Part shown: piece after piece, positions 1-35,940 of the stretch
Numbering within the stretch: the stretch's first letter is position 1
Layout of the letters: each line of letters starts with the position of its first letter
Origin: Planctomycetota bacterium
GTDB lineage: Bacteria; Planctomycetota; UBA8742; JACQVU01; JANLHZ01
Reading direction: 5' to 3'
Length of the DNA stretch: 35,940 nt
Assembly: GCA_024653775.1 (NCBI GenBank)
Contig: JANLHZ010000270.1
Coordinates: 1 to 35,940, forward strand
Translations under genes and position numbers: made by a program
Notes under the pieces: model-generated
Told to the model about the DNA's origin: nothing
Database searches by the model: none
Seen by the model: only the letters and a program-made list of their open reading frames with translations

Positions 1-183
1 CCTACTCCCAGGAAAGAAACGGAGGAGAAAACCATATCCTTGTACGTGTTTAAACTCGCGCGCCTGGGCGGTTATCTTGGACGCTCGTGCGATGGACCAC
101 CTGGCATCAAAGTCATCTGGCGCGGACTGCGCAGTCTGATGGACATCGAAATCGGCTACAATATCGGGAGAACTTGTGGGTAA
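1..183 (+). CDS. IS4/Tn5-type transposase, C-terminal 60 residues (cut by window edge)
   Basis: An open frame runs from base 1 to a TAA. It encodes 60 residues containing FKLARLGGYLGRSCDG, then PPG, VIWRGL, LMDIEIGY and a terminal TCG. The order 'ARLGGYLGR-x2-DG-x2-PG-x5-WRGL-x3-D' is the typical C-terminal end of IS4-family/Tn5-like DDE transposases (the Tn5 dimerisation region). The catalytic part, if present, lies left of the window, so I cannot tell an intact IS from a relic. The following 32 bases up to the peptidase stop should hold the IS end if the element is complete, but I see no clear terminal repeat there. The assignment rests on motif recall only. Confidence 0.75.
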   Translation, partial: PTPRKETEEKTISLYVFKLARLGGYLGRSCDGPPGIKVIWRGLRSLMDIEIGYNIGRTCG

Positions 184-215
184 CCCAAAGGTTCACCGAA
201 CGTTCACTCAAACGA

Positions 216-1808
216 TTACAGCTTGTAGCAGAAGTAGATCATGCTTTCGATGCACTTCTGGAACTCCCACTTGCAGAAACTTTCGAGTTCCGAGTGCGCG
301 TTCGAATTTTCGTCGCCGATGCCGAAGAGGATTGCCGGACGTTTGAGTTTGTTCGTGATCGTCTCGACGAACGGGATCGAGCCGCCGGCGCCGATGAAGA
401 CCGCCTCGCGCTCGAACGCCTTCGAGAACGCCGCGAAGACTTTCTGGAAGATCGGGTCCTTCCCGTCGGCGCGGAAAGGTCTGCCCGCGCCTTTGTTCGA
501 AATCTGCACCTTCAGCGTCTCCGGCACCCGCGCGCATATCCAGTTTTCGACGAAGTTCAGAATCCGCTCCGGATCCTGCCCCGGCGCGACGCGGATGCTG
601 ATCCGCGCGGACGCGCTTTCCCGAACCGCGTTCGTCGGCGACGCGAGGTTCCCGATAGCCACGTCCGTTATCGTAACGGAAGGTCTGTACCAGGTGCGTT
701 CGAGGAATTCGTCCGACACCACGCGATCGTTCCACGCGCCGACCGAATCCGCCCAGAACTTGCGGTTCTCCTCCGTCTGAAGCGAATCAAGACTGCGCTG
801 CGAGGTCTCGTCAAGCGGCAGAATGCCCTCGAAGATTTCCTTCAGCTTCGGCGTGCCGTCGTCGTCCGCGAGGTCCGCGATCAGCCTGGAAAGGAAAATC
901 GCGGGGTCGACGATGGAGCCGCCGAACATTCCGGAGTGACAGTCTTTCTTGATGCTCGATACGCTGACTTCAAGGCTCGAAACGCCGCGGAGCGTGGTCG
1001 TGATGCTCGGGATGCCGTTCTTGAAATTGCCCGTGTCCGCGATGACGATCGCTTTTATCGAGCCGCTTTCGACGAAATGCTTAAGCTGGTTGTCCGCGAC
1101 CTTGTCTATCAGCGGTTCGAGGTATTTGCTTCCGGCTTCCTCCTCGCCGTCGACGAACATAATCGCGTTTATAGGGAGGTCGCCCGCCTTCTTCATCGCC
1201 TCGATGGCCGCGAGGCAGCAGATGAAGCCGCCTTTGTCGTCGGCGGACCCGCGCGCGTACAGTCGTCCGCCGGACTCGACTAATTTGAAAGGATCGAGCT
1301 TTTCCTTCGATCTCGGATCCACCCACTTCTCGATCTTTCCCGGCGGCTGCACGTCGTGATGGTTATAGAAGAACAGCGTCGGCTTGTTCGGATCGAAGTC
1401 GGTGTACGCGATCGCGCTCGGCCAGTGGACGAACGCCTGGTATTTGACCTTTGGATCGACGTTCGCGAGATCCTGCCCCGGAAACTCGATATCAGCGATT
1501 TCCTTCCTGCTGAGCCGGACTACCTCGACGTGTGGAAAGCAACCAGAGTTGCGGAGAAGCTTCGCGACGTCCTGCGCGCTCTTTTCGAGAACCTTGTACT
1601 GCGTGGTCGTCTCGATGCGATCCGGATCGTAGTTTCCAGCGGGGTCGAGCTTCACGAGCTCCGGATGGTCCCGCCAGGCAGTATCGTGATACCTGGGCTG
1701 ACTGACTCCCTGGTTCTCGACTATCGCCGCGAGGCGGTCGAGCCATTCCTGAAGATCGAGATTCGCGTTGTCGATAGCTTTCGCGACTACTTCGTTGTTT
1801 TCCGGCAT
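216..1808 (-). CDS. M20-family metallopeptidase (dipeptidase/carboxypeptidase type)
   Basis: This 530-residue protein is a predicted di-zinc hydrolase of the M20 family that cleaves dipeptides or C-terminal residues; there is no signal peptide, so it is probably cytoplasmic. The metal and catalytic set is complete: NHHDVQP (H151, catalytic D), RGSADDKGG (bridging D about 190), the GEEEAG pair around E222-E224, D258 in IADTG, and H505 in NAHSELES. The lid domain between the two halves carries H291 (CHSGMFGG), the usual dimer-supplied His. About 530 residues is somewhat longer than the 450-470 of most bacterial M20 dipeptidases, because of a long N-terminal helical segment and a loop near 160-180. 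It is the last gene on the minus strand, 118 bases beyond the TOPRIM gene. Substrate cannot be read from the sequence. Confidence 0.9.
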   Translation of the reverse strand: MPENNEVVAKAIDNANLDLQEWLDRLAAIVENQGVSQPRYHDTAWRDHPELVKLDPAGNYDPDRIETTTQYKVLEKSAQDVAKLLRNSGCFPHVEVVRLSRKEIADIEFPGQDLANVDPKVKYQAFVHWPSAIAYTDFDPNKPTLFFYNHHDVQPPGKIEKWVDPRSKEKLDPFKLVESGGRLYARGSADDKGGFICCLAAIEAMKKAGDLPINAIMFVDGEEEAGSKYLEPLIDKVADNQLKHFVESGSIKAIVIADTGNFKNGIPSITTTLRGVSSLEVSVSSIKKDCHSGMFGGSIVDPAIFLSRLIADLADDDGTPKLKEIFEGILPLDETSQRSLDSLQTEENRKFWADSVGAWNDRVVSDEFLERTWYRPSVTITDVAIGNLASPTNAVRESASARISIRVAPGQDPERILNFVENWICARVPETLKVQISNKGAGRPFRADGKDPIFQKVFAAFSKAFEREAVFIGAGGSIPFVETITNKLKRPAILFGIGDENSNAHSELESFCKWEFQKCIESMIYFCYKL

Positions 1809-1926
1809 TTCGAGTTCCTCAAATTTTTTATTTCGCTGCGCACGCTTCTATCGTTCTACAAAATCACAAATCCGTTTCGACTTCAACGACGAACCCTGAA
1901 TTCGACCGCGCGGAAATCTACATAAT

Positions 1927-2600
1927 TCAAGAAGCGAACAGAGCATTCAGCCAGCGCACGAAACCGTCGACTTCAGGAACATCTTGATGGAGGTATTTCG
2001 CGGTAATCGCTTGCCCCATCGGTTTTCCTGGCTCGTTCTGCCAAGCAAGAAACGTGTGGATGAGGACTTTCGACTCCTTCTCTTTGCTGAACCGTCTGAA
2101 ACCTTCCGGTATCGACGCGATGCTGGTTCTCGCGTGTTCAAGGAGCCTTGCTTCGCCTGACGGAACCAGAAACCTGATGAAATCCTCCAGAATTCCGGGA
2201 ACTTTGTTGTCCGGCATTATCCACACTCCCACGCGCGGAAGTAGCGTATCCGCGGGCGGATTTATAATAGTGCCTTCTGACGATGGCGCGGCCGGCAGGT
2301 TGTCGTAACCGGCTTTCGAGAGAATGTCTTTCAGAGACATCCACCGAGCATTCAAATCGGTATCCGCATCTACGATGATGCCGATTGAATCTTCGGGCTG
2401 GAACTTATAGCTTTTTAGTCGTACCGGGATGTCGGCAAGTAGCAACTGATGCCACCCAGCGACTCGATGACAATTTCTTCTGTCTTTCGCGGCTTCTTCT
2501 TACGTTCATCGTATACGGCAAATTTATTGGCTAACGCAATATTTTTCACGACGTGTTTGTCGTCCTGTCCTTCGACTAAAACAATCTTCTGTCCCGCCAT
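1927..2600 (-). pseudogene. DUF3226-like TOPRIM protein, split by a frameshift
   Basis: Two overlapping minus-strand frames (2600-2415 and 2445-1927) together make one DUF3226/OLD-type TOPRIM protein. The first holds the TOPRIM glutamate motif, VLVEGQDDKH, and runs to ESLGGIS. The second resumes with LLADIPVRLKSY and carries the acidic motif IIVDADTD. The catalytic E and DxD therefore lie in different frames. A single added base near 2445-2450 would restore one frame of about 225 residues, the usual family size. I see no slippery heptamer, so programmed shifting is unlikely; mutation or assembly error are the main options. The ATG is one base past the stop of the upstream AAA ATPase gene, so the two were translationally coupled. 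Family assignment is from motifs. Confidence 0.75.
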
Positions 2601-2601
2601 C

Positions 2602-3687
2602 TCACCTCATCTCGATCTTATCCCGCGTAGCTATTAAAAGTTCCTGCTCATTGAATGTGGTTGCGTAAACATCTTCGCCACGGCGCAGGAGCTTGACCAG
2701 CGCCCCCTCCTCCGGACATTCGCAAGCGGCTTGCTGGAAGGATTCAACCGCGTCGAGACTATGAGTGGTGGCGAAAACCTGCACGTTCAAACGCTTCGCG
2801 GTTTCGAAGATCATTCTCCAGATATCGTACTGGACCGAGTAGTGTAGTCCGTTTTCGAATTCATCGATGAGGAGGAAGCCTCCTTTTGCATTTACAAGTG
2901 ACAGCGCGATTCCGAAAAGTCTGTTGAGACCGTCGCCGAAGGATTTCAATGGAACCGCTTTTATGTATCGATCGGACTTAACGAACGCAATTCTTCCACG
3001 TTTGTCGTCGGTTATGAAAAAAACGCGAGAGATATCGTGAGCAATCGATTTGAGCGCATCAATAACCAGGGAATCGTCCCCTTGGATCTGGATATTGTCC
3101 CAAAGCGCTCCAAGAAGACCCGTGCGGGAAAAGCCGCCCGGCGGAATATAAATGCACTTGAAACCCGGTGGTCCATCCGAAAGTTGAATGAAAGCAGGAC
3201 CTCGATCGCCCACCGGCTGACGAAGAATTCCGTTAACGGGCACGGTCGTATATTCGTTTTCGATCATGAATTCAATCCCCGGAACACCGGGATCGATTTC
3301 ATTCCCTCTCATCAACTTTACCGCGAGCTTCAATTCACGTTCCGTTTCGGAACCTCGAGCCGAAATTCGAATCGGAGTCAGATTGTAAGTCAACCCCGGA
3401 TATCCTGTGAATAGACCTGAAACCTTTGAAAAAAGTTCATCGTCGCTGAGCTGCTCAAACTCTTTGACGTTGCCGCCGTCTTCCTCCCGGTTGTTCAAGA
3501 TCTGTCGAATATTGTTGTAAAGTCCCGACGAACCATTTGACGCGAGCAACAGCAGCGCATCAAGCACCGAAGTCTTTCCTGAGTTGTTCCCGCCGGTTAT
3601 CAGGTTGACACGTCCAAGACCTTCGATCTTGAGTTTCCGAAGGCATCTGTAGCCTTCCACCGTCAGACTGCTGATTCTCGGTTTCAT
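2602..3687 (-). CDS. AAA ATPase of the OLD/RecF-like (AAA_15/AAA_21) type
   Basis: This 361-residue ATPase has an ABC-type fold. The N-terminus (ISSLTVEGYRCLRKL) is the usual 'I-x-NF/GYRxL' start of RecF/OLD-like proteins. Walker A is GGNNSGKTS at residues 32-40. Walker B is FLLIDEFENGLH around 271-282, with the family-typical 'DE-x-E-x-G-LH', followed by a switch His in ATTHS. A SFGDGLNR stretch before Walker B stands at the signature position. It is directly followed by the TOPRIM gene. ATPase + stand-alone TOPRIM/DUF3226 pairs are often seen in defence-rich regions and resemble a split OLD nuclease; that role is inference. An SD-like AGAGGTG lies just before the ATG. Confidence 0.88.
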   Translation of the reverse strand: MKPRISSLTVEGYRCLRKLKIEGLGRVNLITGGNNSGKTSVLDALLLLASNGSSGLYNNIRQILNNREEDGGNVKEFEQLSDDELFSKVSGLFTGYPGLTYNLTPIRISARGSETERELKLAVKLMRGNEIDPGVPGIEFMIENEYTTVPVNGILRQPVGDRGPAFIQLSDGPPGFKCIYIPPGGFSRTGLLGALWDNIQIQGDDSLVIDALKSIAHDISRVFFITDDKRGRIAFVKSDRYIKAVPLKSFGDGLNRLFGIALSLVNAKGGFLLIDEFENGLHYSVQYDIWRMIFETAKRLNVQVFATTHSLDAVESFQQAACECPEEGALVKLLRRGEDVYATTFNEQELLIATRDKIEMR

Positions 3688-3813
3688 GGTTCACCTCTCT
3701 GCACAGAAGATTACATCCGCCGTCGCGCTCTGTCACCCGGCGAGGGTCAAAAATTTACTTCGTCGGAATTGAATCCTAAGTTTTTCTCAGTAGAATGCCG
3801 TCTCTATTTTTCC

Positions 3814-3841
3814 GACTACTGACTACTGACTACTGACAACT
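3814..3841 (+). repeat. Heptanucleotide ladder, GACTACT x3 + GACAACT
   Basis: Three perfect tandem GACTACT units followed by one GACAACT, ending five bases before the esterase ATG. The space between the divergent AAA and esterase genes is otherwise unremarkable. A near-identical ladder precedes the DUF89 gene at 4942. Confidence 0.85.
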
Positions 3842-3846
3842 TCGCT

Positions 3847-4572
3847 ATGCACATCGAAAAATTCAGTTGGTTCACCCACCGCCTCGAAAAGGACATGGTC
3901 ATAATGCGCTACGGCCATTACGGCCCGGGACTCCTCTATTTCCCGACCTCCGGCGGCGGACACACCGAATTCGACTACTACCGCATGCAGGACGACGCCT
4001 GGCCTTTCATCCGCGACGGACGCGTGCAGGTGTTTGTTGTCGATGGCTACGCCAAGACCTCCTGGTATAACGATCACCTTCATCCGCGAAAAAAGATCGA
4101 AGGACACCTGGCGTATGAGAGCTACGTCATCAATGAAGTCGTGCCGTTCATATATAACGTCACTAAAAACGACTATCTCGGCTGCATGGGCGCGAGCTTC
4201 GGAGGCTACTACGCGATAAACTCGCTATTCCGATACCCGCAGATTTTCAAGACCGCGCTCAGCCTCGGCGGCGTTTTCGACATCACCTCCCACCTCGATG
4301 GCTACACCGACGAAGACGTCTACTTCAACAATCCAGCGTGGTACGTCAGGAACCTCGACGATCCCTTCTACCGCAGCAGAATCGGCCACAGCGCAATCCC
4401 CTGCCTCTGGGGCGGCGTATGGGATCAGTTCATCCAGTCGACCTACGATTTCCACGAACTGCTGAATTCGAAGGGAATCCCGCACGACTACGACGTCTGG
4501 GGTCCGCCGTTCGGACACAACGAGAAGTGGTGGAAGATTCAGCTCCCGGTTTGGCTGGATCGATACTACTAA
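3847..4572 (+). CDS. Putative esterase, alpha/beta-hydrolase fold (PF00756-like)
   Basis: This 241-residue protein resembles the esterase D/antigen-85-type esterase family. The nucleophile elbow is GASFGG at 115-120 (Ser117), after a strand ending DYLGCM. A plausible catalytic His is H224 in PPFGHNEKWW near the C-terminus, and D193 in GGVWDQF could be the acid. The stretch YESYVINEVVPFI before the elbow is typical of the family (residues that place the protein's 'E-L-x-P-x-I' helix). No signal peptide is seen, so it is likely cytoplasmic. The ATG lies just after a heptamer repeat ladder and has no clear Shine-Dalgarno sequence. It stands divergent to the AAA/TOPRIM pair and upstream of rpmA. 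Substrate is not predictable. Confidence 0.8.
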   Translation: MHIEKFSWFTHRLEKDMVIMRYGHYGPGLLYFPTSGGGHTEFDYYRMQDDAWPFIRDGRVQVFVVDGYAKTSWYNDHLHPRKKIEGHLAYESYVINEVVPFIYNVTKNDYLGCMGASFGGYYAINSLFRYPQIFKTALSLGGVFDITSHLDGYTDEDVYFNNPAWYVRNLDDPFYRSRIGHSAIPCLWGGVWDQFIQSTYDFHELLNSKGIPHDYDVWGPPFGHNEKWWKIQLPVWLDRYY

Positions 4573-4593
4573 ATTACGAATTACGAATTAAAT
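4573..4593 (+). repeat. Heptanucleotide ladder, ATTACGA x2 + ATTAAAT
   Basis: Two perfect ATTACGA units and one degenerate unit begin immediately after the esterase stop codon. The same heptamer (as CGTAATT on the other strand) is repeated four times at 29763-29790. Confidence 0.7.
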
Positions 4594-4664
4594 TCTGACT
4601 ACTCGAAACTGGCATCAACGAACAAATTCTGTAAACTGAACCATAGCGTAAACGGAGATTAACA

Positions 4665-4916
4665 ATGGCACATAAGAAAAGCGGCGGCTCATCGAGAAAC
4701 GGACGGGATTCGAACCCGCAATTTCGAGGCGTCAAGCGCTACGGCGGCGAACTCGTCACCGCGGGCACGATCATCGTCCGCCAGCGCGGAACCCAGTTCC
4801 ACCCCGGCAAGAACGTCGGACTCGGGTCCGACTACACGATATTCGCAAAAGTCGACGGCATCGTCGAATTCGGCACCCGGCGCAGGATCAACATCCTCAA
4901 GACGGAAGAAGCGTAA
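4665..4916 (+). CDS. rpmA: 50S ribosomal protein L27
   Basis: An 83-residue L27 with the hallmark N-terminus [16 protein letters not shown], then GVKRYGGE, the '[13 protein letters not shown]' core, [12 protein letters not shown] and a basic end. L27 sits at the peptidyl-transferase centre of the large subunit and its N-terminal tail reaches the tRNA CCA ends. There is no cleavable N-terminal extension of the Firmicutes kind. A GGAGA Shine-Dalgarno sequence lies about seven bases before the ATG. The usual partner rplU (L21) is not next to it; the gene stands between an esterase and a DUF89 gene. Confidence 0.98.
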
Positions 4917-4941
4917 GCGAATGCAGAATGAAGTTTCTGCT

Positions 4942-4969
4942 GACTACCGACTACTGACAACTGATAACT
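4942..4969 (+). repeat. Heptanucleotide ladder, GACTACC-GACTACT-GACAACT-GATAACT
   Basis: Four successive heptamers, each differing from its neighbour by one or two bases, end five bases before the DUF89 start codon. The stepwise drift is typical of decaying short tandem repeats. Confidence 0.8.
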
Positions 4970-4974
4970 GATCA

Positions 4975-5880
4975 ATGGAAATCCAGCACGATTGTCTTGC
5001 CTGCGTTACCGACGATATTGTCGGCGCGACAAGATCGCTGAACCTGCCGAAAGGGGTCGCGGAGGACGTTCTTTCCGGAACTCTCGCGGTGCTGCGCGAC
5101 GAACTCTCCGAGAAGAATCCGCCTTCGGAGGCGATCACTCGCGCGCACAGACTTCTAAAGCTTCGCGCTGACATCGAGGTTCCCTGGAAAGAGCAGCGAA
5201 AACGCGCCAACGAACTCGGCGCGGCAATCGCCGACGGAATGCGCGCTGAACTCGACTCCCTCGAACAGGGAGCAAAACTCGAACGACTGATAGGACTCGT
5301 CACCGCCGCGAACCATTTCGACTTCCGAACCGTCGGCATCGGGTACGAAAAGACGAACGACGACTTCATCGAGGAATTCAAGAAGCTCGAGACGCAGCCG
5401 TTCGTGATCGACCAGCGCGCGGAAGTGATGAAGCTGATCCAGAAATACCACCGCATCCTGTACGTCCCGGACAACGTGGGAGAAATCGCGCTCGACAAGC
5501 TTCTCGTCGAGGAGCTTCGCAAGGTCGGAAAACGAATCAGCCTCGTGTACCGCGCGGGTCCGATTACGAGCGACGCGGTCAAAGAGGACTTCGACTTCTT
5601 CGGATTCGAAAGCGCGGTCGACAGGTACTTTTCGAGCGGATCGGATACGCTCGGCCTCAGCTTCCGCGAACTCACCCCCGAGGCAGCGTCGCACTTCGAG
5701 GTCGCGGCCCTCATCATTTGCAAAGGCCAGGCGAACTTCTACGAGTTCGACCACGCGAAGAATTCTCTCCGCGCCGCGATCGTCAATCTGTTCACGATCA
5801 AGTGCGACGTCGTGCGCAAATATATAGGCGCGGAATCGAAGGGCAAGGTCGCGATGGTCCTCCGCCACGCGGACGACTGA
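4975..5880 (+). CDS. DUF89/ARMT1-like damage-control phosphatase
   Basis: A 301-residue protein of the DUF89 metal-dependent phosphatase family, whose members hydrolyse damaged or surplus phosphometabolites. Signs of the family are an N-terminal CLAC pair (C7, C10), the motif VPDNVGE followed by ALD (D166, N167, E170, D174), and the late KGQANFYE motif at about 250-257; most members read KGxGN(F/Y)E here, so an Ala replaces one Gly. The CxxC start points to the archaeal AF1104-like/bacterial subgroup. A heptamer ladder fills the space right before the ATG and no Shine-Dalgarno sequence is evident. Substrate unknown. Confidence 0.88.
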   Translation: MEIQHDCLACVTDDIVGATRSLNLPKGVAEDVLSGTLAVLRDELSEKNPPSEAITRAHRLLKLRADIEVPWKEQRKRANELGAAIADGMRAELDSLEQGAKLERLIGLVTAANHFDFRTVGIGYEKTNDDFIEEFKKLETQPFVIDQRAEVMKLIQKYHRILYVPDNVGEIALDKLLVEELRKVGKRISLVYRAGPITSDAVKEDFDFFGFESAVDRYFSSGSDTLGLSFRELTPEAASHFEVAALIICKGQANFYEFDHAKNSLRAAIVNLFTIKCDVVRKYIGAESKGKVAMVLRHADD

Positions 5881-5899
5881 GCGGACACAAAGAATGGTG

Positions 5900-5999
5900 T
5901 CGGTTCGGTGAAACACGTCCCCGGCACTTACCTACTTCTCGGAAGTCACCTTTTTGCGTTGAATTAGCTCTCGGCCGGCCACGAAAGTGCCGGGGACGT
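5900..5999. repeat. REPIN-like inverted pair
   Basis: A 15-base sequence ACGTCCCCGGCACTT at 5915-5929 is mirrored perfectly as AAGTGCCGGGGACGT at 5985-5999, with 55 bases between. Such 'gtgccggggac' palindromes are typical of REP sequences moved by RAYT (TnpA-REP) transposases; that link is from general knowledge. The left flank CGGTTCGGTGAAACACGTCC recurs with one change at 35723-35742, next to a second, decayed copy. No transposase gene lies in this window. Confidence 0.75.
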
Positions 6000-6034
6000 T
6001 CCGATCTGACGTGGATCACCTAACGTTCACAAGG

Positions 6035-6074
6035 AATATTACAAATAATTCGTAGACGGCACGAATAAAATGAT
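6035..6074 (+). repeat. 40-bp dispersed repeat, copy A
   Basis: This segment matches the reverse complement of 30905-30944 with only two mismatches. Its core AATTCGTAGACGGCACGAAT can itself fold (ATTCGT / ACGAAT, 7-base loop). A third copy of the core is at 30971-30995. It stands between the REPIN-like pair and mtaB. Confidence 0.8.
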
Positions 6075-6084
6075 GAAGCCACTT

Positions 6085-6112
6085 CAAAAATCAAAAATCT
6101 GCAATCAAAATT
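6085..6112 (+). repeat. Heptanucleotide ladder, CAAAAAT x2-CTGCAAT-CAAAATT
   Basis: Two perfect CAAAAAT units and two degenerate ones, ending seven bases before the convergent mtaB stop codon. AT-rich, unlike the flanking genes. Confidence 0.6.
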
Positions 6113-6118
6113 CGAGAC

Positions 6119-7462
6119 TCAGTCCCGTCCGACGTACGGCACAAGCGGCCTTGCGATGAACCCTTCACCGGACACGGCGAGTTTGTGAGTCGTCACCGGG
6201 ATCATCTGCGACTGCCACGAGTCCGGGCCGCTAAGGTACGTCTTGTGGTAGCGCTCAGTGTAGCCGAAGAGGAAGCCCGACTCCTCGTCCCTGCTCTCGA
6301 CGAGAATCCGTTCCTCGGTGCCGAGTCTGCTCGCGTAGTCGTCCTTCGAAATCTCCGCGACCACGTCCGCGAGGTACTGGCTCCGCCTTCTGATCTCAGG
6401 CGCGGGGACCTGCCCGCTGTACTTCGCCGCGGGAGTCCGCGGGCGCTTCGAATACGGGAAAATGTGCACGCGGTGGAAGTTGCAGGCCTTCACCAGTTCG
6501 ACGGTGTTCAAAAACGCCTCTTCCGTCTCGCCCGGAAAGCCGACGATGACGTCGCTCGAAAGTCCTGGATCCGCGAGCGCTGATCTGATTCTGCCGATGG
6601 TTTCGAGGAACTCTTCCGCGGTGTATCTGCGGTGCATCCGCTTCAGAACATTCGTGTCGCCCGACTGTAGTGGAATGTGCAGGTGGTTCGCGCAGATCGG
6701 TTCGTCGCGGATTACCGCGAGCAGCGCGGGGTTGATCTCGCCAATCTCGATGCTCGAAAGCCGGAGCCGTTCGAGTCCCGGGACTTCGTTCGCGAGGGAC
6801 TTCACGAGAAACGCGAGCGCGTTTTCGTCGTGGTATTCCTGTCCGAACGCGCCCAGGTGTATGCCTGTAAGCACGATCTCCAGGTAGCCGGAATCCGCAA
6901 GTCGCTTCGCCTCCTCGATAACGCCCGCGACGCTGCGGGACACGATCTTCCCGCGCACCGAAGGGATGATGCAGAAGGTGCAGTAGAGTTCGCAGCCGTC
7001 CTGGACTTTGATAAACGCGCGGGTGTGATCGTCGAACGTGCTGATTCCGCGGTGCCCCGCGAGTTCCGCGTTCGATTCCAGAAACTCAGGCCCGAGCACG
7101 GTTTCGACGAACGACTCCTTCGACTTGTTCGGAACGACGATGTCGACCTCGGTCATTTCGTCCAGAACCTTCTGGTCGCTGTCCGCGTAACACCCCGTGA
7201 CGACGATGAGCGCTCCGGGGTGCTTTCGTTTCAGCCGGCGGATTTCCTGCCGCGATTTGCTGCCAGCAGTCATCGTGACGGTGCACGTGTTCACAACCAC
7301 CATGTCCGCGCTTACGTCGTCTTCCTCCGCGACGGAATCGTATCCGACCCTCGCAAGCTGCTCGCGGATCATCTGCGTCTCGTACTGATTCACCTTGCAG
7401 CCGAGGGTCGTCAGGACCGCTATCTTGCGGTCGGCATCGACTATGTATGAGTTCGTGGGCAT
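6119..7462 (-). CDS. mtaB: tRNA t6A37 methylthiotransferase MtaB
   Basis: This radical-SAM enzyme adds the C2 methylthio group to N6-threonylcarbamoyladenosine-37 of tRNA (ms2t6A). The N-terminal UPF0004 domain begins LTTLGCKVNQYE, the MtaB-type form, with cluster cysteines C22, C60 and C91. The radical-SAM motif is CELYCTFC (C157, C161, C164), followed by the RGKIVSR stretch. A TRAM-like domain ends the protein, with VESRDEESGFLFGYTERY. I chose the ATG at 7462 (MPTNSYIVDADRK, 447 residues), which fits family length and has GAAGAG upstream; the frame stays open 29 codons further, but that Arg-rich segment is unlike the family. MiaB is the alternative; the GCKVNQ(Y/F) start favours MtaB. Confidence 0.93.
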   Translation of the reverse strand: MPTNSYIVDADRKIAVLTTLGCKVNQYETQMIREQLARVGYDSVAEEDDVSADMVVVNTCTVTMTAGSKSRQEIRRLKRKHPGALIVVTGCYADSDQKVLDEMTEVDIVVPNKSKESFVETVLGPEFLESNAELAGHRGISTFDDHTRAFIKVQDGCELYCTFCIIPSVRGKIVSRSVAGVIEEAKRLADSGYLEIVLTGIHLGAFGQEYHDENALAFLVKSLANEVPGLERLRLSSIEIGEINPALLAVIRDEPICANHLHIPLQSGDTNVLKRMHRRYTAEEFLETIGRIRSALADPGLSSDVIVGFPGETEEAFLNTVELVKACNFHRVHIFPYSKRPRTPAAKYSGQVPAPEIRRRSQYLADVVAEISKDDYASRLGTEERILVESRDEESGFLFGYTERYHKTYLSGPDSWQSQMIPVTTHKLAVSGEGFIARPLVPYVGRD

Positions 7463-7574
7463 TTCACTCTTCAATGGTCGCCGCGCTGCTATTTCACGCG
7501 GCAGATGGAAACGAATCGAGAGTGTATGCGCGCGCGCGGACAAAATCAAAATCCGCGAATTTATTTCGCGTAAG

Positions 7575-8261
7575 TCATCTTTCGAGAGCCGTAAGAATTT
7601 CGTCGGAGAGTTTTTCGGAAAGCATCATCGAAGGAGGCTCGATGCCAAGGAACATCACGCCGCGAATATCCGCAAGCTGGTTGACTGTCACCTCGATGTC
7701 GATTCCGGAAACAGAGTCCGATATTTCCTGGAAGGCGACGCGACGTCCTTCGAAGACGACGTAAACAAGGAGTTTGCCGCAGGACGTCCTGTCGAGCCGC
7801 TTCAGCCTCCGCGCCCCGCTGATGAGCCTGATCGCGAAGAAAACGAGGTTCGGAGATGCAAGCAGTATCTCGCCGATCATCCAGAGGGCGAGGCGGATGA
7901 TTCCCATTTCCGACGGATTGATTTCGCGCTTCGGTGCGGGATATTCAAACCTGAACTCCTTTGAACCGCTTTCGGTCCTTTTAAAAACGATCGCTTCGCT
8001 CATCCGGGGCTTCTGAAGCAGCCACGCGCAGACGAACAGCGCGGCGATAAAAATGTAGCTGAACACCGGATCGTACCCGAAGTTCATTAGCTGCAGAATC
8101 GAGAACGTAATCTCTAAACAGACTTTCGTCACTTCCGCGACGACAACCGCGAGGATGAGCGCCCCTGCACACATAAGCAGATTTATCATGGCGTCATTCG
8201 CGGTCTTTTTTTCGAGCCAGTCCTCGATGAGATCCTGATACTTCTTCCCTGACTTTGCCAC
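7575..8261 (-). CDS. Membrane protein of unknown function (tandem paralogue 1)
   Basis: I do not recognise the family. The 228-residue protein has a charged N-terminus (KKYQDLIEDWLEKK), two strongly hydrophobic segments at about 27-55 and 65-80, a soluble middle, a further hydrophobic stretch at about 120-145 and a basic patch (ARRLKRLDR). The C-terminal 75 residues form a separate module: TSCGKLLVY, FQEISDSV, IDIEVTVNQLADI, GVMFLGIEP, LSEKLSDEI. The same module, in the same order and spacing, ends the next gene upstream, so the two are diverged duplicates. The module looks like a small alpha/beta or winged-helix-type domain, but that is a guess. It lies 112 bases upstream of mtaB on the same strand. 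Confidence 0.75.
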   Translation of the reverse strand: MAKSGKKYQDLIEDWLEKKTANDAMINLLMCAGALILAVVVAEVTKVCLEITFSILQLMNFGYDPVFSYIFIAALFVCAWLLQKPRMSEAIVFKRTESGSKEFRFEYPAPKREINPSEMGIIRLALWMIGEILLASPNLVFFAIRLISGARRLKRLDRTSCGKLLVYVVFEGRRVAFQEISDSVSGIDIEVTVNQLADIRGVMFLGIEPPSMMLSEKLSDEILTALER

Positions 8262-8331
8262 GACTGTAATTCCATATTGCGAGGACCTCTGAAGAATATC
8301 GGGTGATTTACAGCGAGATTCGAAACTTCGC

Positions 8332-9021
8332 TCAGATTTGATCTATGACTATTTTCACCTCCCGTGAAAGTCGCTCGGAGAGAGACACCCCCGCCGGCTC
8401 CATGCCTAAGAAAAACACGCCGTCGATGTCCGCGATCTGCGTCATCGTTGTTTCAAGATCGATCTTGGTAACGTTATCCGCGATTTCCTGGAAACTCTTC
8501 TTCTTTCCAGCCGCGGCGAGAAACATCAGCACCCGGCAACAACTCGAAATATCGACCACTTGCAGTCTTTTACGTTTTTTGAGTGTTTTAACGGCGAAAT
8601 ATAATATTTTAGCGCCACTGAAGAACACCGCCGTAAATATCCGCGACGGCAGCGACCCGGATTCAGATTCGTCCGTGCCGAGGTCGGATGACATTTTCAT
8701 TCCGGTAACATTGAAACTGACGTTTTCACCGGAAGGAGCAGTGACGATGATCGCTTCGACGTCCGGAACCTCGCGTTTGCGGGCCTCGTAGAAGATTCCC
8801 ACGATACCGACGAGCGCGATAAAATTTATCGCCATTTCCGGCAGCCCCATTAAATATAGCGGATAGTAGATTATTGTTACAATAACAAACCAGGAGGCTG
8901 TCAGTATGATCAAACTCGCGAGCATCGCCGATGCGCTGAGGGTCAGACAGCGTTTCGCGTCATTCTGAACCCTATTTGCGAGCCACAATTCCATAAGCTC
9001 ATTAGCTTTTTTCTTGCTCAA
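8332..9021 (-). CDS. Membrane protein of unknown function (tandem paralogue 2)
   Basis: A 229-residue paralogue of the adjacent downstream gene, 70 bases away. Layout is the same: amphipathic N-terminus (KKKANELMELWLANRVQNDAK), two hydrophobic segments at about 25-50 and 58-78, a soluble acidic middle (GTDESESGS), a third hydrophobic stretch at about 127-142, a basic turn (KKRKRLQ), then the shared C-terminal module with SSCCRVLMF, FQEIADNV, IDLETTMTQIADI, GVFFLGMEP and LSERLSREV. The start is TTG; I kept it because the residues after it align with the N-terminus of the paralogue. A later ATG at codon 10 is the alternative. No function can be assigned. Confidence 0.72.
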   Translation of the reverse strand: MSKKKANELMELWLANRVQNDAKRCLTLSASAMLASLIILTASWFVIVTIIYYPLYLMGLPEMAINFIALVGIVGIFYEARKREVPDVEAIIVTAPSGENVSFNVTGMKMSSDLGTDESESGSLPSRIFTAVFFSGAKILYFAVKTLKKRKRLQVVDISSCCRVLMFLAAAGKKKSFQEIADNVTKIDLETTMTQIADIDGVFFLGMEPAGVSLSERLSREVKIVIDQI

Positions 9022-9328
9022 GGAATTCTCTGGATTATCGAAATCAAAGCTACGGGGACCGGTTGTTCGGAAACAAGATTAACTTCAGGAAATGCGAATT
9101 TCAAGTGCGTTACCGAAAGGTAACGACGTTCCAGCTTCGTAACCGGGGAACAATTTTCCGGCTCTGTGGACAATTTTCTTGCAAAGGCGCATTTGAGGCT
9201 ATATCCTCGATAAACACAAAAAGAGCAACTTGTAGAGAAAATTTCGGAGATTGGGCACGCATTTGCAATAGGGATTGTAACGGTTGTTTTCTCGAACTTT
9301 TTCAGGTAACAAAAGGGAGTGTATTTTT
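9022..9328. other. Divergent intergenic region with a hairpin (9108-9125)
   Basis: This 307-base space separates the minus-strand membrane protein and the plus-strand HEAT-repeat gene, so it should hold both promoters and a leader. It contains a perfect 7-bp hairpin with a GAAA tetraloop (CGTTACC / GGTAACG, 9108-9125) and a looser CCGG-bounded hairpin near 9147-9165. I see no convincing gene and no known riboswitch pattern. Confidence 0.5.
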
Positions 9329-11524
9329 ATGAAATTCCGACTTGGAATTACCGCGGGCGCACTCATCGCCTGCCTGATGCTGAGCGGCGGTGACGCATAC
9401 GGTCACGGCGGCCAGTTCAATCAATGGACTCCGAAGCCGCCGGTTTCGGCTCAGCCCCGTCCGCCGCGCACGCAAGACCCGACGCTGACCCGTCCGCCCA
9501 CGGCGACCCCGCCTCCTGGAGCAACGCCTCCCCCGGCGACGACACCGCCGCCGAGCACGACTCCGCCTCCGGCGACGACACCGCCGCCGAGCACGACTCC
9601 GCCTCCGGCGACGACGCCGCCCCCGGCGACGACCCCGCCACCGGCCGTGACCCCGCCTCCGGGTATCACTCCTCCGCCGGTCGTGACGGCTCCGCCTTCC
9701 ACTCCGCCCTCAACTCCTCCGGCTGGAGTTCCGAGCGCTCCGAGCGGCCCTTCCGCGCCGACGACCGCCGCTCCGACGACTCCCGCTTCCGCTCCGAGGT
9801 CCGCCCCGGCGAGCGCCGGACGTCAGACCGTCGGTGCCGCGGGCAATCAGCCGCAGACTCCGGAAGTGCAGGAAATCGAAATCAATACGGACAACTATTG
9901 GGATGCATACTGGTTCTCGGGCAACCGCGAGCAGTTCATGCCGTTCGGCGAAACCCCGGCGGAAAGAGCCGCCCGCATGCGTGAGGCTTTCGAGCGCGGC
10001 GAGTCGGTCGTCGATGACAGCGCGACGATTCTCTCTCTCCTCGAAGAGGCGTCGAAAGACGACTACTGGATGATCCGCCTTGCGGCCGCGATGAAGATCG
10101 GCGAAGTCGGTCACCGCACGAACCGCAGCATGCTCGATCATCTCCTCGTCGACGAGTCGAACTTCGTGAAGGCTGCCGCGCATATGGCGGTCGGTCTGCT
10201 CGGAGACACCGACTCTCTCGATGCGCTGAAGAACGTCATCTACAATCCGCAGGAGCACATCATGACCCGCGGATACGCCCTAGCGGGCCTCGGCTTTATG
10301 GCTATGTACGCGAAGCAGCAGGACGAAGACATCAGCGAGATTATTGAAGTCATCCACACCGTGCTCGGAAAGGCCGACGTGGAGACCGAACTCGGAGTCG
10401 CCGCTCTGTCCGCCGCGGAAGTTTGCGAGGACGTTAGCGCCTCCAGGCTCATCATGGCGCAGACCCAGCACCGTGCTCCTGACGTCGCCGTTCACGCATA
10501 CAGCGCCCTCGGCCGCATCGGTTACACCGCGGAGAGCTTCGACTTCCTGCTCAGCGAACTCGCCGCTGACCGTCAGCGCATCGAAAATCGCCAGTCGATC
10601 ACGATCGCCCTCGGCCTCTACACGCTCATCGATGACGAGCGCAAGGCGACCCGTCTCGTCGAGATTCTCGCCAACCGCATCACCGAGCGTCACCCGACTT
10701 ACGAGCGCGATCTCTTCACCCGCCAGATGACCATGATCGCCCTCGCGAGATTCGCACGCGAGAACAAGAGCGCCCAGCGTCAGTGCTCGCAGATCATCGG
10801 AAATGCTCTGATGGACGGATCGATTGAAGAAAGAGGCTTCGCGGCTCTCGCAGCTTCGATCATGCTCACCGGAGAAGAAGCCGACCCACAGGTCGTCCAG
10901 CAGTTCATCACGAAGATGATCGAGAAGCTGAACGGGCAGGGCGAAAGCGACGCCACGGTGCGCGCTTCCTGCGCCAGTTCGCTCGGAATCCTCATCCGCG
11001 GACAAAACGAGCGCGTCGTCAATCAGGCCCGCGCGATCTTCAAGCAGAAGGCCGCGGACGATCGCGAGAGGATCGAGGTTCGCAACCACAGCTTCTACGC
11101 TCTCGCGTACACCCACCTGAAGACCGACTTCTCGACCCGCACCGAAGATGCCGAGTTCCTCGAGAACATTCTCAAGAACCCCGCCAACCAGAATAACAAA
11201 GACGTTATCTGGAACGCGTCGATCGCCCTCGGTCTTCTCTATTCGGGCAAGGAACTGCCCAGCGTCTTCACGGACACTCTCCTGAAGATGGACAGCTCCG
11301 AAATCCGCAGCGCGGTCTGTGTCGCGCTCGGAATCAGCCGCAACAAGTTCGCGGCTCCGCTCCTTGCGTCCACCTACAGGGCCGAGAGACACGACTTCGT
11401 GAAGCAGAAGATCATTTCCGCAATCGGAGAGATCGGAAGCAAGTATGGTTGCAGCGCCTGGAGCATCACTGCCCGGGACCACAACTTCCAGATGAACACG
11501 ACTCAGCTCTCAGACCTCTACTAA
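9329..11524 (+). CDS. Exported Pro/Thr-rich HEAT-repeat protein
   Basis: A 731-residue protein starting with a signal peptide (MKFRLGITAGALIACLML, then SGGDAYGHGG), so it is exported. I chose this ATG because AAAGGGAG lies nine bases upstream and the signal peptide begins at it. Residues about 50-140 are a low-complexity linker of TPPP-A/S-TT units, then Ala/Pro/Ser-rich sequence. From about 230 to the end the protein is a run of HEAT/armadillo-like helical pairs, such as DYWMIRLAAAMKIGEVGHR, FVKAAAHMAVGLLGD and SAALSAAEVCED-like helices, a fold used for protein binding. A strong terminator follows directly, so it is probably monocistronic. The partner is unknown. Codon use is heavily GC3, as in highly expressed local genes. 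Confidence 0.85.
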   Translation: MKFRLGITAGALIACLMLSGGDAYGHGGQFNQWTPKPPVSAQPRPPRTQDPTLTRPPTATPPPGATPPPATTPPPSTTPPPATTPPPSTTPPPATTPPPATTPPPAVTPPPGITPPPVVTAPPSTPPSTPPAGVPSAPSGPSAPTTAAPTTPASAPRSAPASAGRQTVGAAGNQPQTPEVQEIEINTDNYWDAYWFSGNREQFMPFGETPAERAARMREAFERGESVVDDSATILSLLEEASKDDYWMIRLAAAMKIGEVGHRTNRSMLDHLLVDESNFVKAAAHMAVGLLGDTDSLDALKNVIYNPQEHIMTRGYALAGLGFMAMYAKQQDEDISEIIEVIHTVLGKADVETELGVAALSAAEVCEDVSASRLIMAQTQHRAPDVAVHAYSALGRIGYTAESFDFLLSELAADRQRIENRQSITIALGLYTLIDDERKATRLVEILANRITERHPTYERDLFTRQMTMIALARFARENKSAQRQCSQIIGNALMDGSIEERGFAALAASIMLTGEEADPQVVQQFITKMIEKLNGQGESDATVRASCASSLGILIRGQNERVVNQARAIFKQKAADDRERIEVRNHSFYALAYTHLKTDFSTRTEDAEFLENILKNPANQNNKDVIWNASIALGLLYSGKELPSVFTDTLLKMDSSEIRSAVCVALGISRNKFAAPLLASTYRAERHDFVKQKIISAIGEIGSKYGCSAWSITARDHNFQMNTTQLSDLY
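9535..9606 (+). repeat. 36-bp tandem repeat, two perfect copies, in the Pro/Thr linker
   Basis: Bases 9535-9570 are repeated exactly at 9571-9606 and followed by a partial, diverged third unit. The unit is 12 codons and encodes alternating TPPPATTPPPST segments, so copy-number change would alter linker length without breaking the frame. Confidence 0.9.
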
Positions 11525-11541
11525 AAAGCAGAGAGTTTTCG

Positions 11542-11574
11542 AAAAGGACGGATCTTCGGATCCGTCCTTTTTTT
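11542..11574 (+). terminator. Rho-independent terminator after the HEAT-repeat gene
   Basis: A 13-bp perfect stem, AAAAGGACGGATC with GATCCGTCCTTTT, closes a TTCG tetraloop and runs into a T tract. It begins 17 bases after the stop codon. Because the stem carries A and T runs on both sides it may also work in the other direction, but no gene converges on it. Confidence 0.93.
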
Positions 11575-11615
11575 ATTTGAGCGCCTTCCTCTGGATCGTT
11601 TTTCACACAGCGATG

Positions 11616-11657
11616 TGAAATTTTGAATTGCGAAATTTGATTTACGATTTCAAATCT
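11616..11657 (+). repeat. Degenerate heptanucleotide ladder
   Basis: Six successive heptamers in register, TGAAATT-TTGAATT-GCGAAAT-TTGATTT-ACGATTT-CAAATCT, in the AT-rich space before tex. The units are diverged, so this is less certain than the other ladders. Confidence 0.45.
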
Positions 11658-11721
11658 TGGGGTAATCTCTTTCCGTGAAAGCAGTTTCAGGTTCCAAACA
11701 TACAGGTTAAAAGCGGTAATC

Positions 11722-13905
11722 ATGGATCGATCAACAACAATAGAAGACGCATTCGAATACAAGGCCGAAGTGATTCAGGAGGACGTTCTCGCTGTTCTCG
11801 AGACGCGAAGCGCACATAAACCGAACCAGACCCGCAGCGTCGTCCTGCTGCATCTTGAAGGATGCACCGTGCCATTCATCGCAAGGTATCGCAAGGAGCG
11901 CACGGGCGGACTCGACGAAGTCGGTATCGCGGAAATCATCGACGAATTCACGTATTTCAAAGAGCTTCTCGAACGAAGGCAGTTCATCCTGAAATCCATC
12001 GCGGATCAGGGCAAGCTCACAGAAGAGCTTCGCGAACGAATCGAGGTTTGCTTCGACAAGGTCGAACTCGAGGACATTTATCTTCCCTACAAACGCCGCA
12101 AAAAGACGAGGGCGGACAAGGCAAGGGAAAAGGGTCTCGCGCCGCTGGCAGAGATTCTGTTCGCGCAGGATTCAGGCGTCGACATTTTCGCGGAGGCGGA
12201 GAAATTCGTCAACTCCGAACTCGGCGTCGGAAGCATCGAGGAGGCGCTGCAAGGCGCGAAGGACATCGTCGCGGAGGAGGTCGCGCACGACACGGAAATC
12301 CGCGCGGCGAGTCGCGAGATCGGTTCGAACCGCGCGTTCGCCAGGGTTTCGCCATGGGAAGCCGACGAGGAAGGGAAGTACACCGATTACGTCGACTTCG
12401 AAGGCGATCTGGTTAAGCTGCCCGCGCACAATTTACTCGCGCTGTTTCGCGGAGAACGCGAGCGGAAACTCAAGCTCCCGATAGAGTTCGACGAAAGCGC
12501 GATCCTTTGCGAGATCGAACGCAAATACTTGCGATCCGCATCCGGAAGGTATCGCGAACTGCTGTCCGACGCGTTCCGGGATTCGATGGATCGCCTCCTA
12601 CTGCCGTCAGTCGAAACCGACGTCCGCGCGACGCTGTTCGATCGCGCGTCGGAGGAAAGCATCGGCATCTTCGCAAGGAATCTCGAGGCGCTCCTGTTCG
12701 CCGCGCCGCTGCCGGAGAAGTCGATTCTGGCGGTGGACCCCGGGTTCCGCACGGGATGCAAACTCGCGGTGCTCGATCCGACGGGGAAGTTCCTCGAAAG
12801 CGACACGATTTATCCGACCCCGCCGAACTCAAGAATCGAGGAAGCGGAAGCTAAAGTCATGCGCCTGCTCGAAAAGCACGACATCGAAATCGTAGCGGTC
12901 GGGAACGGCACCGCCTCCCGCGAGACGCAAGCCTTCCTGAAATCAGTCTCAAAACTGCGCAAATTCCAAATCGTGATCGTGAACGAATCCGGCGCGTCGA
13001 TCTATTCCGCGTCCGAGATCGCGCGGGAGGAATTCCCGAGCCTCGACGTCACCGTTCGTGGCGCGATCTCCATAGGCCGCAGGTTGCAGGACCCGCTCGC
13101 GGAGCTCGTTAAGATCGATCCGAAATCCATCGGCGTCGGACAGTACCAGCACGACGTCGATCAGAAAAGGCTGAAGGAATCGCTCCGCCGCGTGGTAGAG
13201 AGGGTCGTCAACCGCGTCGGCGTAAACTTGAACACCGCGAGCGCTGCAATTCTCGGCTACATTTCCGGACTCACGAGTTCGGGCGCGAGAAAGATCGTCG
13301 AGCACCGCAACTCCCGCGGGAGATTCGAGAGCAGGTCCGCGCTGCGTGAAGTCGGCGGCATCGGCGCGAAGACGTTCGAGCAGTGCGCGGGATTCCTCAG
13401 GATCGCCGACGGAAGAGACCCGCTCGACAACACCGCCGTTCATCCGGAGTCGTATGAAATCGCGCGGAAAATGCTCGCGGACGCTGGAATCGACGCAGGA
13501 AGCGCTCCGAGGCACCGTGACAGACTTGCGCAAATCCGGAAAATGCAGTACGCGACCGAAACCGTCGGAATCGAGACTATCACAGACATAATCGAAGAGC
13601 TGATGCAGCCCGGACGCGACCCTCGCGGCACCCTCGAAGTCTTCGCGTACGCGGACGGCGTCGAGTCGATGGAGGACCTCAGCATGGGGATGCGCCTACC
13701 GGGGGTCGTCACTAACGTCACTAAGTTCGGCGCCTTCGTCGACGTCGGCGTTCATCAGGACGGACTCGTACACATCAGCCAGCTTGCGGATAGATTCGTC
13801 AACGATCCCTCCGAGGTCGTCAAAGTCGGCGACCGAGTGAACGTCCGCGTTCTCGAAGTCGACGTTCAGCGTAAACGAATCGCGCTTTCGATGCGAAGCT
13901 CGTAG
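11722..13905 (+). CDS. tex: Tex-family S1 RNA-binding protein (transcription accessory protein)
   Basis: A 727-residue Tex homologue, close to the usual 720-780. Tex binds nucleic acids and RNA polymerase and is related to eukaryotic Spt6. The N-terminal helical region contains TVPFIARYRKERTGGLDE, the family hallmark, and YLPYKRRKKTRADKAREKGL. A YqgF/RNase H-like domain begins near residue 335 (LAVDPGFRTGCKLAVLD), with the GNGTASRET motif. Then come SIYSASEIAREEFP, the helix-hairpin-helix repeats (VGVNLNTASAAIL, REVGGIGAKTFEQCAGFL) and a C-terminal S1 domain at about 657-725 (PGVVTNVTKFGAFVDVGVHQDGLVH). It sits between the HEAT gene and accA with its own AT-rich leader. Confidence 0.97.
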   Translation: MDRSTTIEDAFEYKAEVIQEDVLAVLETRSAHKPNQTRSVVLLHLEGCTVPFIARYRKERTGGLDEVGIAEIIDEFTYFKELLERRQFILKSIADQGKLTEELRERIEVCFDKVELEDIYLPYKRRKKTRADKAREKGLAPLAEILFAQDSGVDIFAEAEKFVNSELGVGSIEEALQGAKDIVAEEVAHDTEIRAASREIGSNRAFARVSPWEADEEGKYTDYVDFEGDLVKLPAHNLLALFRGERERKLKLPIEFDESAILCEIERKYLRSASGRYRELLSDAFRDSMDRLLLPSVETDVRATLFDRASEESIGIFARNLEALLFAAPLPEKSILAVDPGFRTGCKLAVLDPTGKFLESDTIYPTPPNSRIEEAEAKVMRLLEKHDIEIVAVGNGTASRETQAFLKSVSKLRKFQIVIVNESGASIYSASEIAREEFPSLDVTVRGAISIGRRLQDPLAELVKIDPKSIGVGQYQHDVDQKRLKESLRRVVERVVNRVGVNLNTASAAILGYISGLTSSGARKIVEHRNSRGRFESRSALREVGGIGAKTFEQCAGFLRIADGRDPLDNTAVHPESYEIARKMLADAGIDAGSAPRHRDRLAQIRKMQYATETVGIETITDIIEELMQPGRDPRGTLEVFAYADGVESMEDLSMGMRLPGVVTNVTKFGAFVDVGVHQDGLVHISQLADRFVNDPSEVVKVGDRVNVRVLEVDVQRKRIALSMRSS

Positions 13906-14029
13906 CGTAAATCCAGAGCCGTACCCAGCCGGCGCATTCCGACTTCGCTGATGAACCCCGCTTCGAAGATTCCCTTTAATTTTCATCGCTTCGCGGATAG
14001 AATCGCTCCGCCAGCGCATCGGAGAAATA

Positions 14030-15067
14030 ATGGCGACACAAGTTGATAAATTCCTCGATTTCGAACGGGAAATCGTCAAGCTGCAAACAAGGATCGACGA
14101 GCTTCTCGGTCTCGTAGCCGCGGGCGCGAGCGAGCGAACAGGCGAGATTCACATCCTTGAAGATGAACGCGACCAGATGCTGCGCGACGTCTACGGAAAC
14201 CTCGATCCCTGGCAGATCGTCAGCGTAGCGCGCCATTCCGATAGGCCCGTGACGATGCACTACGTTTCCGGGATGTTCGAGGACTTCATCGAACTCCACG
14301 GCGACCGCGCGTTCGGCGACGATCCCGCGATAATCACCGGCTTCGCGCATATCGAAGGCAGAAAAGTTCTCGTCGTCGGTCATCGAAAAGGCAGAACGAC
14401 CCACGAACGTATCAGGTACAATTTCGGCTGCGCGCACCCGGAGGGCTATCGAAAGGCGTTTCGGAAAATGCAGCTCGCAGAGAATTACGGCCTTCCGATA
14501 ATCACGCTTATAAACACGCCGGGCGCGTATCCGGGCATAGGCGCCGAGGAGCGAGGCCAGGCGAACGCTATCGCCGAGAATATCGCACTGATGGCAGGGC
14601 TTCGCGTCCCGATAATCAGCATCGTCATAGGCGAAGGCGGTTCCGGCGGCGCCCTCGGAATCGGCGTCTGCGACAGACTCCTCGTCCAGGAGTTTTCGTA
14701 CTACAGCATCATCAGCCCCGAGGGTTGCAGCTCGATTCTCTGGAAATCAGCGGCGTACGCCGAGGAAGCCGCGAAGGCGCTTAAACTTACCTCGCGCGAT
14801 CTTTTCGAACTCGGCATCGCCGACGAAGTGATAAAGGAACCCCTCGGCGGCGCTCATCGCGATCCGCAAAAGACTATCATGGCGACGAAAGAAGCCGTGG
14901 TGAGGCATCTGCATGAACTGTCTCGGCTTGACGTCGACGAGCTGATGGAACTCCGGTTTGAAAAGTATCGTAAAATCGGAGACGTCCATGTCCAGGGCGA
15001 CATTTCATTCCTTTCTCATTCACCCGATAACGAGGAGGATGGAGATTCGACCAGCGGCGCAGATTAG
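14030..15067 (+). CDS. accA: Acetyl-CoA carboxylase carboxyltransferase subunit alpha
   Basis: A 345-residue AccA. With AccD it moves the carboxyl group from carboxybiotin to acetyl-CoA, giving malonyl-CoA for fatty acid synthesis. Diagnostic segments are FLDFEREIVKLQTRIDEL at the N-terminus, DPWQIVSVARHSDRP, GDRAFGDDPAI, GHRKGR, NFGCAHPEGYRKA, the glycine-rich GEGGSGGALGIGV near residue 200 and SPEGCSSILWK. The length is slightly above the usual 315-320 because of an acidic tail. GGAGA lies at good spacing before the ATG. accD is not nearby. It converges on the TS-like gene with only 12 bases between the stops. Confidence 0.98.
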   Translation: MATQVDKFLDFEREIVKLQTRIDELLGLVAAGASERTGEIHILEDERDQMLRDVYGNLDPWQIVSVARHSDRPVTMHYVSGMFEDFIELHGDRAFGDDPAIITGFAHIEGRKVLVVGHRKGRTTHERIRYNFGCAHPEGYRKAFRKMQLAENYGLPIITLINTPGAYPGIGAEERGQANAIAENIALMAGLRVPIISIVIGEGGSGGALGIGVCDRLLVQEFSYYSIISPEGCSSILWKSAAYAEEAAKALKLTSRDLFELGIADEVIKEPLGGAHRDPQKTIMATKEAVVRHLHELSRLDVDELMELRFEKYRKIGDVHVQGDISFLSHSPDNEEDGDSTSGAD

Positions 15068-15079
15068 CGAATTTACGGA

Positions 15080-16504
15080 TCAACTATCCTGAATGTACTC
15101 GATCCCATTTTCGAGACAATACTTCGCCTGCTGCAGTTGCCTCCCGATGTATATCGCGTGACCGATGTCGCTGACGAGTTTTTTCTCTTCGATAATTCTT
15201 GCCACGCGCAGCACGTCAGAGTCCGATATTTCTTCGATAAGCGTTCCGGAACTATTATAGACATTACAGGTGAAAACTCCTCCGTCGATTCCGATCCTGA
15301 AAAAACCGTTCGGATCTTCGACCATTTTGTACCTTCGTTTTTTTAGTATGGTTTGAGCCTCCGATAGCTTGGACGCGCGGATGCTTATACTATGACTTAC
15401 TATAGTTATAGTCCCAACGGGTATACCTGTTGCCTTCGATACTATAGTTTGAATATTTGCAAGACCATATACGTTTTTAAGCCAGGCGCTAAACCCATTA
15501 TGCGCACGATACGTCGCTGAAAGGTGAAGTTTATCGTCAAACACCCTGAAAAACACAGTTACCAGGCAAGGCACCTCCTCGCCGAACGGATCGCTGATCG
15601 GATCCCATAAAGATATGAACGTATTTCTCTTAGCCCGATCATTCTTAAGGTTATCGATAACTATCTGAACCTGATTGACTCCAAAATACTCGCGCATTCG
15701 ATTTCCATAGGTATAGTCCTGGTCGTCCGCCTTTTCCGGACTATACATTTCTCTCTGATAGTTACGTATTTCGTCTTCAGGATAACCCGTGAGCGACAAT
15801 TTCGAATAGTCGCCCGATACCGGATCCTCGACAAGCACCTTTACGTTCATCAGTTCGAGTCTGTCTTCAGAAGTGTTGCCGCCGCCGTGGTTCTGCTTTC
15901 CGAATAATGCAAGCGTATGCAGAACTTCGATATACGCCTCGACTATAGAGGATGCTATAAGCTGGTGGCCGCCGACGAGAGACGGTCTGGACGATGATTT
16001 TATTTTGGGAATCTCGAATTTCGAACGTGGAAATTCTTCCGACGGATCGAACTCAATAGTATTAATTCGCTTCGCGACGTCCTTGATGCTATCGATAAAT
16101 ATCAGTTCGACGCTGGGCGGAATGCCCTTCTCGCCGATAAGCGCGGGAAGTCTTCGATCGGTGGTTCTGAGCGAAATCAGTCGATCATCGTCCGCGAGGG
16201 GTTCGAAATTTCGTTCGTAAAAGTCCTTTATCGAAGCCCGAGAGTTGCCGGCGTCGCTTCCGGTGACGATCAGGTATTTGATCTGCGGATTGTAATGCAG
16301 ATTCGCGGTGAGTTCGGGAATACCGTCGCCGTAGAGATTCGCGATGCCGCAAATTGGGCTGGAATCGGGATCGAGATTGCATCCCGCCGCCTGAAGCTGC
16401 GAAATCACGTGGGGAACCCGGCTCCAGAGCGTCAGAAGCCCGACGACGCCGTGCTCGTTGACGGCTGTGATCTTGTCTGCGTAGTAAACGGCTTCGAACT
16501 TCAT
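15080..16504 (-). CDS. Three-part protein: MtrA-like + thymidylate-synthase-like + DUF4346-like
   Basis: A 474-residue protein whose parts I recognise separately. The N-terminal third (VVGLLTLWS, CGIANLYGDGIPELTANL, NPQIKYLIVTGSDAG) resembles MtrA-like proteins (tetrahydromethanopterin S-methyltransferase subunit A). The middle resembles thymidylate synthase of the archaeal type: C313 in EEVPCLVTVFFRV aligns with the catalytic Cys, though the usual next His is Leu; YRAHNGFSAWLKNVYGL matches the 'RSxDxxxGxPFN' region with changed residues but keeps an Asn; and GIPVGTITIVSHSISI matches the late strand. The last 70 residues (FFRIGIDGG, HAIYIGRQLQQAKYCLENG, YIQDS) look like DUF4346. Ordinary TS activity is doubtful. 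It diverges from the isomerase-like gene across 91 bases, which suggests shared control. Confidence 0.7.
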   Translation of the reverse strand: MKFEAVYYADKITAVNEHGVVGLLTLWSRVPHVISQLQAAGCNLDPDSSPICGIANLYGDGIPELTANLHYNPQIKYLIVTGSDAGNSRASIKDFYERNFEPLADDDRLISLRTTDRRLPALIGEKGIPPSVELIFIDSIKDVAKRINTIEFDPSEEFPRSKFEIPKIKSSSRPSLVGGHQLIASSIVEAYIEVLHTLALFGKQNHGGGNTSEDRLELMNVKVLVEDPVSGDYSKLSLTGYPEDEIRNYQREMYSPEKADDQDYTYGNRMREYFGVNQVQIVIDNLKNDRAKRNTFISLWDPISDPFGEEVPCLVTVFFRVFDDKLHLSATYRAHNGFSAWLKNVYGLANIQTIVSKATGIPVGTITIVSHSISIRASKLSEAQTILKKRRYKMVEDPNGFFRIGIDGGVFTCNVYNSSGTLIEEISDSDVLRVARIIEEKKLVSDIGHAIYIGRQLQQAKYCLENGIEYIQDS

Positions 16505-16595
16505 TTTGACGCACGAACTTATTGCAAATGCGGCGGAGAATTGTAATCATCTACGAATCACTGAATTCTATCAGCAAGTCGTTTCCGGAGTCAAC

Positions 16596-18041
16596 ATGGC
16601 GGACTACAGACCTTACCGCGTCGGCATTCTCGATTTTTCGGACGGTCGCGATTTTCTTCAAAAGCCGCTGGAAGGCGTTTGCCGGGAGTTTCGCGACAGT
16701 CTAAGGCACAAACTGGAAAGCGCTGGATTCGAGGTCCACACCGGCTCTGAGGTAATCTGGCAGAATGACGTCGCGGTCCGCGAGGCGAAATCTCTCGCCG
16801 CCAAGGACGTCGATGCGGTCGTGTTCAACTACAGCGTCTGGGCCTGGCCGCAGTATTCGAGAGTCGCGGCCCAGTTTCTCCCCCAGCCGATCGTGATGTT
16901 CAGCAACGTCAATCCCAGGTATCCTGGCCTCGTCGGAATGCTCGCGGCGAGCGGATCGCTCGATCAGGTCGGGATTAAATTCAGCAAGACTTTCGGAGAC
17001 ATTTCGGATAGTGCGACCTTCGAAACCCTCGCCTCCCAGATTCGCGGCATCGGCGCGGCGCGCAGACTACGTGGCGAAACGTACTGCCTCTTCGGCGGGC
17101 GATCCCTCGGCATCGACACAACAGTGATAGATCCAGCGCTCTGGATGAAGCAATTCGGAATCGACGTCGATCACGTGGACCAGTTCGAAGTCACTCGAAG
17201 GGCGGAAATAGAAATAGCGAAAAACGAAAGAGTGAAACAAGCGTTCGAATATCTGAAAAAGCACGTTAGAAAAATTCATTGGACGAAACCGGACGCCAAG
17301 TTTGTTCTCACAGAGGAACTGCTTCAAAAGCAACTAGGGATGTACTATGCAATGTGGGATATTTGCAGCGAATTCAAATATGATTTCTGCGGCATCAAGG
17401 GCCAGCGGGAAATGACCGAGCATTATGCTACCTGTGACGTTGCGGAGGCGTTTCTTAACGATCCTTATCATCCGACCGGCGAAGCAAAAAGACCTATAGT
17501 TTGCAGCACGGAGGCGGATGGCGACGCCGCTCTTACTATGGAAATTCTATCGAACATTAAACACACTCCCGCGCTGTTTGCGGACGTCAGGCATTATCAT
17601 AGCGAACTCGGAGTATGGGATCTCTGCAACTCGGGCGAGCACGCGACATACTTCGCCACAGGGACGTTCGATCCGATTGCGAATTTAGCAAAAACCGAAT
17701 TCAGACCGGAAGGGTTCTATTTCCCGGCTGGCGGTGCGTCGGTGTATCATATTGCCGCGCCGGGAAAGGTTACGCTCGCGCGTTGCACCCGGCACGACGG
17801 AGAATACGTAATGACCGCGCTGCACGGCGAATTCATGGACTATGGCGAAAAAGAAAACGAACGCGTTGCCGCGATCACTCAAGACAACTGGCCTCATGCA
17901 TTCGCAAAGTTCGATTGTTCGCCAGAGACATTCGTTTCTAATTTCAACGCGAATCATATCCATGCAGTTTATGGCGACGTGATTCCGGAACTACAACAGT
18001 TCTGCGGCGCGGTCGATATGAAATTCAAAGTTCTATCTTAG
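16596..18041 (+). CDS. L-fucose/L-arabinose isomerase-family protein
   Basis: A 481-residue member of the FucI/AraA fold family, which interconverts aldoses and ketoses with Mn2+. Segments include VGILDFSDGRDF, VVFNYSVWAWPQYSRVA, FSNVNPRYPGLVGMLAA and CLFGGRSLGIDT. The metal ligands known from FucI appear present: E306 (STEADGD), D330 (FADVRHY) and H454 or H456 (NHIHAVYGD). It is shorter than E. coli FucI (about 590) and may act on another sugar or have another function. I chose the ATG at 16596 because CCGGAG lies eight bases upstream and the protein begins with a family-like strand there; the frame is open 30 codons further. The stop TAG overlaps the left end of a repeat element (copy 1). 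Confidence 0.85.
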   Translation: MADYRPYRVGILDFSDGRDFLQKPLEGVCREFRDSLRHKLESAGFEVHTGSEVIWQNDVAVREAKSLAAKDVDAVVFNYSVWAWPQYSRVAAQFLPQPIVMFSNVNPRYPGLVGMLAASGSLDQVGIKFSKTFGDISDSATFETLASQIRGIGAARRLRGETYCLFGGRSLGIDTTVIDPALWMKQFGIDVDHVDQFEVTRRAEIEIAKNERVKQAFEYLKKHVRKIHWTKPDAKFVLTEELLQKQLGMYYAMWDICSEFKYDFCGIKGQREMTEHYATCDVAEAFLNDPYHPTGEAKRPIVCSTEADGDAALTMEILSNIKHTPALFADVRHYHSELGVWDLCNSGEHATYFATGTFDPIANLAKTEFRPEGFYFPAGGASVYHIAAPGKVTLARCTRHDGEYVMTALHGEFMDYGEKENERVAAITQDNWPHAFAKFDCSPETFVSNFNANHIHAVYGDVIPELQQFCGAVDMKFKVLS

Positions 18042-18220
18042 GAGGCGTAAAACAATAACTTACCTATCTCGCATCACATCTTCACACCATCTTCGTTCCG
18101 CTCTCGGTCGCCAAATCCTCACCGGAACTATTGCTACGCATCCGGTTTGGCTTCCTCGTGCAAAACGAACCTGTCGTAAATCTGAGCGCGATTTTAGGCA
18201 ACTTATTATTTTACGCCTCC
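18041..18220 (+). repeat. Structured palindromic element, copy 1
   Basis: A 180-bp element bounded by GGAGGC and GCCTCC and flanked by TTA on both sides (18038-18040, 18221-18223), which could be a target-site duplication. The terminal stem (GGAGGCGTAAAA / TTTTACGCCTCC) is perfect. Inner helices: TTCGTT (18092) with AACGAA (18164), GCCAAA (18110) with TTTGGC (18146), and ACCGGA with TCCGGT around a loop containing GCTACG. The left end lies in the isomerase stop codon and the right end is 34 bases before the next ATG. Confidence 0.93.
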
Positions 18221-18254
18221 TTAGCGAATAACCGATAATCAGGAGATGAGGTAA

Positions 18255-19160
18255 ATGTTTAAAATAAAATTCAACTTGCTAGCGATTGCCTTATTCGTTG
18301 CATTTTTTGTGGCGGTTGGCGAATCTCGCGCGGAAGAATCAAATGGCGGGAAATTCAGGGTTATGACGTTCAATCTTCTCGTCAACCTTCCGAATGACTC
18401 CGGACTTCCTAACTGGTCGGTCCGAAGGTTTGGAATCAAGGACGCGATTAGCCGCGCAAAACCCGACCTCATTGGATGGCAGGAGCCGCTGGCAAGTCAG
18501 GTACGCTGGCTCGCACAGGAACTTCCGCAATACGCGAGCATTCCGCTGGAGTCGCTCCAGACCGACGCCGCGGTATTTTATGACCCGGAGAAATTCGAAG
18601 TTCTCGACTGGTCGTGGTTCACACTCAGCACGACGCCGGAGAGGCCTATGTCGCGTGGCTGGGGAAACCTTCTCCCTCGAATTCAGGTGCACGTTAAATT
18701 TCGGATCAAGGCCACGGGGCAGCTATTCTATTTTTTAAACACGCATTTCGATAACACATCTCCGTTTCAGGTGCACGCGGCGAATTACGTGATTCCCGTG
18801 GTAGAAAAGCTCGCGGCGGAACTGCCGGTCGTCTATACAGGTGATTTCAATTCGAAGCCTGAATCTGAAGCATATAAGATTCTCGCTGAGGGAATCGACG
18901 GCGGGGGTTTCCATCTGAACAACGTTTTCGACGTCGCGAAGGAAAAAGAAGTCTGGCAGGACGAAAGCGGCGATATCGACTACGATTTCGATAGTCGTAT
19001 CGACCATATCTGGACCGCAGGCGGAGAGTTCGGATGCGACAAATGGGTAGTCGACGTGCATAAACACGAAGGCGCTTATCCGAGCGACCATTTCGCCATA
19101 TTTGCCGACATGGTTTTCCCTCGTGCGGAAGAACCGGATGCTACAGACGAAGATTTCTGA
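18255..19160 (+). CDS. Exported endonuclease/exonuclease/phosphatase (EEP) family protein
   Basis: A 301-residue EEP-fold hydrolase with a signal peptide (FNLLAIALFVAFFVAVGESRAEE). The active-site set is complete: N40 (MTFNLL), E77 (GWQE), H164 (LNTHFDN), D197 and N199 (TGDFNS), D250-H251 (RIDHIW) and D278-H279 (YPSDHF). Known members act on nucleic acids, inositol phosphates or sphingomyelin; export suggests phosphodiester or phosphomonoester hydrolysis outside the cytoplasm. AGGAG and GAGGT lie before the ATG. It follows element copy 1 and overlaps the start of the methyltransferase gene by 23 bases, so the two are coupled. Confidence 0.9.
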   Translation: MFKIKFNLLAIALFVAFFVAVGESRAEESNGGKFRVMTFNLLVNLPNDSGLPNWSVRRFGIKDAISRAKPDLIGWQEPLASQVRWLAQELPQYASIPLESLQTDAAVFYDPEKFEVLDWSWFTLSTTPERPMSRGWGNLLPRIQVHVKFRIKATGQLFYFLNTHFDNTSPFQVHAANYVIPVVEKLAAELPVVYTGDFNSKPESEAYKILAEGIDGGGFHLNNVFDVAKEKEVWQDESGDIDYDFDSRIDHIWTAGGEFGCDKWVVDVHKHEGAYPSDHFAIFADMVFPRAEEPDATDEDF

Positions 19161-20325
19161 ATTTCGGCACTTCAAATTTGAAAGAAAACTCGTGGGCGGG
19201 CAGCAGATTTATTGTTCACATCAGGGAACCTGCCCCGGCTGCCCGTTGATGTATGAAAAAAGTACGTTTCCCGATACGACAAGACTGCGTCTGTTTGCCG
19301 AGGAAGCGGGCGCTGAAATATCACCACTCGGATCGGGTTCGCTCACGCAGTATCGAATCAGATCCAGACTTGCAGTGCGTGGGAAGCAGGGAAAGCCGAA
19401 GATAGGTCTATTTCAAGCGGGGACGCACAAGATCGCGGATATTCCGGACTGCCAAGTCCATCACCCTTCGATCAACAAAGCAGCCGAACTTGTCAAACGA
19501 ACTGCATTCGAACTTAATTCGACCATGTACAGCGAAGTTTCAGGCGATGGACTGCTCAGATATATGGAAGCTGTGGCATCCCGCGAAACCGGCAAGATTC
19601 AACTTACAATAGTTTTCAATACAGAAGACAGGAACACGGAAATCGATTTATTCGCAGATAGGCTATGGAGTATTTCGGCTGGACTGCTTCATTCGATTAC
19701 CGGTAATTTCAACACCGATCGGGGTAATGCTATTTTTTCCGACCGATTCGAGCTTCTTAAAGGCGAAGAGTTCTTCGAGGAATCAATCCGGGGCTATACG
19801 GTATATTTCCCCGCCGGAGTATTTGGTCAGGCAAATCTCGATACATTCGAAAATATCGTCGACGAGCTTATTTACTTCGTGCCGACCGGCGCTCGGACAA
19901 TAGACCTTTACTCCGGAGTCGGGATCATAGGTTTATGCCTGATGAAAAGATCGTCGCATACTGTATTCGTCGAACAGAATCCACGCTCAATCGCAGCACT
20001 CAGGCTTTCGCTCGAAGCAAATTACCAACGCGATAATTATTCGGTTCAAAATATACCCGTGTCGGATGCGCTTCGATATGCGGGCGACCGAGACGTAGTC
20101 GTCGCCGATCCGCCGAGGAGGGGGTGCGACGCGGAACTACTCGAATACATAAATAACAAACCACCTTCGACGTTCATTCTGCTAAGCTGCGACGAAGAGG
20201 CGTTCTACAAAAATGCGGCCGTGCTCATTGCGGGAGGCGCGATGAAGCCGCGCAGAGTTTCGCCATACGATTTATTTCCGATGACAGGGCATATCGAAAT
20301 ATTGTCTATCTGGGAACGCAGATGA
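19138..20325 (+). CDS. TrmA/RlmD-type RNA (uracil-C5)-methyltransferase
   Basis: A 395-residue SAM-dependent enzyme that makes 5-methyluridine in rRNA or tRNA. The iron-sulfur ligands of RlmD-type enzymes are present: C26, C32 and C35 (CSHQGTCPGC) and C105 (IPDCQVH). The SAM-binding loop is TIDLYSGVGIIGL at about 254-266, then VFVEQNP; VVVADPPRRG is motif IV; C351 in LLSCDEE is the catalytic Cys; HIEILSIWER is the usual end. The N-terminal TRAM domain of E. coli RlmD is absent. The ATG I chose lies inside the end of the upstream gene, with GGAAG before it; an in-frame ATG 12 codons earlier is possible. Target (23S U1939, U747 or tRNA U54) is not predictable here. Confidence 0.88.
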   Translation: MLQTKISEFRHFKFERKLVGGQQIYCSHQGTCPGCPLMYEKSTFPDTTRLRLFAEEAGAEISPLGSGSLTQYRIRSRLAVRGKQGKPKIGLFQAGTHKIADIPDCQVHHPSINKAAELVKRTAFELNSTMYSEVSGDGLLRYMEAVASRETGKIQLTIVFNTEDRNTEIDLFADRLWSISAGLLHSITGNFNTDRGNAIFSDRFELLKGEEFFEESIRGYTVYFPAGVFGQANLDTFENIVDELIYFVPTGARTIDLYSGVGIIGLCLMKRSSHTVFVEQNPRSIAALRLSLEANYQRDNYSVQNIPVSDALRYAGDRDVVVADPPRRGCDAELLEYINNKPPSTFILLSCDEEAFYKNAAVLIAGGAMKPRRVSPYDLFPMTGHIEILSIWERR

Positions 20326-21425
20326 AGATATGTTTCCTAACAAGGCAGGACTATCTGTCGAAGCCCGGCGGCGATACTAATCAGATACGGTCGCTAATAG
20401 ATTCTTTTTCGACTATAGGAGTAAGCGCACGGATTTTTGAATACGAATCCAAAGACTTCGATGAATGCAACGTCGCACAGGTTTTCAACCTTAGAAGGTG
20501 CGCTGACTATCTGGGTAAGTTGATTGCGTTCAAAGCGAAGGGTATACCGATAGTTATTTCGCCGCTATACCATCCGCTTGGGAATTACAATCGAGAGGGG
20601 CGTTTCGGAATCTGGCGCACCATCGGAGCAATAGCAGGAAGTGACGACGGAATCGAACGTATGAGACATTATCTGCTGAATAAACTCGGCAGGATAAATT
20701 CAGATACGTTTGGACTGGTCAATAAATTCACGTTCAGCGAAATCGAAAGGTATACGCTCGCACTTGCGGATTTCGTTGTGTATTCATCGGAGTATGAAAA
20801 AAAATGCGTTCACACGGACTTTGAATTCGATTCAGAAGGCCGCGATGCAATAGTTCCACCGGGATTAACGGATAGTTCGAATGAGATACGCGTGCGCGAA
20901 TCCCATATCGATCCGGGCTATGTTCTGATTTCAGGAAGAATCGAGGATTTTAAAAACCAGCTTCGCGCGGTACGGGCGCTCAGGTATCTCGGTATTCCCG
21001 GAATCGTCTCAGGCAGCGCAAACAGTATGCACAAAACATATTTCGAAACGACCAGGCGATTAGCAAACAATCCACCGAGGATTCGATTTTTTCCGAATTC
21101 GTCGAGGGAAATCTTCTCGTCTCTCGTTCTGGATTGCCTGGTGCACGTAAACGTCTCCTGGGCGGAGAGCTACGATCTCAGCAGCAGGGAAGCGCTGCGG
21201 CTTGGAAAGAACGTCGTCGTATCGAAGTACAATCCGCTCGCGCACGAGAATATAGCAGGAGTTCATTCCTGCGACCCTCGCGACGTTTGCAGTATCGCTG
21301 ACGCCATCTTTCGAGCTGCCAAAGCGAAGCCTCCACCCGCAAATTCCGAGTTATTCGGAACCGCCCAGCAGGAACGCGACGCGCTGCTCGCTATTTATAA
21401 ACGGCTCAACCCTCGTCGCTTTTGA
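20322..21425 (+). CDS. Glycosyltransferase, GT-B fold (GT1/GT4-like)
   Basis: A 367-residue predicted retaining glycosyltransferase. The N-terminal domain begins MKICFLTRQDY with a KPGGDTNQIRSL loop, the common GT4 pattern for a glycine-rich acceptor loop. The C-terminal domain has VLISGRIEDFKNQLRAVRAL, typical of 'GRxxxxKNxxxxI' nucleotide-sugar sites, then VHVNVSWAESYDLSSREAL, matching the GT4 'EsyGlxxlEAl' motif with D-L for G-L. The ATG overlaps the methyltransferase stop (ATGA). Its 3' end overlaps the convergent small lipoprotein gene by 20 bases. The likely role is in envelope or exopolysaccharide synthesis; donor and acceptor are unknown. Confidence 0.82.
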   Translation: MKICFLTRQDYLSKPGGDTNQIRSLIDSFSTIGVSARIFEYESKDFDECNVAQVFNLRRCADYLGKLIAFKAKGIPIVISPLYHPLGNYNREGRFGIWRTIGAIAGSDDGIERMRHYLLNKLGRINSDTFGLVNKFTFSEIERYTLALADFVVYSSEYEKKCVHTDFEFDSEGRDAIVPPGLTDSSNEIRVRESHIDPGYVLISGRIEDFKNQLRAVRALRYLGIPGIVSGSANSMHKTYFETTRRLANNPPRIRFFPNSSREIFSSLVLDCLVHVNVSWAESYDLSSREALRLGKNVVVSKYNPLAHENIAGVHSCDPRDVCSIADAIFRAAKAKPPPANSELFGTAQQERDALLAIYKRLNPRRF

Positions 21426-21666
21426 CGATATAATATATCAGCAGAACTCGCGTCATGATTTCGAGCGACAGCATGAACCCTGCGAGAATATCGGACCAGC
21501 TAACCACGTAGGTAGTCTGCGCAACGGTTTCCGGCTCTCCGCTGAAATCGCCGGAATCGGTGATCGTCGTCGTTTCGTATGCCCGGCAGGACGTGAACAG
21601 GATCATTGCCAGCGCCAGAGCAAAAAGTACCGGAAGGGTTCTCGAAACGGCTTGTTTTTGTAGCAT
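21406..21666 (-). CDS. Small predicted lipoprotein/membrane protein
   Basis: An 86-residue protein with a signal-peptide-like start and a possible lipobox ending at C27 (ILFTSC), a short Thr/Ser/Glu-rich middle and a C-terminal hydrophobic segment (AGFMLSLEIMTRVLLIYYIV). I do not recognise a family. It converges on the glycosyltransferase with a 20-base overlap. Being short and partly overlapping lowers certainty, but the clear signal sequence supports it. Confidence 0.6.
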   Translation of the reverse strand: MLQKQAVSRTLPVLFALALAMILFTSCRAYETTTITDSGDFSGEPETVAQTTYVVSWSDILAGFMLSLEIMTRVLLIYYIVKSDEG

Positions 21667-21711
21667 AGGTGACTCCCGGCACGCGTCACTCGAAATCAGT
21701 GTGACGCTTTA

Positions 21712-21890
21712 GGAGGCGTAAAACAATAACTTACCTATCTCGCATCACATCTTCACGCCATCTTCAATCCGCACTCAATCATCAAATCCTCGAAGTAACT
21801 ATGCTACGACTGCGGTTTGACTCAATCGTGCGAATCGAACCTGACGTAAATCTGAGCGCGATTTTAGGTAACTTATTATTTTATGCCTCC
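21712..21890 (+). repeat. Structured palindromic element, copy 2
   Basis: A 179-bp copy flanked by TTA at 21709-21711 and 21891-21893. Its first 45 bases are nearly identical to copy 1, while the central part has changed on both sides of the helices: GCAC pairs with GTGC, TCAAA with TTTGA, and CGAAGT with ACTGCG (one mismatch). The right end (GGCATAA read on the minus strand) forms the last codons and stop of lptB. Confidence 0.93.
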
Positions 21891-23032
21891 TTATCGATGG
21901 TCCGTTCTTCCGTTTTATAATCGCTCTCGTCGATCTTATTCTCCTCGACAGGCTCGCTTTCGTCTCCCTGCAAGTCGGACTTCGCCTTCAGAGAGTCGAT
22001 TATCCAGGGCGGAGTGTTTTCCTGATCGAGTTTGATGAACGTCGGCACCTTCCTTGAAGCCTGATCTCCTTTTCTTCGTTCGTCGAGATTCCTTCGTCCG
22101 GTAAGCGGCGTGATTTCCATTCCCGCAAATTCGGCGCTGTCCTGAGGGCCCGCCTTTGGCGCGGCTGGTCTCGGCAGAAGTTTATCGACCTTCCGTCGTT
22201 TCAGCCCGGAAATGATGCCTTCCTTGACGTCCTCAGTGAGGTACGCGTCCATCACGTCCGGATTCTGCACCGCCTGCAGCGGCGTTCCCTGAAAAAGTAT
22301 CGCGCCCTCGCGAATAATGTAGGTGCGATCGGTGATCGAAAGCGTCTCCTTGACGTTATGATCTGTGATCAGAATCGAAATCCCGCGCTGTTTGAGAGCG
22401 CGGACGATGTTTTTGATGTCGCCTATGGCGATCGGGTCGATTCCTACGAACGGTTCATCGAGAAGGAGAAGCGCGGGGTTCGTGACGAGCGCGCGGGCGA
22501 CTTCGAGACGCCTTCGCTGCCCTCCCGATAAATCCGCGGCCTTCTGCTTTCGAAACGGAGTCAACTCCATCAGTTCAAGATATTCGTTAAGACGCCTTCT
22601 TCGATCCGGCCTCGAAAGGCCCAGGGTTTCGAGAATCGCGCGGATATTGTTCTCGACGGTCATTCTCGAAAACACGCTCGGATCCTGGGTCAGATACCCG
22701 ATTCCGCGCTGGGCGCGTTTGTACATCGGAAGCCTTGTAATGTTTTCGCCCCGGTGGAAGACCTGCCCTTCGTCCGGCGAAATGATGCCGATGACCATGC
22801 GGAACGTCGTGGTCTTGCCCGCGCCGTTCGGGCCGAGAAGTCCGACGACCTCGCCCTTGCCGATGGTCATATCGACCCTTCGAACCACTTGTTTGTGGCC
22901 GTAGGACTTTACGAGACCTCGCGTCTCGAGGAGAATTTCCATCTCCTTGGGCGGCTCCAGCTCGTCATCCGTCGAAGGCGGCGCAAGCGGAGGCGCATCC
23001 GTGGACGCCGTTAGCGGTGCGGTGTCGATCAT
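21881..23032 (-). CDS. lptB: LPS export ABC transporter ATP-binding protein LptB, with extensions
   Basis: The ATPase that powers lipopolysaccharide transport by LptFG. Residues about 31-270 are a clear LptB: Walker A GPNGAGKTT, Q-loop GYLTQDPSVFSRMTVENNI, signature LSGGQRRRLEVARAL, Walker B LLLLDEPFVGIDPIA, H-loop ITDHNVKETLSITDR. It differs from the usual 240 residues in a Pro/Asp-rich N-terminal extension of 30 and a charged C-terminal tail of about 110 with no recognisable domain. The last codons come from repeat element copy 2. An internal ATG at codon 31 has AAGGAG directly against it, too close to work, so I kept the first ATG. It lies 20 bases after the exported protein gene and shares its operon. 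Confidence 0.93.
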   Translation of the reverse strand: MIDTAPLTASTDAPPLAPPSTDDELEPPKEMEILLETRGLVKSYGHKQVVRRVDMTIGKGEVVGLLGPNGAGKTTTFRMVIGIISPDEGQVFHRGENITRLPMYKRAQRGIGYLTQDPSVFSRMTVENNIRAILETLGLSRPDRRRRLNEYLELMELTPFRKQKAADLSGGQRRRLEVARALVTNPALLLLDEPFVGIDPIAIGDIKNIVRALKQRGISILITDHNVKETLSITDRTYIIREGAILFQGTPLQAVQNPDVMDAYLTEDVKEGIISGLKRRKVDKLLPRPAAPKAGPQDSAEFAGMEITPLTGRRNLDERRKGDQASRKVPTFIKLDQENTPPWIIDSLKAKSDLQGDESEPVEENKIDESDYKTEERTIDKEA

Positions 23033-23052
23033 TCCAACATGCTATCACTTTC

Positions 23053-24639
23053 TCAGCGTTCGATCAACACGCCATTTTCACGCGTCCGGAATATTCGGGA
23101 CGTGACGTCCGTTTCGACAAGCTCCACGACGATCGGATTCCGGGCGCCTGGAACCTTCACGAGGACGCCTTCGAGTATATCCCGCTGTGGAGACGGATCG
23201 TCGCGAAGAACGACCTGCACGTGAATACGCAAAGACACTCCCTCCGACAGCGCGAGGTAATCGAGTTTGTAGCCATCGAGGGTGTAAATTCCGAGAACCG
23301 CAGGCGGCCCCGCGCGACGATCGTACTCGTTTGCGATTCGAAGGACGGTTTCGTAGTCCAGCGGGCGCAGATTCGGATTCGCAGCGCCGCCACTTCCGAC
23401 GGAGGAAGGCATGATAGGAGTCGGGTTTGGCGCGGGCATGGCCGCGTTCGGCGGCGGGTTGTTCGCAACCTGATTCTGCTGCTGAACGATGACGCCTTCC
23501 GCCGCGCCGGGAGTTCGCACCGCGACGTTAGCGGCTTCGGGAGCGGAAACGCCAGCGACGCCCATTCGTCCGCGCGCGGTTCGCGGGTCCGGAAGACCGG
23601 GAGGGTTCAGATTTGCGCCGTTCGTGTTCTGATCGGACGAACTGGATCTGTTCGCGCCGTTCTGCAGGTTCTGATTCGTCCCGGTGTTACCGAGGTTCGA
23701 CGCCGAAAGAGGCGCGGCGATGATGTCTTCCTCGGCGGTCTGATCCACGGCGGCGTTCTCCGTATTCTGGGTGACGGATTCGAAACCCTCGGTGAGATCC
23801 ACCGGAGGATCACCTGGCTGCTGGGCGCCCGAAGGTGTGACGGCGTTCGGCGCGACGAAAGTCTTAGCCGGATTTTCGACGTCGAAAGCGAGGAGGATTT
23901 CGCCCGTCGTGCCACCCGCGGAGGTGAACAGTTCGAGATCGTAAACGAGGTTCGTAATCGAAATCGCGATTGTATCATTCGCGTCGTTCACGATAGTAAA
24001 CGAAAACGAATCACGCGCGTCAGCGACGCTGACGGAGACCGCGGGCGCGCCCTGTTTCAGAATCTGGACCGAAGGGTTCTGCCGGTTCGCAAGAAGCACT
24101 CCCGCGGGAAGCGTGACGTTCACGATTCCGTAGATCGCGCCGGAGAGAGTCACTTCCCCCGCAATCTGCGGCGAGGACGTGTCCACCTCGACCTCTGGAA
24201 TGTCGCTGACTAAGAGATCGATCCCGCCGAGGGAATACGGGCCGACTATCGGCAGATTCGTCTGGATGACGGAATTGCCGTTGTCGTCGTCGAAGGTCGT
24301 GATCCTGATCGCGACGGCGCCGAATGAATCGTCCGGAACGTTGACGACGATCCGCGCACGTTTCAGCCCTTCGACCACGAAACCGAGAATCTCGATCCCT
24401 CCGCCGGCGGTGATCGTCGGAGGCGTTCCGGTAGACAGGCTGAAAAGATTGTCGGTCGACGCTCTTATTATCAACTCCTGATTTTTCGCGCCGGACGGAA
24501 CCTGATTCGGCTCGATCGTAAATCCGGGAACGGTCGAAACCTCCACGGGAGGATCGCCTGCGCCCTGCGCCTTTGCGACCTGGACTTCCGTAGAAATCAG
24601 AACCGCGACGATAAAAATTGCCCGAATTACGCCAATCAT
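23053..24639 (-). CDS. Exported multidomain protein with disordered Asn/Pro/Ala linker
   Basis: A 528-residue exported protein of unknown function. A signal peptide (IGVIRAIFIVAVLISTEVQVAKA) is followed by two beta-rich regions: residues about 30-135 look like an IPT/Ig-like fold (VPSGAKNQELIIRAS) and about 135-260 recall cohesin-like or Big-type domains (VTLSGAIYGIVNVTLPAGVL). Residues 270-430 form a low-complexity linker rich in Asn, Pro, Gly and Ala. The C-terminal 100 residues (VLGIYTLDGYKLDYLALSEGVSLRIHVQVVL) form a further beta-type domain. I chose the ATG because GAGG lies five bases before it; a GTG is two codons earlier. Co-transcription with lptB hints at an envelope role. Confidence 0.78.
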   Translation of the reverse strand: MIGVIRAIFIVAVLISTEVQVAKAQGAGDPPVEVSTVPGFTIEPNQVPSGAKNQELIIRASTDNLFSLSTGTPPTITAGGGIEILGFVVEGLKRARIVVNVPDDSFGAVAIRITTFDDDNGNSVIQTNLPIVGPYSLGGIDLLVSDIPEVEVDTSSPQIAGEVTLSGAIYGIVNVTLPAGVLLANRQNPSVQILKQGAPAVSVSVADARDSFSFTIVNDANDTIAISITNLVYDLELFTSAGGTTGEILLAFDVENPAKTFVAPNAVTPSGAQQPGDPPVDLTEGFESVTQNTENAAVDQTAEEDIIAAPLSASNLGNTGTNQNLQNGANRSSSSDQNTNGANLNPPGLPDPRTARGRMGVAGVSAPEAANVAVRTPGAAEGVIVQQQNQVANNPPPNAAMPAPNPTPIMPSSVGSGGAANPNLRPLDYETVLRIANEYDRRAGPPAVLGIYTLDGYKLDYLALSEGVSLRIHVQVVLRDDPSPQRDILEGVLVKVPGARNPIVVELVETDVTSRIFRTRENGVLIER

Positions 24640-24661
24640 TTCCACCTCGAATCAATCCTTA

Positions 24662-24841
24662 GGAGGCTAAAATAAATAAGTTATCCATCTCGCATCTCAT
24701 CTTCACGCCATCTTCGCTTCGCTCTCGGTCGTCAAATACTCATCGGAACTATAGCTACGACTCCGTTTTGACTTCCTCGATCGAAGCGAACCTAGCATAA
24801 ACCTGAGCGCGATTTTGAATAACTTATTTATTTTGGCCTCC
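24662..24841 (+). repeat. Structured palindromic element, copy 3
   Basis: A 180-bp copy with TTA on the left and CTA on the right. Its terminal stem is the longest, extending 23 bp from GGAGGC inward with one G-T wobble. Internal helix TTCGCTTCG / CGAAGCGAA is perfect over nine pairs and GTCAAA / TTTGAC over six. The left end lies 22 bases upstream of the exported protein start codon, so on the minus strand it is in that gene's leader. Confidence 0.92.
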
Positions 24842-24901
24842 CTACAAGTTATACGTCCGAAGATCGCCGACGGTAGAACATCAAACAATTCTGCCAAGCC
24901 A

Positions 24902-25081
24902 GGACTCGAAAAACAATAAATCATACACCTCGCGTCTCATACTCACGCCATCTTCGCATCGCTCTCGGTCGCCAAATCCTCAGCGGAACGACAGCTACGC
25001 CTACGGTTTGGCTTCCTCGCGCAATGCGAACCTGACACGGCTCTGAGCGCGATTTTACACGACTTATTATTTTTCGAGTCC
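24902..25081 (+). repeat. Structured palindromic element, copy 4 (diverged termini)
   Basis: A 180-bp copy starting GGACTC and ending GAGTCC, in place of GGAGGC and GCCTCC; both ends changed together, so the terminal stem GGACTCGAAAAA / TTTTTCGAGTCC is still perfect. Internal helices TTCGCA / TGCGAA and GCCAAA / TTTGGC are kept. It lies 60 bases after copy 3 and 82 bases before the OmpH-like ATG. No TTA flanks are seen. Confidence 0.9.
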
Positions 25082-25163
25082 TTGGTTTATCATAGAACAA
25101 AGTGAAACTACACTTTTGAAGGGGCAGAAGCCGCAAACGATCAATAATACCCGGGGGCACCAA

Positions 25164-25805
25164 ATGAATTCCGCCAAGAACATTTTTCTCGCGCTTTTCT
25201 TTATAACTTTCGGCGTCATCGTGAGCCAGATTCAGTTTCAGTCGGCGTTCGCGTTCGGCGAAGCGAATGAGACGGAGCCTGCATCGCAGTCGAAGTCGCC
25301 AAACGGCGAGTTCAAAATCGCGTTCGTGAACCTTCGCACGGTGTGGGACAACTATCCCGCGAAGGCGCTGGTCGAGGAGGAGTTCCAGGTTTGGTACGAA
25401 AGACAGATCCGTGAAATCCAAGAATTCAAGAGGCAGTCGGAAGAGTTCGCAACCGCGGCGACCTTCGAACCGATCGGAAGCCGGAGCCGCCAGGACCTTC
25501 TGATCAAGTCGATGAACGCGGAGATCAAGCGGCAGGTGAAGGAAAGGATGCTTCCGACCGAGGCGGAACAGCGGAAAAAGCGGGAATTCAGGAATCTGTA
25601 CCACGGTATTCTGGACAAGATCGAGAAGGTCGCGCACGATCTCGGCTACAACACGGTGCTGAAGGTCGACAGCCCGGAGGCGCTTTCAGGCGAATACAGC
25701 GAACTCCAGACATACATCGCGGAAATCAATTTCAGGGGCGTGCTCATCTACGATTCGGATAACGACATTACCGCGCAGGTCATCGCGGCGCTGAAAGAGG
25801 AATGA
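25164..25805 (+). CDS. OmpH/Skp-like periplasmic protein
   Basis: A 213-residue exported protein resembling the Skp/OmpH chaperone family, which binds unfolded outer-membrane proteins in the periplasm. After a signal peptide (NIFLALFFITFGVIVSQI, ending near FAFG) comes the family-like strand FKIAFVNLRTVWDNYP, then a long charged coiled coil (VEEEFQVWYERQIREIQEFKRQ and onward), and a return to strands (LGYNTVLKVD, DITAQVIAAL). Some Skp homologues end in the same way, with a 'D-IT-x-x-V' segment. The ATG at 25164 has GGGGG before it and starts the signal peptide. The stop overlaps the hscB start. Assignment from layout and motifs. Confidence 0.75.
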   Translation: MNSAKNIFLALFFITFGVIVSQIQFQSAFAFGEANETEPASQSKSPNGEFKIAFVNLRTVWDNYPAKALVEEEFQVWYERQIREIQEFKRQSEEFATAATFEPIGSRSRQDLLIKSMNAEIKRQVKERMLPTEAEQRKKREFRNLYHGILDKIEKVAHDLGYNTVLKVDSPEALSGEYSELQTYIAEINFRGVLIYDSDNDITAQVIAALKEE

Positions 25806-26461
25806 TGGCAAGCTGCGAGAACTGCGGAAAGTCGCTTGTTTCGCCGCTCGCGTGCGAGAGCTGCGGCTCTATTTTTCTTCCCGCGGAAGACGTCGATTAT
25901 TTCGAAGCGCTCGGGATTAAACGCGAGTATTCGCTTTGCAAGGACGAGATCGAGGATCGCCAGCGCAAACTTGGAATGCTGCTGCATCCGGATTTTGCGA
26001 TGAAGAAAACTCCGTTCGAACAGCGGATCGCCCAGCGAAGCAGCGCGCTCGTCAACGACGCGGCGACTACGCTGAAAGACGATCTCGAGAGGGCTAAGTA
26101 TCTGCTTTCGCTTTACGACGACGAAGTGCTACAGGCCTCGAAGGAGACTTTCGGCGGCTTCCTCGCGGAGATGCTCGATCGTAGGGAGGAGCTTGGCGAG
26201 CTTAGGTTCAGCGCGGCGGAGGCGAAGCCCGCTGGGCACGAGAAGTCGAAGGAATTCCAACTCGCGCTCGAAAAAATGGAAACCTGGGCTACGTCTGAGG
26301 CGCAGCGGATCAGGATAGAGCTGGAGTCGCTTTTCGAAAAACTCCATCTGAATCCATCGTCCGCGGAACTGAAGGATCTGATCGCGAGGCAGATCAGGTC
26401 ATGGAGTTACATCGAATCCTTCAACCATGAAATAATGGCGACGAGGCGGACGATCGGCTAA
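25802..26461 (+). CDS. hscB: Fe-S assembly co-chaperone HscB with N-terminal zinc finger
   Basis: A 219-residue J-type co-chaperone that delivers IscU to HscA during iron-sulfur cluster transfer. A four-cysteine finger comes first (C5, C8, C18, C21; CENCGK and CESCG), as in eukaryotic HSCB and some bacteria but not E. coli. The J domain (DYFEALGIKREYSL) carries HPD at 62-64, and AQRSSALVNDAATTLKDDLERAKYLL is the conserved family stretch. The C-terminal three-helix bundle follows. ATGATG overlaps the upstream stop, indicating coupling with the OmpH-like gene. No hscA, iscU or fdx is in the window. It converges on the response regulator gene with 38 bases between. Confidence 0.92.
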   Translation: MMASCENCGKSLVSPLACESCGSIFLPAEDVDYFEALGIKREYSLCKDEIEDRQRKLGMLLHPDFAMKKTPFEQRIAQRSSALVNDAATTLKDDLERAKYLLSLYDDEVLQASKETFGGFLAEMLDRREELGELRFSAAEAKPAGHEKSKEFQLALEKMETWATSEAQRIRIELESLFEKLHLNPSSAELKDLIARQIRSWSYIESFNHEIMATRRTIG

Positions 26462-26499
26462 CGACAACCGTTCACGGGGTCGTTCGCAGTCAATAGCGG

Positions 26500-26892
26500 C
26501 TAACGAAACGCTGCCTTGCTGCTTTCCGACTTCTGGACGGAGTCGAGCGCCTTGTTCACCACCGCGAGGAGTTCGCTCCGCGAGAACGGTTTTTCGAGCG
26601 TGAAGCTCGCACCGAACCTCTTCGCCGCTGAGAGAAGGTCCGCGCCAGCGCCCGAGATCGCGATGACGGGGATAGATTTCTTCTGTTTACGCAGATCGAG
26701 TATGAACTCGATGCCCTCCTTCTCCGGCATAAGAATATCGGTAATTACGACATCGAACTTCTGATCTCCGGCAAGGCGTATGCCATCGGTTCCGTTCAGC
26801 CCGGAAAGGACTACGTGACCGTCGGACGCGAGAATCGCGCAACACACGTCGCGTACGGTCTGATCGTCGTCGATGAAGAGTATTTTAGCCAC
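26500..26892 (-). CDS. Single-domain response regulator (CheY-like)
   Basis: A 130-residue receiver domain without an output domain. Acidic pocket D8-D9-D10 (FIDDDQ), phosphoacceptor D52 (DVVITDILMP), S80 (IAISGAG) and K101 (LEKPFS) are all present. It would be phosphorylated by a histidine kinase encoded elsewhere and act by protein contact. The ATG is four bases past the aroB stop, so it is in the aroB operon. Confidence 0.93.
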   Translation of the reverse strand: MAKILFIDDDQTVRDVCCAILASDGHVVLSGLNGTDGIRLAGDQKFDVVITDILMPEKEGIEFILDLRKQKKSIPVIAISGAGADLLSAAKRFGASFTLEKPFSRSELLAVVNKALDSVQKSESSKAAFR

Positions 26893-26896
26893 GGCT

Positions 26897-27994
26897 CTAC
26901 TTTATTACTGAAACAAGACTCTCGAGATTGTCCCGAATCCACGAGAGAGAAACGAGTTCGTCGAATGCAACGCCTATCTTGCGCAGCAGGATGAACCTGA
27001 TCTTGTCGCCTTCGACTTTCTTATCATGAATAATCGCGCGGTACAGCCGCTCCATCGAAAAGTTCTCAGGCAGACGGAACGGGAATTGACCTTTCAGCGC
27101 TTTGAGCGCGCGGTCGGCCTCCGCGTCCGGAAGGTGCCCGAGTCTCCTTGAAACTTCGATCGCCACCTGCATTCCGAGAGACACTGCCTCGCCGTGGAGG
27201 AACGTCTCGGGCCTCATCGCGTACAACTCGAACGCGTGGCCGAACGTGTGGCCGAAGTATAGATGCCTGCGCACGCCGTATTCGTGCTCGTCCTCCCCGA
27301 CTACCGCCGCCTTGATCTGCACGCAGCGCATTATAACGTTCAGAAGCTCTTCGTCCGAGATCGCGCCTTTCAGTTCCGCAGGCCATTTCGAAAGTCGATC
27401 GAAGAGATTCGCATCGCGAATGATCGACGCTTTGAACATTTCCGCGAGACCGTTTCGCCACTGCCGCTCGGGGAGCTGGTCGAGAAGGCTTATGTCGCAG
27501 AATACCCCCTGCGGCTGACGAACCACGCCGACGAGGTTTTTGCCTTCGTCGTGATTGATCGAGAACTTCCCGCCAATACTGGAATCGATCTGAGAGAGCA
27601 GGGTGGTTGGAATCTGGACGAATTTCGTGCCTCGGAAGTAGAGCGCGCTTGCAAGTCCCGCGACGTCTCCGACCACGCCCCCTCCGAAGGATACGACGAA
27701 GCTTCGTTTATCGAGGAAGTCGATGACGCACCGATCGATGACCTTTCGCAGGCCGTCCCATCCCTTCGACACCTCGCCAGGCATCAGCTTGACCACGCTC
27801 CACGGAAGTCCTGTCTCGTCGATTCGTTTCGAGATAACGGGACCAAGATCCTTCCACACCATTTCGTCGGTGACAAGAAGAATGCGGTTCGCCGACTTGT
27901 CGTTCTTGACCCACTCAGGAAAGAACGACAGCGCGTTTCTGTCAATAAACACCGGATATCGATACGAACCGACGTCAACGATTACTTCACGCAT
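26897..27994 (-). CDS. aroB: 3-dehydroquinate synthase
   Basis: A 365-residue AroB, the NAD- and metal-dependent enzyme for step two of the shikimate pathway (DAHP to 3-dehydroquinate). Landmarks are LLVTDEMVWKDLG, LMPGEVSKGWDGL, FVVSFGGGVVGDVAGLASALYFRGT, VQIPTTLLSQIDSSIGGKFSIN, KNLVGVVRQP, and the metal site YFGHTFGHAFE with HGEAVSLGM. The ATG at 27994 has GAGGG eight bases upstream; a GTG eight codons earlier is less likely. The response regulator follows at once. The roughly 230-base space before this gene shows no obvious structure. Confidence 0.97.
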   Translation of the reverse strand: MREVIVDVGSYRYPVFIDRNALSFFPEWVKNDKSANRILLVTDEMVWKDLGPVISKRIDETGLPWSVVKLMPGEVSKGWDGLRKVIDRCVIDFLDKRSFVVSFGGGVVGDVAGLASALYFRGTKFVQIPTTLLSQIDSSIGGKFSINHDEGKNLVGVVRQPQGVFCDISLLDQLPERQWRNGLAEMFKASIIRDANLFDRLSKWPAELKGAISDEELLNVIMRCVQIKAAVVGEDEHEYGVRRHLYFGHTFGHAFELYAMRPETFLHGEAVSLGMQVAIEVSRRLGHLPDAEADRALKALKGQFPFRLPENFSMERLYRAIIHDKKVEGDKIRFILLRKIGVAFDELVSLSWIRDNLESLVSVIK

Positions 27995-28228
27995 ATTTCG
28001 CCCTCTCCCGATAGCCACATTGCCGACAATCTAAACACCACGCGCCTTCGATGCAACTTCTACAGGCGATTGACAATACGAAGTCGGCTTTTACGCCCAT
28101 TCATAAAGAAACATAACTTTCATTAGACGCCAAATCTGGACAATTCGCCTCGCTCACCAAGTATCGAGACGTTTCCTTTGACCTCTCGATTACCGAGCTG
28201 CCGGTTTTTCGAGTTTCCAAATCCGATG

Positions 28229-29023
28229 TCAGCTTCGTCGAGGCTTCTTAACCTTAGATACAGTTTTTTTCGTCTGCTGGTTCGACGGCGCAACCTTGAT
28301 CTTCACCGCCGCTGAGCGGAGTTTGTCGACCTCGCCCTTCGTCAGAACGCGGTATCCTCCGGACGGAATGTTCCCGAGGCGTACGCTTCCGACGCCGATT
28401 CTGCGCAGCATCTTTACCGCGTACCCCACCTTCGAAAGTATTCTTCTGACCTGCCGATTCTTCCCCTCCGAAATCACGGCTTCGATGGTTGTGAACGATT
28501 TTTCCCGATCGACGATCTTCGCCTTGTCGAGTTTGAGTTTGCCCTCGCTCGTCCAGAGGCCTTCCTTCATTCCCGCAAGATCCTCGTTAGAAACGACTCC
28601 CTTCACGCGAATCTGATATTTCTTCTCGACGTGGTAACGGGGGTGGGTCATCAGGTTCGCGAACTCTCCGTCGTTGGTGACGATCAGCAGGCCTTCGCTG
28701 TCGAAATCGAGCCGGCCGACGCAAAACAACCGTGCGTCGTCGTCGATAAGATCCGTGGCGAGTTTGCGATCCCTGCCAATCTCGTCCTTGGCGGTGCAGA
28801 TGAACCCTGCTGGCTTGTTCAGCACATAGTACTTGTGACGCTCTACCTTTATCCGCTCGCCGTCCACGCGGATTTCGTTCGTCTCCGGATCGGCCTTGGT
28901 CCCGAGAACTCTGATGGTCTCGCCGTCGACGCTGACCCTGCCTTCCTCGACGAATTTTTCGCAGGCCCTTCGCGAGCCGTAGCCGGCCGACGCGAGGATT
29001 TTATGGATTCGTTCGAGGGTCAT
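28229..29023 (-). CDS. RluB/RsuA-type rRNA pseudouridine synthase
   Basis: A 264-residue pseudouridine synthase of the RsuA/RluB/E/F group, acting on rRNA. An N-terminal S4 domain (ERIHKILASAGYGSRRACEKFV) is joined to the catalytic domain with VLNKPAGFICT, the active-site motif GRLDFDSEGLLIVTNDG (D106), HPRYHVEKKY and EGKNRQVRRIL. A basic tail (KKTVSKVKKPRRS) follows. RluB (23S U2605) is the likeliest identity from the S4 and EGKNRQVRRI pattern. The ATG at 29023 begins the S4 domain and lies inside the end of the upstream membrane gene, so translation is probably coupled; there is no good Shine-Dalgarno sequence. Confidence 0.92.
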   Translation of the reverse strand: MTLERIHKILASAGYGSRRACEKFVEEGRVSVDGETIRVLGTKADPETNEIRVDGERIKVERHKYYVLNKPAGFICTAKDEIGRDRKLATDLIDDDARLFCVGRLDFDSEGLLIVTNDGEFANLMTHPRYHVEKKYQIRVKGVVSNEDLAGMKEGLWTSEGKLKLDKAKIVDREKSFTTIEAVISEGKNRQVRRILSKVGYAVKMLRRIGVGSVRLGNIPSGGYRVLTKGEVDKLRSAAVKIKVAPSNQQTKKTVSKVKKPRRS

Positions 29024-29663
29024 TTTTCGGTGCCGATCTGAAGGAGAGCGCAAGACAAATCATAGCCAGGAAGAACCACATCCTCAGGGCGGAGTCCCAG
29101 GCGGGATATGAGAACCCGATATTCCTCCCGATGGAAGTGTGGCGCGAATAAAAATCGCCGCTGCGAAGTATATCCCAGCCGGCCGAGCCGCCCGGTTCGA
29201 CGACGATCCTCGCCTCGACCACGATGGGATTCAGGAAAAGCAGCATATCCGCCGCGAGTTCCTTTTGCTGCACATCCTCGAAATTCGCGAGGATTTCGTC
29301 GGAGATGAAAAGACCATAGAACGCAGTGAATCCGATAGCGAAGAGAACGATCATCGCGACCGCCGCTGGAACCTTCAGCCTTTGAAGAAGGAATCCGAAC
29401 CCGAGCGGAAAACACCCGACTGAGTACGCGAACGCGAGTCCTCTCGATATAGCGCTCGTGGGCTGATCGCTGATCAGAAGCATCAGAGGAAAAAGCAGGG
29501 CGCAGGGAATCGCCAGGAACGCGAGCGTAATCGCGCATCGCAAAGCGAACTTCGCGAAGTTCTCGCGCGACGGAACATATCGTCCGACCGACAGCATCGT
29601 CCCGACGACGTAGAGAAGCAGCGGCGAAGCGCACAGAACCACGATTGACATAAGCTCACTCAT
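29001..29663 (-). CDS. Polytopic membrane protein of unknown function
   Basis: A 220-residue protein with about six hydrophobic segments: residues 5-25, 42-65, 76-95, 100-118, a soluble loop at about 120-190 that could be extracytoplasmic, and 193-210. I do not recognise the family. The loop has VEPGGSAGWDIL and HTSIGRNIGFSYPAWDS. It begins a minus-strand set and overlaps the pseudouridine synthase start by 23 bases. Confidence 0.7.
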   Translation of the reverse strand: MSELMSIVVLCASPLLLYVVGTMLSVGRYVPSRENFAKFALRCAITLAFLAIPCALLFPLMLLISDQPTSAISRGLAFAYSVGCFPLGFGFLLQRLKVPAAVAMIVLFAIGFTAFYGLFISDEILANFEDVQQKELAADMLLFLNPIVVEARIVVEPGGSAGWDILRSGDFYSRHTSIGRNIGFSYPAWDSALRMWFFLAMICLALSFRSAPKNDPRTNP

Positions 29664-29762
29664 GCAAGGCGTCTCTCGAACTAAGGAGAGCGACGCGAAA
29701 ATGACAACACGCCACGGCGTTCAATACAAACGATTTTTCTCGCCGGGGAGATCGTCGCATTT

Positions 29763-29790
29763 CGTAATTCGTAATTCGTAATTCGTAATT
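29763..29790 (+). repeat. Heptanucleotide ladder, CGTAATT x4
   Basis: Four perfect tandem CGTAATT units (with TTT before them) in the space between the divergent membrane protein and GT9 genes, 23 bases before the ATG. It is the reverse complement of the AATTACG heptamer at 4573. Confidence 0.88.
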
Positions 29791-29813
29791 GAGTCGTGGT
29801 AATCTGATTGTCG

Positions 29814-30905
29814 ATGATTCGTATAGCGGAAGTCAAAAACATTGCCGTCATAACCCTCGTCGGGCCGGGGAGCACGATTCTGTTCCTCCCGGCGCTCGAA
29901 AAAATGCGCGAAGTCTTTCCCGCCGCGAAAATCGACGTGCTCACGCCGATTAACGCGGTCGCCGACATGTTTAGTGAACATCCGCTCGTAAATCGCGTCG
30001 TCCGCGTCGCCGACCGCAAAGACGGCAATTTCTTCGATCGCATCAGAACGGTGTTCACCGCAAGGTCGATCCGGCCAGAGGACTCGCGAAGGTACGACGT
30101 CAGCTTCACCATCTATCCTTCGAACCGCATACACTACAACGTCCTCGCCTGGCTCGTAGGCGCGAAGGTACGCATCACCCACGGCTACGAACACGGTAAG
30201 CTGAAGACTCTCGCGTTTCTGCAGAACCACCCTGTTCCAACTGACGTCACGAAGCACGACGTCGAAAACAATCTCGCGCTGCTTCGCGAATTCACCTCCG
30301 ACCTCGCTCCGCCGGAGAGGATTTCGTTCCATCTGACGGAAGGCGCGCGGAGGTTCGCGGAGGAGTTCTGGGACGCGCGTCCGAAAACGAGGAAGTATCG
30401 CGTCGGATTCCACGTAACTAGTTTCCCGGATATGACGTACAAACGCTGGCCGGAGGATCACTACGTGCGGCTGTTCGACCTGCTGGACGCGGACGCGACC
30501 TGCCACCTCTTCGGCGGGCCAGACGAAGCCGCGGAACTCAGACGCATCGCGGCCCGCGCTAAGAATCCGGCTGAAGTGATCGCGATCCCGCTGGTCGAAG
30601 CCGCGGCGGTAATGAGCCATCTCGACGCGTTCGTGTCGAACGATTCCGGACTGATGCACGTCGCCGCGGCGGTCGGAATCCCGACCCTCGGCATTTTCGG
30701 CCCCACGAATCTGACCCGCACGAAGCCCTGGGGATTGAACGCGCGGGTCATTCAGTACGAAGAGCACCTCGCTTGTCGGCCATGCCACGTCTACCCGGCA
30801 AAAAGCGTCCGGCTGAAGCCCGGCTGTCCGGAGCTGACGTGCCTGACGGAGATTCCTCCGGAGCGTGTGCTTTCGAAAGTTCTGGAAATGCTGGCGACAT
30901 GCTGA
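29814..30905 (+). CDS. GT9-family glycosyltransferase (heptosyltransferase-like)
   Basis: A 363-residue GT-B enzyme of the heptosyltransferase family, adding heptose or a related sugar to the lipopolysaccharide core. Family signs are the N-terminus NIAVITLVGPGSTILFLPAL with KIDVLTP, the conserved 'F-V-S-N-D-S-G-L-M-H-V-A-A-A' motif (FVSNDSGLMHVAAA), TLGIFGPTNLTRTKPWG, and the Cys-bearing end LACRPCHVYP and CLTEI. An unusual feature is the DMTYKRWPEDHYVRL stretch, which matches the usual 'W(p)...f..L' segment. ATG was preferred to a TTG two codons upstream. It converges on secDF across stacked inverted repeats that may end transcription for both. Confidence 0.9.
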   Translation: MIRIAEVKNIAVITLVGPGSTILFLPALEKMREVFPAAKIDVLTPINAVADMFSEHPLVNRVVRVADRKDGNFFDRIRTVFTARSIRPEDSRRYDVSFTIYPSNRIHYNVLAWLVGAKVRITHGYEHGKLKTLAFLQNHPVPTDVTKHDVENNLALLREFTSDLAPPERISFHLTEGARRFAEEFWDARPKTRKYRVGFHVTSFPDMTYKRWPEDHYVRLFDLLDADATCHLFGGPDEAAELRRIAARAKNPAEVIAIPLVEAAAVMSHLDAFVSNDSGLMHVAAAVGIPTLGIFGPTNLTRTKPWGLNARVIQYEEHLACRPCHVYPAKSVRLKPGCPELTCLTEIPPERVLSKVLEMLATC

Positions 30906-30908
30906 TCA

Positions 30909-30995
30909 TTTTATTCGTGCCGTCTACGAATTTCTTGTAATATTATTGGATCTCGATAAAATCATACGAAAAATTCGTAGACGGCACGAATAAAA
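30909..30995. repeat. Perfect 25-bp inverted repeat (copies B and C of the dispersed repeat)
   Basis: Left arm 30909-30933 and right arm 30971-30995 are exact reverse complements of 25 bases with a 37-base spacer. The arms are copies of the 6035-6074 repeat; the left copy extends its match over 40 bases. On either strand the arms begin or end in A/T runs, so transcripts from both GT9 and secDF would form a long stem with a U-rich side, which could terminate transcription. Confidence 0.88.
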
Positions 30996-31000
30996 AGTAA

Positions 31001-31029
31001 TGCGCCAGCCGCCGGGGGAAGCTGGCGCA
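31001..31029 (-). terminator. Terminator-like hairpin after secDF
   Basis: A perfect 9-bp stem, TGCGCCAGC / GCTGGCGCA, with an 11-base loop, lying seven bases after the secDF stop. On the minus strand it is followed by TTACTTTTTATT, a broken T tract, so it probably ends secDF transcription. Confidence 0.75.
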
Positions 31030-31036
31030 ACAGATT

Positions 31037-34000
31037 TCAGGTCGCGGATTGCTGAGCGCCCGCCGCGGCTTCCGCGCGCTGACGCTCTTTTTCTTCCGCT
31101 TCGCGCTTGATCTCTTCCTCGAGCTTTTCGCCGCCGAAGGCGACCATCGTGCACGCGATGAAAATCGAGGAGTACGTTCCGACGAAAATGCCGATCATCA
31201 TCGCGAGCGAGAACCCGCGTATGATTTCACCGCCGAAGAAATAGAACACCGCAACAGTCGCGAACGTCGTCCCGGAAGTCAGGACAGTTCTCGAAAGCGT
31301 CTCGTTGACGCTCCTGTTAATCGTATCCTTCAGCGTGCCCTTCAATTTCTTCTGGAGGTTTTCCCTCACGCGATCGAAAACAATGATTGTATCGTTGAGC
31401 GAATACCCGATGATCGTCATCAGCGCCGCCATTTCGTTGAAGTTGATGAGGACGTTCATGTCGAAGTACATGTTCATCACCCCGAACGCGCCAAGCGTGA
31501 ACAGCACGTCGTGGATAAGCGCGACGACCGCCGCGATTCCGAACCTCCACTGGAGGAACCTGAAGCGAATGTACACGATGATCGCGATCAGCGCGATGAT
31601 GCCGCTCCAGATCGCCTTGTTCTTCAGCGTCGCGGCGCCCTGCGGATCGATGTGAGTATCCTGAAGTATCGGGTCGAGGATGCTGGTCGATTTCGAACGC
31701 AGGAACGTTTCAACTTCGGATTTGAGCTTTCGCCCGAGATGCCCGGGAGTGAAAGCGCTCGTGAAGTCGATGTTGTCGCTCTCGATAAGGAATTCGGAAG
31801 AATGGGTTCCGTTAACGACTTTGCTCGAATCGAATTCCCTGGAGGATATGAACCCGATTCCGAATTTTGTCATGAGCATTTCCTCGTCGATGTTTCCTTC
31901 CGCGTCCTGGAAAATACCGCTGAACGCCTTGATGCTCACCGGGCTGAGCGACACGACGTGCGCCTTGAAATTCGCCTTGAGCGACGCGGTCGAAAACTCC
32001 GTCCGATCGACGAGAAGCTGTTTGACTTCAGCCATCGAGCTTTCAACGTGCCGGACGTCATTTTCGATTTCGCGAACCCAATCGCTGTAGTCGAGGGTTT
32101 CGTCCGGTCGCGACGGATGCTTCCAGAAAAGGTCGACGTTTCTGAGAGTCACGTCGAAAGCGAACTCATTTCCCGCGCGTTCAGCTTCCTTGGCCGAGCA
32201 GGAAAGAGCGTTCGATCTCGCATCCGCGTACGTCATCGGGTTGAGTCTTTCGCCGAACTGGTTTTTCCCTTCGACGCGATTCCATTCCTCTACGCTCGCG
32301 ATAGAGACGTCCTTCGGGAACCCGTACCGCGCGAGACGCTTGTTCAGTTCCGCGATGAACCCCGCTGGGCTGAAGCCGTCCACGGTGAGCACCCGGAACC
32401 TTCCGAGAATATCGATCCGCGTCATCGGAATCGTCTTCATATCGATATCCGTTACATTCGGTCCGAGGCCGAGGGAGGAATTTTCGAGAATGTACTTCTG
32501 CAAGAGGCCGCGGATGTGATTGCGCCAGTCGCTCGCCCTTCTCGAAGTCTGCGATATGTCGAGCGGGCGAAGGCTGACGCTTACCGTCGATCCTTCGATC
32601 GAAACCGTCGGAAACGGCTTTTCCGCTCCGCCAGGATTTCTTACCTGCGCGTCGGCTTCGAGCGCGCGAAGGAAATCCAACTTGAACGCTGAGCGATCGA
32701 AGAGTTCGGAAACCTCGATACTGATTCCGTAGGAAAGCGAGACCTCGCTAAGCTTGTCGGACGAAACCGGAACGACTTCGAAGCTGAATCCGCTTTCCGC
32801 GAGTCTGTCCGCGAACGCGCTGCTAATGGCTTCCCTGAAGTCGGTCCTGCGCTTTTCGTCCGCCTCGCCCGGCACCATGAAAATAAGCTGGTCGCTGTAG
32901 TTGCTGCCTGCCTGGTATTCCCCATCGGCACGAAGTTTCCCGACGGCTTCCTGGATTTCGGCGCTGCGGTCGACGAACTGGACTTCGATGTTCGCGTTCG
33001 CAAGTCCGGCGAACGACGCGCCTTTAACGATTTCCTCCCTGACGCTTTCGAGGCGCATGGGTTCGCGGAACTGCACATGAATCTGGTCTCCGCCGCGGAA
33101 CTCGATTCCGAAGTTCTTGACGCCGCCGTCGCCGTGGGTGAAGAAGGTGAAGAGTCCGAAAACTATGCAGCCAATGCTCGCAATCCAGAAATAGTTTCCG
33201 ATTTTCATGAAGTCGATTTTTGGATCCTTCACGATCTGCATCATCCGAAGCGTCTGCGGCTGATAGCCTTCGACATACCATCCCATCATCAGCCTCGTGA
33301 CGAAAATAGCGCAGAACATACTTGTAAGGATCCCGACCGCGAGCACGACCGCAAAACCGCGGATGAATCCGTGTCCGATGTTGTACAGAATCACCGCGCA
33401 TAGCAGCGTCGTGACGTTCGCGTCGAAGATGGTCCAGAACGCGCGTTGATACCCCTGCTCGATTGCGCGGAGCAGTTTCACTCCGCGGGAAAGCTCCTCG
33501 CGAATTCTCTCGAAGATCAGAATATTGGCGTCCACCGCCATACCGATCGTGAGTATCAGTCCCGCGATTCCCGGCAATGAAACAGTCGCGTTGAAAAAGC
33601 ACAGGAAGCCCATGATCAGCGCGATGTTCATCATCATCGCCGCGCCTGCCATGAGGCCTGAGGTCCAGTAGTAGATAGCAATGAACAAAAGCACCAAGCT
33701 GAGACCGAGCAATATGCTGAACATTCCTTTTCGAATGTTGTCCGGACCTTGTGTCGGTCCGATAAAGGTCTTCGATTCCTGGACGAGCTTCACCTCGATC
33801 GATCCGCTGCGAAGGATGTCGAGAATGCGTTTCTGCTCGCTCGGATCGAACCCCTGCAGGATGCCGTGGTCGTCGATTCGCGAGTTGATATTCGGGGACG
33901 CGTAGACTTCGCCGTCCATAAGGATCGCGAGCCCTTCGCCAGTATGCTTTCCAGTGAACGCTCCGAACGCGCTGTCCCTTCCAGGACGGAGCGAGAACGC

Positions 34001-34939
34001 GATCACAGCCCGACCGTCTCTGCTTCCCGACGTCGTCAGGTATAGCTTGTCGGGATCGAGGTCCTTACCGGTAAACCTCATGTTCGGATCGGTTTCCTCC
34101 TGGAGCAAAATGTACCTGCGTTCCGGATCGTCGAGGAATTTCTGGTACTGCTTCTCCATCCAGCCTTCCTTGTCGATCTCATCGGGAGGCGCCGTGGGCG
34201 GCTCGAAATGGCGCTCGAACCACTTGTACCTGACGCCTTTCTGCTCGTCGACCATTCTCGCGAGATACTCCGGATCGTTCGCCTTCGACTTGTCCGGCCT
34301 CGATTCGATCCACGTCTGCGATACCTCCTTCGGCGCGACGATCAGGAACTGGAGCACGCCCTGCGACGTGATAAGTTTGTCGTACTGCGCGACGCGTTCG
34401 TCGGTCGCGCCCGGGAGCACCACCTGAATCTTGTCGAAGTCGGCGTCGCCGGAAACTTCGCTAATGCGGATTCCGGAGGTGCCGCTCTTGTCGAGCCTGC
34501 GGTAGAGCGTTTCGATGGTCGAACCGACCGGGTCATCCTCCGAATACGCGGTATTGAGTTCGTCGAGCTGCTGCTGAAGGGATCTCAGTCTCAGCTCGTC
34601 GTTCGCGTCCCGTTCGCTTTCGCGGATTCCGAGAATCTGGTCGATCTTGTCCTGAAGGTCCTTTCGCTCCGATTCGCTGTCGATGTCTTCGTCCTGCTCG
34701 ATGCGGTATATAAGGATCGCGCCGCCCTTGAGGTCGACGTCGAGATCGAATTCCCTTCGATCGATGAGCGCGGGGTATTTGACGACGGTGTTATCCACGT
34801 CGTCGTCACCAAGAATGCCGAGCAGCGGATAAAGGTCGATTCCAAGTTCGCGAAACCACGACTTCGGAATCGCAACGTACACCGCAAATAAGTACAGCAG
34901 AATTATAATTGACGTTTTGAACCCTAGACTTCTTACCAT
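31037..34939 (-). CDS. secDF: Fused SecD-SecF protein export subunit
   Basis: A 1300-residue fusion of SecD and SecF, which use the proton gradient to pull proteins through SecYEG. The ATG has AAGGAG upstream and begins MVRSLGFKTSIIILLYLF. SecD half: LDVDLKGGAILIY, a long periplasmic P1 region, then SRDGRAVIAFSL, then helices with LTIGMAVDANILIFERIREE (SecD motif). SecF half: GIEFRGGDQIHVQF, an unusually long insert, then IIGYSLNDTIIVFDRVRENL and TTFATVAVFYFFGGEIIRGFSLAM. About 1300 residues is well above fused SecDF of Bacillus (about 740) or Bacteroidetes (about 1000); most of the excess is in the two periplasmic parts. The tail ends in a Glu/Lys/Arg/Ala-rich stretch. Confidence 0.97.
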   Translation of the reverse strand: MVRSLGFKTSIIILLYLFAVYVAIPKSWFRELGIDLYPLLGILGDDDVDNTVVKYPALIDRREFDLDVDLKGGAILIYRIEQDEDIDSESERKDLQDKIDQILGIRESERDANDELRLRSLQQQLDELNTAYSEDDPVGSTIETLYRRLDKSGTSGIRISEVSGDADFDKIQVVLPGATDERVAQYDKLITSQGVLQFLIVAPKEVSQTWIESRPDKSKANDPEYLARMVDEQKGVRYKWFERHFEPPTAPPDEIDKEGWMEKQYQKFLDDPERRYILLQEETDPNMRFTGKDLDPDKLYLTTSGSRDGRAVIAFSLRPGRDSAFGAFTGKHTGEGLAILMDGEVYASPNINSRIDDHGILQGFDPSEQKRILDILRSGSIEVKLVQESKTFIGPTQGPDNIRKGMFSILLGLSLVLLFIAIYYWTSGLMAGAAMMMNIALIMGFLCFFNATVSLPGIAGLILTIGMAVDANILIFERIREELSRGVKLLRAIEQGYQRAFWTIFDANVTTLLCAVILYNIGHGFIRGFAVVLAVGILTSMFCAIFVTRLMMGWYVEGYQPQTLRMMQIVKDPKIDFMKIGNYFWIASIGCIVFGLFTFFTHGDGGVKNFGIEFRGGDQIHVQFREPMRLESVREEIVKGASFAGLANANIEVQFVDRSAEIQEAVGKLRADGEYQAGSNYSDQLIFMVPGEADEKRRTDFREAISSAFADRLAESGFSFEVVPVSSDKLSEVSLSYGISIEVSELFDRSAFKLDFLRALEADAQVRNPGGAEKPFPTVSIEGSTVSVSLRPLDISQTSRRASDWRNHIRGLLQKYILENSSLGLGPNVTDIDMKTIPMTRIDILGRFRVLTVDGFSPAGFIAELNKRLARYGFPKDVSIASVEEWNRVEGKNQFGERLNPMTYADARSNALSCSAKEAERAGNEFAFDVTLRNVDLFWKHPSRPDETLDYSDWVREIENDVRHVESSMAEVKQLLVDRTEFSTASLKANFKAHVVSLSPVSIKAFSGIFQDAEGNIDEEMLMTKFGIGFISSREFDSSKVVNGTHSSEFLIESDNIDFTSAFTPGHLGRKLKSEVETFLRSKSTSILDPILQDTHIDPQGAATLKNKAIWSGIIALIAIIVYIRFRFLQWRFGIAAVVALIHDVLFTLGAFGVMNMYFDMNVLINFNEMAALMTIIGYSLNDTIIVFDRVRENLQKKLKGTLKDTINRSVNETLSRTVLTSGTTFATVAVFYFFGGEIIRGFSLAMMIGIFVGTYSSIFIACTMVAFGGEKLEEEIKREAEEKERQRAEAAAGAQQSAT

Positions 34940-35038
34940 TTTTATCTCCTTCGATTTTTCAAATACGATTGACCCTCGCGCCGCCGACCCTTGCGCCTTC
35001 GAAATGCGGCTGGCGCAAACCACGGAGGGAATGCCGCT

Positions 35039-35581
35039 TCAGGGAGCGCTTATCATCGAGCCGAGGATCGCGATGCGTCGGCCCGCTCCGCCGCCGCCTC
35101 TATCAGCGTTTCCGGAAGCGTCGAAATGACGCGCCTGGTTCGCTTCTTCCTCCGTTGTCGCCGGCCGGAATATCTGGGTCGCCGGAAGACTTTCGAGGTG
35201 AATATCGCCATCGATGTGTCTTTCGAGGCTGAGCGAGTCCTTCAGCACGATTTCGCTGACGGAAAGGAGGTTATTACCCATCCCGGTGCAGCCGAGGTCT
35301 TTCGCAAGTTCGTCCGCGCATTCGACCCGCAGGCGCTCGATTTCCGCAAGAATGAGCGCGTCGATCTCCGCAATGCGCGCAGACGATTCCGCGGACACCG
35401 GCGCGTCGGGTTCGAAAGACAGAGATTCGCGCTCGCGAACCAACCTGACGATCGCGTCCGATTTCCGCGGCGTGGAATTCTGCGCGCAAACGAGCACCGG
35501 CATCACCGCGGTCTGCAAAAGCAGCGAAAACGCCGCCAGCGCGATCAAAAACCTCGAAGTGAATGTTTGTCCGGACTTCAT
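35039..35581 (-). CDS. Small exported protein of unknown function
   Basis: A 180-residue protein with a signal peptide (FLIALAAFSLLLQTAVMPVLVCA). The mature part has a charged helical region (IVRLVRERESL; SARIAEIDALILAEIERLRVECADELAKDLGC) with two Cys residues, and an Ala/Gly/Arg-rich C-terminus. I do not recognise a family. It ends 99 bases before the secDF start on the same strand and probably shares its transcript. The start has no strong Shine-Dalgarno sequence. Confidence 0.65.
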   Translation of the reverse strand: MKSGQTFTSRFLIALAAFSLLLQTAVMPVLVCAQNSTPRKSDAIVRLVRERESLSFEPDAPVSAESSARIAEIDALILAEIERLRVECADELAKDLGCTGMGNNLLSVSEIVLKDSLSLERHIDGDIHLESLPATQIFRPATTEEEANQARHFDASGNADRGGGGAGRRIAILGSMISAP

Positions 35582-35940
35582 TTTTCGCCGAGAATTGAAT
35601 TTACAGGCTGAAACCCTAAAAGATTCGTTACCCGACTACAAGTGCAATCGCAAAAAGAAACTTCGATCCTCTTCGCGAGCAAATCGTTCGTTCAACCACT
35701 CGCATATTTCCGAGGATTGTATCGGTTCGGTGAAGCACGTCCATAGCATTCTGTTCGTCTGGAGAATTCGCTTCCCATCGCTAATGTCCGTCTGGTAAGG
35801 ACCGAAAACGACAAGTGCCGGGGACTTTCTCGTCCTAACGTTGCGCCTGATGTTCTAAAATTTGAAATAGAGGAACTTGATATAAGTACCTCCCCCGCAA
35901 TCAGTTACGCCTACTTGGCAGCTTCCTCTTACTGCCTACC
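35582..35940. other. Right-edge region without a supported gene
   Basis: About 360 bases with no open frame I can support. It contains the decayed REP-type copy at 35722-35825. The last 100 bases (a CTTGATATAAGTACC stretch, then TTACGCC and two TCTTACTGCC-like pyrimidine-rich words) look unlike the neighbours and may be the start of something cut by the edge; I see no match to a known element. Confidence 0.5.
35722..35825. repeat. Decayed REPIN-like copy
   Basis: The left flank TCGGTTCGGTGAAGCACGTCC matches 5900-5920 at 20 of 21 bases, and AAGTGCCGGGGAC at 35813-35825 matches the right arm of that element. The left arm after GTCC has lost its pairing (CCATAGCATT instead of CCCGGCACTT), so the palindrome is broken. 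Overall span is about 104 against 100 bases. Confidence 0.65.

Follow-up and report, generated by a model that had tools for sequence, protein, structure and literature searches.

Synthesis of dTMP is essential and is generally credited to either ThyA or ThyX. A gene in the window, by which we mean the whole 35,940-nucleotide stretch of bacterial DNA that was analysed, raises the question of whether a third arrangement should be considered. It encodes a thymidylate synthase (TS)-like domain with an altered active site, set between an MtrA-like and a DUF4346-like part, and the original prediction entertained a C1-transfer enzyme acting on something other than dUMP. Does the middle domain have the structure of a TS? 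Is dUMP the probable substrate? Is there a recognisable alternative source of dTMP in the cell? What might the flanking domains contribute? Computation shows how the domains are arranged, which residues are present and what surrounds the gene, and that no recognisable second TS, dihydrofolate reductase (DHFR) or Mch was found; functional statements are predictions drawn from homology, residues and context.

The reading of the protein as an MtrA-like/TS/DUF4346 fusion holds for all three parts (Table 1). The Pfam TS family PF00303 matches residues 258-393 (E=6e-11, 42.5 bits against a cut-off of 24.3). Over its full length the middle domain is matched best by the NCBIfam model for archaeal, methanogen-type TS, TIGR03283, which covers residues 185-375 (E=8e-35) with a score of 120.2 bits, below the curated cut-off of 174.55, and this places the protein outside the equivalog. 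An AlphaFold model of the fusion (pLDDT 76, pTM 0.51) matches a solved TS in Foldseek (E=3e-13), so the middle domain resembles TS in predicted structure as well as in sequence. At the C-terminus the Pfam DUF4346 family PF14251 matches residues 396-473 (E=2e-13, 51.4 bits against a cut-off of 29.6); the model of this domain (pLDDT 83) gives no PDB fold match at E<=0.001. With the window protein alone the N-terminal match to MtrA is marginal (TIGR01111, E=0.07). A profile built from nine homologues, in contrast, retrieves the solved structure of MtrA, 5laa, at E=7e-12 and that of a TS at E=3e-13, and the Pfam MtrA family PF04208 is matched directly by the homologues from genomes G150 and G108 (2e-13 and 1e-7).

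Table 1. Location of the fusion gene, its domains and key codons, and of neighbouring genes (positions in the window unless a locus is named)
Feature	Position	Strand	Remarks
MtrA-like/TS/DUF4346 fusion gene	15080..16504	minus	ATG start, 474 aa, exact ORF
MtrA-like Rossmann domain, residues ~1-150	16055..16504	minus	Lacks MtrA cobalt-ligand His84 and Glu54
TS domain, archaeal/methanogen-type, residues 185-393	15326..15952	minus	TIGR03283, PF00303, Foldseek
C313 codon, equivalent to E. coli TS nucleophile C146	15566..15568	minus	Invariant, 9/9 homologues
N336 codon, at the D169 position	15497..15499	minus	Asn in 7 homologues, Asp in 2
N344 codon, equivalent to uracil-reading N177	15473..15475	minus	Invariant in nine
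S374-I375-R376, replacing H207-x-Y209	15377..15385	minus	Residue alignment
DUF4346 (PterinBD-DUF4346) domain, residues 396-473	15086..15319	minus	PF14251; also in bacterial MtrA-DUF4346 proteins
L-fucose-isomerase-like gene, divergent	16596..18041	plus	Likely ATG 91 bp from fusion; neighbour only
ParB_CE genes	L002:4278-4889, L074:8264-8875, L075:8390-9001, L076:3398-4009, L077:10241-10852, L078 about 7901-8500		

The same fusion occurs elsewhere. The bacterial genome collection yielded one full-length relative, in a Nitrospirae MAG (L002/G294); the phylum of that genome holds five more (G356, G377, G444, G448 and G532), and two (G108 and G150) are found in the phylum of the window genome. These eight full-length homologues, nine proteins with that of the window, are spread across two phyla, the genomes returned by the two phylum searches showing no overlap. 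Accidental fusion and misassembly are both ruled out by the identity of 34-39% over the full length to those in the other phylum. In the tree one side of a branch (support 82/81) holds all nine. The seven with an altered active site, namely the window protein and the six from the G294 phylum, form a clade with 100/99 support, so the alteration most simply happened once; placement deeper in the tree is unsure because some end branches are long. A viral origin was considered and rejected, since a scan of viral contigs gave no relative, and the matches among phage and plasmid records were all to ordinary TS and covered the query only in part. In the open literature searched, DUF4346 is not mentioned and the fusion is not described.

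The fold and catalytic core are those of Escherichia coli ThyA (PF00303). C313, R293, R333 and N344, equivalent to C146, R126, R166 and N177, are invariant in all nine fusions, and the nucleophilic cysteine, phosphate-binding arginine and uracil-binding asparagine are likewise common to the TIGR03283 enzymes, from which the fusion differs in being flanked on both sides and, in the window protein, by replacement of D169, H207 and Y209. As predicted, the catalytic cysteine is kept and the adjacent histidine lost: the H147 position is L314 in the window protein and Leu, Ile or Met across the nine. Throughout the seven-member clade D169 has become Asn, and H207 and Y209 have become Ser or Gly and Asn or Arg, respectively. 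Relative to ThyA, the TS part is also compact and the genome is one in which no DHFR was found.

D169 is commonly assigned to the folate side of TS rather than to dUMP. The proposed residue changes are correct in outline: the H207/Y209 and D169 replacements are real, and the asparagine that reads uracil is kept. Among the fusions only the outlying members, from G108 and G150, retain Asp169, His207 and Tyr209, which makes a canonical dUMP site the simplest ancestral state. The other TS-family proteins examined from the window's phylum keep His207, and nearly all of them Tyr209.

Does the cell have another TS? The window genome is 96% complete, and searches with PF00303, ThyX and TIGR03283 found in it no ThyX, no other PF00303 protein and no second TIGR03283 match, that is, no canonical thyA or thyX apart from the fusion. 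The same searches found neither ThyX nor a second TS in G294, G356 and G532. Full-length ThyX accompanies the fusion in G444 and G448, and a second, divergent TS-like protein does so in G377 and G108, so their roles do not strictly exclude one another. Within the G294 phylum, 234 of the 290 genomes that lack the fusion have ThyX, as opposed to two of the six that carry it (Fisher p=0.017, a value that ignores relatedness among the six). ThyX (PF02511) is a flavin enzyme of unrelated fold, whereas the role proposed for the fusion and the DHFR-less setting are the same. In G150 the sole ThyX match is an 86-residue N-terminal remnant, and the ATG of the fusion directly follows its stop codon (L052:3692-5446); it looks as if the fusion has replaced thyX, or rather its 3' end, in situ.

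Other neighbours also bear on the substrate. Four genomes (G294, G356, G377 and G444) have the gene order dCTP deaminase, HAD hydrolase, ParB_CE, fusion, and in G108 a dCMP deaminase lies 3 bp upstream of the fusion. Both deaminases feed dUMP synthesis. Such neighbours and the truncated ThyX, together with four genomes, that of the window among them, in which the fusion is the sole recognisable TS, favour synthesis of dTMP from dUMP. The ParB_CE protein (PF24392, 203 residues) is conserved and encoded directly upstream in all six G294-phylum genomes and is absent beside the fusion in the window genome, G108 and G150.

On this basis the fusion is probably a dTMP-forming TS of the ThyA fold, the main or only TS of the cell, standing in for ThyX. 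Bacteria of two phyla would then apparently depend on a divergent enzyme of the ThyA fold that has become part of what was once a B12 carrier. If dTMP is indeed the product, the H207/Y209 and D169 substitutions show that TS residues regarded as nearly fixed can be rebuilt in nature. Three observations point the other way, namely the loss of these residues in the window clade, the lack of DHFR in all nine genomes, and the presence of ThyX or a second TS-like protein in some.

Our inferences about substrate, donor and flanking domains are as follows. C313 would add to C6 of dUMP, which would be held by R333 and R293 at the phosphate and by N344 at the uracil; a methylene group from a tetrahydropterin would be transferred to C5 and then reduced. 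The donor is probably folate, as no methanopterin marker was found. Methanopterin itself is not supported, since Mch (methenyl-H4MPT cyclohydrolase, the marker used) occurs in none of the nine fusion genomes and three archaeal controls were positive. The TS domain would sit inside an MtrA-DUF4346 protein, of which the MtrA part, lacking the corrinoid ligands, and DUF4346 probably serve as a scaffold or pterin-docking part.

The main rival, itself unlikely, is a change of substrate. A TS-fold enzyme might have shifted to another nucleotide or product, for example to UMP or CMP or to hydroxymethyl formation in the manner of MilA, the CMP 5-hydroxymethylase, with dTMP coming from salvage or from some pathway that goes unrecognised. 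Such a shift fits the disappearance of D169 and of the ribose-binding pair H207/Y209 from a single clade with 100/99 support, the conserved ParB_CE directly upstream in six genomes and the co-occurrence of ThyX in two. MilA, a relative with the TS fold, is among both the structure and the sequence matches, and it too lacks the histidine after the catalytic cysteine. The comparison nevertheless cuts both ways, because MilA has Asp at the N177 position, where the fusion keeps the uracil-selecting Asn, and retains H207, Y209 and D169. A shift would moreover leave four genomes with no recognisable TS, the dCTP and dCMP deaminase neighbours supply dUMP, and there was no sign of a phage or base-modification context. 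The suggestion of a substrate other than dUMP is accordingly possible though not favoured, given also that the outlying fusions keep the dUMP residues.

How might the pterin be recycled? The ThyA-type reaction normally requires DHFR. Members of the one DHFR family searched for, PF00186, were found in none of the nine fusion genomes, against nine of 14 controls. A survey has bacteria without recognisable DHFR mostly using ThyX, not ThyA (PMC1971073), and the fusion genomes without ThyX also lack a recognisable DHFR, so that the usual pairing is broken in them. Two options follow: dihydrofolate is recycled by a different reductase, or it is not released in the reaction at all. FolM and a DHPS-fused reductase are known alternative dihydrofolate reductases (PMC1971073). 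If dTMP is made, the absent reductase makes pterin recycling directly testable.

Two bolder readings go further. One, which we regard as improbable, is a third route to dTMP, in which a ThyA-fold synthase with rebuilt nucleotide and folate sites would work free of DHFR, the MtrA-like part with its dead corrinoid site and DUF4346 forming a new pterin module by which the release of dihydropterin is either avoided or dealt with. The other, improbable to much the same degree or slightly more, has the two flanking parts take a direct part in delivering the C1 unit or electrons, which would amount to a third kind of chemistry for TS, one that yields no dihydrofolate. The missing DHFR, set against the controls, and the missing Mch agree with direct delivery, as do the retention of the flanking domains in all nine proteins and the altered folate-site Asp in seven. 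The corrinoid ligands, however, are gone, reductases other than FolA such as those just named exist, and DHFR is often absent from ThyX lineages, hence its absence may predate the fusion.

The MtrA-like part speaks to the origin of the protein. In MtrA, His84 is the cobalt ligand and is linked to Glu54 (PMC4915002). None of the nine fusions has an equivalent of either residue, which makes a role as B12 carrier unlikely, and the proposed corrinoid methyl-carrier function is rejected. A corrinoid methyl-transfer protein with a passive TS domain, which MtrA homology might suggest, is for the same reason very improbable, the more so as true bacterial MtrA-DUF4346 proteins keep the two ligands and the TS catalytic Cys, Arg and Asn of the fusions are invariant. 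These bacterial proteins (NF002128-like, ~400 residues) are encoded in many G294-phylum genomes and begin with a Cys-rich segment, after which come an MtrA-like domain and then DUF4346, these two in the same order as in the fusion, with the cobalamin-site Glu and Gly-His retained and no TS domain. They are the likely frame for the insertion, and the fusion looks like such a protein into which a TS domain has been placed. Loci of this kind (L060-L070 and L073) have the Cys-rich N-terminus, and most of the host genomes also carry ThyX.

The divergent, sugar-isomerase-like neighbour in the window is real, matching the L-fucose isomerase family PF02952 (E=1e-36). The further idea that it was acquired jointly with the fusion finds no support. 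The gene lies beside none of the eight homologue loci, some of which are on short contigs, and no conserved co-occurrence was thus found. GC content is 48.5% in the fusion, 52.4% in the isomerase gene and 49-51.5% in the next three genes, compared to 54.8% for the window; the lower values run well past both genes, taking in others as far as about 21.4 kb, and do not mark the pair as a unit.

Several other TS-type proteins came to light. A TS-like protein of G377, of 214 residues and very divergent (L079:4887-5531), adjoins a DNA polymerase III alpha-like gene. Unfused TS of the methanogen type are present at L015, L017 and L018 (G030, G051 and G057), in bacterial genomes without ThyX. A divergent, unfused TS family in the window's phylum (L019, L024-L027, L029, L030, L032 and L038) carries the motif WRSRD.YKAWF.N.(F/Y)ALTDLQ followed by (S/A)DS(F/L)H(I/L)YGS. 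Finally, open reading frames of ~540-610 codons that resemble tandem ThyX, each with a pair of weak ThyX matches lying apart in the same frame, are found in G001, G002, G020, G022, G024, G037, G039, G040, G041 and G056 and in many G294-phylum genomes, and constitute the sole TS-type match in several genomes of the window's order and phylum.
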